Source: Arthrobacter sp. MYb229 (GTDB taxonomy: Bacteria > Actinomycetota > Actinomycetes > Actinomycetales > Micrococcaceae). From it: 64,000 bases of DNA. A program made the position numbers and the translations under genes. The notes beneath the pieces are model-generated. The model saw only the letters and a list, made by a program, of their open reading frames with translations. It made no database searches and was not told the origin of the DNA. Where the stretch lies: assembly GCF_002975405.1 (NCBI RefSeq), contig NZ_PCPS01000001.1:310001-374000 (forward strand), read 5' to 3'. Shown piece by piece: positions 1 through 64,000 of this stretch (position 1 is the stretch's first letter; each line of letters starts with the position of its first letter).

Positions 1-30
1 CGCAGAAGGATTCATTAAAAGACCTCGATT

Positions 31-51
31 AATGACCCTTCGGGTGTCATT
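31..51. terminator. small hairpin with TTCG loop
   Basis: AATGAC (31-36) pairs with GTCATT (46-51). An inner CC/GG pair closes a TTCG tetraloop, with one bulged T. No T-run follows. It may be the end of an upstream transcript outside the window, or part of a leader. Confidence 0.3.
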
Positions 52-74
52 GCTCACCTAGAGGCACCTTTGTT

Positions 75-341
75 TTGGTCGTCTGAGTGTTAATCGGCTA
101 AACTTTTATGAGTTGTGTATGTCCACGTTCGACACTACACGCCCAAGCGTGACGGCTTAGTTGCATAGTCGCTGGTCTGCTGGGTGTGCGAACAATATAT
201 GGACGGCCGGTCATCATCAGTCCTCACCTGACGTACTGGTCTAAGCACAAGAACAACACGACAGTGCTCGTCACTGGAGGATCTCACGCCTCGACACCTG
301 CGACTGTTTGACCAGAAACGAATCAACGTAAGGCAATTACT
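75..341 (+). promoter_or_regulatory. putative rplM-rpsI promoter and long 5' leader
   Basis: TTGGTC (75-80), an 18-nt spacer and TAAACT (99-104) form a plausible sigma-70-type promoter. If real, it leaves a leader of about 230 nt before the rplM start at 342. The leader contains a small hairpin, CAGTG (262-266) with CACTG (272-276). Leaders of L13 operons are known sites of autoregulation in other bacteria. I recognise no specific Rfam family here, so any regulatory role is inference. The first 341 bases hold no convincing gene. Confidence 0.35.
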
Positions 342-785
342 GTGCGTACGTACACCCCTAAGCCGGCTGACCAGACTCGTCAGTGGTTTGTCATTGACGC
401 CACCGACGTAGTACTCGGCCGTCTCGCCGTCCAGGCCGCAACCCTGCTGCGCGGCAAGCATAAGCCAACCTTCGCAGCTCACATGGACATGGGCGACCAT
501 GTCATCATCATCAACGCCGAGAAGGTCGCCCTGACCGGTAAGAAGCTGAAGGACAAGCGCGCCTACCGTCACTCGGGCTTCCCGGGCGGTCTGAAGAGCG
601 TTAACTACGCCGAGCTCCTTGAGAAGAACCCAGTTCTGGCCGTCGAGAAGGCCATCAAGGGCATGCTGCCAAAGAACAAGCTTTCCGACGCTCAGCTGTC
701 CAAGCTGAAGGTATACCGCGACGCCGAGCACCCACACGCTGCTCAGGCTCCAAAGGTACTGGAAATCAGCCAGGTCGCTCAGTAG
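342..785 (+). CDS. rplM: 50S ribosomal protein L13
   Basis: Large-subunit ribosomal protein L13, an early assembly protein that binds 23S rRNA. The 147 residues match the usual length. Hallmarks are VLGRLA near residue 25, [12 protein letters not shown] followed by [14 protein letters not shown] in the middle and EHPHAAQ near the end. It starts at GTG 342, preceded by a short GTAAGG Shine-Dalgarno-like stretch. rpsI follows after 38 bp, the near-universal L13-S9 pair, and the two are probably co-transcribed up to the terminator at 1345-1374. Confidence 0.97.
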
Positions 786-823
786 TACTGGCCCCGAGAA
801 CAAAGACTTAATAGGAGATTATC

Positions 824-1324
824 GTGGCTGAGAACGCTGAAGAGACCACCGAATTCGAAGGCGAAACCCCTTCGACTTACACCACCGAGACCGCTGCATC
901 GACCGTCGTAGCCGACACCGAGCGCGCTCCACTAACCGTTCCAGGTGGCGCAGTAGGCCGCCGCAAGCAGGCTATTGCCCGCGTTCGCCTGATCCCAGGC
1001 TCGGGCAACTGGGTCGTCAACGGCCGCACCCTGGAAAACTTCTTCCCTAACAAGCTGCACCAGCAGGATGTTAACGAGCCATTCAAGGTTCTGGGTCTAG
1101 AAGGCGCATACGATGTTATCGCCCGTATCCACGGTGGCGGCATCTCCGGCCAGGCCGGCGCATTGCGTCTTGGCATTGCCCGCTCGCTGAACGAGATCGA
1201 TCGCGATGCAAACCGCGCGGCGCTGAAGAAGGCCGGCTACTTGACTCGTGACGCACGCGTCATCGAGCGCAAGAAGGCTGGTCTCAAGAAGGCCCGCAAG
1301 GCTTCGCAGTTCTCGAAGCGCTAA
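824..1324 (+). CDS. rpsI: 30S ribosomal protein S9
   Basis: Small-subunit protein S9, whose C-terminal tail reaches the tRNA P site. GTG 824 is preceded by AGGAG (813-817). The product is 166 residues: an acidic, Thr/Glu-rich N-terminal extension of about 40 residues, common in actinobacteria, then the conserved core starting near [12 protein letters not shown]. The core ends in the canonical basic tail, [11 protein letters not shown]. It lies directly downstream of rplM in the same operon and is closed by a strong terminator. Confidence 0.97.
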
Positions 1325-1344
1325 ACCTTACCCACAGGTTTCCC

Positions 1345-1374
1345 AAAGGCCCGCATCTTCGGATGCGGGCCTTT
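1345..1374 (+). terminator. terminator of rplM-rpsI
   Basis: A perfect 13-bp stem, AAAGGCCCGCATC (1345-1357) with GATGCGGGCCTTT (1362-1374), closes a TTCG tetraloop. It sits 20 bp after the rpsI stop. The stem ends in TTT, but no longer T-run follows. Confidence 0.85.
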
Positions 1375-1472
1375 GGCCGTTTAAAGCCCCTTTGTGACCT
1401 CTTGGCCATTAAAGTTTTCTCACATAGCGTTCCAAAGCTCACATGTGCACGGGTAAATCGATGCGCAGGGCT

Positions 1473-1478
1473 TATGAT
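1473..1478 (+). promoter_or_regulatory. -10 box of a leaderless glmM promoter
   Basis: TATGAT (five of six consensus bases) ends 8 nt before ATG 1487. That spacing puts transcription initiation at or next to the start codon. No good -35 is visible. Confidence 0.45.
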
Positions 1479-1486
1479 TGACGATG

Positions 1487-2833
1487 ATGGCAAGGTTATT
1501 TGGGACCGATGGGGTCCGAGGAAAAGCAAACGAGTTGTTAACCCCCGAGCTGGCGCTGGATCTAGCGCAAGCAGCTTCGGTGGTTCTTGGTTTAAGTCAG
1601 TCGGAAGACGGACGCAAGCCGGTCGCCGTGGTGGCGAAGGATCCGCGTATCAGCGGCGACTTCCTCTCCGCCGCGATCGAGGCTGGTCTGGCCGCTTCCG
1701 GAGTTGACGTTAAGGATGCGGGCACGTTGCCGACTCCGGCCGCCGCATTCCTGGTCGGTGATCTCAACGCCGACTTCGGCGTGATGATCTCCGCCTCGCA
1801 TAATGCCGCGCCGGATAACGGCATCAAGTTCCTGGCCCGGGGAGGCAAGAAGCTGGACGACGCGTTGGAAGACGCGATCGAAGCCTGCCTGGACATGCCG
1901 AACCCGCGCCCCACCGGTGGCGCCGTAGGACGGATCTCGCGTTTCTCCGACGCCGAGGACCGCTACATCATGCACCTGCTGGCGGCTATGCCAAACCGCC
2001 TCGAGGGCGTCAAGGTGGTCTTGGACTGCGCCCACGGCGCGGCTTCGGGCTGCTCGCCAGAGGTATTCAAGAATGCCGGCGCAGAGGTCATTGTCATCGG
2101 CGCCGAGCCAGATGGCATCAACATCAATGACGGCTACGGCTCCACCCACCTGGAAAAGCTCCAGGCCGCCGTGCTCGAGCACGGTGCGGACCTGGGCATC
2201 GCCCACGACGGCGACGCGGACCGCTGCCTCGCGGTGGACCACGAGGGCACCGTCGTTGACGGGGACCAGATCATGGCCGTGATGGCCATCGATCTGAAGG
2301 CCCGCGGCGAGCTGGTGGATGACACCCTGGTAGCTACCGTGATGAGCAATCTCGGTTTGAAGATCGCCATGGAAGAAGCCGGCATCACGCTGAAGCAGAC
2401 CGGCGTCGGAGACCGCTACGTGCTCGAAGGCATGCGCGAAGGCAACTACTCGCTGGGCGGCGAGCAGTCCGGCCACGTCATCTTCAGCAAGTACGCCACC
2501 ACCGGTGACGGGGTGCTGACCGGCCTGCTGCTGGCAGCCCGGGTGAAGGCCACCGGCAAGACCCTCAAGGAGCTTGCCTCCGTGCTTACCGTGCTGCCGC
2601 AGGTGCTGATCAACGTGCGCGGCGTGGACAAGGCAGGGGTTGCCGAGTGCGTACCGCTGCTCAACGAGATCGCCGTAGCCGAGGCCCGCCTGGGTTCCAC
2701 CGGACGGGTGCTCTTGCGCCCCTCGGGCACCGAGCCAGTGGTTCGCGTGATGGTCGAGGCCGCCACCCAGGACCAGGCCCAGCTCGAAGCGGAACTGCTG
2801 GCCAGCGCCGTGGCAACGCACCTGGCGCTTTAA
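1487..2833 (+). CDS. glmM: phosphoglucosamine mutase
   Basis: GlmM interconverts glucosamine-6-P and glucosamine-1-P on the route to UDP-GlcNAc. The frame opens at TTG 1478, with ATGs at 1484 and 1487. I chose 1487 because the family begins [13 protein letters not shown] and because the -10 box fits a leaderless start there. The phosphoserine loop ISASHN places the catalytic Ser at residue 104. Other motifs are the metal-binding DGDADR loop, GEQSGHVI and the C-terminal phosphate loop [11 protein letters not shown]. The length of 448 residues is normal. glmS, the enzyme for the preceding step, is also in this window (8492-10363). Confidence 0.95.
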
Positions 2834-2863
2834 GGCAACCACCCAGTAAACATCAAGAAAACT

Positions 2864-2910
2864 CACACCCCCGTACCGCGTTCCCGCAAGGATCATGGTG
2901 CGGGGGTGTG
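2864..2910 (+). terminator. terminator after glmM
   Basis: CACACCCCCG (2864-2873) pairs with CGGGGGTGTG (2901-2910), extended inward by TACC/GGTG. The loop is about 19 nt. No T-run follows. Confidence 0.6.
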
Positions 2911-2959
2911 GCATGCTAACTAGTAGTTATTGGGTTAGATATCTGGGGAGTAGTACTTC

Positions 2960-4297
2960 GTGACTTTGCGTATCAGCGTCATCGGCACCGGCTATCTTGG
3001 TGCAACTCATGCAGCGTGCATGGCAGAACTGGGCTATGAGGTCATCGGCCTGGATGTTAATGCGGAGAAGCTCCAGGCACTGGCTGCCGGGATCCTTCCC
3101 TTCCACGAGCCGGGCCTGCCCGAGCTGCTGCGCAAGCATGTCTCCAGCGGGCGCCTGCGGTTCACCGACTCCTACGCGCAGGTGGCCGAACTGGCCGACA
3201 TCCACTTTGTCACCGTCGGCACCCCGCAGCGCGCGGATTCCCAGTCCGCGGATATGAGCTACGTCGATGCCGCCGTGGACTCCCTGGTGGAACACATCAG
3301 CGGCGAGGCGCTGATCGTGGGCAAATCCACGGTGCCCGTGGGCACCGCGCGCCGGCTGGCCGAACGCATCGAGGCCACCGCGGGCCCGGAAAGCCACATC
3401 ACCCTGGCCTGGAACCCCGAGTTCCTGCGCGAGGGCTTCGCCGTGAAGGACACGCTGACGCCGGACCGCTTGGTCTACGGCCTGGTGGACGAGAGCGCGC
3501 TGGGCAAGCTGCGCGAGGTCTACGCACCGATCCTCGCCGCCGGCACCCCCGAGGTCGTCACCGACCTGGAGACCTCGGAGCTGGTCAAGGTCGCGGCCAA
3601 CGCGTTCCTGGCCACCAAGATCTCCTTCATCAACGCCTTCGCCGAGGTCACCGAGAACGTGGGCGGGGACATCAAGACGCTGGCCGACGCGATCGGCCAC
3701 GATGCGCGCATCGGCCGCAAATTCCTCAACGCCGGCGTCGGGTTCGGCGGCGGCTGCCTGCCCAAGGACATCCGCGCCCTCCAGGCCCGGGTCAGCGAGC
3801 TGGGCCTGAGTCAGACCATGGGCTTCCTCGCCGAGGTGGACCAGATCAACCTGCGCCGCCGCGACCGCGTGGTGTCGCTGGCCTCCTCGATCCTGGGGGA
3901 GCAGCTGGCGGGCAAGCGGATCTGCGTGCTCGGGGTGACCTTCAAGCCCGACAGCGACGACGTGCGCGACTCGCCGGCGCTGGACATCGCGGTGCGGCTG
4001 TACAACTCCGGGGCCGAGGTTTCGGTCTACGACCCGGAGGGCAATAAGAACGCGGCCGGCCGTTTCCCGCGGCTGAACTACGTGGATTCCTGGCGCGAGG
4101 CGGCGAAGGCCGCGGACCTGGTGCTGCTGCTGACCGAATGGAATGAATTCCGGGCGCTGGACCCGCAAGAGCTCGGCGAAGTCGTTGGCACCCGCGCGCT
4201 GATCGACGGGCGCAATGTGCTGGACCGCCCGAAGTGGCGCGAGCAGGGCTGGGTCATCACCGGGCCCGGCGAGAAGTTCGAGCTCGACGAAAACTAG
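2960..4297 (+). CDS. UDP-glucose 6-dehydrogenase
   Basis: NAD-dependent UDP-glucose/GDP-mannose dehydrogenase family, which oxidises UDP-glucose to UDP-glucuronate for cell-surface polysaccharide. GTG 2960 has GGGGAG (2945-2950) upstream. The N-terminal Rossmann motif is GTGYLG (residues 9-14). The catalytic cysteine lies in FGGGCLPKD, near residue 265. The C-terminal UDP-binding domain carries GVTFKPDSDDVRDSPA. The 445 residues are typical. The Rossmann and Cys motifs identify the family, but substrate choice between UDP-Glc and other sugars is inferred. It stands alone between glmM and an A/T-rich stretch, with no polysaccharide cluster nearby. Confidence 0.9.
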   Translation: MTLRISVIGTGYLGATHAACMAELGYEVIGLDVNAEKLQALAAGILPFHEPGLPELLRKHVSSGRLRFTDSYAQVAELADIHFVTVGTPQRADSQSADMSYVDAAVDSLVEHISGEALIVGKSTVPVGTARRLAERIEATAGPESHITLAWNPEFLREGFAVKDTLTPDRLVYGLVDESALGKLREVYAPILAAGTPEVVTDLETSELVKVAANAFLATKISFINAFAEVTENVGGDIKTLADAIGHDARIGRKFLNAGVGFGGGCLPKDIRALQARVSELGLSQTMGFLAEVDQINLRRRDRVVSLASSILGEQLAGKRICVLGVTFKPDSDDVRDSPALDIAVRLYNSGAEVSVYDPEGNKNAAGRFPRLNYVDSWREAAKAADLVLLLTEWNEFRALDPQELGEVVGTRALIDGRNVLDRPKWREQGWVITGPGEKFELDEN

Positions 4298-4815
4298 CCC
4301 AGGGCAAGCCTTAGCTTCCCGAGCGTTCAGGAGAGCGAGAATAGTTCAATGTTGCCCGCTTTTTTGGTTTAACGCCCACGATCCCTGTACAAACAATTGC
4401 CGGAACCGTCGGCATTGAGCCTCTCGCTGGCGATCGGGCCAAACAAAGCGACGCTAGGAATCATCGGCGGTAAATTGAACCGACCAAGACTGCCGAGATT
4501 CTGATGTTAACGCGCAGCCGAACAAGGTATTCCAAATCGACTATACGGGAGGGCCCTAAAGCCTCGGGCCAAGTCCTTATCAGCATGATCAGCGTCGTCG
4601 CGTCCGACCCAGAATTGTACAAATAGGATGTCAAGCGCATCACCGTAGCAAAAGAGTGATCTTGCCTGGCAGCCCGATACACGGCTACGGATCCAGTGCT
4701 TGGCGCGCAACTACCTAAAATCACGCAACTTCAGACAATTGATTCGTTTCCTAAAATCATTGGATGCTGCATCAGAGAGTTGGTTTTCTGAACGTTTATT
4801 TTGGGATCGATACAG
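4298..4815. other. intergenic region without a convincing gene
   Basis: About 520 bp between the ugd-type gene and the minus-strand membrane protein. Base composition drops to visibly more A/T than ugd. Short open frames occur on both strands, for example minus 4461-4724. None has a good ribosome site or a recognisable sequence. Confidence 0.5.
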
Positions 4816-6177
4816 TCATTTGAAATCAGTGTATGAAACTATGATGAGCGCAAGTATGAGAAGTGCAAAGGCTATCCAATTAATACGTATCGTCCAGAGC
4901 GCCATTTTCATTCCGCGCTGTTTGACCTGACCGCGCTCATTAGCCTCGGCGATCTGAACTCGGGCGAGACCTCCCAGAATCAATCCGAGCGGTGGGAAAA
5001 CGCTCAGGAAAACGCTTGAAATGGCGAGACGGTTCAAGGGCGGCTTCGACTTTAGATTCGAACTGTTGGAGAGATTTTTCAACCTATTCAAGTTCTTTTC
5101 GATTCGGCGCACCAAAAGTTCCCGTAAGAATCCTCTTGACGAATTTCCGGTTCCTGATGATATTGATCGAAGTGCAAGAAAAACGGTCGATAAGAGCAGC
5201 ATAAAATACACTAGTAGTGTTTTTGAAGCATATCCCCATGGCTCGTACTGGCCGGAGAGTATCAACACGATCGAGACAATAGACGCGAGAAAGAGACTGG
5301 AGATCCCTACTGCCGCGATAATAAGTACGGTGAAGTCCATCCACGCCTTTACCACTGACAAGTGGAATAAATTCACGACTAGTGCGTAAACGCAAATAGC
5401 AATAGCTGATGACACCAGGAGTACCGCAAGAGTTATTCCGAGGTCTCCGCCTAATAGGAACATTTGGAGTAACGCCGTCATGAGAGGCGGAATGCAAACC
5501 AAGACTACGATTTGGTTCAAGCGTTCTCTTGGCTTCGACTCAGAGGTCCCAGCTTTCGCTGCCCGGCACCCTGCCTCAAGAAGCGTACTTCTTCGACGAC
5601 GCCAGGCTAACTGCAATTCGTTATCAGCCAACTCTGGATTCGAATAGGTGCCAGCGTCCGCTGCGAAAATGGCGATCAGGATCGCCGTCAATATGGGGCC
5701 GAAAAGTCGAACGAAGTCGACAGAAGCGAATGTATCGAGGTTCTGAAAAGCAAGATATATTCCGAAGAGCATCACGAACGGTATCAACAGACGAGCGAAA
5801 TCGACGAGAAATTGTTTTCGGGCAAGTTCACGAGCAATCGGTTGCAATCGGTTAGATACGGTCTTTACCATGACCTGTAGCGCAATCACGATTGTAGAAA
5901 GTATGCCGAAACCTGCCAACGCGATTCCCGCCGGTATAGGAACCAAGAGGACCTGAACGTCGTCTGTGCCGACGGTGCCGGGTAGGTTGCTGCCCCATTC
6001 GACGAATCTCAATATGAGGTAAATGAAGGCCGCAAAGCCGGAGCCTATTAAGAGCTGGGTGCGGATGCTGCTCCAGTAGCTTTCGTACTCTGAAACGGTC
6101 TGATCGGCTATTTCCTCTTGTGAAGGATTCTCGCCTTCGGGATCTTTCATTTTCCGACGGCTAAAACCCAGTAGCAA
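4816..6177 (-). CDS. polytopic membrane protein, DUF4190-like C-terminus
   Basis: A 453-residue protein of unknown function with about ten hydrophobic segments. It has a short charged, acidic N-terminus (residues 1-35), then transmembrane segments from about residue 43 onwards. Residues about 370-450 (LAISSVFLS, PLGLILGGLARVQI, then a last helix) resemble the two-helix DUF4190 domain. The TTG start at 6177 is supported by AGGAG five bases upstream on the minus strand. The gene and its flanks (4.3-6.4 kb) are richer in A/T than the surrounding housekeeping genes, and codon use looks less biased, which suggests acquisition by transfer. No partner gene is adjacent. Location in the membrane is confident; role is unknown. 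Confidence 0.7.
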   Translation of the reverse strand: MLLGFSRRKMKDPEGENPSQEEIADQTVSEYESYWSSIRTQLLIGSGFAAFIYLILRFVEWGSNLPGTVGTDDVQVLLVPIPAGIALAGFGILSTIVIALQVMVKTVSNRLQPIARELARKQFLVDFARLLIPFVMLFGIYLAFQNLDTFASVDFVRLFGPILTAILIAIFAADAGTYSNPELADNELQLAWRRRRSTLLEAGCRAAKAGTSESKPRERLNQIVVLVCIPPLMTALLQMFLLGGDLGITLAVLLVSSAIAICVYALVVNLFHLSVVKAWMDFTVLIIAAVGISSLFLASIVSIVLILSGQYEPWGYASKTLLVYFMLLLSTVFLALRSISSGTGNSSRGFLRELLVRRIEKNLNRLKNLSNSSNLKSKPPLNRLAISSVFLSVFPPLGLILGGLARVQIAEANERGQVKQRGMKMALWTIRINWIAFALLILALIIVSYTDFK

Positions 6178-6470
6178 CTTTTCTCCTATGCTAATTCGGT
6201 ACGTAAAGTCGAGTTTCCCTTATTTCCTGTGATTGCAATTGTCTCAAGATGTGTCCTTTCGGCAAGCTGATTCATAGCTAGAGGTGGACACAAACTCAAA
6301 TGACTTAAATGGACTGGCCTTCAAAGCGGAAAAGGTTGGTATTCAGCGTCGCCCATGTTTCGAAAAGACAATGTTTTGAAGGACTGTTTCGGATAGTCCT
6401 CTTTTGTTGAGTCGAGGAAAGACAAGGCAGTTGTTGACTGCCGGAGGAGATCATTGACTCGGTCGGTTTT

Positions 6471-7997
6471 TTAGAAGCCGAATTCCTTCATAACCGCCGG
6501 AAGATTTTCGATCAAGCGCGAGGCGCTCACGGTCCCTTGCTCGGCGCTTACCCGGCCCAGATGGCCATGGATGACCGCCGCGCAGGCGGTGAGTTCCATC
6601 AGGCGGCCATTGCTGACGGTCTCCAGGCCCTGGATGCCGGTCAGCGAGCTGTCGGAGAGCAGGTAGCCGAGAATGCCCGTGAGCACGTCTCCAGAGCCTG
6701 CAGTCGCCAGCTGGGCCGCCGCATGGCAAACCACGAGGTTGGCACCGTCCGGGGCGACCACATAGCTGGTCGGCCCCTTCAGTAGCACCACGGCGTTATA
6801 GGCAAGGGCCACCCAACGGGTCCAGCGGATCGGGTCCTGGGCGACTTCCTCGGTGGTGACGCTCACCCCGGCGCGGCGCAGCAGCATGCGAAGCTCCTTG
6901 GCATGCGGGGTCAGCACACGCGGCTGCTCGCTGGGACCGGCGGGGACCACATCCAGCCCGCTGGCATCGATGACCGCTGGCTGGCGGCTTTCGAACACAT
7001 TGGCGATAACCCCGGTAGGGGGAGTGCGGCTATCAATACCCGGGCCAATGGCCCAGGCCGAAATCTTCGCCCCGCGCCCGTGGAGGTGGCGGCGAGCCAA
7101 GGACAAAGCCTCGGAGATCTGCTGGTCATCCAGCGGAACGGTTTCCGGCGCGGCGATGGACAGCAGTGGCTGCACCTCTCCGGGTACGTGGGTGCGCAGC
7201 AGGCCCGTGCCGCAGGCCACGGCGGCCCGTGCGGTCAGCAGCGCGGCACCGGGGTAGAGCGCGGAGCCGGCAATGAGGCCGAGGACTCCGCGTTCGTACT
7301 TATGGCGCCCGGCGTCCCGCCAGCTGCGGTGCTCATCCAGGAGCGCGCGGGCCGAGGCTTCGTCCACCAATTCGGTTTCCGGGCTGAGCGCGGAAAAATC
7401 AAAGTCCAGGCTGGCAACCTGAATCTCACCGGTGACCAAGGGGGCGTCGCGGGAGATCAATCCGGTCTTCAGCGCCCCGAAGGTGATGGTGCGCTCGGCA
7501 AGCAGCACATGGTCATCGGCAACGCCGGTTTCGCAGTCCAGCCCGGAGGGAACATCGCAGGCCAGGACGCGTGCGCCGGCCGGCAGCTGAGGCAGCTGTG
7601 CTCCGGGGCGGTAGCCAATTCCATAGATCGCATCGATGACCAAGGCCGCCGCAGCCAGCTCGGACTGGCCCGCTGCCACCGGCTTCACGGTGCCGGAAGC
7701 AGCAGTATAGGCCTTCAAGGCTTCGGGGTGGCAGGTGTCGGTGCACTGCAGGGCGAGGATCCGGTAGCCGAGCTGGGCCAGTTCGGCCAAGGCGTAGAGC
7801 CCGTCACCGCCGTTGTTGCCCGGACCGATCAGCGCGACCACCAGGGTGTCGGTGCCCGATGGCGCTTGGGACAGCATGCTCTCGGCCGCGGCGGCGAGTT
7901 CACCGGCGGCGGCGCGCATCAGCGCTTCACTTCCACGTGTGGAGATCTCTTGGGCCTCGACCGCACGGACTTGCGCAACACTGTAGACAGGGATCAT
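6471..7997 (-). CDS. nnr: bifunctional NAD(P)HX epimerase/dehydratase
   Basis: Repairs hydrated NADH/NADPH. The N-terminal YjeF-type epimerase (about residues 1-210) carries GPGNNGGDGL. The C-terminal ADP-dependent dehydratase (about 225-505) carries GSGDVLTGILG near the end. The frame extends to GTG 8015, but a TAAAGT -10 box lies 7 nt before ATG 7997, so I place the start there (MIPVYSVAQVRAVE). The resulting 508 residues are normal for the fused form. acpS lies just upstream on the same strand, as in many actinobacteria. Confidence 0.92.
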   Translation of the reverse strand: MIPVYSVAQVRAVEAQEISTRGSEALMRAAAGELAAAAESMLSQAPSGTDTLVVALIGPGNNGGDGLYALAELAQLGYRILALQCTDTCHPEALKAYTAASGTVKPVAAGQSELAAAALVIDAIYGIGYRPGAQLPQLPAGARVLACDVPSGLDCETGVADDHVLLAERTITFGALKTGLISRDAPLVTGEIQVASLDFDFSALSPETELVDEASARALLDEHRSWRDAGRHKYERGVLGLIAGSALYPGAALLTARAAVACGTGLLRTHVPGEVQPLLSIAAPETVPLDDQQISEALSLARRHLHGRGAKISAWAIGPGIDSRTPPTGVIANVFESRQPAVIDASGLDVVPAGPSEQPRVLTPHAKELRMLLRRAGVSVTTEEVAQDPIRWTRWVALAYNAVVLLKGPTSYVVAPDGANLVVCHAAAQLATAGSGDVLTGILGYLLSDSSLTGIQGLETVSNGRLMELTACAAVIHGHLGRVSAEQGTVSASRLIENLPAVMKEFGF

Positions 7998-8004
7998 AAG
8001 ACAA

Positions 8005-8010
8005 ACTTTA
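8005..8010 (-). promoter_or_regulatory. -10 box of leaderless nnr promoter
   Basis: Read on the minus strand, TAAAGT is followed by 7 nt (TTGTCTT) and ATG 7997. This fits the leaderless layout common in actinobacteria. Confidence 0.4.
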
Positions 8011-8056
8011 CTCACCCAAGCGGTGATACGCCCGTTTTAACCGCTAACGTGTCGTT

Positions 8057-8407
8057 TTATCGCTCGGCGACAACCATGGCCACTGCCATATCCCCGTCAT
8101 GCGACATGGTCAGATGCCAGGAAGTAATGCCGCGCAGTTCACTGGCGGCGGCAACCGTGCCGCGAATGAGCACCTGCGGATCTCCGGCCTCGTCCTTGGC
8201 GATGGTGCAATCCTGCCAATTCATCCCCACCGGAGCGCCGAGGGCCTTGGCGATGGCCTCCTTGGCGGCGAATCGCACGGCCAGCGAACGAAGCGGCAAG
8301 TCGCGTTCCACGGCGGTGAAGAGTCGTTCACGCAGGCGGGGGGTGCGTTCGAGCTGTCGGCCAAAGCGTGGCACGTCGACAATGTCGACACCGATTCCTG
8401 CAATCAT
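8057..8407 (-). CDS. acpS: holo-[acyl-carrier-protein] synthase
   Basis: Transfers 4'-phosphopantetheine from CoA to a serine of acyl carrier protein. The 116 residues are family-sized. Motifs are [12 protein letters not shown] (residues 4-15, magnesium-binding Asp) and [13 protein letters not shown], with the second metal ligand Glu. ATG 8407 has GGAG just upstream on the minus strand. The gene lies between glmS and nnr on the same strand. The substrate CoA depends on CoaA, encoded nearby at 10513. Confidence 0.95.
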
Positions 8408-8433
8408 GATCTCCAGTCTATCCAGAGCCTTGG

Positions 8434-8475
8434 AAGAGAAAAAATTGCGGGCAACCCCGAAGGGATGCCCGCAAT
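8434..8475 (-). terminator. terminator of glmS
   Basis: ATTGCGGGCA (8444-8453) pairs perfectly with TGCCCGCAAT (8466-8475). On the minus strand the stem is followed by a T-rich tail (8434-8443), the classical Rho-independent form. Confidence 0.85.
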
Positions 8476-8491
8476 TATGGATAAGCGTGGA

Positions 8492-10363
8492 TTACTCCAC
8501 GGTCACCGACTTGGCCAGGTTTCGCGGCTGGTCCACGTCGAAGCCCTTGGCCGAGGCAAGTTCGCAAGCGAAGAGCTGCAGCGGCACGGTGGCCAGCAGC
8601 GGCATCAGCAGCGTTGGAGTCTCCGGGACGTAGAAGACCCACTCGGAGTAGTCCTTCACATCGTGATCGCCGTCTTCGGCGATGACCAGGGTCTTGGCAC
8701 CACGGGCGCGGACCTCCTGGATGTTCGAGACCACCTTCGAGTGCAGCGAGTCGCGGCCGCGAGGGGAAGGAACTACCACGAAGACCGGCTGGCCGTCGTC
8801 GATCAGGGCGATCGGACCGTGCTTCAGCTCGCCGGCGGCGAAGCCCTCGGCGTGGATGTAGGCAATCTCCTTGAGTTTCAGCGCGCCTTCCATGGCCACC
8901 GGGTAACCGACGTGGCGGCCCAGGAACAGCACCGAGGAAGCATCTTCCATCGAGCGGGCAAGTTCCTTGATTTCGTCCGCGCGGTCCAGGATGTCCTGGA
9001 TCTTCGCCGGGATCTTGCCCAGGTCGGCCAGGATGTCCTTGATCTGGCCCTGGAAGAGGTTGCCGCGCAGCTGCGCCAGGTACAGGCCCAGCAGGTAGGT
9101 GGCGGTGATCTGCGCCAGGAAGGCCTTGGTGGAAGCCACCGCGATCTCCGGACCGGCGTGGGTGTAGAGCACCGCGTCGGATTCGCGGGGGATGGTCGAC
9201 CCGTTGGTGTTGCAGATCGACATGGTCTTTGCGCCCTGCTCCTTGGCGTAACGCACGGCCATCAGGGTGTCCATGGTTTCCCCGGACTGCGAGATCGAAA
9301 CGATCAGGGTCTTCTCGTCAACGATCGGCTCGCGGTAGCGGAACTCGTGGGAGAGCTCCACCTCGACCGGAATGCGGCACCAGGATTCGATGGCGTACTT
9401 GGCCACGGAACCGGCGTAAGCGCTGGTACCGCAGGCGAGCACAACGATCTTGGAGATCTTGGAAAGTTCTTCCGGATCGATGCGCAGCTCATCGAGGGTC
9501 AGGCGGCCATCGGCGTCCGAGCGGCCCAGCAGGGTGTCGGCCACGGCGGCTGGCTGGTCGAAGATTTCCTTCTCCATGAAGGAAGGGAAGCCGCCCTTTT
9601 CGGCGCTGGCAGCATCCCAGTCAACGTGGAATTCCTTGCCTTCGGCAGGGTTGCCGTCGAAGTCGGTGATGCTGTGGGTATTCGGGGTGATGGTCACGAT
9701 CTGGTCCTGGCCCAGTTCCACCGCACGACGGGTGAAGTCGATGAAGCCAGAGACATCGGAACCGAGGAAGTTTTCGCCATCGCCCAGGCCCAGCACGAGC
9801 GGGGAGTTGCGGCGGGCTGCCACGACGACGCCCGGGTGGTCTTGGTGGACTGCGAGCAGGGTGAAGGCGCCTTCGAGGTGCTTCACGGCCAGCTGCATGG
9901 CCAGGGTGAGATCCCCATTGGCTTCGGTGCTGTAGAGCTTGCCCAGCAGGGCGGCGGCTACTTCGGTATCGGTGTCCGAGAGCAGCTCGACTCCTTCGGC
10001 TACCAGCTTTGCCTTGATGCCCGCGAAGTTCTCAATGATTCCGTTGTGGATCATTGCAAGCTTGCCGCCATCGGCGAGGTGAGGGTGGGCGTTGCCGTCG
10101 CTTGGCCCGCCGTGGGTGGCCCACCGCGTGTGGCCGATACCGGTGTGAGACCCAGGCAATGGCTGCTCGGCGATCACATTTTCCAGGTTGACAAGTTTGC
10201 CAGCCTTCTTGCGTGAGTGAATGGCACCATCGGCGACCACGGCAACACCGGCCGAGTCATAACCGCGGTACTCCAACCGACGTAAACCTTCAATTAGAAC
10301 GTCAAGTGCACCGTGATCGGTGACTGAGCTTGACGCTCCCGCATATCCAACAATTCCGCACAT
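8492..10363 (-). CDS. glmS: glutamine--fructose-6-phosphate aminotransferase
   Basis: Makes glucosamine-6-phosphate from fructose-6-P and glutamine, the committed step to UDP-GlcNAc and peptidoglycan. The start is fixed by MCGIVGY, because Cys2 is the glutaminase nucleophile. The N-terminal amidotransferase covers about residues 2-225. Two SIS sugar-isomerase domains follow (about 300-440 and 470-610), and the end PRNLAKSVTVE is canonical. The 623 residues are normal. No Shine-Dalgarno sequence is present before ATG 10363. Instead a TACGCT box 7 nt upstream suggests a leaderless message. No glmS ribozyme is recognisable. Confidence 0.97.
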   Translation of the reverse strand: MCGIVGYAGASSSVTDHGALDVLIEGLRRLEYRGYDSAGVAVVADGAIHSRKKAGKLVNLENVIAEQPLPGSHTGIGHTRWATHGGPSDGNAHPHLADGGKLAMIHNGIIENFAGIKAKLVAEGVELLSDTDTEVAAALLGKLYSTEANGDLTLAMQLAVKHLEGAFTLLAVHQDHPGVVVAARRNSPLVLGLGDGENFLGSDVSGFIDFTRRAVELGQDQIVTITPNTHSITDFDGNPAEGKEFHVDWDAASAEKGGFPSFMEKEIFDQPAAVADTLLGRSDADGRLTLDELRIDPEELSKISKIVVLACGTSAYAGSVAKYAIESWCRIPVEVELSHEFRYREPIVDEKTLIVSISQSGETMDTLMAVRYAKEQGAKTMSICNTNGSTIPRESDAVLYTHAGPEIAVASTKAFLAQITATYLLGLYLAQLRGNLFQGQIKDILADLGKIPAKIQDILDRADEIKELARSMEDASSVLFLGRHVGYPVAMEGALKLKEIAYIHAEGFAAGELKHGPIALIDDGQPVFVVVPSPRGRDSLHSKVVSNIQEVRARGAKTLVIAEDGDHDVKDYSEWVFYVPETPTLLMPLLATVPLQLFACELASAKGFDVDQPRNLAKSVTVE

Positions 10364-10370
10364 AGGAAAA

Positions 10371-10376
10371 AGCGTA
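10371..10376 (-). promoter_or_regulatory. -10 box of leaderless glmS promoter
   Basis: On the minus strand TACGCT is followed by TTTTCCT and the glmS ATG. The 7-nt spacing, with no ribosome site, supports leaderless initiation. Confidence 0.4.
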
Positions 10377-10512
10377 CCGGTTGATTCCCCAAGGATGGGA
10401 GATATCGTGGCGCATCACTCAAAAAGTCGCGTGTCATAGGTCACCGGAGAACGCGAATTATGGGTCATTTGCAAAGAAAGCGATGGCAAAGTTTGGGTTG
10501 TGAGGGTAATCC

Positions 10513-11490
10513 TTGGCAGAATTTGTCTCCGTGGAACCACAAGGAACGTTAGAGACACCGATTACCCCTTTCGTCGAGCTAGAGCGCGACACTTGGGCCC
10601 GCCTCTCTAACAAGATGGAACAACCCCTCAACGAAGAGGATATTGAACGGCTGCGCGGTTTAGGCGACGCTCTGGACCTCGATGAGATTCGCGACGTATA
10701 CCTGCCATTGAGCCGTTTGCTGTACCTCTATGTCCAAGGCGCCGGGGCGACGCACCGGGCAACAACGACATTCCTCGGCGAGCAAACGAGCCGAACTCCC
10801 TTTGTCATCGGCGTCGCCGGTTCGGTGGCGGTAGGCAAGTCCACCACCGCCCGCGTGCTTCGCGACATGCTGCGCCGCTGGCCGGAAACCCCGGACGTGC
10901 AGCTGATTACCACCGACGGGTTCCTCTACCCCAACGCCGAGCTCGAGCGCCGCGGCATCATGGACCGCAAGGGATTCCCGGAGTCCTATGACCGCCGCGC
11001 GCTGCTGCGCTTTGTCTCGGCGGTGAAGTCCGGCGTTCCGGAAGTCGGCGCCCCGGTGTACTCGCACCTGACCTACGACATCATTCCCGAAGAGCGCAAC
11101 GTGATTCGCTCGCCGCAGGTGCTGATCGTCGAGGGGCTGAACGTTCTGCAGCCGGCACGGACCCGTTCGGATGGAACCGTGGGCCTGGCGCTCAGCGACT
11201 TCTTCGACTTCTCCGTCTATGTCGACGCGCGGACCAAGGACATTGAAGAGTGGTACATCCGCCGTTTCATGAACCTGCGCTCGGGCGCCTTCGCCGACCC
11301 GGCGAGCTACTTCCACCGCTATGCGCAGCTGACCGACGACGAGGCGCGCGAGACGGCGCACGGCATCTGGAAGCGCATCAACGAACCGAACCTGAAGGAA
11401 AATGTACTGCCTACCCGTGGCCGTGCGCAGTTGGTGCTGCGCAAGAGCGCGGATCATTCGGTGCACCGGATGCTGCTTCGCAAAATCTAG
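10513..11490 (+). CDS. coaA: type I pantothenate kinase
   Basis: ATP-dependent phosphorylation of pantothenate, the first step of CoA synthesis. The P-loop [12 protein letters not shown] lies at about residues 100-111 of 325. Downstream PanK-I motifs include [16 protein letters not shown] and [10 protein letters not shown]-type residues. It starts at TTG 10513, preceded by GAGGG (10502-10506) at 6-nt spacing. It faces away from glmS, and the 149-bp gap between them must hold both promoters. Confidence 0.96.
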
Positions 11491-11573
11491 ACATTCTTCC
11501 TAACGGGAACCGAATTTCTTACAAAATTTAAGTTTTCGCGCAAAATGTCCGCTCTCGCTGTGTTTTTGCTGTG

Positions 11574-11579
11574 TATGCT
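11574..11579 (+). promoter_or_regulatory. -10 box of leaderless mscL promoter
   Basis: TATGCT is followed by 6 nt and ATG 11586. There is no ribosome-binding site between them. Confidence 0.4.
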
Positions 11580-11585
11580 CAAATC

Positions 11586-11978
11586 ATGCTTAAGGGATTC
11601 CGCGATTTTATAATGAAGGGCAACGTCATCGATTTGGCGGTTGCTGTTGTAATCGGTGCCGCATTCGGTGCCGTGATTACCGCTCTGGTAGAGAACATTC
11701 TCATGCCATTGATCGCTGCATTGGTTGGTTCGCCAAACTTTGACAGCTTCCTGCTCATTACCCTCAACGGAAATGACATCAAGATCGGTGTCTTCATCAC
11801 CGCTTTGGTCAACTTCCTGCTGATCGCCGCGGCCGTCTACTTCGTCTTGGTTATGCCAATGCAGAAGGCGACCGAGGCAAGGAACCGCCGCCACGGCATC
11901 ACCGAAGAAGAGGACGAAGTCGACCCGCAGGTTGCTCTGTTGGAGCAGATCCGCGACGAACTGAAAACTCTTCGATAA
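11586..11978 (+). CDS. mscL: large-conductance mechanosensitive channel
   Basis: Homopentameric inner-membrane channel that opens under hypo-osmotic shock. The product is 130 residues. An N-terminal amphipathic helix (MLKGFRDFIMKGN) leads into TM1 (VIDLAVAVVIGAAFGAVITAL). A periplasmic loop comes next, then TM2 (about residues 70-92), then a charged C-terminal bundle ending LLEQIRDELKTLR. The frame opens at GTG 11571, but family alignment and the -10 box favour ATG 11586. Confidence 0.95.
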   Translation: MLKGFRDFIMKGNVIDLAVAVVIGAAFGAVITALVENILMPLIAALVGSPNFDSFLLITLNGNDIKIGVFITALVNFLLIAAAVYFVLVMPMQKATEARNRRHGITEEEDEVDPQVALLEQIRDELKTLR

Positions 11979-11997
11979 CAGCCCCCATAAACGCGCA

Positions 11998-12040
11998 AGG
12001 GCCGCTAGTCTCAAACATGTTTTGAGCGCAGCGGCCCTTT
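11998..12040 (+). terminator. terminator after mscL
   Basis: AAGGGCCGCT (11998-12007) pairs with AGCGGCCCTT (12031-12040). An inner CTCAAA/TTTGAG stem extends the hairpin, and TTACCTTTAA follows. Confidence 0.8.
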
Positions 12041-12122
12041 ACCTTTAACCTGTGGACCGCCGTTGGCTCGGCCTGCGGGGTGCGACGCGGCATCGGTTGC
12101 GGAAAAGTGGGAAGATAGTTTG

Positions 12123-13322
12123 GTGAACTCTGAATCTCTTGAGGAAATCAACGCGCCGGAAGCAGGCGACACCGCTCCTTACATTGGTTGGGAACGCCGT
12201 GCAGTAATCGACCTGTCCGCGATCCGCAGCAACGTCAAGCAAGTCGCCGATCTGGTGGCCCCGGCCAAAGTCATGGCCGTGGTCAAGGCCGACGGCTACG
12301 GGCACGGAGCATTGCCGGTTGCTACCGCGGCACTGGAGGCCGGCGCACGCTGGATTGGCTGCGCCCATGTGGCCGAGGCCCTCGCCCTGCGCGAGGCGGG
12401 CATCGAGGCGCCCATGCTGGCCTGGCTGCACACCAATGACACCCCGTTCGAAAAGGCCATCTCCGCGGGAATCGACCTCGGAGTCTCCGGCTGGGATCTG
12501 GAGCTGATCGCCGCCGCCGCGCAGGCGGTGCAGACCCCGGCGCGCATTCACCTGAAGGTGGATACCGGGCTGGGACGCAACGGGTCCACCATGGCAGATC
12601 TGCCTTCCTTGCTGGAACGTTCAGCGAAGTTCCAGTCCGAGGGCCTGCTGCGCGTTGTGGGAGTGTTCTCGCACCTTGCGGTGGCCGATGAACCCGAACG
12701 CCCCGAAACGGATCTGCAGCTTGAGGTCTTCGATCAGGCCATCGAAATGGTGGAGGCCGCCGGCTTCAACCTGGAGATGCGCCACGTCGCCAACACCCCG
12801 GCGATCCTCTCCCGCCCGGACTCGCACCACGAAATGGTGCGCTTGGGTCTGGGCCTCTACGGGCTGAGCCCGTTCGAAGGCGAAACACCGGCCACCTATG
12901 GTTTGCGTCCGGCAATGAAGCTGGTCACCAAGGTCGCCAACGTGAAGAAGGTCAACACCGGGCAGGGCGTCTCCTACGGACTGCGCTACCTCACCGCGAA
13001 AGAAACCTATCTGGCGCTGATCCCGATGGGATACGCCGATGGACTTCCACGCGTGGCTACCGGTGCTCCGGTCACCATCCACGGCAAAACTTACCCGGTG
13101 CGCGGCACGATCGCCATGGACCAGTGCGTTATCGATCTGGGGCTGGATATTGACCCTGAACAATTCCTCGGGGCCGAAGCGATTATCTTCGGCGAAGGGG
13201 GAGAATCCGCGACCACCTGGGCGCACGCGGCCAATACCATCAACTACGAGATGGTCACCCGCATCTCGCCGCGCGTACCGCGTTACTACGTTGAGGGAAC
13301 CTGGGGCCAAGCCGGTGACTAG
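12123..13322 (+). CDS. alr: alanine racemase
   Basis: PLP enzyme that makes D-alanine for peptidoglycan. The PLP-binding lysine is residue 55, in VVKADGYGHG. The second catalytic residue, Tyr, is in GQGVSYGLRY, and the substrate loop is RGTIAMDQC. The open frame reaches back to 12063, into the mscL terminator. I chose GTG 12123, which has a GGGAAG stretch about 9 nt upstream. The gene heads an overlapping operon with tsaE, tsaB, rimI and tsaD. Confidence 0.93.
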   Translation: MNSESLEEINAPEAGDTAPYIGWERRAVIDLSAIRSNVKQVADLVAPAKVMAVVKADGYGHGALPVATAALEAGARWIGCAHVAEALALREAGIEAPMLAWLHTNDTPFEKAISAGIDLGVSGWDLELIAAAAQAVQTPARIHLKVDTGLGRNGSTMADLPSLLERSAKFQSEGLLRVVGVFSHLAVADEPERPETDLQLEVFDQAIEMVEAAGFNLEMRHVANTPAILSRPDSHHEMVRLGLGLYGLSPFEGETPATYGLRPAMKLVTKVANVKKVNTGQGVSYGLRYLTAKETYLALIPMGYADGLPRVATGAPVTIHGKTYPVRGTIAMDQCVIDLGLDIDPEQFLGAEAIIFGEGGESATTWAHAANTINYEMVTRISPRVPRYYVEGTWGQAGD

Positions 13323-13893
13323 AAAAGTTTTGGAATTCAGCTGCCAACTCGAAGACCTGACCGCTACCGAAGCGCTCGGCGAAGCACTGGGCAGTCACTT
13401 GTCCGCAGGGGACTTGGTGATCCTCACCGGTTCCCTTGGCGCCGGCAAGACCACCCTGACCCAATCGCTCGGGCTAGGACTGAACGTCCGCGAGGGAATC
13501 ATCTCGCCCACCTTCGTCCTCGCCCGCCAGCACCCGTCGCTTGCCGATGGGCCGGGGCTGATTCATGTGGATGCCTACCGGCTCAACGGGGATAGCGACG
13601 TGGACACCCTGGATCTGGAGTCCACCCTGGCCGACTCGGTCACCGTGGTGGAGTGGGGTCTTGGCAAGGTTGAGCACCTGAGCGATTCACGGCTGGAAAT
13701 CCAGCTGGACCGCGAGGTCTGGGCCGTTCCGGCGAGCAACCCGTGGGAAGAATCAGATGAAGAGCTAGATGAACCGCGCCTTTTCACGCTCAAGGCCATA
13801 GGCCCGCGCTGGGCCGAAGAGAATTTCACCGAACTGAAAAACGCGTTGCTGCAGGCCATCGGGCTGCAGCACTCGGGAGAAACACATGCCTAA
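13315..13893 (+). CDS. tsaE: tRNA t6A biosynthesis ATPase TsaE
   Basis: ATPase that works with TsaB and TsaD in making threonylcarbamoyl-adenosine on ANN-decoding tRNAs. The Walker A motif is GSLGAGKTTLTQSL (about residues 40-53), followed by SPTFVLARQ and VEWG. Start GTG 13315 overlaps the alr stop by 8 bp, which implies translational coupling. The same frame is open well upstream inside alr, but that part is not family-like. The C-terminal region, residues about 135-192, is an acidic extension (EESDEELDEP) beyond the usual core. Confidence 0.93.
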   Translation: MTRKVLEFSCQLEDLTATEALGEALGSHLSAGDLVILTGSLGAGKTTLTQSLGLGLNVREGIISPTFVLARQHPSLADGPGLIHVDAYRLNGDSDVDTLDLESTLADSVTVVEWGLGKVEHLSDSRLEIQLDREVWAVPASNPWEESDEELDEPRLFTLKAIGPRWAEENFTELKNALLQAIGLQHSGETHA

Positions 13894-14563
13894 CTATCTG
13901 TCCATTGACACCTCGGCGCACGCCTCGGTGGCGCTGGTCGATTACACCACTGGTTCAGTAATCGCTCAGAGAACCTCGCCGAAAGGCAACGACCAGACCG
14001 AAACTCTGGCCAGCTATGTCCGGGACATGCTGGAGGAGAACAATGAAGAGGGCAAGAACTTGGCTGGCATCTTCGTTGGCGTGGGCCCAGGCCCTTTTAC
14101 CGGACTGCGCGTCGGCCTGGTGGCTGCACGCACGTTCGGCTTTGTCTGGAACGTTCCGGTCCATGGAATCATGTCGCTGCATGCGCTCGCCGAACGCGTG
14201 CTTCGTTCCGGTGAGAACCCGAAAGAATTCGTGGTGGCCTCGGATGCACGTCGTAAGGAACTGTACTGGGCGCGCTATGACGCAGAGGGTAAACTGCTGG
14301 ACGGTCCGCATGTATCCGCTGCTACTGAGTTGCCTGTGCTACCGGTTTATGGCGTGGGTGCTGGCTTGTATAAGGAACAGCTGGAGTCCGTTGGTAGCCA
14401 GCCACGGGAACGTTCCTTTGACTGGGTAATCGATGCACGGCATCTGGCCCATCGCGGCATGGATGACCTAGCCTCTGGACTCGATCTGTCGGATACCGCA
14501 CCGCAGTACCTGCGCGAATCAGATGCCCAGGTACCGGCGTTCATGAAAAAGGCCAAGGCATGA
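13886..14563 (+). CDS. tsaB: tRNA t6A biosynthesis protein TsaB
   Basis: ASKHA-fold partner of TsaD in t6A synthesis. The 225 residues carry LSIDTS at the N-terminus and the strongly conserved GVGPGPFTGLRVGL (about residues 65-78). It starts at ATG 13886, overlapping tsaE by 8 bp. rimI overlaps its stop by 4 bp. Confidence 0.93.
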   Translation: MPNYLSIDTSAHASVALVDYTTGSVIAQRTSPKGNDQTETLASYVRDMLEENNEEGKNLAGIFVGVGPGPFTGLRVGLVAARTFGFVWNVPVHGIMSLHALAERVLRSGENPKEFVVASDARRKELYWARYDAEGKLLDGPHVSAATELPVLPVYGVGAGLYKEQLESVGSQPRERSFDWVIDARHLAHRGMDDLASGLDLSDTAPQYLRESDAQVPAFMKKAKA

Positions 14564-15033
14564 GCATTACCCTTCGCGAGATGACATCCGAAGACATTCC
14601 CGCAGTCCACACGCTGGAAACCCAGCTGTTCCCCGAGGACGCTTGGCCACTGGCCGGATTCGAAGCCGAGCTGGCTCAGCTGGAGACCCGAAAATACTGG
14701 GTCTATGAGGACGCCGGTAAGATCATCGGCTACGCCGGCTTATGCACCGTGCTGCCCATTGCAGACGTGCAGACAATCGCGATCATCCCCGAGTACCAAG
14801 GCCAGGGTTTGGGCCGTGCGCTGCTGACGGAACTGATCACCACTGCACGGGCCAACCGCGCCTTGGATCTGATGCTCGAGGTGCGCTTTGACAACCCCTC
14901 AGCCATTGGACTCTATGAGTCCATGGGATTCGAGACCATCCATCGCCGCCCGCGCTACTACAAGGGCGGCATCGATGCGCTGATCATGCGCCTTCCACTG
15001 CACGCGCTAGACACCCCGGAGGCCACCGAATGA
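14560..15033 (+). CDS. rimI: ribosomal protein S18-alanine N-acetyltransferase
   Basis: GNAT acetyltransferase, 157 residues. The acetyl-CoA loop is [15 protein letters not shown], followed by [14 protein letters not shown], the typical C-terminal part of the fold. Its position between tsaB and tsaD, with ATGA overlaps on both sides, is the standard RimI setting. The S18 substrate is inferred from family and context. Confidence 0.9.
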
Positions 15034-16112
15034 GCACCCCGCAGCACCCCCTAGTACTGGGCATCGAATCCTCTTGTGATGAAACAGGAATCGGGATCGT
15101 GCGCGGCACCCAGCTGTTGGCCAACACCGTATCCAGCTCCATGGATGAACACGTGCGCTTCGGGGGAGTGATTCCGGAGATCGCAGCACGAGCCCACCTC
15201 GAAGCGTTTGTGCCTACCTTGGAACAGGCGCTCGCCGAAGCTGACGTGACCTTGGAGGAGATCGACGCGATCGCCGTCACCAGCGGTCCTGGGCTAGCCG
15301 GTGCGTTGATGGTGGGCGTGGCCGCGGCGAAGGCGCTGGCGCTAGCCACAGGCAAGCCGCTGTACGGCATCAACCACCTGGTGGCGCATGTGGGCGTCGG
15401 CGTGCTGGAAGGCACGGTTCTTCCACCGACCTTCGGGGCGCTGCTGGTCTCCGGCGGTCATACCGAGATCTTGAAGGTCACCTCGTTGACCAACGATGTG
15501 CAGCTGCTCGGTGCGACCATCGATGACGCGGCGGGCGAAGCCTACGACAAGACCGCCCGCTTGCTGGGTCTGGGCTATCCGGGTGGACCGGCCATCGACA
15601 AGGCCGCCAAAGACGGAGACAAAAAGGCTTTCCGTTTCCCGCGAGGGCTGTCGCTACCGAAGTTCGTGGGCTCCGCCGAAGAACCGGGCAAGCACCGCAA
15701 CAACTTCTCTTTCTCGGGTCTGAAGACCGCGGTGGCTCGCTGCGTGGAACACTTCGAAGCGGCAGGGGAGCCGATCCCTGTGGCAGACATTGCAGCGTCC
15801 TTCCAGGAAGCGGTGGTGGACGTGATTACCTCCAAGGCGGTGCGCGCTATGCAGGAGCATGGATTGAAGACGTTGCTGTTGGGTGGGGGAGTTGCGGCGA
15901 ATACCCGTCTTCGGGAACTGCTTGCGGCACGTTGCGCATCGGCTGGCATCACGCTGGTGGTTCCGCCGTTCTCGCTGTGCACGGATAACGGGGGCATGGT
16001 TGCCGCGCTTGGAGCTCAGTTAGTGGCTGCTGGCGCCGAGCCTTCGGGCCTGGACTTTGCTACCGATTCTTCGCAACCGGTCACTAATATTGTGCTGGAG
16101 CCACGCGGCTAA
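15030..16112 (+). CDS. tsaD: tRNA t6A synthase catalytic subunit TsaD
   Basis: Transfers the threonylcarbamoyl group to A37 of tRNA. The 360 residues begin with [14 protein letters not shown]. The metal-site region [11 protein letters not shown], then SGGHTEI and [19 protein letters not shown], follow in family order. [13 protein letters not shown] sits near the C-terminus. ATG 15030 overlaps the rimI stop by 4 bp. It is the last gene of the alr-tsa operon. Confidence 0.96.
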
Positions 16113-16132
16113 GCATCTGGCTAGAGATGCAG

Positions 16133-16166
16133 TAAGCGTCCGTCCTCTTCGGGGTGCGGACGCTTA
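16133..16166 (+). terminator. terminator after tsaD
   Basis: TAAGCGTCCG (16133-16142) pairs with CGGACGCTTA (16157-16166), followed by TTGCG. It lies 20 bp after the tsaD stop. Confidence 0.7.
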
Positions 16167-16442
16167 TTGCGTTGATCATGTAGATGAGTAGGAGCCTGCA
16201 ATAACCCGGTTGCGGAGTTCGCTAATTCCCTGAACGCGGCAGAAGACCTCATCGCCCGGTGTGTTCTGGCGGCATCTAGCAGGCAGACCGGTCAAAACGA
16301 CAGTACCCGGGCGCAGGGTCATGAACGAATGATGATGGTGCATCAACATGAGCTAGATTCTGGCGAACGGTTGAAAACGCGTTAACGGAGCGGGATGCTG
16401 TGAGTCTCAATGGCAACCCGCTCCGCTTGAACGAATGCTCAG
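16167..16442. other. convergent intergenic region
   Basis: The gap between tsaD (+) and the sugar permease (-). Apart from the two terminator hairpins (16133-16166 and 16386-16425) I see no gene or site. Confidence 0.5.
16386..16425 (-). terminator. terminator of the sucrose/fructoside operon
   Basis: CGGAGCGGG (16386-16394) pairs with CCCGCTCCG (16417-16425). On the minus strand it lies 17 bp after the permease stop. Confidence 0.6.
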
Positions 16443-17738
16443 TTAGGCGTCAACAGCAGTTTTTGAGTGACGAATGAATGGGTCGCCCATGACTTGCTGA
16501 TCGTCCTTTTTCAGCGCAAAGAATCCGTAGACTCCAGCAAGCAGCACTACCAACGAGATGGTGGTGAAGGTCTGGCGGTAGCCCACTTGATCGTGGAGCA
16601 TGCCCAACGGTGTGGAGAGCAAGACGTTTCCAATTTGCGAAGATACTTGGAACCCAACCATGTACAAGGTTGCAGACAACGCCGGGTTGAAGTGCAGGGT
16701 GAAGTAACGGAACACCGGAAGAATGAACAACGGCGTTTCGATGGCGTGCAGCATCTTAATTGCGGAGACGAGCAGGGGATCATCAACGAGCGCGCAGCCC
16801 AAGATACGAACGAACATGATGGCGACACCCAAGAGCAGTGCTGAACGCACGCCCACGCGGCGCATTAGCAGAGGTACGAGTCCCAGCATGGCGGCTTCAA
16901 CGAAGACCTGCACCGAGTTGAGGATGCCATACACTTGCTGACCGGTTTCCTGGTCTTCAAAGAGTCCCGTGTAGAAGTCGGGGAACATTTGCTGATCAAA
17001 AACCGTGTAGAACGTCCAGGACAGCATCACGAATACGATGATGAGCCACAGGCTTGGTAAACGGAAAAGGCCCAGCATTTCACGAAAGCCCGGAGTAGAT
17101 GCTGGAGACAGTTTTCCGCTGGTTGGGAGAGGAGCTACTGGTTTGGCTTCGAAGCGCCAAAGCAACAACATCAGCAGGTGGACCAGTCCGAGTACCGAGC
17201 CGATCCAAAAATTCAGCATTGGGTTGATAGTAAACAGGAAGCCTGCAGCCAGTGCCACGACGGCGTAACCGAATGATCCCCACATGCGCGCTTGTCCGTA
17301 TTCGAAGTTAAAGCGGCGGCTGTAGCGTTCGGTAAGCGCTTCAAAGAGGCCTACGCCTGCAAGGAATCCAACGGAGAATACGACTGCGCCGGCAATAACA
17401 CCCATCATGAAATGGGACTGCAGCAGCGGCTGGTAGACCCACATGCAGAACGGTCCGGTAAGCGCGGTCACCGCGGCAATTACTACCGCAAGATGCTTTC
17501 TCAGACCCAGACGGTCTTGCAGTGCACCATAGCCGAACATCAAGAACAGCGTCACGAGCGAGTTCACCGAATAGACGGTACCGACCTGTGCGCCGCTGAG
17601 TCCCAAACCGTTGGATTCGCTGGTGAGCCAAATTTGGAAGAATGACCACCAAATTCCCCATGATGCGAAGAACAGTAGCATCGAGAAGGAACTGTGAAGG
17701 TACGTAGGGTTTCTAAGAGTTGTGCTTAGTCCAGTCAT
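16443..17738 (-). CDS. oligosaccharide:H+ symporter, LacY/CscB family
   Basis: A 431-residue major facilitator with 12 predicted membrane spans. It opens with the FASWGIWWSFFQIWL-type helix 1 of LacY relatives and carries the MFS loop GYGALQDRLGLRKHL between helices 2 and 3. The neighbours, an upstream fructokinase and intracellular GH32, point to sucrose or a short fructoside as substrate (CscB-like). It is the third gene of the minus-strand operon, 36 bp after the kinase. The exact substrate is inferred from context. Confidence 0.85.
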   Translation of the reverse strand: MTGLSTTLRNPTYLHSSFSMLLFFASWGIWWSFFQIWLTSESNGLGLSGAQVGTVYSVNSLVTLFLMFGYGALQDRLGLRKHLAVVIAAVTALTGPFCMWVYQPLLQSHFMMGVIAGAVVFSVGFLAGVGLFEALTERYSRRFNFEYGQARMWGSFGYAVVALAAGFLFTINPMLNFWIGSVLGLVHLLMLLLWRFEAKPVAPLPTSGKLSPASTPGFREMLGLFRLPSLWLIIVFVMLSWTFYTVFDQQMFPDFYTGLFEDQETGQQVYGILNSVQVFVEAAMLGLVPLLMRRVGVRSALLLGVAIMFVRILGCALVDDPLLVSAIKMLHAIETPLFILPVFRYFTLHFNPALSATLYMVGFQVSSQIGNVLLSTPLGMLHDQVGYRQTFTTISLVVLLAGVYGFFALKKDDQQVMGDPFIRHSKTAVDA

Positions 17739-17774
17739 CTTTGCCCTGGTTTCTTTGTAATCGTTGGAAAGTTC

Positions 17775-18680
17775 TTAGTGAGCTAATGCGCGGGAGAAAT
17801 CATTGACCCACGGTGGATTCGCACCGGCCTGTGCCACGGTTAATGCTGCCGAAGTTAACGCGTGGTGCAGCGCTTGCCTGATATCAGCTGGTTCGGAGGC
17901 GGTTCCGGTGCGGAGCGCGTGGGCTAGCTCAGGTAGCGAGAGCACACCGTAAAGAAGTCCGGACATGAACGCGTCACCGGCACCTATGGTGTCTTTCAGG
18001 TCTGTCGGCAAGGCCGAGATGTCATATCGATTTCCGTGGGCAACAGCTAGGCAGCCGTCACCACCTTGAGTCATCACCGCGAAAGCTGGCCCGAGGCTGG
18101 AAACATGCGCCAATACGTCCCACAGATCCAGATCAGGATAAAGCCACTGAGCGTCTACATCGCTGAGCTTAACGATATGACTCAGTCTCATCAGCAATTC
18201 GATTCGTTCGATTGCTGCTTCGCGGTCTTCCACCAGATCTGGACGAAGATTTGGGTCGTAACTACGCAGTGAACCAGTTGCGACATGAGAGAAGGCATCA
18301 ACGATGCTCTGCCCCGAAGGTTCAATCCACGCGGCAATGGAGCCAGTATGCAAGAGTTCGGTGACGGCGTCTGCTGCCACCGGTGGAATCTGCTGGTGGA
18401 TATCAAAGGTGTAATGGGCGTTTAGTTGCTCGTCAACGTGAACCTGAGCCACCGAGGTGGCCCGCTCGGTGACCGAGCCGGAAGCTACCTTCACACCTGC
18501 TTGCTTCAGATGCTCGGCAATTTGTTGCCCATGGGCATCTTGGCCAAATTCGGTATGGAATTGCACAACATGTCCTAGGCGAGCGAGTCCGACGGCAACG
18601 TTCAGTGGTGAACCACCGGGGTGGGCCAAACCCGAGACTACGTCTACTAACGATTCTCCCATGACGGTAATACTGCTCAT
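17775..18680 (-). CDS. PfkB-family fructokinase
   Basis: A 301-residue ribokinase-family sugar kinase that probably phosphorylates fructose released by the adjacent GH32. The N-terminal MGESLVDVV and GGSPLNVAVGLARLG (about residues 28-42) form the substrate site. The anion hole and catalytic base lie in DTIGAGDAFMSGLL, near residue 235. Its ATG overlaps the GH32 stop by 4 bp. The PfkB family is certain; fructose specificity is inferred from the operon. Confidence 0.87.
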   Translation of the reverse strand: MSSITVMGESLVDVVSGLAHPGGSPLNVAVGLARLGHVVQFHTEFGQDAHGQQIAEHLKQAGVKVASGSVTERATSVAQVHVDEQLNAHYTFDIHQQIPPVAADAVTELLHTGSIAAWIEPSGQSIVDAFSHVATGSLRSYDPNLRPDLVEDREAAIERIELLMRLSHIVKLSDVDAQWLYPDLDLWDVLAHVSSLGPAFAVMTQGGDGCLAVAHGNRYDISALPTDLKDTIGAGDAFMSGLLYGVLSLPELAHALRTGTASEPADIRQALHHALTSAALTVAQAGANPPWVNDFSRALAH

Positions 18681-20158
18681 GCGCTGCGCTCCAAGCTCGT
18701 TTCACTCAATGGCAGGACACCCGCAGCTGCGCGCGTGCTGCCGGAGTAATGGAGCACCCCAAAGGCTGGCGCAGCTTCGCCGGTGAGCTGATCGGTCAGC
18801 GAACGCCGGCCATCCGCACCCAGAATTTCAATGGAACCATGATCCAGAAGAACCTGGACGACTAGCTCGGTGGAGTCCTCTGGTAACGGCATGCGTTGGC
18901 TGGAAGCGTAGAGCTCATGCTCAACCTTGCCTGCGCCGCGGTGGTGCTGAATCAAAGTTGGTTCAACGGTCACTTCGCTGATCACGCTGTGATCTGCGCG
19001 GTGCAGGAGCAATCGTGCCTGTCCGGTGAAGTCAGCGGGGAGGCTCAGTTCCAAAAGTGCCGGGGTATTAAGCTCAATGCGCGTATCGCCGGTAAGCACC
19101 GCGCTGGTTCGTACAGGGGACTCGGGCAGGCCGCTAAGGCGTTGACGAATTTCAAAACCGCCGTCGCCAAGCTGCACCAAGTCCAGGGTGCGAGCTGCGC
19201 TCATGGAACCGCGCCAGCCGTCGTGGGGCAGATCGCGGGCGTAGTCCCAGTTGCTCATCCAAGCGATGATGGTTTGCTGGTCCACAGGCAGGCCGTGGAA
19301 ACTGACGCCCGCGTAGAAGTCGCGGCCCCAGTCCAGCCAGCTGCCCTGGCTTAGCTGCTCGAAGGCCAGGGAATCATGGGCTTCCTGCTGCTTGTCGGGG
19401 GTGAATGTGAAACCGTCAAATTCTCCCACGAAGTATTGGGTTCCGGAGCCACCTGCCACGCCGCCGGGATTCAGCGAAACGAGCAGGACCCACTTGAGCT
19501 GATCGTTGCCGGTGACCGGCAGCTGGATGAGGTCCGGGCATTCCCAGATGCCGGCGATGGCTGCTTGCGGGCCGAAGCTAGATGCCTCGGTCCAGTCGAT
19601 GAGGTTTTCCGAACGGTAGATCAGCACGCGGCGTTCGATGGCTTCTACTGCCACCATGACCCAGCACGAGCCCTGCGCGGATTCGTAGCGGAAGACCTTG
19701 GGATCACGGAAGTTCTTGGAACCACGGTCCAGTACCGGGTTCTGTGCGTACTTGGTGAAGGTTGCGCCACCGTCCAGCGAGTAGGCCAGCGCTTGGGACT
19801 GGTTGCTTTCGTCCTTGGCTGCCGCGGTGTACACCGCGATGATCGGCGCGGTGCTTCCGTCTCCGAGGCCGCTGGTGTTCTCCCGGTCCACAACGATGGA
19901 GCCGGAGAAGATGTCTGCGACATCCCCGTGCAGGATGGCGATGGGAAGTTCGGTCCAGTTCACCAGATCGGTGCTGACCGCGTGTCCCCAGGACATGTAG
20001 CCGTGGCCAACTCCGTTGGGGTTGTGCTGGAAGTACAGGTGGTATTGCTCGCCGTCAAAGAACAAACCGTTGGGATCATTGATCCAGTTTTTCTTGGGGG
20101 AGAAGTGAAGCTCTGGTCGCATGACCGCGAGTTGTTGTAGTTCGGGCAACGTCGTCAT
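18677..20158 (-). CDS. GH32 beta-fructofuranosidase (sucrose hydrolase)
   Basis: Glycoside hydrolase family 32, 493 residues, with no signal peptide, so cytosolic. The nucleophile Asp is in NWINDPNGLF (about residues 26-35). The transition-state stabiliser is FRDPK and the acid/base Glu is in WECPD. A C-terminal beta-sandwich follows from about residue 350. It is the first gene of an operon with fructokinase and permease, so the product fructose can be phosphorylated directly. A perfect palindrome lies 13 bp upstream (20171-20192). Confidence 0.92.
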   Translation of the reverse strand: MTTLPELQQLAVMRPELHFSPKKNWINDPNGLFFDGEQYHLYFQHNPNGVGHGYMSWGHAVSTDLVNWTELPIAILHGDVADIFSGSIVVDRENTSGLGDGSTAPIIAVYTAAAKDESNQSQALAYSLDGGATFTKYAQNPVLDRGSKNFRDPKVFRYESAQGSCWVMVAVEAIERRVLIYRSENLIDWTEASSFGPQAAIAGIWECPDLIQLPVTGNDQLKWVLLVSLNPGGVAGGSGTQYFVGEFDGFTFTPDKQQEAHDSLAFEQLSQGSWLDWGRDFYAGVSFHGLPVDQQTIIAWMSNWDYARDLPHDGWRGSMSAARTLDLVQLGDGGFEIRQRLSGLPESPVRTSAVLTGDTRIELNTPALLELSLPADFTGQARLLLHRADHSVISEVTVEPTLIQHHRGAGKVEHELYASSQRMPLPEDSTELVVQVLLDHGSIEILGADGRRSLTDQLTGEAAPAFGVLHYSGSTRAAAGVLPLSETSLERSA

Positions 20159-20170
20159 CCTTAATCAAGA

Positions 20171-20192
20171 TATGCTAAATGGATTTAGCATA
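20171..20192. promoter_or_regulatory. palindromic operator upstream of the GH32 operon
   Basis: A perfect inverted repeat: TATGCTAAAT, a GG spacer, then ATTTAGCATA. It lies 12 bp before the GH32 start on the minus strand and 79 bp before the divergent LacI gene. Position and symmetry are those of a LacI-family operator, and the neighbouring regulator at 20271 is the obvious candidate. On the minus strand its outer arm includes a possible -10, TATGCT, so binding would block the promoter. Confidence 0.75.
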
Positions 20193-20270
20193 AGACTGTA
20201 ACAGCGTCAGGACGTCGCTGCAATAGGCTAGGCTCGAATAATTGCAGGTACCCAGTCGCAAGAAGGACAC

Positions 20271-21299
20271 GTGAATACGCAAAAAGCCAAGCGGGTAACG
20301 ATAGCTGACGTCGCAGAAGCTTCAGGGATGTCAAGGGCCGCAGTCAGTTTGATCCTGAACAACAAGCCTGGGACCAGGCTTTCCGCAGAGGCCACCGAGA
20401 GGGTTCGCGCGGCAGCCAAGGAACTGGGTTACCGTCCAAATGCTGCCGCTCAGTCATTGCGCAGTGGCAAGACGCGAACCCTGGGACTGATTTCCGATCA
20501 GGTCACGGTCACACGTTTTGCTTCCGGCATGATCACCGGCATTCTTCGTGCAGCCGAGGAGCGCGGCCATACGGTGCTGATTGCAGAGACCTTTGGGAAA
20601 CCTGATCAGCTAGCTGAAGCCATCCAGCAGATGGCTCATCGGGACGTTGATGGTCTCATCCTTGGATTTATGGATTCACGGAAACGTGACTTAAAAATCC
20701 CAGCCACGGGCCTGCCTACCGTATTGGTCAATGGTCTTGATGACAGCCCCTGCACCGCGGTGCTGCCGAACGAGCTGGATTCCGGTGCCCGTGCGGTGCA
20801 CCGAGTTCTGGAAACCGGTGCTAAAAGCGTCGCGCTGATCGGAGCGCATCAAAATGCTGAGAATAACCCGGTGAGCTATCCGAGTATCACCCGCCGCTTC
20901 ACTTCGCTTCGCAACGCCTTGCAAGAATCGAAACTTGAAGTACTCGGCGAATGGGTTCTCGAAGACTGGAATCCCACCGATGGATATGCGGCAACCGCTC
21001 AAATGCTCACCGATGGGCACCCGCCTGATGCCGTCATCTGCGCGAATGACCGCGTGGCCATGGGCGTCTTCCAGGCATTGGCCGAACAAGGACTAGTTCC
21101 CGGCAAGGATCTTTCGGTTCTTTCCTTCGATGATGAGATCATCGCTAGCTATCTGCGTCCGCAACTGACATCGATCAGACTTCCTTATGAAGAAATGGGA
21201 GCGCTCGCCGTTGAGCTACTTCTTGATGGAAAGCTGGATCCTGTTGAACATCAGGTGGAAATGCCGCTGATTGAGCGCGATTCAATGAAGGCCCGCTGA
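20271..21299 (+). CDS. LacI-family repressor of the sucrose operon
   Basis: A 342-residue LacI/GalR regulator. The N-terminal helix-turn-helix has VTIADVAEASGMSRAAVSLILN (about residues 9-30) and a hinge with GYRPNAAAQSLRSG. A periplasmic-binding-like sensor domain follows, with the typical AVICANDRVAMGVFQAL. GTG 20271 is preceded by AAGGAC. It is divergent from the GH32-kinase-permease operon and probably represses it (CscR-like). The inducer, perhaps sucrose or fructose, is inferred. Confidence 0.88.
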   Translation: MNTQKAKRVTIADVAEASGMSRAAVSLILNNKPGTRLSAEATERVRAAAKELGYRPNAAAQSLRSGKTRTLGLISDQVTVTRFASGMITGILRAAEERGHTVLIAETFGKPDQLAEAIQQMAHRDVDGLILGFMDSRKRDLKIPATGLPTVLVNGLDDSPCTAVLPNELDSGARAVHRVLETGAKSVALIGAHQNAENNPVSYPSITRRFTSLRNALQESKLEVLGEWVLEDWNPTDGYAATAQMLTDGHPPDAVICANDRVAMGVFQALAEQGLVPGKDLSVLSFDDEIIASYLRPQLTSIRLPYEEMGALAVELLLDGKLDPVEHQVEMPLIERDSMKAR

Positions 21300-21694
21300 A
21301 CCAAAGCTGACCGAGCTTGGGAGCTAAATATTCTTAGGGCTCGAACTGCAGGGAAGTACCACAGTCTCCTAGCGTGACTCATGAAGCTTCCTTGCCGAGA
21401 GTCGAATTGACTAGCCTCTTCACCTTGCCTGATCATCAAATTCCTGGATACCCAGAATAGTTTCTGGGTAGCTCCGTGCGCCCAAATATCTTGCTGCGCG
21501 AGATGCCGGTTCTGTCGAAAGCGCGCGATCTTCGCAGAGATCTACATTTATGCGCAAATAAGAATTGACTGCTTGACACCCATAAGTGATGTGCGTTACC
21601 TTATTTCTCAGCGTAGTAACGCGCGTTACTGAATCGTGTTAGCAAATCTGCAATACGGCCAGTTTCGTATTGATCTCAAGGGGGAGGAGGGGAA
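21300..21694 (+). promoter_or_regulatory. promoter region with two LacI-type operators 30 bp apart
   Basis: AGTAACGCGCGTTACT (21615-21630) is a perfect 16-bp palindrome with a central CG. AGTGATGTGCGTTACC (21585-21600) matches it at 12 of 16 positions, exactly 30 bp upstream, about three helical turns. TTGACA (21573-21578) could be the -35, with TACCTT (21597-21602) as a weak -10 overlapped by the first site. GGGGGAGGAGGGG precedes the regulator start. The rest of the region shows no gene. Confidence 0.7.
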
Positions 21695-22720
21695 ATGACG
21701 CAGCAATCCGTGACCATGGCCGATGTCGCCAAGGCGGCCGGCGTGAGCCGAACAACCGTCTCATTTGTGCTCAATGGCCGGATGGAAGCAAATATCCCCG
21801 AAGCCACCAGAGAGAGAATCAACCAGACGGCGCGCATGCTGGGCTACCGCCCCAATGCGGCCGCACGAACACTGGCTAGCAAACGCAGCGCCTGGTTCGG
21901 TCTGGTGACCGAGATTGCTACATCGCCATTTGCTACCGACGTGATCAAGGGAGCACAACGCTCGGCATGGAAAGATGGAAACTTTCTGCTCATCGCACCC
22001 AGCGATGATGACCCCGGCATGGAAATGCTCGCGGTGGAGAAGCTCCTTGAACAACAAGTAGGCGGGCTGATCATTGCAACCACCTGGCACCGAGAAATCA
22101 TCGTGCCGGAGAATGCAAAATCGGTTCCCTGCGTTTTGGTCAACTGCTTCGACGCCGCCGGAGAATTTCCATCAATCGTCCCGGACGAAGTGGCAGGCGG
22201 TTACGCCGCAGCCGAAATCCTCGCACGGGCCGGACACACCAACATTGGCCATATCACTGTTGCCCAAGGAATCCCTGCTCAGATCGGGCGCCAAACCGGC
22301 ATGAAGCAGGCTCTGCGGGATCACGGAATTAGCCAGGAAGAGTCAAAGATTGTTGCCGGTGACGGTACCGCCGATAGCGGATATCACGGAACTCAAGAGT
22401 TACTGGCTCAACCAGATCCGCCGACCGCGATCTTTTGCGGTAATGACCGGATCGCCATGGGCGCCTATGACGCAATCAAGGAACTCGGTTTGCGAGTGGG
22501 GGAAGACATCTCAATCGTCGGATTTGATGATCAAGAGATTCTGGCACCACATATGCGACCAAAACTGACAACCATCGCTTTGCCCTTTGAAGAAATGGGT
22601 ATGGCAGGGGTGTCATTACTGAATCAAATGGTAGAGGGCTCACCGATTGAGAATCGCCAAATTACCATCGGCTGCCCTCCACGCATTCGTTCATCTGTGG
22701 CCATGCACGGCCAAAGATGA
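21695..22720 (+). CDS. LacI-family regulator of the fructan ABC/GH32 operon
   Basis: A 341-residue LacI/GalR regulator. The helix-turn-helix VTMADVAKAAGVSRTTVSFVLN is at about residues 5-26, followed by a hinge (GYRPNAAARTLASK) and a sensor domain with AIFCGNDRIAMGAYDAI. ATG 21695 follows a strong purine-rich ribosome site. Tandem palindromes upstream suggest autoregulation. The ABC importer operon starts 44 bp after its stop on the same strand with no separate promoter visible, so the regulator is probably the first gene of that operon. Confidence 0.87.
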   Translation: MTQQSVTMADVAKAAGVSRTTVSFVLNGRMEANIPEATRERINQTARMLGYRPNAAARTLASKRSAWFGLVTEIATSPFATDVIKGAQRSAWKDGNFLLIAPSDDDPGMEMLAVEKLLEQQVGGLIIATTWHREIIVPENAKSVPCVLVNCFDAAGEFPSIVPDEVAGGYAAAEILARAGHTNIGHITVAQGIPAQIGRQTGMKQALRDHGISQEESKIVAGDGTADSGYHGTQELLAQPDPPTAIFCGNDRIAMGAYDAIKELGLRVGEDISIVGFDDQEILAPHMRPKLTTIALPFEEMGMAGVSLLNQMVEGSPIENRQITIGCPPRIRSSVAMHGQR

Positions 22721-22764
22721 GCTTCCCCTCCGCTACACATCACATGAATGGATGAGGAACTTCC

Positions 22765-24441
22765 ATGATAGTCAAATACTTACGCCGCGCGCACCTTGCC
22801 GTGGCTGCGACCGCAGTGGTCGGCGCGCTCGCGCTGACCGGATGCGTCGCATCAAATCCAGGCGGAACCGAAGCTGACGGCGCAACAACCAGTTCAGCGT
22901 TCCTCACCATCCCGCGTGAAGACATGGGTACCTTCTCCAGGAATTTCAACCCGTTCTCGCCCAACGCCGCGCCAATGACCGGCCAGTCCATCTACGAGTC
23001 CATGCTGGTTTACAACCCTGCCGGCGGCGACACGGTGCCCTGGCTGGCCACCGACTGGGAAGCGGGCAGCGACGGCAAGTCGCTGACCTTCACTTTGCGT
23101 CAAGGAGTCAAGTTCTCCGACGGCACCGAGCTGACCTCCAAGGACGTGAAGCTTTCGGTGGAACTGCAGAAGGAACTGCTCGGCGGCTACGACTACCTGA
23201 AGTCCATCAAGACCCCGGATAAGACCACCGTGGAGTTCACCTTCAAGAAGGCCTTCGCTCCGGCACTGTACGAATTGGGACAGCAGGTCATAGTGCCTGC
23301 GCACATCTGGTCCAAGTTCGACAAGCCGGGCAACGAAGAGAACCCGACCCCGGTCGGCACCGGCCCGTACACCGAGATCGCCAACTTCCAGGCCCAGTCC
23401 TTCGACCTGCAAAAGAACCCGAACTACTGGCAGCCCGAGAAGCAGAAGCTTGGCGGCATCCGGATGCTCGCCTTCGCCGGCAACGACGGTGCCAACCTGG
23501 CCGCCATCTCCGGCGATGTCGACTGGACCCAGACCTACATGCCAGACATCCAGACCACCTATGTGGACAAGGATCCAGAGCATCGCCACTACTGGTTCCC
23601 AACCACAGGCTCCGAGATCAACTGGCAGCTGAACACCACCAAGGAAGAATTCTCCGACGTGCGGGTGCGCAAAGCACTAAGCATGGCCGTTGACCGTGAA
23701 CAGGCGGTCAAAGTTGGCATGAGTGACTACACCGTTCCGGCCGACTGCACCGGACTGTCGGGCAACTACGACCAGTGGCGTGATGCCTCGGTCGTAGAGA
23801 AATGCGACTGGACTAAGCGCGATCTTGAAGGCGCCAAGAAGTTGCTGGATGAAGCTGGCTACAAGGAAAACGCCCAAGGACAGCGCACCACCCCAGACGG
23901 TAAACCATTCACCTTCGACATCTCCGTGGGTTCAAGCTCCACTGACTGGCTGTCGGTAGCAAACATTATCGCGCAGAACCTTCAGGACGTGGGCATCAAG
24001 GCCACCGTTGATTCTCCCGACTGGGCCGCGGTGACCGCAGCCTACGAGACCGGTGAATTTGATACCGGCATCGTCTGGACTGCTAACGCTCCGACCCCGT
24101 ATCAGTACTACCTGAACCTGATGGGAAGCGAAAACGTCAAGCCGGTCGGCAAGCAGACCTTTGATAACTACCACCGCTTCAGCGACAAAAAAGCAGATGA
24201 CCTGCTGAACAAGTTTGTTGCTACCGGTGATGAAGGAGAGCAGAAGCAGGTCATCAATGACTTGCAGTCGCTGTATAGCGAACTAGCTCCGGTTGTGCCG
24301 TTGTTCCCTGGCCCGGAGTGGGGTGCCTACACCACCGAGAACTTTGTCGGTTGGCCCACCGAGGAAAACCCTTACGCGACTCTGAGCAACCGCGCACCGA
24401 CCACCGTGCTGGTGCTCACCAACCTAGAACCCGCGAAATAG
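22765..24441 (+). CDS. ABC importer substrate-binding lipoprotein, family 5
   Basis: A 558-residue extracytoplasmic solute-binding protein of the oligopeptide/nickel class (SBP_bac_5). The signal peptide ends in the lipobox LTGC with Cys27. The body shows GQSIYESMLVYN near the start and GDDLL-type C-terminal segments typical of the class. ATG 22765 has GAGGAAC upstream. Family 5 usually binds peptides, but some members bind oligosaccharides. The LacI regulator before it and a secreted GH32 enzyme at the operon end suggest a fructan-derived oligosaccharide. That substrate is inference. Confidence 0.88.
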   Translation: MIVKYLRRAHLAVAATAVVGALALTGCVASNPGGTEADGATTSSAFLTIPREDMGTFSRNFNPFSPNAAPMTGQSIYESMLVYNPAGGDTVPWLATDWEAGSDGKSLTFTLRQGVKFSDGTELTSKDVKLSVELQKELLGGYDYLKSIKTPDKTTVEFTFKKAFAPALYELGQQVIVPAHIWSKFDKPGNEENPTPVGTGPYTEIANFQAQSFDLQKNPNYWQPEKQKLGGIRMLAFAGNDGANLAAISGDVDWTQTYMPDIQTTYVDKDPEHRHYWFPTTGSEINWQLNTTKEEFSDVRVRKALSMAVDREQAVKVGMSDYTVPADCTGLSGNYDQWRDASVVEKCDWTKRDLEGAKKLLDEAGYKENAQGQRTTPDGKPFTFDISVGSSSTDWLSVANIIAQNLQDVGIKATVDSPDWAAVTAAYETGEFDTGIVWTANAPTPYQYYLNLMGSENVKPVGKQTFDNYHRFSDKKADDLLNKFVATGDEGEQKQVINDLQSLYSELAPVVPLFPGPEWGAYTTENFVGWPTEENPYATLSNRAPTTVLVLTNLEPAK

Positions 24442-24513
24442 CATCAAGCTCCCACGTGGTGGGCAGCCTCTGGCTGCCCACCACGACGCGATCTTTCGTG
24501 AAGGACACATATT

Positions 24514-25491
24514 ATGAGCTTCCTCTTCCGGCGTCTGGGCTTTTACCTGCTAGCCTTCTGGGCGTCCATCACCCTAAACTTTCTGCTGCCGCGGCTGATG
24601 CCCGGTGACCCGGTCACCCGCATGCTTTCCCGCTCGCAGCAACGCCTCGAACCACAGCAGGTCGACGCGCTACGCACCATGATGGGCGTAGACGGCGGCC
24701 CGCTCATCCCCGAATACTTCAGCTACCTTGGCCGCATCCTCACCGGCGATTTCGGCATGTCGATTTCCCGTTTCCCCACGCCAGTCGCCGAAGTTATCGC
24801 CTCTCAGCTGCCTTGGACCCTGCTGCTCGGTATCACCTCATTGGTGATCGCGGTGATCCTCGGCAACCTGCTGGGTATCCTGGCGGCCTGGCGCCGAGGC
24901 GGTTTCCTGGACTCGGTGGCTCCGCCACTGCTGGTATTCATCGGTTCCTTCCCGTACTTCTGGCTCGCCATGGGTGCGCTGTACATCTTTGGCATCAATA
25001 TGGGTGTCGCCCCGATGCGCCACGCCTTCTCCGTGGGGCTGGTCCCCGGATTCAACCTTGAATTCATTTTGGATGTGGCAGCTCACCTGTTCCTGCCGGC
25101 ACTAACTATTGTGCTGGTGTCCTTGGGCGGCTGGATGCTGGGCATGCGCAACACCATGATCGCAACCAACTCCGAGGATTACATCCTGATGGCCGAGGCC
25201 AAGGGCCTGCGCCCGCACCGCATCATGCTGAACTATGCCGCACGCAATGCCATGCTGCCCTCGGTGACAAGCATGGGTATGAGCATCGGGTTTATCGTCG
25301 GTGGAGCCTTGCTCACCGAAGTAGTGTTCGCCTACCCAGGCGTTGGCTACCAGCTGCTCGCTGCAGTCCAAGGCCTTGACTACCCCTTGATGCAGGGCAT
25401 GTTCCTGACCATTACCGCCGCGGTGCTGATCGCGAACTTCCTTGTAGACCTGGTCTACGTCCGACTTGACCCTCGTGTGCGGAAGGGCTGA
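24514..25491 (+). CDS. ABC importer permease, DppB type
   Basis: A 325-residue inner-membrane permease with six spans, of the DppB/OppB class. The N-terminal helix begins at residue 8, and the conserved EAA loop reads EAKGLRPHRIMLNYAARNAMLP. DPVTRM near residue 32 is typical of the subfamily. It pairs with the DppC-type permease starting 5 bp after its stop. The 72-bp gap before it carries a possible hairpin (CCACGTGGTGGG region) that may tune expression relative to the binding protein. Confidence 0.88.
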   Translation: MSFLFRRLGFYLLAFWASITLNFLLPRLMPGDPVTRMLSRSQQRLEPQQVDALRTMMGVDGGPLIPEYFSYLGRILTGDFGMSISRFPTPVAEVIASQLPWTLLLGITSLVIAVILGNLLGILAAWRRGGFLDSVAPPLLVFIGSFPYFWLAMGALYIFGINMGVAPMRHAFSVGLVPGFNLEFILDVAAHLFLPALTIVLVSLGGWMLGMRNTMIATNSEDYILMAEAKGLRPHRIMLNYAARNAMLPSVTSMGMSIGFIVGGALLTEVVFAYPGVGYQLLAAVQGLDYPLMQGMFLTITAAVLIANFLVDLVYVRLDPRVRKG

Positions 25492-25496
25492 ACCTC

Positions 25497-26471
25497 ATGA
25501 GCCAGATAACCACAGATTCCCTGACTTTGATTCCCGAGGACTCGGCGGCAGAAAGCGCCGCGGATCGCGCTCGGCTGGGCGCCACACGCCTGCTGCGAAC
25601 CTTGCTGCGCAATGGCAAGGCGGTGGCAGGGCTGAGCATCATTTTAGTGTTCATTGCGCTGGCCCTGCTGGCTCCGGTGTTCTTCCCGGGAGATCCGGCG
25701 CGCATCACCTCTGCCGGTGCCGCCGCTCCGAGTCTGGAACACTGGCTGGGCACCACCACCAAAGGCCAAGACGTCCTCGGTTTGACCTTGTGGGGCGCGC
25801 GCTCCTCGCTATTTGTCGGCTTTGCCGCCGGAATCTTGTCCACCGTGATCGGCGTGCTGATCGGATTGAGCGGCGCGTACTTCGGCCGTGGTCTGGACGA
25901 GGCGCTTTCGCTGGTGACCAATGTGTTCCTGCTGGTTCCGGGTCTGCCGTTGTTGGTCATCCTGGCAGCATTCATGCCGCCGGGCCTTGGAACGGTCATC
26001 GTGGTGCTGGTGATTACCGGTTGGGCCGGTAGTGCCCGCGTCATGCGTTCTCAAGCCATGTCCATTCGGGGCAAAGATTATGTGGCGGCCGCTCAGGTAT
26101 CCGGTGAACGTCCACTGCGCATTATGGTGCGCGAGATCTTGCCGAATATGGCCTCGGTGGTCATGACCACCCTGCTGGGCTGCATTATCGGTTCCATTGG
26201 TGCCCAGGCCGGACTCGAATTCCTGGGTCTGGGAGACGTCAACACGCTCTCCTGGGGCACCAACCTGTTCTGGGCTACCAGCGATGGTTCGCTGATGCTC
26301 GGCCAGTGGTGGATTTTTGTTCCATCGGGTCTGGCTATTGCGTTAGTGGCCTTCGCCTTGGCGTTGTGCAACTACGCGGTAGATGAGATTACCAACCCGC
26401 GCCTGCGCCGGCCTAAGCATGCAACGAAGAGCACCGCGGCGACCACCGTGGCGCGAAAGGAAGAAAAATGA
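25497..26471 (+). CDS. ABC importer permease, DppC type
   Basis: A 324-residue permease with an N-terminal OppC-type segment (first span about residues 42-62, ending in APVFFPGDP) and five further spans. The EAA loop is AAQVSGERPLRIMVREILPN. The ATG at 25497 follows the DppB-type gene by 5 bp, and its stop overlaps the next ATPase gene by 4 bp. It would form the membrane heterodimer with the preceding permease. Confidence 0.88.
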   Translation: MSQITTDSLTLIPEDSAAESAADRARLGATRLLRTLLRNGKAVAGLSIILVFIALALLAPVFFPGDPARITSAGAAAPSLEHWLGTTTKGQDVLGLTLWGARSSLFVGFAAGILSTVIGVLIGLSGAYFGRGLDEALSLVTNVFLLVPGLPLLVILAAFMPPGLGTVIVVLVITGWAGSARVMRSQAMSIRGKDYVAAAQVSGERPLRIMVREILPNMASVVMTTLLGCIIGSIGAQAGLEFLGLGDVNTLSWGTNLFWATSDGSLMLGQWWIFVPSGLAIALVAFALALCNYAVDEITNPRLRRPKHATKSTAATTVARKEEK

Positions 26472-27385
26472 GCGTCCCGGTATTGGAAGTCCAGGACCTG
26501 ACCGTCGAATACGTCAGCGACGAGCGTGCGGTCCGCGGTGCGGACCGGGTCAGCTTCACCATCCATTCTGGTGAGATCTTTGGCCTCGCGGGCGAGTCCG
26601 GCTGCGGCAAGTCCACGATCGCGAACTCGATCATGCGTCTGCTCAAGGACCCGGCGCGGATCAGCAACGGCAAAGTCCTCTTTGACGGCACGGACGTGCT
26701 GGGCATGGATGAGGCAGCGTTGCGTGCCTGGCGTTGGAATAACGTGGCCATGGTGTTCCAGTCGGCCATGAACTCCCTGAACCCGGTCACCCGTATCGGT
26801 GAGCAATTCATCGACGTGATCCGCACCCACCGTGGCGGTACCCGGGCGGCCGCGCTGCATCGCGCCCACGAACTGCTTAAGATGGTGCGCATTGATCCGG
26901 TACGGTTGCGCGCTTACCCGCACCAGCTGTCCGGAGGCCAGCGCCAACGCATTGTCATCGCCATGGCCTGTGCTTTGAACCCGCGGCTGTTGATCCTTGA
27001 TGAACCTACTACTGCGCTAGATGTGGTGGTGCAGCAGGAGATCTTGGAGCAGATCCGTGAACTGCAAAATGAACTTGGCTTCGCGATTTTGTTCATCACC
27101 CACGACATGTCGTTGATGCTTGAACTCTCTGACCGTATTGGCATCATGTATGGCGGTCGTATTGTGGAGCTAGCTCCGGCGACAACGCTGCGCCATGGTT
27201 CCCGGCACCCTTATACTCAAGCGCTGCTGGGAGCTTTCCCACCTCTGCATGGCCCACGGGTTAAGCTCACCGGGCTGGCCGAAGGCACCAAATTCACCAA
27301 CATCCAGGATCTGGAAGACACCGGTGAGGGCCATTGGGTGGCTCCCTCGGATCAGCCTGTGCTGTCGCAAGGAGAACTGCTATGA
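26468..27385 (+). CDS. ABC importer ATPase, DppD type
   Basis: A 305-residue ATPase. Walker A is GESGCGKST (about residues 41-49), the signature is LSGGQRQR, Walker B is LLILDEPTTALD and the H-loop is FITHDM. The C-terminal oligopeptide-type extension after HPYTQALLGAFP is present. It overlaps its neighbours by 4 bp on both sides (ATGA), so translation is coupled. Confidence 0.9.
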   Translation: MSVPVLEVQDLTVEYVSDERAVRGADRVSFTIHSGEIFGLAGESGCGKSTIANSIMRLLKDPARISNGKVLFDGTDVLGMDEAALRAWRWNNVAMVFQSAMNSLNPVTRIGEQFIDVIRTHRGGTRAAALHRAHELLKMVRIDPVRLRAYPHQLSGGQRQRIVIAMACALNPRLLILDEPTTALDVVVQQEILEQIRELQNELGFAILFITHDMSLMLELSDRIGIMYGGRIVELAPATTLRHGSRHPYTQALLGAFPPLHGPRVKLTGLAEGTKFTNIQDLEDTGEGHWVAPSDQPVLSQGELL

Positions 27386-28329
27386 CTTCAACTGCAATCC
27401 AGCGGACCGCAGTGGGCCCGGCCGTGCGAATCCGTTCGCTGAGCAAATCGTTCACCAGCTCCGCGTTGTTTAGTCGAAAGAAAATTCCTGCCTTGCGGGA
27501 TATCGATCTGGAGATGCAACGCGGGGAAATCGTGGCACTGGTGGGGGAATCGGGCTCCGGCAAGTCGACGCTGGCCCGTTGTCTTGCTCTGCTTGAAACT
27601 CCGGATTCCGGCGAGGTTCTAGTTAATGGAAAAGATATTGCGGGGCTGAAGGGGGCAGCGGTGCGCAAGTACCGCAGCGAAGTGCAGATGGTCTTCCAAG
27701 ACCCCTTCGGTTCGCTGAATCCTACCTTCCGCGTGGAGCATATATTAGAACGTGCCTTGGCTCTGCACCAGCCAGAAATTAAGTCAAAGCGCAGTGAAAT
27801 GGCAAAGCTGGTGAGTACCGTGGGCCTCAGCCCGGATGTGCTCTCGTCCTTCCCGCATGAGCTCTCTGGCGGACAGCGTCAGCGCATCGCGATTGCCCGA
27901 GTGCTGGCGGCCAAGCCGAGCATCATTCTGGCCGACGAACCGACCTCAATGCTAGACGTCTCGGTGCGCATTGGTGTGTTGAACCTGCTGCATAAGCTGC
28001 GTGACGAGCATGGGATCACCATCTTGTACGTCACCCACGATCTGGCTTCGGCCCGTTATCTCTCGGACCGAATTGCCGTGCTCAACGAGGGGCGAATCGT
28101 GGAATCAGGAGAATCCGTGCAACTGCTGGATCACCCGAGCCATCCATATACTCAACTGCTCGTGGGTGCGGTGCCTGACCCTGACCGAGACAGTAGCTTC
28201 GACGCACCAAAGCGCGCGGCCCTGCGCGAACAAATCCAGCGCTGGTCCACCAGCGCCAACCTGCAAAAGCACATTATCGATGAATCAAGCCAGCACTGGG
28301 TGCTGGCGGACGAAAGCGAAATGACATGA
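27382..28329 (+). CDS. ABC importer ATPase, DppF type
   Basis: A 315-residue ATPase. Walker A is GESGSGKST, the Q-loop is QMVFQDPFGSLNP, the signature is LSGGQRQR and Walker B is IILADEPTSMLD. The frame is open back to 27334, but AAGGAG (27369-27374) and the ATGA overlap with the preceding gene fix the start at 27382. It forms the second nucleotide-binding subunit with the DppD-type gene. Confidence 0.9.
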   Translation: MTSTAIQRTAVGPAVRIRSLSKSFTSSALFSRKKIPALRDIDLEMQRGEIVALVGESGSGKSTLARCLALLETPDSGEVLVNGKDIAGLKGAAVRKYRSEVQMVFQDPFGSLNPTFRVEHILERALALHQPEIKSKRSEMAKLVSTVGLSPDVLSSFPHELSGGQRQRIAIARVLAAKPSIILADEPTSMLDVSVRIGVLNLLHKLRDEHGITILYVTHDLASARYLSDRIAVLNEGRIVESGESVQLLDHPSHPYTQLLVGAVPDPDRDSSFDAPKRAALREQIQRWSTSANLQKHIIDESSQHWVLADESEMT

Positions 28330-29918
28330 GTGCGAACAAAGACATGGTCCATGGCGGACCGTCCAGACGAAGCATCGTTGCCACCCTGACCTCGGCCACT
28401 GCATTGACGCTGACCGGACTAGGCACTGGGGCGGCCGTTGCGGCCCCTGAAAAACGGGGAAAAAATGACAAGAAGGCTTCTGCCGCGATGAGCTACCGTC
28501 CCAGTTATCACTTCAGCGTTCCGGATAATTGGAAAAATGACCCGCAGCGTCCGGTGTATCTGGACGGTGAATACCTGTACTACTACCTTTACAACGAGGA
28601 CTACATGCTCGGTGGCAGCGGTACAAGCTGGCGTTTGGCGACCACCAAGGACCACGTGAACTTCACCGACCACGGCGTAGCCATCAGCAAGCATGAAAGT
28701 CCTAATGGGGATTGCTGGTCCGGCTCGATTGTTATCGATGAAAAGAACACCGCGGGCTACGGGAAAGGCGCGTTGATTGCTCTGGTCACCCAGGCACCGG
28801 GCGGGGTGCAAGCCCAGTACCTCTGGTACTCCACCGATAAGGGACGCAGCTTCAAACCCGGTGGAACCAAGCCGGTGCTGGCCAACCCAGGCGTGGAAGC
28901 TTTCCGAGACCCGAAGATCATCTGGCATGAGCAAAGCTCACAGTGGGTCATGCTTAATGCCGAGGGGGACCGCATCGGGTTGTATACCTCGGTGAACCTG
29001 AAGCGGTGGAAAAGAACCAGCGAATTTGTGCGCACCACCTTGGGCACCCTCGAATGCCCGGACCTGTTTCAGATCCAGGCTTCTGACGGAACCAAACAAT
29101 GGGTGCTTGGCACCAGCGCCAATGGCAAGCCACATGATCTGCCCGCCACCTACGCATACTGGGTGGGCGACTTTGATGGAAAGGCCTTCACCACCAAGGA
29201 AGATGATCCGCAATGGCTTGACTGGGGCTTTGACTTCTATGGTGCGGTGACCTATCCGGATCATCGTGCCGACGGGAGTGAAAATCCCAAACTGCGCCGT
29301 GTCATTGGGTGGAACAACTTCTGGGATTACCCACACAATGCCCCAAGCATGGCCACAGATGGCTACAACGGTGATGACATGATTGTGCGCGAGGTGCGGA
29401 TGATCGCCGGTGCTGAAGGCTACTATCTCGCCTCGGTTCCGGTAAAGCAGTTGGATAAGCTGGCCGGTCCGGCGAAAAGCTTAGGCAGCCCGGCGGTATC
29501 CGGGGAGCAGGTATTGGATTTCTCGGGCAGCGCCTATGAGCTGGAATGCGAATTAAGCTGGGATCCGGCCAACCCGCCGGAGAACGTGGGATTTGAGCTG
29601 TGCCGGGCAAAAACCGGCACGCGTCACGTGGCCACCGGAATCTATCTGGCTGGAGGGTTCGCCTACGTGAACCGCAAGCCAAGTTTCCACCCCGGGGATA
29701 AGAGCGAAACCAAAAGCCCAATAGAGGCACCAAGCGGAAGACTCAAGGTGCGCATCCTAGTGGACCGCTCCAGCGTCGAAGTGTTCTTGGGGGACGGCAG
29801 GATCGTCCACTCACACCGGGTATTCCCGCTGGCTTCGGATTCCGGGATCAAATTGTTCGTTTCGGGCGGGACAGCAACGTACAAGAACCTCACCGTGCGC
29901 AAGCTGGCATTCGCTTAG
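28326..29918 (+). CDS. secreted GH32 fructan hydrolase, levanase/levan fructotransferase type
   Basis: A 530-residue GH32 enzyme with a twin-arginine signal (SRRSIVATLTS, cleavage near AVAAPE at about residue 40), so probably exported folded. The nucleophile motif is WKNDPQRPVYLDG, not the invertase-type WMNDPNG. FRDPK, ECPDLF (acid/base Glu), YAYWVGDFDG and QWLDWGFDFYGAV follow. This layout, with NDPQRP, resembles levan fructotransferases and levan biohydrolases of Arthrobacter relatives. Whether it releases difructose anhydride, levanbiose or fructose cannot be told from sequence. ATG 28326 overlaps the ABC ATPase stop by 4 bp. Confidence 0.85.
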   Translation: MSANKDMVHGGPSRRSIVATLTSATALTLTGLGTGAAVAAPEKRGKNDKKASAAMSYRPSYHFSVPDNWKNDPQRPVYLDGEYLYYYLYNEDYMLGGSGTSWRLATTKDHVNFTDHGVAISKHESPNGDCWSGSIVIDEKNTAGYGKGALIALVTQAPGGVQAQYLWYSTDKGRSFKPGGTKPVLANPGVEAFRDPKIIWHEQSSQWVMLNAEGDRIGLYTSVNLKRWKRTSEFVRTTLGTLECPDLFQIQASDGTKQWVLGTSANGKPHDLPATYAYWVGDFDGKAFTTKEDDPQWLDWGFDFYGAVTYPDHRADGSENPKLRRVIGWNNFWDYPHNAPSMATDGYNGDDMIVREVRMIAGAEGYYLASVPVKQLDKLAGPAKSLGSPAVSGEQVLDFSGSAYELECELSWDPANPPENVGFELCRAKTGTRHVATGIYLAGGFAYVNRKPSFHPGDKSETKSPIEAPSGRLKVRILVDRSSVEVFLGDGRIVHSHRVFPLASDSGIKLFVSGGTATYKNLTVRKLAFA

Positions 29919-29950
29919 AAATTATTCGCGGGCTCGGTCGAGACTAGTGT

Positions 29951-29978
29951 GGCCCGGGGAAGTTTGCTTCCCCGGGCC
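29951..29978 (+). terminator. terminator of the fructan ABC/GH32 operon
   Basis: A perfect 12-bp stem, GGCCCGGGGAAG (29951-29962) with CTTCCCCGGGCC (29967-29978), closes a TTTG loop. It lies 33 bp after the GH32 stop. Confidence 0.85.
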
Positions 29979-30115
29979 ATCCCTACTTTTCCTGGCGCAA
30001 AGAGGGGTATCCGACCGGTCGTGTGATCGCCTGCTACGGGGAATTGCGGATCTTGCTGAGGATTTTGTAAGTCATGATGAGTGCTGGCATCAGGTCGCGG
30101 TTCAACAAAGTTCCA
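29979..30115. other. left flank of the insertion sequence
   Basis: A short stretch between the GH32 terminator and the IS end. On the minus strand one frame reads NRDLMPALIMTYKILSKIRN before a stop. It looks like a gene remnant, but I do not recognise it. It is not the missing part of the exonuclease gene on the other side of the element. Confidence 0.3.
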
Positions 30116-30149
30116 GAGCCTGTCAGTTTGTTTGTGTAAGCCCCTAGTC
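30116..30149. repeat. left terminal inverted repeat of IS256-like element
   Basis: Begins GAGCCTGTCAG at 30116. It matches the right repeat for the first 11 bases, then again at TTGTGTAAG and CCCCTAGTC, with a 5-base mismatch block and one deleted A. Confidence 0.8.
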
Positions 30150-30177
30150 ACATCCGTTATTCAAGGGTTCGTAATAC

Positions 30178-31566
30178 TCAATTCAAATAAGGTTCAATAC
30201 GCTCCGGATACGCCATCGCCAGCTGCTGCAAGGCCTGCTTCCAGCCACTGGTCCCGGCACCTTCCACCAGATACGAACCAGCGCCAGCCCTCGGGGTACG
30301 GCCCTTCTTCTGCGCGTCCTTGAACCGCTCCCGGGCACGCTTATCCTCGATATTGCAGATCGCCAACCACAGCATTTTCACCGCTGCTGCATCGGAGGGG
30401 AAATGGCCACGGGACTTGGTGACCTTGCGCAGCTGGTAGTTCATCGATTCAATCGCGTTCGTCGTGTAAATGACCTTGCGCAGCTCCGGTGGGAACGCCA
30501 GGAACGGGGTGAACCGTTCCCACGCATTGCGCCACGTCGCCACCGCTGACGGATACTTTTTTCCTAGCGTGCTGGCCTCGAAATCATCCAAGGATTTCAG
30601 TGCGGCTTCGATGCTCGGAGCCGTGTAAATGCTCTTCAACTGCTTGCTGACTTCCTTGCGATCCCCGTAGGACACGAACCGGTTCGCCGCCCTAATCAGG
30701 TGCACCACGCACGTTTGCACCGTCGCCCGAGCCCAGGTCGCTTCGATCGCTTCCGGGAACCCGGTCAGCCCGTCGCAGCAAGCGATGAGCACGTCCTTCA
30801 CGCCGCGGTTGGCCAGTTGGGCGCAGACTTGCGCCCAGAACTTCGCACCTTCGTTCTCCGTCACCCAGATCCCCAGCACGTGTTTGATGCCTTCCACGGT
30901 GACGCCGATAGCCATATGCGCGGCCTTGTTCCGCACCTGGTGCCCGTCGCGGACCTTGATGACAATCGCATCCAGCTAGAGGATCGGGTAGAACTCTTCC
31001 AGCGGGCGTTCCTGCCACGTAGCAACCTCATCGAGCACCTCGTCGGTGATCTTGGAGATCGTGTCGTGGGACAGCTGGGTGCCGACGGTGGTTTCCAGAT
31101 GGTAGGCGATATCCCGGACGGTCATCCCACCGGCATAGAGGGAAATGATCATCTCGTCCAGCCCGCCGGTGCGGCGTGAGCCCTTGGGCACCAGAGTCGG
31201 GACGAACGTGCCGGCTCGGTCCCGCGGGATCTGCAGGTCAACATCGCCGGCGATAGTGGACACGGTCTTGGGGTAGGAACCATTGCGGGAGTTCGGCGCG
31301 AACCGTCCTTGCCCGTCGCCTTTGTCGTAGCCCAGGTGGCTGCTGAGCTCTGATTTCAGGCCGCGTTCCAGCCCTGCGCGGATGATCTGCTGAATGAAGC
31401 CGTTTTTGCCGTCGAGCTGGATCTCGCCTCGGTCAATGAAGCCCATGAGTTCGTCAAAAGCACCTGATTCCTTCACGGCGTCCATGGATCCCAGGGCGGC
31501 GATTTTCTCGGCGATGTCGGAGGCGTTTTCCACTGTCTGTTCGGCCTGGTCTTTCTGGGTGGTCAT
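30178..31566 (-). pseudogene. IS256-family transposase interrupted by an amber codon
   Basis: One continuous frame encodes the whole transposase but for TAG at 30978-30976. The first part (31566-30976, 196 codons) ends RPLEEFYPIL. After the stop the same frame continues LDAIVIKVRDGH to 30178. IS256 proteins normally read YPILYLDAI-type here, so a Tyr codon has probably become TAG by one substitution. The DDE set is visible: Asp in LDAI, Asp in CCDGLTGF, Glu in NAIESMNYQLR. All three lie after the stop, so the N-terminal product cannot catalyse. Without suppression the element is likely immobile. Confidence 0.85.
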
Positions 31567-31598
31567 ATTGTGTTTTTCCTAGTCTCTTTCTATCAATT

Positions 31599-31633
31599 GA
31601 CTAGGGGTCTTACACAATCCATCTGACAGGCTC
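31599..31633. repeat. right terminal inverted repeat of IS256-like element
   Basis: Reverse complement begins GAGCCTGTCAG at 31633 and ends CCCCTAGTC at 31599. It pairs with 30116-30149. Confidence 0.8.
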
Positions 31634-31744
31634 CTTGGTCGTGTTCTCTTCGGGAATGGCAGCGACCCGAGCGCATTCTTGACGTGCCGTATTGCGCGTC
31701 ATGGACTGGAGCGTTCCGGTAAAGACGACAACACGCCCATAGAG
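31634..31744 (-). pseudogene. BRCT-domain remnant of the exonuclease gene
   Basis: Directly after the exonuclease stop TAA (31747-31745), and in the same frame, the sequence reads LYGRVVVFTGTLQSMTRNTA and continues to EENTTK. It is then cut at 31633 by the IS end. GRVVVFTGTL followed by TR..A is the start of a BRCT domain. Many actinobacterial DnaQ-type exonucleases carry a C-terminal BRCT, so this is the front third of that domain. The rest is absent from both sides of the element. Confidence 0.75.
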
Positions 31745-32398
31745 TTATCCATCAGAGTCGGCATTTGCATTTACTGAAACAGGCGTGAATCCACGCGATG
31801 ACGAACTCTGCGCCACACTTCCTGAATATTTTCCCAGGCTCATGGTTCCGAGGCGGACACCGATTTTTTGTGCTAAGTCCTGTACATCCGTGGCGTTTTC
31901 TCGCTGTGCTAGCTGGTTGACGATCTTCACGACCGCTTCTGCATCGGCGTGGGCGTCGTGGTGGTTCTCTAGTGAGAAACCTAAAGAAGCAGCGACATAA
32001 GGCAGCCGGTAGGAGGGAAGTGCCAGTGCCTTTCGTGCCGCTACCAGCGTGCAAAGAAAATCGAATGCAGGCCATTGGATGTCGTCAGCTGCACAGGCGT
32101 AGCGGATCACTCCGGTATCGAAAGCTGCGTTATGGGCCACCAGCGTGTCTGCCCCAACGAAGTCCACGATATGAGGCAACACTTCCTTCCACCGCGGTGC
32201 CTCGGCGACCATTTCGGGGGTGATCCCGTGAATATTCATGTTCCAGGGATCGAACCAGTCCGCCGCTTCTGGAGGACGAATAAGCCAGTGGCATTGCTCG
32301 GTGATTTCTCCATCACGTACGCGGATGAGCCCAACCGCGCATGGAGATCCACGGAAGGAATTAGCGGTTTCGAAGTCAATCGCAGTAAAGTCCAACAC
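31745..32398 (-). CDS. DnaQ-type 3'-5' exonuclease, C-terminally truncated
   Basis: A 217-residue DEDDh exonuclease: ExoI IDFETAN (about residues 7-13), ExoII VAHNAAFDTG and ExoIII HDAHADAEA with its catalytic His. The nuclease domain is whole. It then runs through a linker and stops at TAA 31745, after which an in-frame BRCT start survives (31634-31744) before the IS. The ancestral protein was therefore longer, about 320 residues by family habit. The start is GTG 32398 with AGGGG further upstream. The shortened enzyme may still be active but lacks the interaction domain. Confidence 0.82.
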   Translation of the reverse strand: MLDFTAIDFETANSFRGSPCAVGLIRVRDGEITEQCHWLIRPPEAADWFDPWNMNIHGITPEMVAEAPRWKEVLPHIVDFVGADTLVAHNAAFDTGVIRYACAADDIQWPAFDFLCTLVAARKALALPSYRLPYVAASLGFSLENHHDAHADAEAVVKIVNQLAQRENATDVQDLAQKIGVRLGTMSLGKYSGSVAQSSSSRGFTPVSVNANADSDG

Positions 32399-32764
32399 TG
32401 TTATCGCTAGCCCCTGGTTGATGCTGACGCGTTCTTGGCGTGCTTTCTGACTGTTTATGAGTACTGCAGAGCTAGGCGATCATGTGGCGCAAGAACCCTG
32501 GTAGCGCCAGTGTTAAGGACTAGCAATTCATTGAATAACAATGGTCGATCGAGGCTGATGGCTGCTCAGGTTCTCAAGAAAAAGAAACCATCGCCTGCTA
32601 AGCCGCCGCACGGTGCAAAACGAATGAGATAGTCAGACGCCGATGTTTCCAGCATGCGTCAAAGTTAGAGACAAAGTAGCTTACCATCGAGGCATAGCGA
32701 TAGATTCAACCTCAGAACCAACTCTGGCTAGACTAGGGACGCTAACTTTTTGAGGGAGCTTGCT
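32399..32764. other. intergenic region upstream of unknown basic protein
   Basis: About 365 bp. TAGACT (32729-32734) could be a -10 for the gene at 32765. A 65-codon open frame at 32435-32632 has no supporting features. Nothing else is recognised. Confidence 0.4.
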
Positions 32765-33631
32765 TTGAATCTACGTGGACATCTTGACTCCGAAGCTTTT
32801 GCCAAGCTCTCAGCGCTGGCCAGTAAGCAGGCACCTCGCGAGAAGGTGCTTGACGTCAAGAAGTTTGCTCCACAAGCTATCGAGCCATCAACTGATGAAA
32901 AGCGGCGGCTGGCCAAGGCGAAGGCAAGAATTGAGCGCCATGAGCGCAGGAAGCAAGCGCATGCAGCGCGATCTGCCGCCCCGAAAACACCGAAACCAGC
33001 TCCTGCCAGGGTAAAGGCTAATCGCAGCCGAAAATTGGCGCCAGCGACCGTCGAGATCCGTAAGGTCAACGGGTTGCCATTTCCAGCAAGTGCCCTACCT
33101 GCGACTCGGCAACTGGCGCTGGTAGTGAGCCCAATGCCGAAGCAAGTTACTCACAATGCGGCGCCGCAGGATGCGCGGCTGCAGGCTGTGAAGAACCAGG
33201 CAATGAAAACGGTTCACAAGAAGTATCGGAAGCCGGATGCCAAAGTTCGACTGGAGGTGGCTGAATCACAGCTTGAGATCTCAGAAAGCGAGCTCCTCGC
33301 ACTCTGCGATGAGCTCAGCATCGAGCCGCAGTCTAAAGACGGCATGGAGTACTTGACCGGTGCTGACTTCGAGAAACTGCGGTACCACATCCCGGTGAAG
33401 GGGCTTGAGCCAAAACTCACCACATCTTCGACCTTCGAAGCGCGGCTCCGCCAGACCTATGGCGCTAATCAATGGGCGGCTGAGGGAACCCCGCTGGAAC
33501 GATATGAAGCGAAGGAAGCTCAGCGCAGCAAGGAGCATCATCCTGCTAAAGCAAAGACCGACGCGGATCGGGTGCCATACGTCAAAATTGTTTCAGGCGG
33601 TCTGCCGACCCTCGGCAGAGGTCATAAATAA
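32765..33631 (+). CDS. hypothetical basic protein
   Basis: A 288-residue protein I do not recognise. TTG 32765 is preferred over TTG 32750 because AGGGAG (32753-32758) lies 6 nt before it. Residues about 20-110 are Lys/Arg/Ala/Pro-rich and low in complexity (AKAKARIERHERRKQ, PKTPKPAPARVK). From about 160 the sequence is more ordered, with alternating hydrophobic residues (ISESELLALCDEL, GADFEKLRYHIP). No signal peptide or membrane segment is present. The basic half suggests nucleic-acid or ribosome contact, which is only a guess. No operon partner. Confidence 0.6.
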   Translation: MNLRGHLDSEAFAKLSALASKQAPREKVLDVKKFAPQAIEPSTDEKRRLAKAKARIERHERRKQAHAARSAAPKTPKPAPARVKANRSRKLAPATVEIRKVNGLPFPASALPATRQLALVVSPMPKQVTHNAAPQDARLQAVKNQAMKTVHKKYRKPDAKVRLEVAESQLEISESELLALCDELSIEPQSKDGMEYLTGADFEKLRYHIPVKGLEPKLTTSSTFEARLRQTYGANQWAAEGTPLERYEAKEAQRSKEHHPAKAKTDADRVPYVKIVSGGLPTLGRGHK

Positions 33632-33889
33632 GCTTCGGGGCTGCGCTTGACACTACTTATTTGACGCGGCAACTTGTTCACGGCTGGTGCTTGATCCAGA
33701 AACCAATTAAAAACGTGACCTCTAGATACATCAGTAACAGTTCTGTATCAACACCTCGGCAAGAATTCATGTATCGAGACATCGGTGACAGTTAGCCTCA
33801 TGTTTCGCAGAACGCGAACCAGTCCAATTTCAAGACACCTTGGAACTCCTCGAAGTTCGATTCTATGAGCAATGCTGCACGCTGATGGT

Positions 33890-35080
33890 TCAGCGCGCAG
33901 CATGCGATGTTGACTGAGGCATCGGCATCGGCTCGTCGATAGGCTGCGCCTTCGCGCTCATATCGATGCCCAGATCCTTGGCGAATACCGTGCGGGTTCC
34001 GGTGTAGACCCCGTCCTTGTTCTCGTCGAGCTCGAAGACTCGGGCACCACGAAGATCGTGGTCATCTGTACCACCCAGGCCGTAGGTTCCAAAGCCGGTA
34101 CTCGGGGCGTAGCCCAGCTCGATGTCGTAGTAGTCGCCCTTAAAGGTATTGATGTGGTCGTGTCCGCAGTACACGCCACGAACGTCTCCGCGCTCCTGCA
34201 ATGTAGCGAACATGCCGGAGTTGAAAGCGCCAACGTAGATGCCTTCGTTCTTAACTCCCTCGATGGAGTGCTTTGCCACGGCTTTCTCGTGGTCGGCATC
34301 ATTCGAGGTGAACTGGGAGCCGTACCACATGTGGTGGTGTTCCCAGAGGGGGATATGGAAGAACATCAATGACTGGACATTGCCATAGCGTGCTTCGGTG
34401 GCCTTGGAAGCTTCGCGGTACCAAGCGATCTGCTCGGGGCGGATCCAGTCGTAGGACATGAGGCCCTCAAAGTCCTGTCCGCCAATAGTCTTTGGCGCGT
34501 AGCGATTTGAATCGAGCAGCCAGATACCGAAGACGGGCTTGGCGTTCTTGGATGAGGCGATCAGCAGCTGGGTGTTCGATTCACCCTGGATCTTGTCATT
34601 CTTCGAGTTGGTGTTGAACTTGTAGCTGCGGATGAAGTCCACGAGCTTGGCTTCGTCCATGCCGGTTCCGTTGGACATCGAGTCCTCGTCATGATTGCCA
34701 AAGGTCAGCGCCCAGGGAATGCCCCGGGATTCCATGGGCTGCACAACGTTGTTGATTGCCTGCTTGACCTCGGTGGTGGTTTTCGGCGAACCATTGATGA
34801 CATCGCCGTTGATGAGCGCGAAGCCCGGCTTTTCGGTATCCAGCACCTTGTCCATCAGCTCCAGGGTGCGGCGATCGGTGAGCGGGCCATCCTGGGTGTC
34901 GTTGAACTGCACGATCTTGAACTTGCCGTCTGCCGCGAACTTGAGCTTCGGGGTAGCCGCTGAAGCCTTCTTGGCCGGTACTGCGGACGCTGCCGTGCTG
35001 TTGGCAGCAAGGAGTCCGGTAATCGCGGCAGCTGTGCTGCCGATCAAAACTCCGCGACGGGGGACAGGAGAATTGCTCAC
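33890..35080 (-). CDS. secreted calcineurin-like metallophosphoesterase
   Basis: About 396 residues. It has a twin-arginine-like leader (PRRGVLIGSTAAAITGLL) and an Ala-rich cleavage region (about residues 25-40). The catalytic core shows QFNDTQDG (first metal Asp; the family's His is replaced by Gln), INGDVING, GNHDEDS, a His in FFHIPLWEHHH and GHDHIN. The frame opens at 35239, but that extension is not signal-like. GTG 35080, with AAAGG upstream on the minus strand, fits a signal start. The substrate is unknown; relatives are annotated as acid phosphatases or phosphodiesterases. Confidence 0.82.
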   Translation of the reverse strand: MSNSPVPRRGVLIGSTAAAITGLLAANSTAASAVPAKKASAATPKLKFAADGKFKIVQFNDTQDGPLTDRRTLELMDKVLDTEKPGFALINGDVINGSPKTTTEVKQAINNVVQPMESRGIPWALTFGNHDEDSMSNGTGMDEAKLVDFIRSYKFNTNSKNDKIQGESNTQLLIASSKNAKPVFGIWLLDSNRYAPKTIGGQDFEGLMSYDWIRPEQIAWYREASKATEARYGNVQSLMFFHIPLWEHHHMWYGSQFTSNDADHEKAVAKHSIEGVKNEGIYVGAFNSGMFATLQERGDVRGVYCGHDHINTFKGDYYDIELGYAPSTGFGTYGLGGTDDHDLRGARVFELDENKDGVYTGTRTVFAKDLGIDMSAKAQPIDEPMPMPQSTSHAAR

Positions 35081-35269
35081 AGGTGTGCCTTTCACATGAA
35101 TAAGGAAGCCAGTATGAATTAGTTGGCCGATAACCACTAGAGCGTAGAGCTGGCTAGTGACCAGTGAGTGAACGTTGGTAGTCGCTTCCTGCCCCTGCGC
35201 GTAAATAAAGCTGTAGAACATGCACCTTCGGCATTCCAACAGAATCGGGCGTGCAACAGCTCACAAGAT

Positions 35270-35299
35270 TTGTCGAGGCAAACATCAAACGTCTAATGT
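35270..35299 (+). promoter_or_regulatory. leaderless promoter of MFS-GntR operon
   Basis: TTGTCG (35270-35275), 18 nt and TAATGT (35294-35299), then 6 nt to GTG 35306. The palindrome GTTTAAAC (35298-35305) overlaps the start and could be an operator for the downstream FadR-type regulator. Confidence 0.45.
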
Positions 35300-35305
35300 T
35301 TAAAC

Positions 35306-36577
35306 GTGATCGTCAACTCATCTGAACAGCTCGTCCCGCCCGATGCCCCGCAAACTCGGAAATCCCCGTGGGTGGTCGGTGCCGTTGCCGTCGCCGCGGT
35401 AATCCTCGTCGGGTTGAACCTGCGCATGGGCATCGCCTCCGCCTCGCCGCTCTTCCACGAGCTGCAGGAGATGCTGGGCTATGGCACCTTTATCGCCTCG
35501 CTGCTGCCCACAATTCCGGTGCTCTGCTTCGCGGTGGCAGGTGCCGCGACCAGCATCGTGATTCGCCGGACCGGCCTTGAATTGGGCATTGCCCTTTCCT
35601 TGCTGCTGCTCACGGCTGGCTTGGCCCTTCGAGTCGTCGATTCGACTTGGGCGCTATTGGCAGGCACTGTGGTGGGCATGAGTGGTCTGGCAATCTGCAA
35701 CGTCGCCATGCCTTCCTTCATCCGCGAGCATCATGGACACCGTTCGGCGTCTATGACCGCTGCGTACACGACAACCATGTCAATTGGCGCCACCTTCGCC
35801 TCGGCGGTCAGCATCCCTCTGGCGATGCAAGTCGGATCGCCTACTACCGCCTTGGCTTTTTGGGCGATACCGGCCAGCTTGGCACTGCTGGCATTTGTGC
35901 CCTTGTCTTTCTCGGGAAACCGCACGAAGCCCACTGCGGGCGCGCATGTCTCACCTTGGCCGCTGCTGGCCACGGGCAAGGGGCTACTATTCACCACAGT
36001 CTTCGGAATCCAGTCGCTGCTGGTCTACACGGTGGTCAGCTGGTTGCCGCATATCCTCATTTCGCGCGGACTTGAACCGGCCGCCGCCGGGCTGATGCTC
36101 GGAATCGTGCAGGGAGTTAGCATCCCGGCGGTCCTGATCATGCTCTGGATGGCCTCGAAGCCGGGTTTGCTGCGCAGCGCTTTCTTGCTGACCACAAGCT
36201 GCTCGGTACTCGGCTTCTTGGCCCTGCTGGTTCTGCCCGTGGAATTGTCCTTGATCAGCTCGATACTCATCGGACTGGGATTCGGCGTCTTCCCGCTGGT
36301 TATGCTTATGCTCAGCCGCAGCGGTGGAAGCGCGGAGGAAACCACGGCCCTGTCCACGGTGGCTCAGTCGGTAGGCTACTTGGTTGCAGCCCTTGGCCCG
36401 TTCGTACTGGGTCTGATGCATGGCGCCTTGGGATCCTGGACCTTGGGCCTGGCGATAGTGCTGGCATTCGCGGTGGTTCAGCTGGTGTTCTGCTTTAAGC
36501 TCGGAGGCCTGCGCACCGAGGCAGAATCCCGGCAGTTGGTCGAAGTTGATGGTTCGGCCGAAGTAGAGCAATCATGA
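35306..36577 (+). CDS. MFS transporter, CynX/NimT family
   Basis: A 423-residue major facilitator with about 12 spans. The N-terminal helix contains GLNLRMGIASASPLFHELQ, the hallmark opening of CynX/NimT (cyanate/2-nitroimidazole) transporters. FIREHHGHRSASMTAAYTTTMSIGA, between helices 4 and 5, is also family-like. The start is GTG 35306, probably on a leaderless message. Its stop overlaps the GntR regulator by 4 bp, so the regulator probably controls this exporter or importer. The substrate is unknown. Confidence 0.83.
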   Translation: MIVNSSEQLVPPDAPQTRKSPWVVGAVAVAAVILVGLNLRMGIASASPLFHELQEMLGYGTFIASLLPTIPVLCFAVAGAATSIVIRRTGLELGIALSLLLLTAGLALRVVDSTWALLAGTVVGMSGLAICNVAMPSFIREHHGHRSASMTAAYTTTMSIGATFASAVSIPLAMQVGSPTTALAFWAIPASLALLAFVPLSFSGNRTKPTAGAHVSPWPLLATGKGLLFTTVFGIQSLLVYTVVSWLPHILISRGLEPAAAGLMLGIVQGVSIPAVLIMLWMASKPGLLRSAFLLTTSCSVLGFLALLVLPVELSLISSILIGLGFGVFPLVMLMLSRSGGSAEETTALSTVAQSVGYLVAALGPFVLGLMHGALGSWTLGLAIVLAFAVVQLVFCFKLGGLRTEAESRQLVEVDGSAEVEQS

Positions 36578-37248
36578 GCAATACACCCATGCGCCCACCG
36601 CTGGCCGATGAGGTCGTTGCCCGCTTGAGCGATGCCGTGGCTCAAGGACGCTGGGCAGTAGGGGATCGCATTCCGGCAGAACCCGAGCTGATCGCCGAAA
36701 TGCGTGTTTCGCGCGGAACGTTGCGCGAAGCAATTAAGGCTCTGGCTCGCACGGGCATGTTCGAAGTGCGCAGGGGAGACGGAACCTATGTGCGGGCCAC
36801 CAGCGAAATCAGCGGAACCGCGCAACGCGTCTACCGGGAACACTCGGACCAGGATGTGCTGCAGGTGCGTTTCGCTTTGGATACCCAGGCCGCGAGGCTC
36901 GCTGCGAAATCCTCCGATGCGCAGGTAATCCAGCGGTTGCGTACTTTGCTGCGTCAACGAAGTGACGCATGGCGGGCGCAGGACTATCAGGCTTGGTCGC
37001 AGGCAGACTGGCAGTTCCATCTTGAAGTTGCGCGCGCATCCGGAGTTCCGCTGCTGCATGAGATTTACGAGAGCTTTGGCAACGTCTTCCACGGTACCAA
37101 GATGACCCAGCGCCTAGCGGAGGGATTCGACGGTTGCCTGCGCGATGGGCATGAGTCACTGGTGGATGCCCTCGAAGCCGCCGACGACGAAGCGGCTGCC
37201 CGAACAGTTGTAGCCAACCTCGATTACTGCATGAGTTGGATGCCGTAA
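36574..37248 (+). CDS. GntR/FadR-family transcriptional regulator
   Basis: 224 residues. The N-terminal winged helix has GDRIPAEPELIAEMRVSRG, then TLREAIKALARTGMFEVRRGDGTYV (about residues 27-72). A C-terminal FCD all-helical ligand domain (about 90-220) carries the metal-binding His pattern (DWQFHLEVARA, DGHESLVDAL). It is translationally coupled to the MFS gene (ATGA). It probably senses the transported compound or a metabolite of it. Confidence 0.87.
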   Translation: MSNTPMRPPLADEVVARLSDAVAQGRWAVGDRIPAEPELIAEMRVSRGTLREAIKALARTGMFEVRRGDGTYVRATSEISGTAQRVYREHSDQDVLQVRFALDTQAARLAAKSSDAQVIQRLRTLLRQRSDAWRAQDYQAWSQADWQFHLEVARASGVPLLHEIYESFGNVFHGTKMTQRLAEGFDGCLRDGHESLVDALEAADDEAAARTVVANLDYCMSWMP

Positions 37249-37591
37249 TTTTCCACCGCGCGACCCAGTGGCTGCGCGGAGCTAGTTAGGATTAGACGTA
37301 CTTAGGCCGCTGGAACTATCTCTTGAGAGAACCCTAAACGATGAAAACGCGCAGCTCTTCGCAACGATTTCTATTTCGTCACTTACCTTTCGCACCTTGT
37401 TCGTGGAATGGGCATACCCGTGACGTTGACCGTCCTGTCGCAGAGCAGGAGTACCACCAGATGCGATCAGGCATAATGATCAGGTCAGTGATTGATACCT
37501 GCATTGCACATGTCTCCTATGAAAAGTACATAGTGCACGGATATCTCAATAAGGAACGGAATTTTATTCACTCACCTTGGGCAGTGTCAAG
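37249..37591. other. convergent intergenic region
   Basis: A weak hairpin, CCGCGC (37256-37261) with GCGCGG (37274-37279), follows the GntR stop. From about 37.3 kb the DNA becomes clearly A/T-richer, marking the left edge of the ABC-3C segment. No gene seen. Confidence 0.4.
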
Positions 37592-39547
37592 TTATATACG
37601 CAGACCTTCCGCTTCCGGCCAGTCCTCTGGAACTAAGGCTGGCGGCTTAGACCAAGTAGGTTCGACCAATGCCTCCTGGAACCAATCTTCTTGGAGGTTT
37701 GCATGCTCTGTGATGATTAGCTGGAAACCTGGGTTCTCCTCGCGTACGTATTCGAGAAACAAATTGAACAGGCGCCGCACAGCAACCATATCCGCGTCGG
37801 CTTCAGTTCGCTCGACTGTACCGTCTGCTTCCTTATATTTCTCTTCGGTGGGGAAATATACTTGCGTTGGCTGATCGATTAGCAAGAAAGATGGGATGGG
37901 ACACCCATTTTTTGAAGAGTAAAGATGGATTGCCAAGAGTGCTGCCACGTGATAAGCCAAGTGGTTTTCGCCGCCACCGCTCAATGCCATCGGTACCGGA
38001 CGTCCCGGTCGATCAATGACGACCGTAAGTTTTCTAAGATCAAAACGACTCGGTGTGCCGGCAAACTCTGCTTCTAATGCATCAATATATCTAGAAACAT
38101 CTTTCGAAATGTTATTTAATACCGATGCGATTGCCTCCTCTCGGTCATCGTCGCCAACTTCCAGCTTGAGCTTTTCCACTTTGCCCTTCAGCTGATAAAT
38201 TTCATTCTCTGCATCCGAGACTTCCCTGTCAGGTGCTAACGATTCCAAGAAGAGACTTACTCGTCCTACAACTCGGGCCGACGCGACGGCCCTGTCACGC
38301 AAGTTTTCTAGCCGTTCGTCAGCCTCGATGAGAGCGACTAGTTTGGCCTCTAGATTCTGAATAGCTTCAGTTGTTATTCTTGACTCTTGCTCCAAAACAG
38401 CAATAAAGTCATCAATTTTTGGCCTTTCCCCTGTTACAGCTTCGAGTTCTTGATCAAGGGACGCGAGCTCCGATAGAAGAGCCGAAGCTACGGGTACATC
38501 CAACCCCAAATTCTCCTCTGCAAATGGCCATTGCCATTCACCTGTACTCCGTTTCTTCGGGAAAGCCAAGATTGACGAGAGCCTGTCACGTTGTTCTATG
38601 GCTTCATCTACAAAGCCTCCAGCTTGAGCAGAGTACCTCCTAGTGGAATCCAATTTGAACTGGATTTCTCGCCGACCTTGCCTTAGCTTTTGGATCTGAG
38701 CCTCCAATTCGGTAATTTCATGAGTCTCACCAAATGACTGCTGTGAATCAAGTGGCGCCCAGAATTCAATAGCACGAAGTTTTTCAATAAAGTCATCATC
38801 TGATGTCGCAGGAGCCAGGAGTCCCACAGCAACTGCTTCGGAGTGCAATTTGAATGCGGAAATCTGCGCACCCGCTATAGCACCTTCCAAGGAATCAAGC
38901 TTTTTCTGTGCCAAACTCAAATCACGCTTCGCCGCACGTAACTTCGATTGATAGGTAAATCGATCCGGGGAGTCTATGCCGAGCAGAACGGGGAACGTGT
39001 CTTGAATGCTCAGTGGAATGTACGGCTCGTTTTGACGGTAGAACAGCTGGTCCTTATTGGCGATTAAACCTTGTTTTTGGAAAAGATAGAACAAAGTGTG
39101 GTTGATTTGCGCTGCATAACTGACCCTGCTTTGATCCATAGGAACGAGAGTTCTGTTCTCGGGGATACCCAACAGCTTGGAAAGTATCACTCTTACTGCA
39201 GTATCATCAGTATTCGCTTCGAGTCCTTCAAATGGAGGGATTGCGATGTTTGTTCCCCTGCGTATCATCGCTGCACTAGCGCTCTGTGCGCCATTGCTAG
39301 GGGCCTGCTTGGCGACCAGAACTTCCTCGCCTTCGAATCGGTAGATTACCGCAAACCAAGAAACCTTATCTCGAATCACGCCCTCTGGGACTTTGAATTC
39401 AGAGACGCCCATACAATACTCGATGATTTCCGAAAGGGCGGACTTACCTGTCGAAGATCGACCCGTGATCACGTTTAGACCCTCTTTAAATGAAAGGTCC
39501 CGCCGCCGATGGTCATGGCTGTAAATATGGATGGACTTAATTCTCAT
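37592..39547 (-). CDS. ABC-3C system ATPase (DUF3732-type, SMC/Rad50-like)
   Basis: A 651-residue ABC ATPase of the SMC/Rad50-like class. ATG 39547 overlaps the stop of the preceding gene (ATGA); the frame upstream of it is not family-like. Walker A is GRSSTGKS (residues 29-36). The middle (about 230-490) is largely helical, Glu/Lys/Leu-rich and probably coiled coil. The C-terminal lobe has a signature-like ALSGGGENH and a Walker B, FLLIDQPTQVYFP, with Gln after the Asp where most ABC proteins have Glu. It is the last gene of a three-gene operon. The ABC-3C class is described as conflict systems; function here is inferred. Confidence 0.83.
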   Translation of the reverse strand: MRIKSIHIYSHDHRRRDLSFKEGLNVITGRSSTGKSALSEIIEYCMGVSEFKVPEGVIRDKVSWFAVIYRFEGEEVLVAKQAPSNGAQSASAAMIRRGTNIAIPPFEGLEANTDDTAVRVILSKLLGIPENRTLVPMDQSRVSYAAQINHTLFYLFQKQGLIANKDQLFYRQNEPYIPLSIQDTFPVLLGIDSPDRFTYQSKLRAAKRDLSLAQKKLDSLEGAIAGAQISAFKLHSEAVAVGLLAPATSDDDFIEKLRAIEFWAPLDSQQSFGETHEITELEAQIQKLRQGRREIQFKLDSTRRYSAQAGGFVDEAIEQRDRLSSILAFPKKRSTGEWQWPFAEENLGLDVPVASALLSELASLDQELEAVTGERPKIDDFIAVLEQESRITTEAIQNLEAKLVALIEADERLENLRDRAVASARVVGRVSLFLESLAPDREVSDAENEIYQLKGKVEKLKLEVGDDDREEAIASVLNNISKDVSRYIDALEAEFAGTPSRFDLRKLTVVIDRPGRPVPMALSGGGENHLAYHVAALLAIHLYSSKNGCPIPSFLLIDQPTQVYFPTEEKYKEADGTVERTEADADMVAVRRLFNLFLEYVREENPGFQLIITEHANLQEDWFQEALVEPTWSKPPALVPEDWPEAEGLRI

Positions 39548-40032
39548 GGTCGCACTCCTAGGGTGGTGTAAATGGTGGCTCGATCTCCGATGCGAGCGAA
39601 CTCTTTTCCGAGTCGAATCGCGTTCTTCTGGCATTCTTGTGATTCTTGAGTGCCATCTACGGCAGCTCGAATTCTCTTTGGGACAGCATGAATTCGCCCC
39701 TCACGGGAAACTTCTATGCAGTGATTACGCGCCAGAATACTGAAAGCTTCGTGGGTAAACGTGAGTATATCTCGGGCTCTTTCATCAAAACCCAGTATCA
39801 GGTCTGGATGTTTTTCAAAGATTGTTAAGAGTCGCGTTTTTGGATGTGCAGTCAGTTTTTTTCGAGTATGGCTGTGCAAACTAAGTGGTAATATGAGAAG
39901 TGACAATGAGAAAGGCATGCCGCGCGGGTCTACTTCTTGATAACTCTTAATTGCTCGTTGCAGCAAAAGCCCGCAAAATGCTGGATTGAACAAGTTTCGA
40001 ACTTCAATTGGCCGCTGTGTCCAAGGTTGCAT
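39544..40032 (-). CDS. ABC-3C system middle component
   Basis: A 162-residue soluble protein between the effector-type and ATPase genes, in the position of ABC-3C middle components. The N-terminus, VRNLFNPAFCGLLLQRAIKSY, followed by FSLSLLILPLSLH, is characteristic of this small group. Middle components are thought to link the ATPase to the effector subunit. ATG 40032 has TAGGA just upstream, and the stop overlaps the ATPase start by 4 bp. The assignment rests mainly on size, order and these short motifs. Confidence 0.72.
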   Translation of the reverse strand: MQPWTQRPIEVRNLFNPAFCGLLLQRAIKSYQEVDPRGMPFSLSLLILPLSLHSHTRKKLTAHPKTRLLTIFEKHPDLILGFDERARDILTFTHEAFSILARNHCIEVSREGRIHAVPKRIRAAVDGTQESQECQKNAIRLGKEFARIGDRATIYTTLGVRP

Positions 40033-40037
40033 GATTC

Positions 40038-41252
40038 CTACCCCAGTACTTCATCAAGTCGGCTGAGAAACGTCGGGTGCCAATAAACTCTCGGTTGCGG
40101 TTTTTCATTGGCAAGAATATGGAAGCCGCCCCTCACAACGTATGGCTCTGTGACCTTTTCCCGTATCCGGAGAGAGTCGAGATTTCCACTTTCCAAATCT
40201 GCCCACCTGTAGAGTTGTTTGCCTGCTTCCGCTAGCTTTTCGTTAGCTATCGTGACATCAAAATCCTCAAATACAACGTCACGATAACGACTCCATTCAT
40301 CTACAAGTTTGGCTTCAAATCTGCCTATTTCTCCGGGCATTAGGACATTTTCTCGAGCCCAAACCGAGCGTTGAGCGTACGCGCGATAATAGTCAAGAAT
40401 GGCATTTCGAATTCTTCCAGTTTGGACTCCGATTTCACGGAGCTGTATGACGAACTGGCGTTGGTCACCTTCAGCATCAATTTCATATTCTGGAGTTGCT
40501 CCGAAGAAATGGATCGGGAGATTGTTTGTTTTATACTCGTCTGCAATACCAGATAGCTTGTCTGAAAGCTCGTATCCGGAGAGTGGAGCAGCGCGTTCAC
40601 CAGTAAGAAGCAAGATCATTTCCTGGCTCCACCATCCCAGTAGACGATCAAAAATTGCGGGGCGAAATTCTCTGGAGATGCTTCGCATATGTCGGTTGAT
40701 GATTTTTTCCGCGATGTCAGATATACGTGGTGTCGAGTCGATTATGGTGACGCGGGCGAAAAAATCTTCACGCTGTGCGTCCGTCAGGCTATCGAGCTCA
40801 GAACGAACCTCCTTAGATAATGCGGTATTTGAACGCTCCAGTGCCTCCCTGGCGCACATAACCGCATCAGCTATGTTCTCGCCCAAATTAGTCAGCCTTG
40901 AACTAAATTTATGGAGATAGGACGTGGGTGAAATCTCAGACGTCGTAAATAACAGGAATTTTAAGTCAGATTCTTGGAACGAATCTCGCTTGTAGCGAGA
41001 GATCCAAATGCGTACTGATTTCCAAAAATCGACTGATAAGTCGGTTAGTCGGTCTCCGACGCTCTTATGCTTCAACGAGCCAAGTGATTTTGCGCCGTTG
41101 AGATCAACAAAATCGAGATCATCATCCATTTCGATGTACACCTCCGTTGATTCAGCTAGCTCAAACAGCCGGAGCAGAGCAAATTGAGGTTGGTACATGT
41201 ACCCAAGCCCTTGTTCGCTCGCGGAGTATTTGTCTTTTGGTAGCGTATTCAC
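40038..41252 (-). CDS. ABC-3C effector: nuclease-like N-terminus plus CTD
   Basis: 404 residues, first gene of the operon (GTG 41252 with AAGGA upstream). Residues 15-65 (YMYQPQFALLRLFELAE, then EMDDDLDFVD, then SLKHKS) resemble the restriction-endonuclease-fold dsDNA nuclease domain fused to ABC-3C C-terminal domains. The family's Q-V-K-H is SLKH here (Lys61). Next comes LTDLSVDFWKSVRIWI, also typical. The C-terminal half, with GRIRNAILDYYRAYAQRSVWARENVL and YVVRGGFHILANEKPQPRVYWHPTF, is the ABC-3C CTD signature. A DNA-cleaving role gated by the ATPase is inferred from family. Confidence 0.8.
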   Translation of the reverse strand: MNTLPKDKYSASEQGLGYMYQPQFALLRLFELAESTEVYIEMDDDLDFVDLNGAKSLGSLKHKSVGDRLTDLSVDFWKSVRIWISRYKRDSFQESDLKFLLFTTSEISPTSYLHKFSSRLTNLGENIADAVMCAREALERSNTALSKEVRSELDSLTDAQREDFFARVTIIDSTPRISDIAEKIINRHMRSISREFRPAIFDRLLGWWSQEMILLLTGERAAPLSGYELSDKLSGIADEYKTNNLPIHFFGATPEYEIDAEGDQRQFVIQLREIGVQTGRIRNAILDYYRAYAQRSVWARENVLMPGEIGRFEAKLVDEWSRYRDVVFEDFDVTIANEKLAEAGKQLYRWADLESGNLDSLRIREKVTEPYVVRGGFHILANEKPQPRVYWHPTFLSRLDEVLG

Positions 41253-41672
41253 GCGAGAGTCCTTTCTCGAACTGGAAACCTCGATTGGGGGAATATCCCT
41301 GATCGTTGCATTCGCATCCGATTTCCTCGTAGGTCGAGCCTTAGATTCATTACAATCAATTAGTCAGAGCCTACCGAGAATATTAATCTTTTCAGACTTC
41401 TGTTTCGGCGGTGTGCCTTTTCAACATAGCCTTTCCTTGCGTGAATACCGTGGTCTCCTACATGTACATGTTCTGCACCACAACTGCAGCAAGGTGCCAA
41501 GGCACTGAAGTCACCAGAATTTCGTCGTGACGGCTCGATATTTTGACCCAGTGGTTTCACGGCGTACGCGTATTTAGTATTCAATAATAGCAAAAAGGAG
41601 ATCTGGAGTTGGGAAGGAAATAGGAGCGTTCAAGATCTATGATTCATGAATCAAAGGTCACCATTTCGATGA

Positions 41673-42089
41673 TCAAATATTACTGGCCTCTCGCGGCCTC
41701 CACTCGTTGAACTTGCCGCCCAATATCTGACCGTCTATGTCAGGCTGGGAGCGCTGACAGACCAGTTGGATGCTCTGCATTTCCGTGCGTTGTTTGAAGA
41801 TCGATTCACCCAGTTCCTCCCACCATCTGCGACACTCCGCTCCGGTGGTCCACGTCACCGGAGAAATCCTTGTCGCCTTTACGCACACCTGGAAAAAGGC
41901 GCGAGTTGTGTGAGCGAAAGAATCGAATTCCTCAATCAATCCCTAGTTGCGCTGCCTGAGGATCACTTTGACGAAGATGTGTCTATTGTCTTTGAGATGA
42001 TCATGGTCCGCACCAACATAACTGGTGTCTCTCGTGAAATCCCGAACGACCTCAATAGCTTAGGAAACCAGTTCAGCACGCCACTTTCC
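41673..42089 (-). pseudogene. decayed protein-coding remnant, family unknown
   Basis: One minus-strand frame reads coding-like sequence across two internal stops (TAA at 42062-42060 and TAG at 41945-41943). Pieces are AIEVVRDFTRDTSYVGADHD, HIFVKVILRQRN, then IEEFDSFAHTTRAFFQVCVK and TWTTGAECRRWWEELG. Composition and the lack of further stops over about 135 codons suggest a real former gene. I do not recognise the family. Confidence 0.4.
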
Positions 42090-42113
42090 CTACCAAAGCT
42101 GAGAGAGTCGGAA

Positions 42114-42146
42114 GGGAAGGGAAGGGAAGGGAAGGGATGGGAAGGG
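42114..42146 (+). repeat. GGGAA pentanucleotide repeat with seven GGG runs
   Basis: GGG runs at 42114, 42119, 42124, 42129, 42134, 42139 and 42144 are each separated by two bases (AA, once AT). The tract satisfies the G-quadruplex pattern on the plus strand and could also vary in length by slippage. Confidence 0.85.
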
Positions 42147-42681
42147 AATCAAGTCAAAGCCTTTTCGACCAACGCGGCTACCTTTGATAGTGCGGAGTTG
42201 AACCGTCGGCATCGAGCTCACAGCGAATGCGAATACCGGAACAAGTAATTGAAACATTCCTACTAGAGCAATCTTGCTCAAAGGGCGTTGGCCGTGAACC
42301 GACCATGGCCCCATTCGGCTCCCCTGGCAGTGAGCTACCTGTCAAAGGTTCAGTTAGCGATCATCCGATCACACGTAGGGCCGGGGTGTGGGATCCTGAG
42401 GAGGAGGATTCGGCTATTCATTCTAGTTGGGAAACCAAACATGAGTGGACGGCAAACTAAGCACCTGATCCCGTGCATCATGGAATAGAGGCTTGGCTCC
42501 CCACCTTTATCATCAATATCTGCGAGAGTTTGCGACTGTTCCGGAGACACGAGCTACTTTCAGACTGTACCTGTCGTTTGCCCCTGCCCGTCAACGGATT
42601 GAAAGCTATGAAGGACATAGTCGTGACCCTCATAGGCTGGCGAACTCAATCCCTCGTCAGATTACCAGAAACGAGTAAAGA

Positions 42682-42714
42682 CCGCTGAGATTAACAAGAA
42701 TCCTAGATCAGCGG
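42682..42714 (+). terminator. hairpin in gene-poor stretch
   Basis: CCGCTGA (42682-42688) pairs with TCAGCGG (42708-42714), followed by CTTTCGGTCT. It lies just after the end of a plus-strand coding-like fragment and may be its old terminator. Confidence 0.4.
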
Positions 42715-42772
42715 CTTTCGGTCTCACATTGAAACAATCGGGCTAGGCATTGGGATATTCTTGCACTGCAGT

Positions 42773-42820
42773 GAGTTGAAGGTTAGTAGTAGTAGAGAGT
42801 TGAAGGTTAGTAGTAGTAGA
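42773..42820 (+). repeat. perfect 24-bp tandem duplication
   Basis: Two identical adjacent units, 42773-42796 and 42797-42820. Each begins GAGTTGAAGG and ends in an AGT trinucleotide run (TTAGTAGTAGTAGA). Confidence 0.95.
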
Positions 42821-42897
42821 TTTCTCGAACAAGCTCCGTCGAATGCTGTCATGGGTGTGCAGCCGGTCGCTCATATTGGGTGAAGACAAATACAGGT

Positions 42898-42929
42898 CAG
42901 TTAGATTCTGACAATTCAGAATCTAACTG
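42898..42929. terminator. 14-bp inverted repeat, possible terminator of the ligase gene
   Basis: CAGTTAGATTCTGA (42898-42911), loop CAAT, TCAGAATCTAACTG (42916-42929). It is 34 bp past the end of the minus-strand ligase gene. The stem is A/T-rich with no clear T-run, so either a terminator or a protein-binding palindrome is possible. Confidence 0.55.
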
Positions 42930-42963
42930 AGCTATTGTCTGTCTCTTTTACTGCTTGGTTGCT

Positions 42964-44106
42964 CTAAACAGCTTTCATCCGCGCCACATTCTCATGCACC
43001 ACAGCCTTGAAATCGCCACCGGACGCCGCGAAGGTAATGCGCTGCAACTGATACTCGGCGCCGCGTTCAATCAGCCGGATAATGCCCTGCAGTTCATTGG
43101 AACAACCAAGCTGCTCGGCCACCGGTGCCAGACGCTTCACTTCGGCGCGCAGGTGGTCGGTCACGAGCATTTCATCGCCCTGAGCGTTGAGGATGATGAT
43201 GGCATCCAGCCCGTAACGAGCGGCTCGCCATTTGTTCTCCACACGGAACCAGGCCGGCATGACCGGAACCTTATACCCGGCCTCGATGGCCAGGGACATA
43301 TCGTGCACCAGGCACTGGGTCAGCGCGGTTATAGCGGCAATGTCATCTAGGGAGCTCAGTCCGTCGCAGATTCGCATCTCCACGGTGCCGAAGCGAGGTA
43401 CCGGGCGGACGTCCCAGCGGATTTCCGAAACGTCATCGATCACGCCGGTGTGCAGCATGTCCGCCACATGGGATTCGTATTCGGACCAGGAATTAAAATG
43501 GAAAGGGATTCCGGCGGCTGGCAGCTGCTGGAACATCAGCGAACGTTGCGAAGCGTACCCGGTGTCCTCGCCGCCCCAATAGGGGCTGGAGGCGCTGAGC
43601 GCCTGGAAATGCGGCTGGTAGTTGATCAGCCCGTCGGTGATCGGCAGGGCCTTGTCGCGGCTGTCCAGACCGACGTGTACGTGCACCCCGTAGATCACCA
43701 TCTGGCGTCCCCACCACTGGGTGCGGTCAATCAGCTTGGCGTAGCGATCCTTGTCGGTGACCGGCTGTGAGATCGGCGCGGCGAAGGGGTGGGAACCGGC
43801 GGAATACAAATCCACCCCGTGCTTCGCAGCCACCTCATTGAGCATGCGCACATTGGTGCGTAGCTCTTCCGCCGCATCTGCGACGGTGTTGTGCACCCCG
43901 GTGACCACCTCAACGGTGTTCATCAGCAGTTCGGGCTTCACCGTGGGGTGTTCATCCTCGTGACCCAGTCCGGCATCTTCCTTGAGCTGATCGAGGATTT
44001 TTTCGGCGACCGAGCACAAGTCCGCGCTTTCGCGATTGACCAAGGCGATTTCCCATTCAACACCAATGGTGGATTGAGATGAGTTGGCGAACTCGATTTT
44101 CTGCAC
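42964..44106 (-). CDS. carboxylate-amine ligase, YbdK/GCS2 family
   Basis: A 380-residue glutamate-cysteine-ligase-2-type enzyme. The N-terminal STIGVEWEIALV holds the metal-binding Glu. HPTVKPELLMNTVEVVTG and YGVHVHVGLDSRD follow, and VPRFGTVEMRICDG with PAWFRVENKWRAARYG lie in the C-terminal half. Family members have weak glutamate-cysteine ligase activity, and the true substrate in actinobacteria is not settled. GTG 44106 has GAGGAG upstream on the minus strand. It follows the methyltransferase gene on the same strand after 157 bp. Confidence 0.87.
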   Translation of the reverse strand: MQKIEFANSSQSTIGVEWEIALVNRESADLCSVAEKILDQLKEDAGLGHEDEHPTVKPELLMNTVEVVTGVHNTVADAAEELRTNVRMLNEVAAKHGVDLYSAGSHPFAAPISQPVTDKDRYAKLIDRTQWWGRQMVIYGVHVHVGLDSRDKALPITDGLINYQPHFQALSASSPYWGGEDTGYASQRSLMFQQLPAAGIPFHFNSWSEYESHVADMLHTGVIDDVSEIRWDVRPVPRFGTVEMRICDGLSSLDDIAAITALTQCLVHDMSLAIEAGYKVPVMPAWFRVENKWRAARYGLDAIIILNAQGDEMLVTDHLRAEVKRLAPVAEQLGCSNELQGIIRLIERGAEYQLQRITFAASGGDFKAVVHENVARMKAV

Positions 44107-44263
44107 GGCGCTCCTCTTGCTGATGTCTCGGACGGAAGGCTCCGGAGCCGAATAAAACTAGACGGTTAAACCATCGAATTATTCGAAGGCCTTCCATGCT
44201 TATTGTAGGTTTTGCGCCACCCCAGCCAAGACATTCATCCGGTGGGACGTGCATCACTATAGA

Positions 44264-45505
44264 TTAGTGCGGTTCTACCTCGACGGCCACACGATTCTGG
44301 CCGATGCGGGCAAGAATGAGCGTTGCATGCTTTTTCGCCGACTTCGGGGTACCGGCCAGCAGGATGCGGCGCAGCTCCTCGGGCAGCACATCTACTCCAC
44401 GTTTTTTGATATCCAAGCTGCCAATGCCGTTGGCCTTCACCCAGGACTTCAGCTTCTTCACGTTGTAGTCGTGGACCTCCAGCACCTTGAAGCCGCGGGC
44501 GAATGGGGTCTGCAGCTGCTCGGTGTGCGTGAAATACGCAATGTGCTCATCCAGCAGGTGCCCGCCGGTGGAGTCGAGCAGTGTGGAAATGAGGTGCGAA
44601 CGAATCACCGCACCGTCGGGTTCATAGAGGTGTGCCTCGAGTTCACCCACGGGAGCCAGGGGGTCCTGCTCCACGGTGAGCTTGCTGGTCAGCTCGTGAG
44701 CGCCGGTCTTGTCGATGACCAGTGCAGCGCGGGACACCTCCGGACGTTTCAGCTTGCCGAACCACAACCCGGCTTCGATCACCGAACCATGATCTGAAAT
44801 CCACACCGCCTCTGCGCCGGCCGGAATCGCTTCATGCGGCAGGCCCGGGCCGAGCTTCACTCCGGCGTCCAGTCCGGAGTCCACGAGCTTTTCCACGAAG
44901 GACAGGGGAGGGGAGAAAGCCTCCGGGTCAAAGAGTCGGCGGGTACTGCCGGTGACGTCGGTGCGTCGGGCCGGATCCAGCCATACGCCATCGATGCCGG
45001 TGAGGTCCGCAGTTTCGGCGCTGCCGTGCACTACGCGGGCATTTTCGAAAGGCATCAAGTTCAAGGTGGTCGCCGCGGCGGTGGTTTCATCCTGTTCCAC
45101 GGCGGTGACCTGCAGCCCGGCGCTGGCCAGGGCGATGGAATCGGCACCGATACCGCAGCCCAGGTCGGCCACGTGGGTGCTGCCGGCCTGAACGAAGCGG
45201 CGGGCATGCAGCCCGGCTATGGTCAGACGCGTGGCCTGCTCAAGCCCGGCGGGCGTGAAGATCAAGGTGTCGGCAAAAGGGCCGAACTTGACCCGGCCGC
45301 GGAAGCGAAGCTCGGCTTGAGAGATCACCGCACGCACCACCTGGGCGTCGTGACCTTCCTTACGCAGTTTTTCGTTCAAGGACCACGCCGCGTCCTTGGT
45401 TGCCGCCATGGACGGATCGACGGTCGCCAAGAGAGCCCACCCCTCGGGGGAAAGAAGGGCAGCGAATTGGTCGTTGAGTGTTGAATCATTTGAAGCCTGG
45501 GCCAT
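44264..45505 (-). CDS. SAM-dependent methyltransferase with THUMP-like C-terminal domain
   Basis: 413 residues. The class I SAM motif is VADLGCGIGADSIALA (about residues 112-127), followed by VTAVEQDE, DPARRT and KLGPG. The C-terminal LLAGTPKSAKKHATLILARIG is the THUMP-like domain found in this actinobacterial family. DPARR suggests a nucleic-acid methyltransferase, and RNA is the likely substrate. It starts at ATG 45505. The target base cannot be read from the sequence. Confidence 0.82.
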   Translation of the reverse strand: MAQASNDSTLNDQFAALLSPEGWALLATVDPSMAATKDAAWSLNEKLRKEGHDAQVVRAVISQAELRFRGRVKFGPFADTLIFTPAGLEQATRLTIAGLHARRFVQAGSTHVADLGCGIGADSIALASAGLQVTAVEQDETTAAATTLNLMPFENARVVHGSAETADLTGIDGVWLDPARRTDVTGSTRRLFDPEAFSPPLSFVEKLVDSGLDAGVKLGPGLPHEAIPAGAEAVWISDHGSVIEAGLWFGKLKRPEVSRAALVIDKTGAHELTSKLTVEQDPLAPVGELEAHLYEPDGAVIRSHLISTLLDSTGGHLLDEHIAYFTHTEQLQTPFARGFKVLEVHDYNVKKLKSWVKANGIGSLDIKKRGVDVLPEELRRILLAGTPKSAKKHATLILARIGQNRVAVEVEPH

Positions 45506-45954
45506 GGAACAAGCCTATCGTCATCCGGTGCCCTTCCCGGCGTTCGGGATTTCGAGGCTTCGATGGAGGTGCTGGGACACAATGTGACAAATGCGCGTCA
45601 TATTCATGGGGCTTGTTCTGAGCTATCAAGCCCCATGAAATGCAGCGGGAGGCGCTTCAGTCCGAGGTTTTTTGCGGGCGTGCCCGTGCAAAAATCGGCG
45701 CAGGTGACTGATCACTAGAGTAAGTGTTACTAACTCTTGCATAGGCGAAGGCCAAGCAAAGCATGCTTCTTGAATGGGGCACCTTCCATCTCGTCCTCCG
45801 TGTCAACGCTCATGCTTTACTCTTCTCCGGCCCATGTGTCGAAGCGGCATGAGCCTTCGAGGCCGAAGGTGGTGTCATTGTTGGCGGGGGAGATGCTCGC
45901 CGGGCCCGTCTCTGCTGTGGCGCACGTCGCATCAACCCCGTCTCCTCGTGTTGT
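45506..45954. promoter_or_regulatory. 450-bp divergent intergenic region with hairpins
   Basis: It holds a perfect inverted repeat, CATGGGGCTT (45605-45614) with AAGCCCCATG (45628-45637). A second, imperfect hairpin has T/A-rich ends (about 45668-45693, TTTTTGC/GCAAAAA) and could terminate in either direction. A small dyad, AGTAA-GTG-TTACT (45719-45731), may be an operator. I looked for a lysine riboswitch before the LysP-like gene and could not recognise one. No gene seen. Confidence 0.4.
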
Positions 45955-47544
45955 ATGTCACCTGTGAACAAACTTAGGCAGAGCACGAGTCAACCCGCAG
46001 CGGTGCAGCGTGGCACCGCGGCGGAGAATCCAGCAACGGGAACGGACCCGGCCCAGCACCAGCTCAAGCGCGGGCTGAGCAGCCGCCATCTGCAGATGAT
46101 CGCCATTGGCGGTTCCATTGGCACCGGGCTTTTCGTGGCCTCCGGCGGCACCATCGCCCAAGCAGGCCCGGGTGGCGCGCTGCTTGCCTACGCCGCGGTG
46201 GGCCTTATGGTCTACCTGCTGATGCAGTCGCTGGGGGAGATGACCGCCAAGATCCCGGTGGCCGGTTCCTTCCAGACCTTCGCGACCCGCTTCGTCTCGC
46301 CCTCCTTCGGCTTTGCCATCGGCTGGAACTACTGGTTCAACTGGGCCATTACCGTCGCGGCCGAATTGGTGGCCGCCGGCATCGTCATGAGCTTCTGGCT
46401 TCCCGACGTTCCGGGCTGGATCTGGGCCGGGGCCTTCCTGGTGGCACTCACGGCGCTGAACGCCCTGTCTTCCAAGGCCTTCGGCGAAGGCGAATTCTGG
46501 CTGGCCATGATCAAGGTGGTCACGGTCGTCGCCTTCCTGGCCGCCGGCATCCTGATGATCTTCGGGGTGCTCGGCGCGCAAACCGATCCGCTGGCCAATT
46601 GGCGCGAAGGCAAGGACGTCTTCCACGGCGGCTGGCTGTCTATCGTCTCGGTGTTCATGATCGCAGGGTTCTCCTTCCAGGGCACCGAGCTGGTGGGCGT
46701 GGCCGCCGGCGAGGCCAAGGATCCGCGCCGCGAGGTGCCGAAGGCCATCCGCCGGGTGTTCTGGCGCATCATGCTCTTCTACATCGGCGCCATCTTCGTC
46801 ATTGGCTGTCTGATTCCCTTTGCCGATCCCAGTCTGCTGGCCAGCGGCGAAGCCGATGTGGCTTCCTCGCCGTTCACCCTGGTCTTCGAACGCGCCGGCA
46901 TCGCCTTTGCCGCCGCCGCAATGAACGCGGTCATCCTCACCGCCATCCTCTCCGCGGGAAACTCGGGGCTCTATGCCTCGACCCGCATGCTCTACTCCAT
47001 GGCCCACGACGGCAAGGCGCCTAAGATCTTCGGACGTACCAACTCCCGCGGGGTGCCGATCATGGCCTTGCTGGCCACCTCGGCAGTAGGCCTGTTCGGC
47101 TTCCTGACGGCGCTGGTGGGACAAGGTGCCGCCTACACCTGGCTGTTGAATGTCTCCGGGCTGTGCGGTTTCATCGTCTGGGTGGGTATCGCCATCTCGC
47201 ATTACCGCTTCCGCCGGGGCTATCTGGCGCAAGGTTACAGCGTCAAGGACCTGCCCTATCTCGCGCCGCTGTTCCCGCTGGGACCTATCGTGGCCTTCGT
47301 GATGCTCATTGCCGTGATTGTCGGGCAGAATTACCAGGCGGTGATGGCCGGGCATGGGCTGGAAGTGCTTTCGGCCTATATCGGGCTGCCGCTGTTCCTG
47401 GGGCTGTGGCTGGTGCACCGGATGGTCACCAAGTCCAAGGTGGTCAAGCTTTCCGAGATGGATCTCTCCGCCCCGGAGGACATCGAGGAGTCGGCCGCAG
47501 TGCGCTCTGGGCGAACCAGTGTGACGAACACGGTCAATCGTTAG
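45955..47544 (+). CDS. amino acid permease, LysP-like
   Basis: 529 residues, 12 spans, amino acid/polyamine/organocation superfamily. The first helix region, RHLQMIAIGGSIGTGLFVASG, then GFSFQGTELVGVAAGEAKDP and AISHYRFRRGYLAQG are very close to E. coli LysP, so lysine (or another basic amino acid) is likely. The N-terminus has about 35 extra polar residues. ATG 45955 has no clear ribosome site, and GTG 45964 is an alternative. The stop codon is shared with the CIRCE element of groES. Confidence 0.85.
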   Translation: MSPVNKLRQSTSQPAAVQRGTAAENPATGTDPAQHQLKRGLSSRHLQMIAIGGSIGTGLFVASGGTIAQAGPGGALLAYAAVGLMVYLLMQSLGEMTAKIPVAGSFQTFATRFVSPSFGFAIGWNYWFNWAITVAAELVAAGIVMSFWLPDVPGWIWAGAFLVALTALNALSSKAFGEGEFWLAMIKVVTVVAFLAAGILMIFGVLGAQTDPLANWREGKDVFHGGWLSIVSVFMIAGFSFQGTELVGVAAGEAKDPRREVPKAIRRVFWRIMLFYIGAIFVIGCLIPFADPSLLASGEADVASSPFTLVFERAGIAFAAAAMNAVILTAILSAGNSGLYASTRMLYSMAHDGKAPKIFGRTNSRGVPIMALLATSAVGLFGFLTALVGQGAAYTWLLNVSGLCGFIVWVGIAISHYRFRRGYLAQGYSVKDLPYLAPLFPLGPIVAFVMLIAVIVGQNYQAVMAGHGLEVLSAYIGLPLFLGLWLVHRMVTKSKVVKLSEMDLSAPEDIEESAAVRSGRTSVTNTVNR

Positions 47545-47567
47545 CACTCACCTTGACCGAGTGCTAA
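47541..47567. promoter_or_regulatory. CIRCE element (HrcA operator)
   Basis: A perfect TTAGCACTC-N9-GAGTGCTAA. The N9 loop is ACCTTGACC. HrcA binding here should repress groES-groEL under non-stress conditions. The first four bases overlap the last codon and stop of the permease gene. Confidence 0.95.
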
Positions 47568-47582
47568 TCCACGGCCTAAAGT
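47553..47582 (+). promoter_or_regulatory. groES-groEL promoter
   Basis: TTGACC (47553-47558) lies in the CIRCE loop as the -35 and TAAAGT (47577-47582) is the -10, with 18-nt spacing. The operator therefore covers the -35, and about 150 nt of leader precede groES. Confidence 0.6.
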
Positions 47583-47736
47583 CATCTGTGGGTGTCAACT
47601 TGAAAGAGACGTTTGTCCCTTTTGAAATGACACACCGCCTGACTGGATCACACCAACTGGCACCGCGACGACGGTTGGTCCAATGCCATAGGGCGAAACC
47701 CTACATTCATTGGTTCATACACGAAAAGGAGAGACC

Positions 47737-48033
47737 ATGTCTGTCTCCATCAAGCCACTCGAAGACCGTATCGTCATCAAGCAGGTCGAGGCCGTAACCA
47801 CCACCGCTTCCGGTCTGGTCATCCCTGACTCCGCCAAGGAAAAGCCACAGGAAGGCACCGTTGTTGCAGTAGGCCTAGGCCGCGTTGACGACAACGGCAA
47901 CCGCATTCCTCTGGACGTTGCCGAAGGCGACGTGGTGCTGTACTCGAAGTACGGCGGAACCGAGGTCAAGGTCGGCAACGAAGAGTACCTGGTGCTCTCG
48001 GCTCGCGACGTCCTGGCTGTCGTCGTAAAGTAA
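47737..48033 (+). CDS. groES: co-chaperonin GroES
   Basis: Seven-subunit lid of the GroEL folding chamber. 98 residues: [16 protein letters not shown] at the start, the mobile loop [20 protein letters not shown] and the end [20 protein letters not shown] 47737 has AAGGAGAG upstream; the frame is open back to 47710, but that part is not family-like. It is under CIRCE control and is followed by groEL after 100 bp. Confidence 0.97.
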
Positions 48034-48130
48034 CGCCAACCTCGCAGCTCTCCGGTCCCAACTCCTTTAACGCGAACGCGTTTGACGGGGTTCGGGGCCG
48101 AACTGCGACCGATGCTATTTCAGGAGTTAA

Positions 48131-49732
<1,602 letters not shown>

Positions 49733-49742
49733 CAGTACCGAG

Positions 49743-49796
49743 AAGCCGCCGCTTCCCCTAAGGACTTGGGTCTTGCGGGGGAGGCGGCGGCTTTTT
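49743..49796 (+). terminator. terminator of groES-groEL
   Basis: AAGCCGCCGC (49743-49752), extended by TTCCCC, pairs with GGGGGAG and GCGGCGGCTT (to 49793). TTTTT follows directly. Confidence 0.9.
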
Positions 49797-49823
49797 GCTG
49801 TCCTGATGTGACCCTTGGTACCG

Positions 49824-49852
49824 TTGACAGCATTAATGAGCGCGCTCATAAT
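49824..49852 (+). promoter_or_regulatory. promoter with TetR-type operator in the spacer
   Basis: TTGACA (49824-49829), 17 nt and CATAAT (49847-49852) make a near-consensus promoter. The palindrome ATGAGCGCGCTCAT (49836-49849) fills the spacer and touches the -10, so a bound repressor would block RNA polymerase. The TetR gene at 50944-51546, convergent with the oxidoreductase, is the natural candidate. Confidence 0.7.
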
Positions 49853-49906
49853 TGATTTGAATCAGTTAATCGACGATGGCAACCATCTTGCACCAGGAGA
49901 TCACGC

Positions 49907-50901
49907 ATGCGCGCATTCATTATCGAGAAATACAAGGGCACCCTGCGGGAAGCCGAGGTCTCGGAACCCGGCGTGGGGGAGCATGATGTGCTCATCGACA
50001 TCGCGGCGGCCGGCGCAAATCAGCTAGATGAGAAGATCCGCATGGGTCAATTCAAGGCGATCCTGCCCTACAAGCTGCCGCTGGTCCTCGGCCACGATGT
50101 CGCCGGCACCGTCATTGCCCTCGGGGCAAGCGTCCAAGGCTTTGCCCTCGGAGACCGGGTCTATGCCCGGCCGCGCGATCACCGGATCGGAGGCTTTGCC
50201 CAACGCATCGCAGTCGACGAGTCGGAAGTTGCACTGGCGCCGAAGGCGATCGACGAGGCGCAAGCCGCCTCGCTTCCCCTGGTGGCCCTCACCGCCTGGC
50301 AGGCGCTGGTCGAGCGGGGAACCTGCAGCCAGGGCAAAAGGTCCTCATCCATGCCGGCGCCGGCGGCGTGGGCACCATCGCCATCCAGCTGGCCAAGCAC
50401 CTCGGAGCCCACGTGGTCACCACTGCCTCCGCAAAGAACGCCGAGTTCCTGCGTGCCCTGGGAGCCGACCAGGTGATCGACTACCGGAGCCAGGATTTCG
50501 CAGCGGAGCTGTCCGATTTCGACCTGGTGCTGGACAGCCTCGGTGGTGAGAACCTGTCCAAGTCGTTGACGATCCTTCGCGCCGGCGGCAAGGCCATCGG
50601 AATTACCGGTCCGCCCACCCCGGAATTTGCCGCAGAAAACGGCTTGAATCCCGTCATGGGGCTGGTGACCCGTGCGTTCAGCTCAAAAATACGCCGGCAA
50701 GCCAAGAGCCTGGGCGTGAAATACGAGTTTCTCTTCATGGCGCCCAGCGGAAGCCAGCTGCGCCGCATCGCCGAGCTGGTGGACTCCGGTGCCATCAAAC
50801 CGGTCGTCGGCAAGACCTTTGGCTTTGCTCAAGTCCCCGAAGCCCTTGGCGCCTTAGTTGAAGGCGGCCTGCGGGGAAAGGTGGTCATCACCGTGCCCTA
50901 G
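49907..50901 (+). pseudogene. frameshifted zinc-independent quinone oxidoreductase (MDR family)
   Basis: A medium-chain reductase split by a frameshift. Codons from ATG 49907 read GHDVAGTVIALG and the catalytic-domain sequence to LVERG. The Rossmann part, VLIHAGAGGVGTIAIQLAKH through to the end at 50901, is in another frame. Adding one A in GGGGAACC (about 50317-50324) restores VERGNLQPGQKV and joins the halves into one protein of about 331 residues. It is either a true pseudogene or an assembly error. The intact protein would be an NADPH quinone/enone reductase under TetR control. Confidence 0.8.
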
Positions 50902-50943
50902 CGGGGATGTCCCATCTTCCCGTTCTGCACTGTGTCCCGCCGG

Positions 50944-51546
50944 CTACTCCGGAAGGACAGCGTCGATCTGGACGCGCACGCCCTTGGCTAGCTGCGCAAT
51001 GGAGATCTCCGGGTCGATGACCGAAGCCATGGCCACGAACTGGACCGAGGAGATGACTCGCGCCAGTGTGGCCGCTCTTGCCGCGTCCAGGCCCCGATGC
51101 TCGATCAGGATGTCGGCGATGGCCTGCTCGGTGCGTCCCACGATTTGCAGCGCTTCGCCATGATGCGGTTCGGTCGGATCGCCGAAGAGCATTTCGCGCA
51201 GGTAGGTGCGCCCGTTCTCGACCTGCACCCGGTTGCACTCGATCACCGGCAGCAGCAGCGCCATGATCGCGTCGAGCGCATTCGAGGCCTCGGCGGCCGC
51301 CTCGATGCCCTGCTCTAGTGAGTTTGCGTAGTGGTGGTTCTGCACGAGCAGCAGCAGCTCGCCCTTCGTCCTGGCATAGAGGAAGAGCGTGCCGGTGCCG
51401 ATGTCCGCCGCATCGGCGACCTGCTGGGTGGTGACCTCATCAACGCCGCGGGCGGCAAATAGCTCGCTGGCCGCGGCGATGATCCGTTCAAGCTTTGCCT
51501 GCTTATTGCGTTCACGCCGCCCTGGCGGCGGGGGAGTCGGTGGCAT
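50944..51546 (-). CDS. TetR-family transcriptional regulator
   Basis: 200 residues. The N-terminal helix-turn-helix VTTQQVADAADIGTGTLFLYARTKGELL lies at about residues 38-65, and the C-terminal ligand domain is helical. It is convergent with the frameshifted oxidoreductase, 42 bp away. Its own upstream region has TTGACT, 17 nt and TATTCA on the minus strand, with a CTCATGA half-site like that of the operator at 49836. It probably senses an electrophile or quinone-like compound. Confidence 0.85.
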   Translation of the reverse strand: MPPTPPPPGRRERNKQAKLERIIAAASELFAARGVDEVTTQQVADAADIGTGTLFLYARTKGELLLLVQNHHYANSLEQGIEAAAEASNALDAIMALLLPVIECNRVQVENGRTYLREMLFGDPTEPHHGEALQIVGRTEQAIADILIEHRGLDAARAATLARVISSVQFVAMASVIDPEISIAQLAKGVRVQIDAVLPE

Positions 51547-51865
51547 CGGGAAATCTCCTGGAGCAAACGTGAATAGAATTAATCATGAGTCTAGTCAATA
51601 TCGTCCGGGCGCGGGTTCGGTCGCTCAACGCTCCAGCACCGCGGGCCGGGCGCGCCCACTGTGACAGAATCAGTTCGCCCGGGCCCGAGGGGTAAATTCC
51701 GCACGTCATCCCGGTGAGCCCGATATTCTTATCCGGCTCAGGTGCGCTCGCACAGCTCGCGTTATGCGCAAAAGGAGCTGCCCTTGGTAGAATCTTTGGT
51801 TGTCCGGTGCCGATCACTGCCATCTTGGACAATTGCCCACCAATCGACGAGGAAAGCGGCGCCGC
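51547..51865. other. divergent intergenic region
   Basis: It contains the TetR promoter near 51560-51600 and the start region of the acyltransferase. The frame of the acyltransferase is open through part of it, but the sequence is not family-like. Nothing else recognised. Confidence 0.4.
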
Positions 51866-53965
51866 GTGTCACCAGCGATCCCCAGCCCACGGAGCACCGT
51901 GCCGCGCACGGAATTCCGTGCCGATCTGCAGGGCCTGCGCGCGCTCGCCGTGCTGCTGGTGATGTGCTATCACATCTGGTTCCAACGGGTCTCCGGCGGC
52001 GTGGACATCTTCCTGATGCTCTCGGCCTTCTTCCTCACCGGCTCGCTGGCGCGCAAGCTCCAGGGCGGGGACAAGCCCTCGGTGCTCGGCAACTGGCTGC
52101 ACCGCTTCTCCCGGCTGCTGCCGCAGGCGGCGCTGATCATCATCGCCACCGCGCTCACCGCCTGGCTGGTGCTGCCCGGAACCCGCTGGCTGGCGCTCAT
52201 CCAGGAGGCCTTCTCCTCCCTGTTCTTCATCCAGAACTGGACGCTGGCCACCGCCGAGGTGGACTACTACGCCTTCAACACCTCCGCCGCCTCCCCGCTG
52301 CAGCACTTCTGGTCGCTTTCGGTCCAAGGCCAGATCTTCCTGCTCTGGCCGCTGCTGCTCATCGGCGCCGCGCTGCTTTGGCGGCGCTGCTTCTCCCGGC
52401 ACAGCTTCGCGAAGATCGCGGCCATCATGTTCGCGGCCATCTTCGCCGGCTCGCTGGGCTACTCCATCTACCTCACCGCGGCCGATCAGCAGCTGGCCTA
52501 CTTCCACACCGGCACCCGGCTGTGGGAGTTCGCGCTCGGCTCGCTGCTGGCCCTGGGCCTGCCAACCCTGTCCCGGCTGCCCGAGGCGCTGCGTCGGATC
52601 GGCGGCTGGGCCGGACTGGTGATCATCATCGGCTGCGGCGCGCTGCTGGACGTGCAGGGACAATTCCCCGGCTTCCTCGCGCTGGTGCCCACCCTGGGCG
52701 CCGCCCTGCTGGTCATCGCCCCGGGCACCGCGCGCCGGATGAACCCCGCCGGCTGGCTGGGCAACGCGGCGCTGGTGAAGCTCGGCGAACTGTCCTACGG
52801 CATGTACCTGTGGCACTGGCCGCTGCTGGTCTTCTACCTGCACCTGGCCCCGGTGGACCACGCCTCGCCGCTGGCCGGGGCGCTGCTGATTCTCGGCTCC
52901 ATCGCGCTGTCGGCGGCGAGCACCCGCTGGGTGGAAAAACCGCTGCTGGCCGTGCAGCGCGCCGGCGCCCTGCCGGTGCTGCGCTTCCTGGGCCAGCCAA
53001 AGCTGGTCAGCCAGGCGCTGGTGATCGTGGTGGCCCTCTCGGTGGCCTCCGTGCCGATCGCCGCCTGGGAATCAAATGTCGAAAAGCGCCGCGCGCAGGC
53101 CGCCGCGCAGGCCCCGGAGGAGAACCCCGGCGCGATGGCCACCGACACCTGGGACCCGTCCCCGGCCGCGCTCACCCTGCCGCTGCGCACCGAACTGGAC
53201 ACCGAATGGCAGACCCCGGGTGAGAACTGCAGCGGTGCACACACCCCCGAGGATCCTGCGATCCTGTTCTGCAACCAGGGTGGGGATCCGGCGGCCAAGC
53301 CCGATCTGGTGCTGCTCGGCGACTCCCATGTGCAGCACTGGTCCGAGGCCGCCGCGCGCACCGTCGAAGAGGCCGGCGGCAGCTGGGTGATGATCTACCA
53401 GCCGGGCTGCCGCTACGGCTCCACGGATAACCTAGATGACCCCGAATGCGCCGCCTTCCTGCCCGCGGCCCGCGACTACGTGGAGGCGCTGGCCCCGGAG
53501 ATGGTGCTCACCGTGGCCACGCGCACCGCAACCTGGACCGACGACGCCGGGCGCAGCGCCGGAGCCCAGGAGGTCATGGCCGATGACTACGCCGGCGCCA
53601 TCGAGCCCTTCGTGCAGGCCGGCAGCCAGGTGATCGCGATGCGCGACACCCCGCGCTATGAATATTCCATCCCCGAATGCGTGGACCGCAACCGGGCCGC
53701 GCCCGAGGCCTGTGATGCCCCGGCCACCGACAAGCTGGCTGAGGTGAACCCGGTGGACCGGTTCCTTCAGGACCACGATTACGGCTCCCGGGTGGTCTCG
53801 CTGGATCTGACCGGGATGCTCTGCCCGGCGGGCACCTGCAAGGCGGTGATCGGCAACGTGCTGGTGTACCTGGACGATTCGCATTTGTCCAAGACTTTTG
53901 TGACCAGCGCCGCCGATCGCTTCGCCGCCTCCTTCACGCAGGCCACCGGCTGGAACAAGGAATAA
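51866..53965 (+). CDS. acyltransferase 3 / SGNH fusion (OafA type)
   Basis: About 699 residues. The N-terminal acyltransferase-3 domain has about ten membrane spans (residues 20-380), with FRADLQGLRALAVLLVMCYH and its catalytic His, and SYGMYLWHWPLLVF. A C-terminal extracytoplasmic SGNH domain has LGDSHVQHW (nucleophile Ser) and DDSHLSKTF (Asp-His). Such proteins O-acetylate cell-wall or surface polysaccharides. GTG 51866 is chosen (GAGGAAAG about 11 nt upstream); GTG 51899 and an upstream TTG 51800 are alternatives. It is very G/C-rich, like core genes. Confidence 0.87.
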   Translation: MSPAIPSPRSTVPRTEFRADLQGLRALAVLLVMCYHIWFQRVSGGVDIFLMLSAFFLTGSLARKLQGGDKPSVLGNWLHRFSRLLPQAALIIIATALTAWLVLPGTRWLALIQEAFSSLFFIQNWTLATAEVDYYAFNTSAASPLQHFWSLSVQGQIFLLWPLLLIGAALLWRRCFSRHSFAKIAAIMFAAIFAGSLGYSIYLTAADQQLAYFHTGTRLWEFALGSLLALGLPTLSRLPEALRRIGGWAGLVIIIGCGALLDVQGQFPGFLALVPTLGAALLVIAPGTARRMNPAGWLGNAALVKLGELSYGMYLWHWPLLVFYLHLAPVDHASPLAGALLILGSIALSAASTRWVEKPLLAVQRAGALPVLRFLGQPKLVSQALVIVVALSVASVPIAAWESNVEKRRAQAAAQAPEENPGAMATDTWDPSPAALTLPLRTELDTEWQTPGENCSGAHTPEDPAILFCNQGGDPAAKPDLVLLGDSHVQHWSEAAARTVEEAGGSWVMIYQPGCRYGSTDNLDDPECAAFLPAARDYVEALAPEMVLTVATRTATWTDDAGRSAGAQEVMADDYAGAIEPFVQAGSQVIAMRDTPRYEYSIPECVDRNRAAPEACDAPATDKLAEVNPVDRFLQDHDYGSRVVSLDLTGMLCPAGTCKAVIGNVLVYLDDSHLSKTFVTSAADRFAASFTQATGWNKE

Positions 53966-54045
53966 AAAACCGGCCCTGTGACGTTAGCTTAGACACAGAT
54001 CTCCGACGGGAATCGTCAGCACCCCAAAAGGGATCTACCATTTAA

Positions 54046-55584
<1,539 letters not shown>

Positions 55585-55597
55585 AGCAGCCAGGCCC

Positions 55598-55639
55598 AGC
55601 GCCCCGGACCTTCCCCCAGCGGAAGGACCGGGGCGCTTT
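55598..55639 (+). terminator. terminator of guaB
   Basis: AGCGCCCCGG (55598-55607) pairs with CCGGGGCGCT (55628-55637). An inner CCTTCC/GGAAGG stem extends it, and TTT follows. Confidence 0.85.
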
Positions 55640-55748
55640 GCCATGTTCCCGAAGGGGCCGCAGGGTTTAAACTAAAGAGCACAGGAGAGTCGCACCCCGC
55701 GCGAGCTCGGGGACCTGCACGTCTCTCGCGGCTGCCAAGGAGCAAGTG

Positions 55749-56588
55749 ATGAACAGCATCGAGCCATCCTTCGACCGGTACACCAGCGGCACCCTGCGCG
55801 ATCGGGTCTTCGCCGCGCTGCGCAGCGCGGGAGTGAATCCGCAGGCCTTCAAGCCGGCTGAGCTGCGCGAGGCGGACCATTTCCACACCGGCGGGCTGCA
55901 GGCGACCAGCTTCGTGGCAAATTCCCTCGAACTCGGCGCGGGAACCCGGGTGCTCGACGTGGGCGCCGGCCTGGGCGGACCGGCGCGCTGCTTCGCCATG
56001 CGCGGCGCCCTGGTCACCGGGGTGGACATCACCGCCGAATTTGTGGACCTCGCCCGGGAGCTGGACGCGAACTGCGCGCTGGATCGATCGATCACCATGC
56101 TGCGGCGCCCGGGGCACGACACCGGGTTGGCCGACGCCAGCTTCGACGCGGCGGTGCTGATGCACGTGGGCATGAACCTGGCCGACAAGCCTTCGGTCTT
56201 CGCGGAGGTCTGGCGGCTGCTGCGCCCCGGGGCGGTCTTCGGCATCTACGACCTGATGGGCACCAACAACCTGTCCTACCCGATGCCGTGGGCCGAGCGG
56301 GCCGAGGCCTCCTTCGTGGAATCCGCCGCGGACTACGCCGGCGCGCTGGCCGATGCCGGGTTTGCGGTCACCGGGCAGGTCGAGCGCACCGTGGAGGTGC
56401 TCGAGGTGCTCGAGGTGCTGGAGCAGATGCGCGGGGCGCTGACGGCGGGATTCGACCCGCTGGCCACCCCGCTGGTCCTGCGCGAAGACGGCCCGGCGGC
56501 CATGGCTAACCTCAGCGCGGCGATCACCTCCCGGCAGCTGGTCCCGCGCCTGATGCTCGCAAGCAAGCCGGGGGACCGGCCCGCATAG
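55749..56588 (+). CDS. class I SAM-dependent methyltransferase
   Basis: 279 residues of the UbiE/small-molecule type. Motif I is RVLDVGAGLGGPARCFA (about residues 60-76), followed by VTGVDIT, FDAAVLMHVGMNL and LLRPGAVFGIYD. ATG 55749 is favoured over GTG 55746 because AAGGAG (55737-55742) is then 6 nt away. A 9-bp unit, GAGGTGCTC, is repeated three times (56394-56420, last copy one base different), giving EVLEVLEVL in the protein. The substrate is unknown. Confidence 0.82.
   Translation: MNSIEPSFDRYTSGTLRDRVFAALRSAGVNPQAFKPAELREADHFHTGGLQATSFVANSLELGAGTRVLDVGAGLGGPARCFAMRGALVTGVDITAEFVDLARELDANCALDRSITMLRRPGHDTGLADASFDAAVLMHVGMNLADKPSVFAEVWRLLRPGAVFGIYDLMGTNNLSYPMPWAERAEASFVESAADYAGALADAGFAVTGQVERTVEVLEVLEVLEQMRGALTAGFDPLATPLVLREDGPAAMANLSAAITSRQLVPRLMLASKPGDRPA
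56394..56420 (+). repeat. 9-bp unit repeated three times in a methyltransferase gene
   Basis: GAGGTGCTC at 56394 and 56403, and GAGGTGCTG at 56412. The repeat is in frame and encodes Glu-Val-Leu three times. Confidence 0.9.
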
Positions 56589-56659
56589 CACCCGGTTTCC
56601 CTGCGCGGAGGCTTATCCACAGTCCGCGCACCGCAAGCCCACCCCCGTTTGTTCGCGGG

Positions 56660-56665
56660 CATACT
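56660..56665 (+). promoter_or_regulatory. -10 box of leaderless HNH-protein promoter
   Basis: CATACT is followed by 7 nt and ATG 56673, with no ribosome site. Confidence 0.35.
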
Positions 56666-56672
56666 CGAACCC

Positions 56673-58412
56673 ATGAACACCACCGCCCTCGGGGACACCC
56701 TCAGCCAGCTGGACCGGGAGCTCACCGAGCTCACCGGCCCGAGCGCCCCGAACCTCACAGGCACTAGCCTGCGGGCCCTGTTCACCGGCACCACACAGCT
56801 GCTCAGCACCCTGCGCGAACACCTGGCCGGCACCGAGGACCCACGCCTCGCCCTGGAACTGGCTTCTGCCGGACAAGCGCTGGCCGATGAAGCCGCCCGC
56901 ATGCGCGTGACCGCCGCGGACCGCCTCGCGGCCACCAACGCCCACACCCTCCACCCGGACGAACTGGACGCACTGCGTACCACCGGCGCCGACACCAGCC
57001 GGGACGCGCAGCGCTGCACCGGAAGGCCCAGCTTCCTGGACCCCGCCGCCCTGCTCGCGTCTTGGCTGCACCTGCCATACACCGAAGCGGCCACCCTCAT
57101 CCAGGACGCCAGTGACCTCATCGGCCGCCGGAACCCGGCAGGCCAGTCGGTCCCGCCGCGCTTCACCCACCTCGGCGCACTGTTCACCACCCCGGACCCC
57201 ACCAGAACCCCGGTCCTGCATCCGTCCCTCGTGCAGGAGACCAGCCGCAAACTGGCCAAACGCGAACCGAAGGACCTGACCTTCGAAGGCACCGGCACCG
57301 AACCAACACTGCGCCATACTGACGGGCGGGCGGTGGAAGAACACGCCGCCGACGTGCTGCGCGGGGCGCAGAGCGTGAAGGAAGCCGAGAAGCACGTGAC
57401 GAAGCTGATCAGCAGCGCCGCCACCACGCCGGGCACCGCGACCAAAGCGTCGGTGCGGCGCGGGTTGTATGCGTTGCCGGTGCGCAATGCGCTCAGCCGG
57501 GAGTTCCTCTTGCGGGTGAGCACGCTGGAGGGCGAGGTGCTCGATTCGTTGATCGCGCAGGCCAATAATCCGCGCACCCGGGTGGGGCAGGCGGTGCGCA
57601 CGAACCCCGGTGCCCCTGCACCGTCCCACGACGAAGCAGAAGCATCCGGCACCACCGAGCCGACCAGCGGCGAACAAAACGGCACCGACGAGGATGAAGA
57701 CGCTGCGTCGGCCGTGGATCCGAGCATTCTCGAACCGGCCGTACCGGAAGCCACCACCGAACCTAACACCGCCAGTTCGGGCTTCCCGGATTTCCTTCCC
57801 GAAGGCGTGGGCAACGAAGCGCGCTGGGACCCCGAAGAGACCGAAACCATCGCCACCGTGCCCGAGCGGGCGTTGAACGCGCTGCTGGACATCCTCACCA
57901 CCACCACCACCACCACCACTGCTGGTGGAGGGGCGCGGATCCGGCCCGAGGTGATCGTGCATCTGAAGTTGGAGAACCTGCAGGATTTGGCTGCCGGGGA
58001 TGCGCGGACCGCGCACGGGGTGCATCTGCCTCCCGGAGAGCTGAGACGGCTCTTGTGCCAGGCCGAGATCATTCCGGCGGTGTTCAATTCGAAGAGCGAA
58101 CTGCTTGATTATGGCCGGGCCCAACGGATCGTGCCGGTGAAGCTCAAGCGGGCGGTGCTGGCCCGCGATGGCGGGTGCATTGTGCCCGGGTGCACGGAGC
58201 CGCCGGAGAAGGTGGAGTTCCACCATATTGATCCGTGGTGGAAGGGCGGGGAGACGAAGCTGGGCAATTTGGGGGCTTTGTGCCGGGGTGCGCATATGGA
58301 TGCCGATGCGGGGCGGATCCAGGTGGTGTTGGTGGATGGGTTGCCGCATGTGATTTTGCCGAAGCATGTTGATCCGGAGCAGCAGCCGCGGCGTAATACG
58401 TATTGGGACTAG
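56673..58412 (+). CDS. DUF222 and HNH endonuclease domain protein
   Basis: 579 residues. The helical DUF222 region covers roughly the first 300 residues. A low-complexity acidic/Thr linker follows (about 315-415, including eight Thr in a row from ACC repeats at 57897-57920). A C-terminal HNH nuclease has CIVPGCTEPPEKVEFHHIDP and NLGALCRGAH, with Cys pairs and the HH catalytic pair. This multicopy family (13E12-type) is typical of actinobacteria, and its biological role is unsettled. ATG 56673 is favoured over the upstream TTG 56649. Confidence 0.88.
   Translation: MNTTALGDTLSQLDRELTELTGPSAPNLTGTSLRALFTGTTQLLSTLREHLAGTEDPRLALELASAGQALADEAARMRVTAADRLAATNAHTLHPDELDALRTTGADTSRDAQRCTGRPSFLDPAALLASWLHLPYTEAATLIQDASDLIGRRNPAGQSVPPRFTHLGALFTTPDPTRTPVLHPSLVQETSRKLAKREPKDLTFEGTGTEPTLRHTDGRAVEEHAADVLRGAQSVKEAEKHVTKLISSAATTPGTATKASVRRGLYALPVRNALSREFLLRVSTLEGEVLDSLIAQANNPRTRVGQAVRTNPGAPAPSHDEAEASGTTEPTSGEQNGTDEDEDAASAVDPSILEPAVPEATTEPNTASSGFPDFLPEGVGNEARWDPEETETIATVPERALNALLDILTTTTTTTTAGGGARIRPEVIVHLKLENLQDLAAGDARTAHGVHLPPGELRRLLCQAEIIPAVFNSKSELLDYGRAQRIVPVKLKRAVLARDGGCIVPGCTEPPEKVEFHHIDPWWKGGETKLGNLGALCRGAHMDADAGRIQVVLVDGLPHVILPKHVDPEQQPRRNTYWD
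57897..57920 (+). repeat. ACC trinucleotide repeat coding for poly-Thr
   Basis: Seven ACC codons plus ACT in the linker of the HNH protein. Length change would add or remove Thr without shifting the frame. Confidence 0.9.
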
Positions 58413-58603
58413 CCACTGGTTAGCGGGAGAACTCCGCCCACCGCGCGGGGCACACCACCGGGGGAGCCAATGCGGAACGCCAAGCTCCGCGCGTCGAGGG
58501 GATGAAAGCGGGAGCCGCGCCCACGTAGAATGAAGGCACGGCGGCACCCACCGGTGCGCGGGAGCTACCCGCCTGCGCGTATCCGTGAACGAAGGACATT
58601 ATC

Positions 58604-59932
58604 TTGGCACAACCCGCGAATCTGAAGAAGCTCGCCCGCGAACGCATGGAACGTACCGGGGAGAGCTATACGACCGCGCGCAAGAACATCCTGACCGACA
58701 AGCCCGAAGGTCCCAAGGCCGTGCGCGCCGCGGCCGCCCGGAACTACGCCAAGGAAGCACGGGATGCCAGGGCGGCAGAGAAAACCGGCAAGAAGCCCAA
58801 GCCGGCCCCTGCGCCAGCACCGGCCACCTCACCGGAGGAGGAGCTTCCCGAATACCCGGCTCCGACCGACGTTGTGCAGTACGACGCGGGCCTCTGGCAT
58901 CGGGTGTTCACCCAGGCCGGAGTGACCAATCCAGCCACCGGTGAACCGATGAGCGAGGCCCTGCTGGCCGGTCTGGCCGGAGGCATCGGCTTCATGGTCT
59001 TCACCTTCGAGTACGAAGAGGTGACCACCGCAACCATCGTGACCCGCGCACACCCCGAGCCGTACACGCAGAACCTGCTCACCCGCAGCGGGGCGAAGGT
59101 CAACGAACGCACCACCGGTTCGGCCGAACGCGCCGCCGAATACCTGGACCACGCGCTGGACGCCGGACGCGCGGTAGTCGTGCGCGTGGCCGTCGGCGCC
59201 CTGCCCTGGATCGAATCCAGCGAGGTCGACGAGGCCGAAACCATCGACCTGGCCATCGTCGGCGAACACGAGGATGACCTGCTCGTCGACGACGGATCGG
59301 GCTCGCTGATGCCGATCAGCCCGAGCGACCTGGCCGCCGCCCGCGCCAAGCGCAAGAAGGAAAAGCACTGGCAGGCGTGGATCCCTTCGCGCCGTTCGCC
59401 CAAGCTTGAAACGCTCACCGCCAATGTGCTCGAGGCGATCACCGAAACCAACGGCCGGCTGCTGGGCACCGCCGAGCTGAAGGGGATCCCGGTGCATTTT
59501 GCCAACCGCTTCGGCATCGCCGGCATGCACACCTGGGCCGAACGGCTGCGCGACACCAGCACCAAGAAGGGCTGGACGCAGATCTTCGCCGATCCGCAGC
59601 GCTTGAGCGCGGGGCTGGCCCAGCTGCACGGTTTCATGACCGATACCCGCTTCGGTGGATTCGGCGGCCTGCGCGGGCTCTACGCGGACTTCCTCGACGA
59701 ATGCGCGGAACTTCCCGGCTTGGAACCGCTGGCGGAACACTCCGCTGATTACGCGCAGCTCAGCGCCGACTGGATCGACCTGAGCGAAATGATCGATCCG
59801 GACGTGGATCCCGAAGCCCGCAGCGAGCTCTTCGGGCGCATGGCCGATCAGATGGAACGCATCGCGCAGGCCGAGGAACGCGCCGCCACCGCCCTGGCGG
59901 GCACCCTGGCCACGCTGAATCCGGCTGGCTAA
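58604..59932 (+). CDS. BtrH-N / DUF4872-like protein
   Basis: 442 residues. An N-terminal Lys/Ala-rich helix (LKKLARERMERTGESYTTAR) and a Pro-Ala linker (about 65-85) precede the main domain. From about residue 95, HRVFTQAGVTNPATGEPMSEALLAGLAGGIGFMVF and RAVVVRVAVGALPW resemble the BtrH N-terminal, papain-like fold. WAERLRDTSTKKGWTQIFADPQ resembles DUF4872. BtrH transfers an acyl group in butirosin synthesis, but there is no biosynthetic cluster here. It starts at TTG 58604. The role is unknown. Confidence 0.65.
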   Translation: MAQPANLKKLARERMERTGESYTTARKNILTDKPEGPKAVRAAAARNYAKEARDARAAEKTGKKPKPAPAPAPATSPEEELPEYPAPTDVVQYDAGLWHRVFTQAGVTNPATGEPMSEALLAGLAGGIGFMVFTFEYEEVTTATIVTRAHPEPYTQNLLTRSGAKVNERTTGSAERAAEYLDHALDAGRAVVVRVAVGALPWIESSEVDEAETIDLAIVGEHEDDLLVDDGSGSLMPISPSDLAAARAKRKKEKHWQAWIPSRRSPKLETLTANVLEAITETNGRLLGTAELKGIPVHFANRFGIAGMHTWAERLRDTSTKKGWTQIFADPQRLSAGLAQLHGFMTDTRFGGFGGLRGLYADFLDECAELPGLEPLAEHSADYAQLSADWIDLSEMIDPDVDPEARSELFGRMADQMERIAQAEERAATALAGTLATLNPAG

Positions 59933-59996
59933 GGCTGAATTCGCCTGCCCCGGCGCGCGGATCGCGGTGAGCTTGCTCACCGCTTTCTCCCGGAAT

Positions 59997-60028
59997 CACG
60001 CCCCGTGCCTGTATTGGTGCGGGGCGTG
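59997..60028 (+). terminator. hairpin between the BtrH-like gene and guaB3
   Basis: CACGCCCCG (59997-60005) pairs with CGGGGCGTG (60020-60028). There is no T-run. Confidence 0.6.
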
Positions 60029-60065
60029 CCGTGCGAGATAAAGCGGGAATCTGCGCGGAACTTGG

Positions 60066-60071
60066 TAACCT
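60066..60071 (+). promoter_or_regulatory. -10 box of leaderless guaB3 promoter
   Basis: TAACCT is followed by 6 nt and GTG 60078, without a ribosome site. Confidence 0.4.
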
Positions 60072-60077
60072 TGTCTG

Positions 60078-61229
60078 GTGAGTAACGAGATTGAGATCGG
60101 CCGTGGCAAGCGGGCCACGAAGGCATATTCCCTGGACGACGTAGCGATCGTACCGAATCGCCGCACCCGTGATCCCAAGGACGTTTCGGTGTCCTGGCAG
60201 ATCGACGCCTTCCAGTTCAACACCCCTATCCTGGGCGCACCGATGGATTCGGTGACCTCCCCGGCCACCGCCATCGCGTTGGGCAAGCTCGGCGGCCTGG
60301 GCGTGCTGAACCTCGAAGGGCTGTGGACACGCTACGAGAACCCCGAACCGGTGCTCGCCGAAATCGCTGGGCTGAAGTCCGAGGCGTCGGTCCGCAACGA
60401 TTCGAAGATCACCGCGAAGCTCCAGGAGCTCTACGCGGCACCGATCCAGCCGGAGCTGATCAGCTCCCGGCTCTCCGAGATCCGCGACGCCGGCGTGGTC
60501 GTGGCAGGCTCGCTGACTCCGCAGCGCACCCAAGAGCACTACAAGACCGTGCTCGATGCCGGCGTTGACATCTTCGTCATCCGCGGCACCACGGTCTCTG
60601 CCGAGCACGTCTCGCAGACCACCGAACCACTGAACCTCAAGCAGTTCATCTACGAGCTCGACGTCCCGGTCATCGTCGGCGGCGCGGCCGGCTATACCCC
60701 GGCCATGCACCTGATGCGCACCGGCGCGGCCGGCGTGCTGGTCGGCTTCGGCGGCGGCGCCTCCTCGACCACCCGGCGTACCCTGGGCATCCACGCTCCG
60801 ATGGCCACCGCCATCGCCGATGTGGCAGCGGCCCGCCGCGACTACATCGAAGAGACCGGCGGACGCTACGTGCACGTGATCGCCGACGGCGGCCTGGGCA
60901 ACTCCGGGGACATCGTCAAGGCGGTCGCCATGGGCGCCGACGCGGTGATGCTCGGTACCGCCCTGGCGCGTGCCGAAGAGGCTCCCGGCGCCGGATTCCA
61001 CTGGGGCATGGAGGCCGTGCACGAGGCCAGCCCGCGTGGTGACCGCGCGCAGATCGGCACCGTCGGCACCCTGGAGAACGTGCTCTTCGGCCCGTCCCAC
61101 GAGACCAATGGCACCTCCAACCTGGTCGGTGCGCTGCGCCGCTCGATGGCCACCACCGGCTATTCGACGCTCAAGGAATTCCAGCGCGTCGACGTGGTTC
61201 TCTCGCCCTACGAGTCGGACCGCTTCTAA
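60078..61229 (+). CDS. guaB3: GuaB3-family IMP dehydrogenase-related protein
   Basis: 383 residues, an IMPDH/GMP-reductase-type TIM barrel without CBS domains. It opens with EIEIGRGKRATKAYSLDDVAIVP, the GuaB3 signature, and contains GAPMDSVTSPATA and VIADGGLGNSGD. The loop that in GuaB reads GPGSICTTR is GFGGGASSTTR here, so the catalytic Cys is missing. Ordinary IMP oxidation is therefore unlikely and its activity is uncertain. It lies between guaB and guaA, a usual setting in actinobacteria. Confidence 0.9.
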   Translation: MSNEIEIGRGKRATKAYSLDDVAIVPNRRTRDPKDVSVSWQIDAFQFNTPILGAPMDSVTSPATAIALGKLGGLGVLNLEGLWTRYENPEPVLAEIAGLKSEASVRNDSKITAKLQELYAAPIQPELISSRLSEIRDAGVVVAGSLTPQRTQEHYKTVLDAGVDIFVIRGTTVSAEHVSQTTEPLNLKQFIYELDVPVIVGGAAGYTPAMHLMRTGAAGVLVGFGGGASSTTRRTLGIHAPMATAIADVAAARRDYIEETGGRYVHVIADGGLGNSGDIVKAVAMGADAVMLGTALARAEEAPGAGFHWGMEAVHEASPRGDRAQIGTVGTLENVLFGPSHETNGTSNLVGALRRSMATTGYSTLKEFQRVDVVLSPYESDRF

Positions 61230-61240
61230 GCTCCTTGCAC

Positions 61241-61287
61241 CGCAGTCCCGCCACGCCGATCCCCGGCGCGGCGGGACTGCGGCGTTT
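61241..61287 (+). terminator. terminator of guaB3
   Basis: CGCAGTCCCGCC (61241-61252) pairs perfectly with GGCGGGACTGCG (61270-61281). GCGTTT follows. Confidence 0.8.
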
Positions 61288-61396
61288 AACCTGCCCTTCA
61301 ACGAACGAGGATGCGAGATGGTTCCCGAAGTGCGCAAGCTATCGGGTTAGGCCAATCTCACCCCGTGCCCAGTGGAACTTCTACAAGCAATCGAAG

Positions 61397-61402
61397 TACG
61401 GT
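61397..61402 (+). promoter_or_regulatory. -10 box of leaderless SURF1 promoter
   Basis: TACGGT is followed by 6 nt and GTG 61409. Confidence 0.35.
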
Positions 61403-61408
61403 TAGAGT

Positions 61409-62197
61409 GTGCTGAAAACCGCTCTGAAACCCAAATGGATCGCCGCATTGCTCGGTGCGTTGCTCGTGGCCACCGGATTTGTGGCCCTTTCGGGCTGGCA
61501 ATTCGGGGCTTCCTCCACCGAACCGGCCGTCAAGATCGACGAAACCGAGGTTCCGGTCCCGCTGACCGAGCACTACACCCCGGGCGTGGAGATGCTAGGC
61601 ACCAAATCGGATCAGATCGTCACCTTCTCTGGCGAATTCCTTCCCGGCACCGACGTGCTGGTCGAGGGCCGCGTGGACGATGACCGCCTCGGCAGCTGGG
61701 TGGTAACGGCCTTCGCCGTGGACGGCGCACCGGATGGCGAGGCGATGGCCGTGGTCCGCGGCTGGCAGCCGGAAACCGGCACCCCGTCCGCGGCTCCCGA
61801 GGGCTCGGTGGAAATCACCGGGCGCCTGCTGCCGCCGGAAGGCCCGGAGCTGAACCATGATGTGCGCAACCCGGCGCTGGCCACCCTGTCCACCGCGCAG
61901 CTGGCCAACATCTGGGACCAGAACCTGTACTCCGGGTTCGTCACCGCACATGCACTGAGCGTCGACGGCCAGCCGGCTAACCAGCCGGGCATCGATGCGA
62001 TCTACGTCGGTCCGCAGCCCCAGGAGCCGCAGATCAACTGGCTGAACGTCTTCTACGGCATCGAATGGGTCGTCTTCGCCGGTTTCGCATTCTTCCTCTG
62101 GTACCGGCTGGTGCGCGATGATTACCAGCGCGGCATGGACGAGATCGCCGAAGCCGCCGCGCAGACCGCCGCCCGCGAGAAGCACCTAGAGAACTAG
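61409..62197 (+). CDS. SURF1 family protein
   Basis: 262 residues. Membrane protein of the SURF1/Shy1 family, linked to cytochrome c oxidase assembly. An N-terminal span (IAALLGALLVATGFVALSGW) and a C-terminal span (GIEWVVFAGFAFFLWYRLV) flank an extracytoplasmic domain with VTFSGEFLPG and GWQPETGTP-type conserved blocks. It starts at GTG 61409. The DUF3817 gene follows after 30 bp and is probably in the same transcript. Confidence 0.87.
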   Translation: MLKTALKPKWIAALLGALLVATGFVALSGWQFGASSTEPAVKIDETEVPVPLTEHYTPGVEMLGTKSDQIVTFSGEFLPGTDVLVEGRVDDDRLGSWVVTAFAVDGAPDGEAMAVVRGWQPETGTPSAAPEGSVEITGRLLPPEGPELNHDVRNPALATLSTAQLANIWDQNLYSGFVTAHALSVDGQPANQPGIDAIYVGPQPQEPQINWLNVFYGIEWVVFAGFAFFLWYRLVRDDYQRGMDEIAEAAAQTAAREKHLEN

Positions 62198-62227
62198 CCC
62201 CCACCTCCCACCTTCGGAAAGGACTCC

Positions 62228-62698
62228 TTGCAGATGTCCAGCACCACTCCCGCCGCCCGCCCCCGCAAATTCGGTGGCACCCCGGCCCAGATCCGCTCGG
62301 CCGCCATCTTCTACAAGGTGTTCGCCTACGCCACCGGCGTGATGCTGCTGCTGCTGGTGGCGGAAATGATCTTCAAGTACTTCTGGCAGCTGGAGCTGTT
62401 TGTCGGCGGCGAATTGCTGGGCGGCACCGCCAACACCATTTCGATGCTCAACCGCGCCGAAATCAGCGGGGGAGTGAACATCTCGCTGGGCATCCTGATC
62501 GTGCACGGCTGGATGTACGTGGTCTACCTGTTCGCCGACTTCCGCCTCTGGTCGCTGATGCGCTGGCCATTTAGCCGCTTCATCACCATCGCCCTGGGCG
62601 GGGTGATCCCGTTGCTCTCCTTCTTCACCGAACGCACGGTGCACGCCGAGGTGGACGCCGAGCTGGCTGCCCACCCCAAGGCCGCCAAACGCTACTAG
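62228..62698 (+). CDS. DUF3817 membrane protein
   Basis: 156 residues, with three spans starting near residues 28, 85 and 118 (FYKVFAYATGVMLLLLVAEM and ISLGILIVHGWMYVVYLFADF among them). This small integral membrane family is usually found near guaA in Micrococcaceae and is of unknown function. TTG 62228 or ATG 62234 could be the start; GGAAAGGA (62216-62223) is 4 or 10 nt away. Downstream of SURF1, and closed by a strong terminator. Confidence 0.85.
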   Translation: MQMSSTTPAARPRKFGGTPAQIRSAAIFYKVFAYATGVMLLLLVAEMIFKYFWQLELFVGGELLGGTANTISMLNRAEISGGVNISLGILIVHGWMYVVYLFADFRLWSLMRWPFSRFITIALGGVIPLLSFFTERTVHAEVDAELAAHPKAAKRY

Positions 62699-62712
62699 GC
62701 TGCTCTGCTTCA

Positions 62713-62745
62713 TCCCCGTCACGCATCGCCGTGGCGGGGATTTTT
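62713..62745 (+). terminator. terminator of SURF1-DUF3817
   Basis: TCCCCGTCACG (62713-62723) pairs with CGTGGCGGGGA (62730-62740) with one G-U pair. TTTTT follows. Confidence 0.9.
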
Positions 62746-62834
62746 GCTTCCCGCGCCCGATGCGTGCGCGCCGCCTTATGCTCCGGGTGACGCTGATGAC
62801 ACGTCATGCGCTATTTCGCGCCCGGCGAACCGCG

Positions 62835-62840
62835 TAGACT
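62835..62840 (+). promoter_or_regulatory. -10 box of leaderless guaA promoter
   Basis: TAGACT is followed by AGAGCTC (7 nt) and GTG 62848. No ribosome site is present. Confidence 0.45.
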
Positions 62841-62847
62841 AGAGCTC

Positions 62848-64000
<1,153 letters not shown>

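What the first reader, a model, noticed from the sequence alone, without database searches (positions are those of the whole stretch)
37592..41252. Three-gene ABC-3C conflict/defence operon in an A/T-rich segment
Tightly packed minus-strand genes (5-bp gap, then an ATGA overlap) encode a nuclease-like/CTD protein, a small middle component and a Rad50-like ATPase. This is the ABC three-component arrangement predicted from comparative genomics to act in biological conflict. The segment is poorer in G/C than both flanks and is followed by 1.7 kb of debris and repeats, as in a defence hotspot. Few such systems have been tested experimentally.
Basis: partly seen in the sequence, partly recalled or inferred. 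Interest (0 to 1): 0.75.

Follow-up and report, generated by a model that had tools for sequence, protein, structure and literature searches.

The report
A three-gene Lamassu phage-defence operon
This is a complete three-gene Lamassu-type immune operon, a DNA sensor plus a linker plus a DNA-cutting effector, sitting at a spot where some related bacteria keep other defence genes; the kind is known, but the cutter's active site has an unusual arrangement shared by a whole sub-group.

Summary
Window 37592-41252 holds LmuA-LmuC-LmuB on the minus strand (5-base gap, then an ATGA overlap). All three match family models: CTD7, MC3, DUF3732 and PADLOC LmuA, LmuC, LmuB. 'ABC-3C' is a name for type II Lamassu, already tested elsewhere and with solved structures, so 'few tested' is out of date. 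LmuB is in 1 of 18 genus genomes, this one. Two relatives have the flanking genes 33 bp apart, and three others carry different defence-type genes at that site: a defence hotspot. Relatives are a Cryobacterium operon and many proteobacterial, plasmid and viral-contig copies. Less ordinary: in 90 of 90 LmuA rows of this clade the Q of the Cap4-type QxK motif is Ser, with an Asp 14 residues after the Lys, resembling the permuted site of CCGG-family restriction enzymes; and LmuB has a conserved WQWPF stretch where Salmonella LmuB has CPMCG. I read it as an active type II Lamassu: membership near certain, the permuted site plausible and untested.

The parts
40038..41252 (-). lmuA: effector, 404 aa, GTG start; Cap4-like PD-(D/E)XK nuclease domain (E41, D44, D45, S59-x-K61, D75) plus C-terminal CTD7 (267-398)
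   Evidence: Pfam CTD7 3.5e-38; PADLOC LmuA 5.4e-62; PDB LmuA 9nxx 8.4e-7 over 9-399; Foldseek first hits LmuA 9nxx, 9hr5, later Cap4; an AGAAAGGA ribosome-binding-like stretch upstream, read by eye
39544..40032 (-). lmuC: middle component MC3, 162 aa; starts 5 bases after the lmuA stop
   Evidence: Pfam MC3 4.9e-50 over 4-162; PADLOC LmuC 4.4e-15; weak profile match to solved LmuC chains, E 0.0079-0.025
37592..39547 (-). lmuB: SMC/Rad50-like ATPase with DUF3732, 651 aa; start overlaps the lmuC stop (ATGA); Walker A GRSSTGKS, SGGG signature, Walker B IDQP (E to Q), WQWPF at 338-342, no CxxC
   Evidence: Pfam DUF3732 3.2e-47; PADLOC LmuB 1.9e-127; PDB 9hqu 4.9e-48 over 18-643; motif counts; overlap; the only DUF3732 match in its own genome
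37249..42963 (.). 5.7-kb variable segment between the convergent GntR and GCS2 genes; absent (33 bp, both stop codons included) in relatives G008 and G011
41253..42963 (.). remnant without recognised genes upstream of lmuA; 42819-43000 (its end plus 37 bases of GCS2) is 71% identical to sister species G001; holds a terminator-like hairpin (42897-42930)
36574..37248 (+). left boundary gene: GntR/FCD regulator (not part of the system)
   Evidence: Pfam GntR 1.6e-17, FCD 8.4e-22
42964..44106 (-). right boundary gene: YbdK/GCS2 glutamate-cysteine ligase, conserved in the genus (not part of the system)
   Evidence: Pfam GCS2 1e-65; 18 of 18 genus genomes

Best explanation
The operon is a complete type II Lamassu (ABC-3C, DdmABC-like) defence system at a variable chromosomal site. 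SHOWN by sequence: sensor ATPase LmuB, linker LmuC, nuclease-type effector LmuA, in the order and packing seen in relatives, sporadic in the genus. INFERRED from the Vibrio and Salmonella systems: LmuB with LmuC holds LmuA inactive until it meets abnormal DNA, such as hairpins or ends, in phage or plasmid DNA; LmuA is then released, forms a tetramer and cuts double-stranded DNA, stopping the infection usually at the cost of the cell. The E-to-Q Walker B suggests slow or no ATP turnover, so activation may be a one-way switch. PROPOSED for this sub-group: LmuA cuts with a permuted PD-(D/E)XK site, D44/D45 + S59-x-K61 + D75, the acid on the following helix replacing the lost Q of QxK. The confidence given is for identity and defence role; the permuted site is scored in the section on the most novel reading.
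For: Three family matches each in Pfam and PADLOC. Sequence and fold match to solved Lamassu chains, ahead of Cap4. A-C-B on one strand with at most 60 bases between matches in 77 of 85 related loci; of the 8 others, 3 are cut by a contig end, 4 have all three genes with a gap or partial match, and 1 (L142) shows no LmuB despite 5 kb of room. Q559 of IDQP in 77 of 81 relatives, the other 4 gapped there. Sporadic in the genus, 1 of 18, with empty sites and other defence-type cargo. Of 5 plasmid copies opened, 4 lie beside mobility or transfer genes and the fifth beside helicase and restriction-endonuclease genes. K61 aligns with the Lys replaced by Ala in deposited chains 9ny1 and 9hqx (sequences compared by eye). 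Mechanism of known systems: passages of PMC10586767, PMC12409362 and PMC12904381.
Against: No activity was tested. S59 departs from QxK, so catalysis is inferred. The LmuA model has mean pLDDT 61: blocks 21-240 are mostly 72-89, but 61-70 (just after K61) is 45 and 121-130 is 64, and the C-terminal part is mostly at or below 50; no coordinates were available to measure D75 to the metal site. LmuC matches solved LmuC only weakly. The structural papers were not held, so the tetramer-release step is known to me only through a review's proof note. Promoter-like sites are no more than shuffles give (8 against 6.7, sd 2.3), so expression is unknown. Relatives' loss rather than gain here was not excluded on a species tree.
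Confidence: 0.85

Rival explanations
1. A Lamassu whose LmuA lost DNA cleavage when Q became S, and now acts by binding or blocking DNA, or only nicks.
For: Ser replaces the motif's Q in 90 of 90 clade rows, while of 17 other LmuA rows 16 have Q and one has E; both solved LmuA have Q.
Against: E41, D44, D45 and K61 are invariant in the same 90 rows and H62 in the 85 related loci; a dead site would hardly keep them. D75 is invariant too. Active CCGG-family restriction enzymes have the acid and the Lys interchanged in the motif (PMC6344858 passages).
Confidence: 0.12
2. A Rad50-like DNA repair or housekeeping operon, not defence.
For: LmuB has a Rad50/SMC-type head (AAA_23 1.6e-6; Rad50 model 3.7e-6 but far below its cut-off).
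Against: LmuB absent from 17 of 17 other genus genomes; CTD7 in only 5 of 396 phylum genomes, own included; no nuclease of Mre11 type among the three genes; plasmid, integrase and prophage-like contexts.
Confidence: 0.02
3. A decayed island remnant, no longer expressed.
For: 1.7 kb upstream without recognised genes; no clear promoter.
Against: All three genes are full length with intact motifs and translational coupling.
Confidence: 0.06

Closest known systems
Type II Lamassu / DdmABC of Vibrio cholerae (PDB 9nxx, 9ny5, 9uxh, 9uxl)
   Same: Gene set LmuA-LmuC-LmuB, DUF3732 ATPase, LmuA with C-terminal ABC-3C part and Cap4-like nuclease, Walker B DQP
   Different: Low identity for LmuA (Foldseek 18%); QDK in Vibrio against SLK here
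Salmonella enterica Lamassu LmuACB (PDB 9hqu, 9hqx, 9hr5)
   Same: Same architecture; best PDB match for LmuB, 4.9e-48
   Different: QSK motif with Ser at the column of D75; CPMCG, a zinc-hook type motif, aligned with WPFAE of the window's EWQWPFAE
LmuACB on a Raoultella conjugative plasmid (NZ_AP025010; near-same matches in Klebsiella and E. coli plasmids) and a Cryobacterium locus (L065)
   Same: 57% identity for LmuA and LmuB to the plasmid copy; LmuA 60% to Cryobacterium; same S-x-K...D
   Different: Plasmid copy has integrase and insertion sequences around it; the Cryobacterium locus has an integrase gene upstream
CCGG-family restriction enzymes (Cfr10I, NgoMIV)
   Same: Permuted PD...K...D/E arrangement (passages of PMC6344858); migration of the carboxylate described for NgoMIV (passages of PMC1189080)
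   Different: Analogy of active-site layout only; no sequence relation was tested or claimed

Membership tests
Lamassu type II / ABC-3C | SMC/Rad50-like LmuB with DUF3732, Walker A and B | tested here: met
   Pfam DUF3732 3.2e-47, PADLOC LmuB 1.9e-127, PDB 9hqu 4.9e-48; motifs
Lamassu type II / ABC-3C | Small middle component between effector and ATPase | tested here: met
   MC3 4.9e-50; PADLOC LmuC 4.4e-15
Lamassu type II / ABC-3C | LmuA with an effector domain and a recognised ABC-3C C-terminal domain | tested here: met
   CTD7 3.5e-38; PADLOC LmuA 5.4e-62; Foldseek LmuA first
Lamassu type II / ABC-3C | Walker B Glu replaced by Gln in LmuB (general, per PMC10586767 passage) | tested here: met
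   IDQP in the window; Q in 77 of 81 relatives, 4 gapped
Lamassu type II / ABC-3C | Zinc hook CPxCG in LmuB (many but not all members, so not required) | tested here: not met
   No CxxC in the window protein; 2 of 82 rows have one anywhere; 'many (but not all)'
Lamassu type II / ABC-3C | Anti-phage or anti-plasmid activity | not testable with these tools
   Needs a phage and plasmid challenge
Cap4-type nuclease effector | D...QxK active-site motif | tested here: not met
   D44/D45 and K61 present, Q is S59
Cap4-type nuclease effector | Cap4-like nuclease fold | tested here: met
   Foldseek hits to LmuA and then Cap4 6wam and 6vm5, E 2.1e-4 and 4.0e-4, on a model of modest confidence; element order H15-31 E37-41 E45-50 E53-59 H72-89 E98-102
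CBASS Cap4 | C-terminal SAVED domain | tested here: not met
   The C-terminus is CTD7, the only Pfam match of LmuA up to E 1

The most novel reading that the evidence does not exclude
This operon belongs to a sub-group of type II Lamassu, not described in what I could search, spread over contigs labelled with eight phyla, over plasmids and over prophage-like contigs. Its LmuA uses a permuted nuclease site (D44/D45, S59-x-K61, acid D75 on the next helix) instead of QxK, and its LmuB dimerises through a conserved hook-less WQWPF apex in place of the zinc hook.
Probability: 0.4. Interest if true: 0.5.

Novelty: new member of a known kind. Interest (0 to 1): 0.35.

Why it matters
It adds an intact actinobacterial type II Lamassu from a genus in which the other 17 sampled species lack LmuB, and it marks the GCS2 3' end as a defence hotspot that can be mined. 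If the permuted site is real, it gives a natural comparison for which metal ligands a Lamassu nuclease needs, and the hook-less stretch bears on how LmuB dimers form and sense DNA.

Tried and rejected
Rejected: a Rad50 repair operon (LmuB absent in 17 of 17 relatives); a gene cargo in the upstream remnant (four of its open frames scanned in PHROGs, one weak match, E 0.0076; no plasmid DNA match; single copy in its own genome); a simple recent gift from proteobacterial plasmids (the tree pairs the window with Cryobacterium at SH-aLRT 82, below the starred level, near the base of the sub-group); an origin in annotated phages (LmuB: 1 record, 48% covered; LmuC: none; LmuA was not searched there).

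Led nowhere: Rfam on the whole window (none); the only tRNA call in the window is doubtful; NCBIfam gave no match up to E 0.1 for LmuA or LmuC. In one search the LmuB query was mis-framed, so its count of 47 of 85 is invalid and replaced. One search stopped by script error after printing LmuA residue counts; from it I use H62 and D75 in the 85 loci. One search failed and was redone.

Rows and caveats for the active-site count. 107 rows = window, 5 plasmid copies, 80 genome contigs, 6 class genomes, 15 CTD7-search hits. Left out: the two partial matches of G317 (L058, L059); L147 (the window itself); L150-L156, which are re-fetches of genomes already in the set. Of 48 plasmid records with LmuA only 5 regions were opened, so the Streptomyces, Pseudomonas and most Rhizobium plasmid copies are not in the count. 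Five of the 107 rows are duplicates; the tree was a quick one that warned of long branches meeting, also at the base of the Ser clade, and the trait columns were not taken out of it. The Ser rows are one clade, so one event, not 90. One of the two peptide patterns used to fetch the 80 contigs contains D75, and so does one used for viral contigs. Of the 80 rows, 18 lack that pattern and still have D75, and so do the 10 Ser rows not found by patterns: window, 5 plasmid copies, 4 CTD7-search hits. D75 is also Asp in 11 of 17 non-Ser rows, so it is not unique to the sub-group; other acids kept in the sub-group but rare outside it (E34, D47) could serve instead.
Full report
WHAT IS THERE. Between a GntR regulator (36574-37248, +) and a GCS2/YbdK ligase (44106-42964, -) lies a 5.7-kb segment with three minus-strand genes: lmuA 41252-40038, lmuC 40032-39544 and lmuB 39547-37592. 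The gap is 5 bases, then an ATGA overlap. The 680-aa ORF listed for LmuB begins 87 bases upstream; relatives' proteins align from ATG 39547, giving 651 aa. G+C is 0.46-0.51 in the operon against 0.56-0.62 at 35.0-37.2 kb and 0.55-0.68 at 43-50 kb; another dip to 0.51 lies at 31.5-34 kb, so composition alone proves little.

IDENTITY. Pfam: DUF3732 (3.2e-47), MC3 (4.9e-50), CTD7 (3.5e-38). PADLOC: LmuB 1.9e-127, LmuC 4.4e-15, LmuA 5.4e-62. By sequence, LmuB matches solved Salmonella and Vibrio DUF3732 chains (4.9e-48 and 2.5e-44), and LmuA matches their LmuA chains over nearly its whole length (Vibrio 8.4e-7, Salmonella 1.9e-5). A model of LmuA (29 sequences; mean pLDDT 61; blocks 21-240 mostly 72-89 except 61-70 at 45 and 121-130 at 64; the rest mostly at or below 50) finds LmuA structures first and Cap4 later. 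ABC-3C, Lamassu type II and DdmABC are names within one superfamily (passages of PMC10586767 and PMC12409362).

HOTSPOT. Among 18 genomes of the genus (own included), LmuB is in 1, this one, while GCS2 is in 18. I fetched the GCS2 surroundings of all 17 others. In the fetched stretches GntR is whole near GCS2 in 6 and a fragment in 1; in 10 it is not in the stretch. In G008 and G011 the two genes are 33 bp apart, stop codons included; in G002 the GntR fragment is 27 bp away. G001, the nearest by identity (flanking proteins 93-96%), has other cargo of 4.7 kb there: a DUF6308 protein, UzuA (2e-91) and a 687-aa protein without a match. G006 has a GmrSD_N-type and an EcsC protein, and G013 a GmrSD protein, directly next to GCS2. 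So recognised defence-type genes lie at this spot in 3 of 17 relatives. I listed ORFs in 9 of the 17 and ran Pfam and PADLOC on 7 cargo proteins from 4 genomes (G014's 202-aa protein had no match) and PADLOC on one more each from G015 and G012, so 3 is a lower bound. G012's 13.8 kb looks metabolic by eye and was not searched further. Insertion in this genome rather than loss elsewhere is the simpler reading; it was not tested on a species tree. Window 42819-43000 is 71% identical to G001 over 186 columns, 37 bases of it GCS2, and a terminator-like hairpin stands beside GCS2 in both.

RELATIVES. Plasmids: LmuB in 92 records, 42 of them covered to 80% or more; LmuA in 48; best 57% identity, in Raoultella, Klebsiella and E. 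coli. The five regions that I opened all have LmuA, LmuC and LmuB together: integrase and insertion sequences around one, one inside a conjugation gene region, one before a recombinase gene, one before IS66 genes, and one (LmuC annotated in two pieces) beside helicase and restriction-endonuclease genes. Genome contigs: 173 stretches matched a pattern, 136 encode a relative, the best 80 were kept; nearest is Cryobacterium at 60%, with an integrase-family gene upstream. Of the 79 tree rows with a phylum label, 66 are Pseudomonadota; eight phyla occur, by record title, many of them metagenome bins. Viral contigs: 9 loci; in L176 LmuA follows a phage-type repressor gene, with a replication initiator and an Erf-like gene near, and in L170 it follows an integrase gene. 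A-C-B is contiguous in 77 of 85 loci (5 plasmid, 80 contig). In the class, LmuA is matched in 8 of 394 genomes, own included; in the phylum CTD7 is in 5 of 396; in the phylum of L071 (Variovorax) in 11 of 398.

ACTIVE SITE. In LmuA the Cap4-type D...QxK reads D44 D45...S59-L60-K61. Over 107 rows, 90 have Ser and 17 have Q (16) or E (1). E41, D45 and K61 are invariant in all 107; D44 in 106. The Ser rows are one side of a branch at SH-aLRT 99, with a long-branch warning. Both solved LmuA have Q, and the Lys aligned to K61 is the one replaced by Ala in entries 9ny1 and 9hqx (compared by eye). D75, at the start of the next helix (72-89), is Asp in 90 of 90 Ser rows and 11 of 17 others (A 3, E 2, R 1); Vibrio has Asp there, Salmonella Ser. 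Seven of nine viral loci also show S...K...D; the other two (L174, L175) lack the nuclease part in the open frame. CCGG-family restriction enzymes use a PD...K...D/E permutation (passages of PMC6344858), and migration of the carboxylate, also to the helix after the strand, is described (PMC1189080 passages). I recall, from no call, that Cfr10I has S-x-K with the Glu 14 residues after the Lys, the same spacing as K61 to D75. This is analogy plus conservation, not proof; the fetching bias and dropped rows are told in Tried and rejected.

LmuB. Walker A GRSSTGKS is kept in 78-79 of 79 aligned rows, and IDQP keeps Q in 77 of 77 aligned (4 of 81 gapped). The Q is reported as general in LmuB and suggests slow hydrolysis (PMC10586767 passages). 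There is no CxxC in the window protein and in only 2 of 82 rows overall. W338, W340, P341 and F342 are kept in 78 of 78 aligned rows, Q339 in 77 of 78; in the profile alignment WPFAE of this stretch lies over CPMCG of Salmonella LmuB, while Vibrio LmuB has neither.

MECHANISM. Reviews say that Lamassu is thought to respond to hairpin-forming palindromes or DNA ends, and that freed LmuA forms a tetramer that activates the Cap4 nuclease (PMC12904381 passages; PMC12409362 addendum). I transfer this by homology. The primary papers were not held.

LITERATURE LIMIT. In the held library 5 papers hold Lamassu, LmuA and LmuB together, of which I opened one. A search for at least 3 of Lamassu, LmuA, active site, QxK, catalytic found 29 papers and listed 8; none of the 8, by title or start of abstract, describes an S-x-K LmuA. 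That is no proof of absence, since the structural papers are outside the library. A survey of Actinobacteria reports Lamassu there, mainly placed on Streptomyces chromosomes (passages of PMC10482375).

VERDICT. Interest is modest, raised by the sub-group's altered nuclease site and hook-less ATPase stretch.

Noticed in passing
L033 (G001) 4204-7117: Nearest species has UzuA (GIY-YIG) beside a 687-aa protein with no Pfam match at E 0.01 and no PADLOC match at E 1, at the same site: possible two-gene defence unit.
   Followed up: partly
L033 15874-16494 and L038 644-1306: Partial extra copies of the GCS2 gene about 13 and 17 kb from the full gene in G001 and G012, next to DNA matching window 33.9-35.1 kb: suggests duplication around this site.
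   Followed up: no
L174, L175 (viral contigs): The LmuA open frame lacks the N-terminal nuclease part (matches only residues 82-404).
   Followed up: partly
L091 5001-6212: LmuA of a Polynucleobacter locus has an internal stop, and LmuB matched only from residue 276: probably a decayed copy.
   Followed up: no
L176 5310-9555: A 37%-identical S-x-K type LmuA follows directly after a phage-type repressor gene in a prophage-like contig; L177 and L178 look alike in LmuA, but their neighbours were not scanned.
   Followed up: partly
window 28996-29086: ARAGORN reports an undetermined tRNA with a four-base anticodon; probably spurious.
   Followed up: no
window 42897-42930: 15-pair hairpin between the remnant and GCS2; similar hairpins stand beside GCS2 in G001, G012 and G013 (read by eye).
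   Followed up: partly
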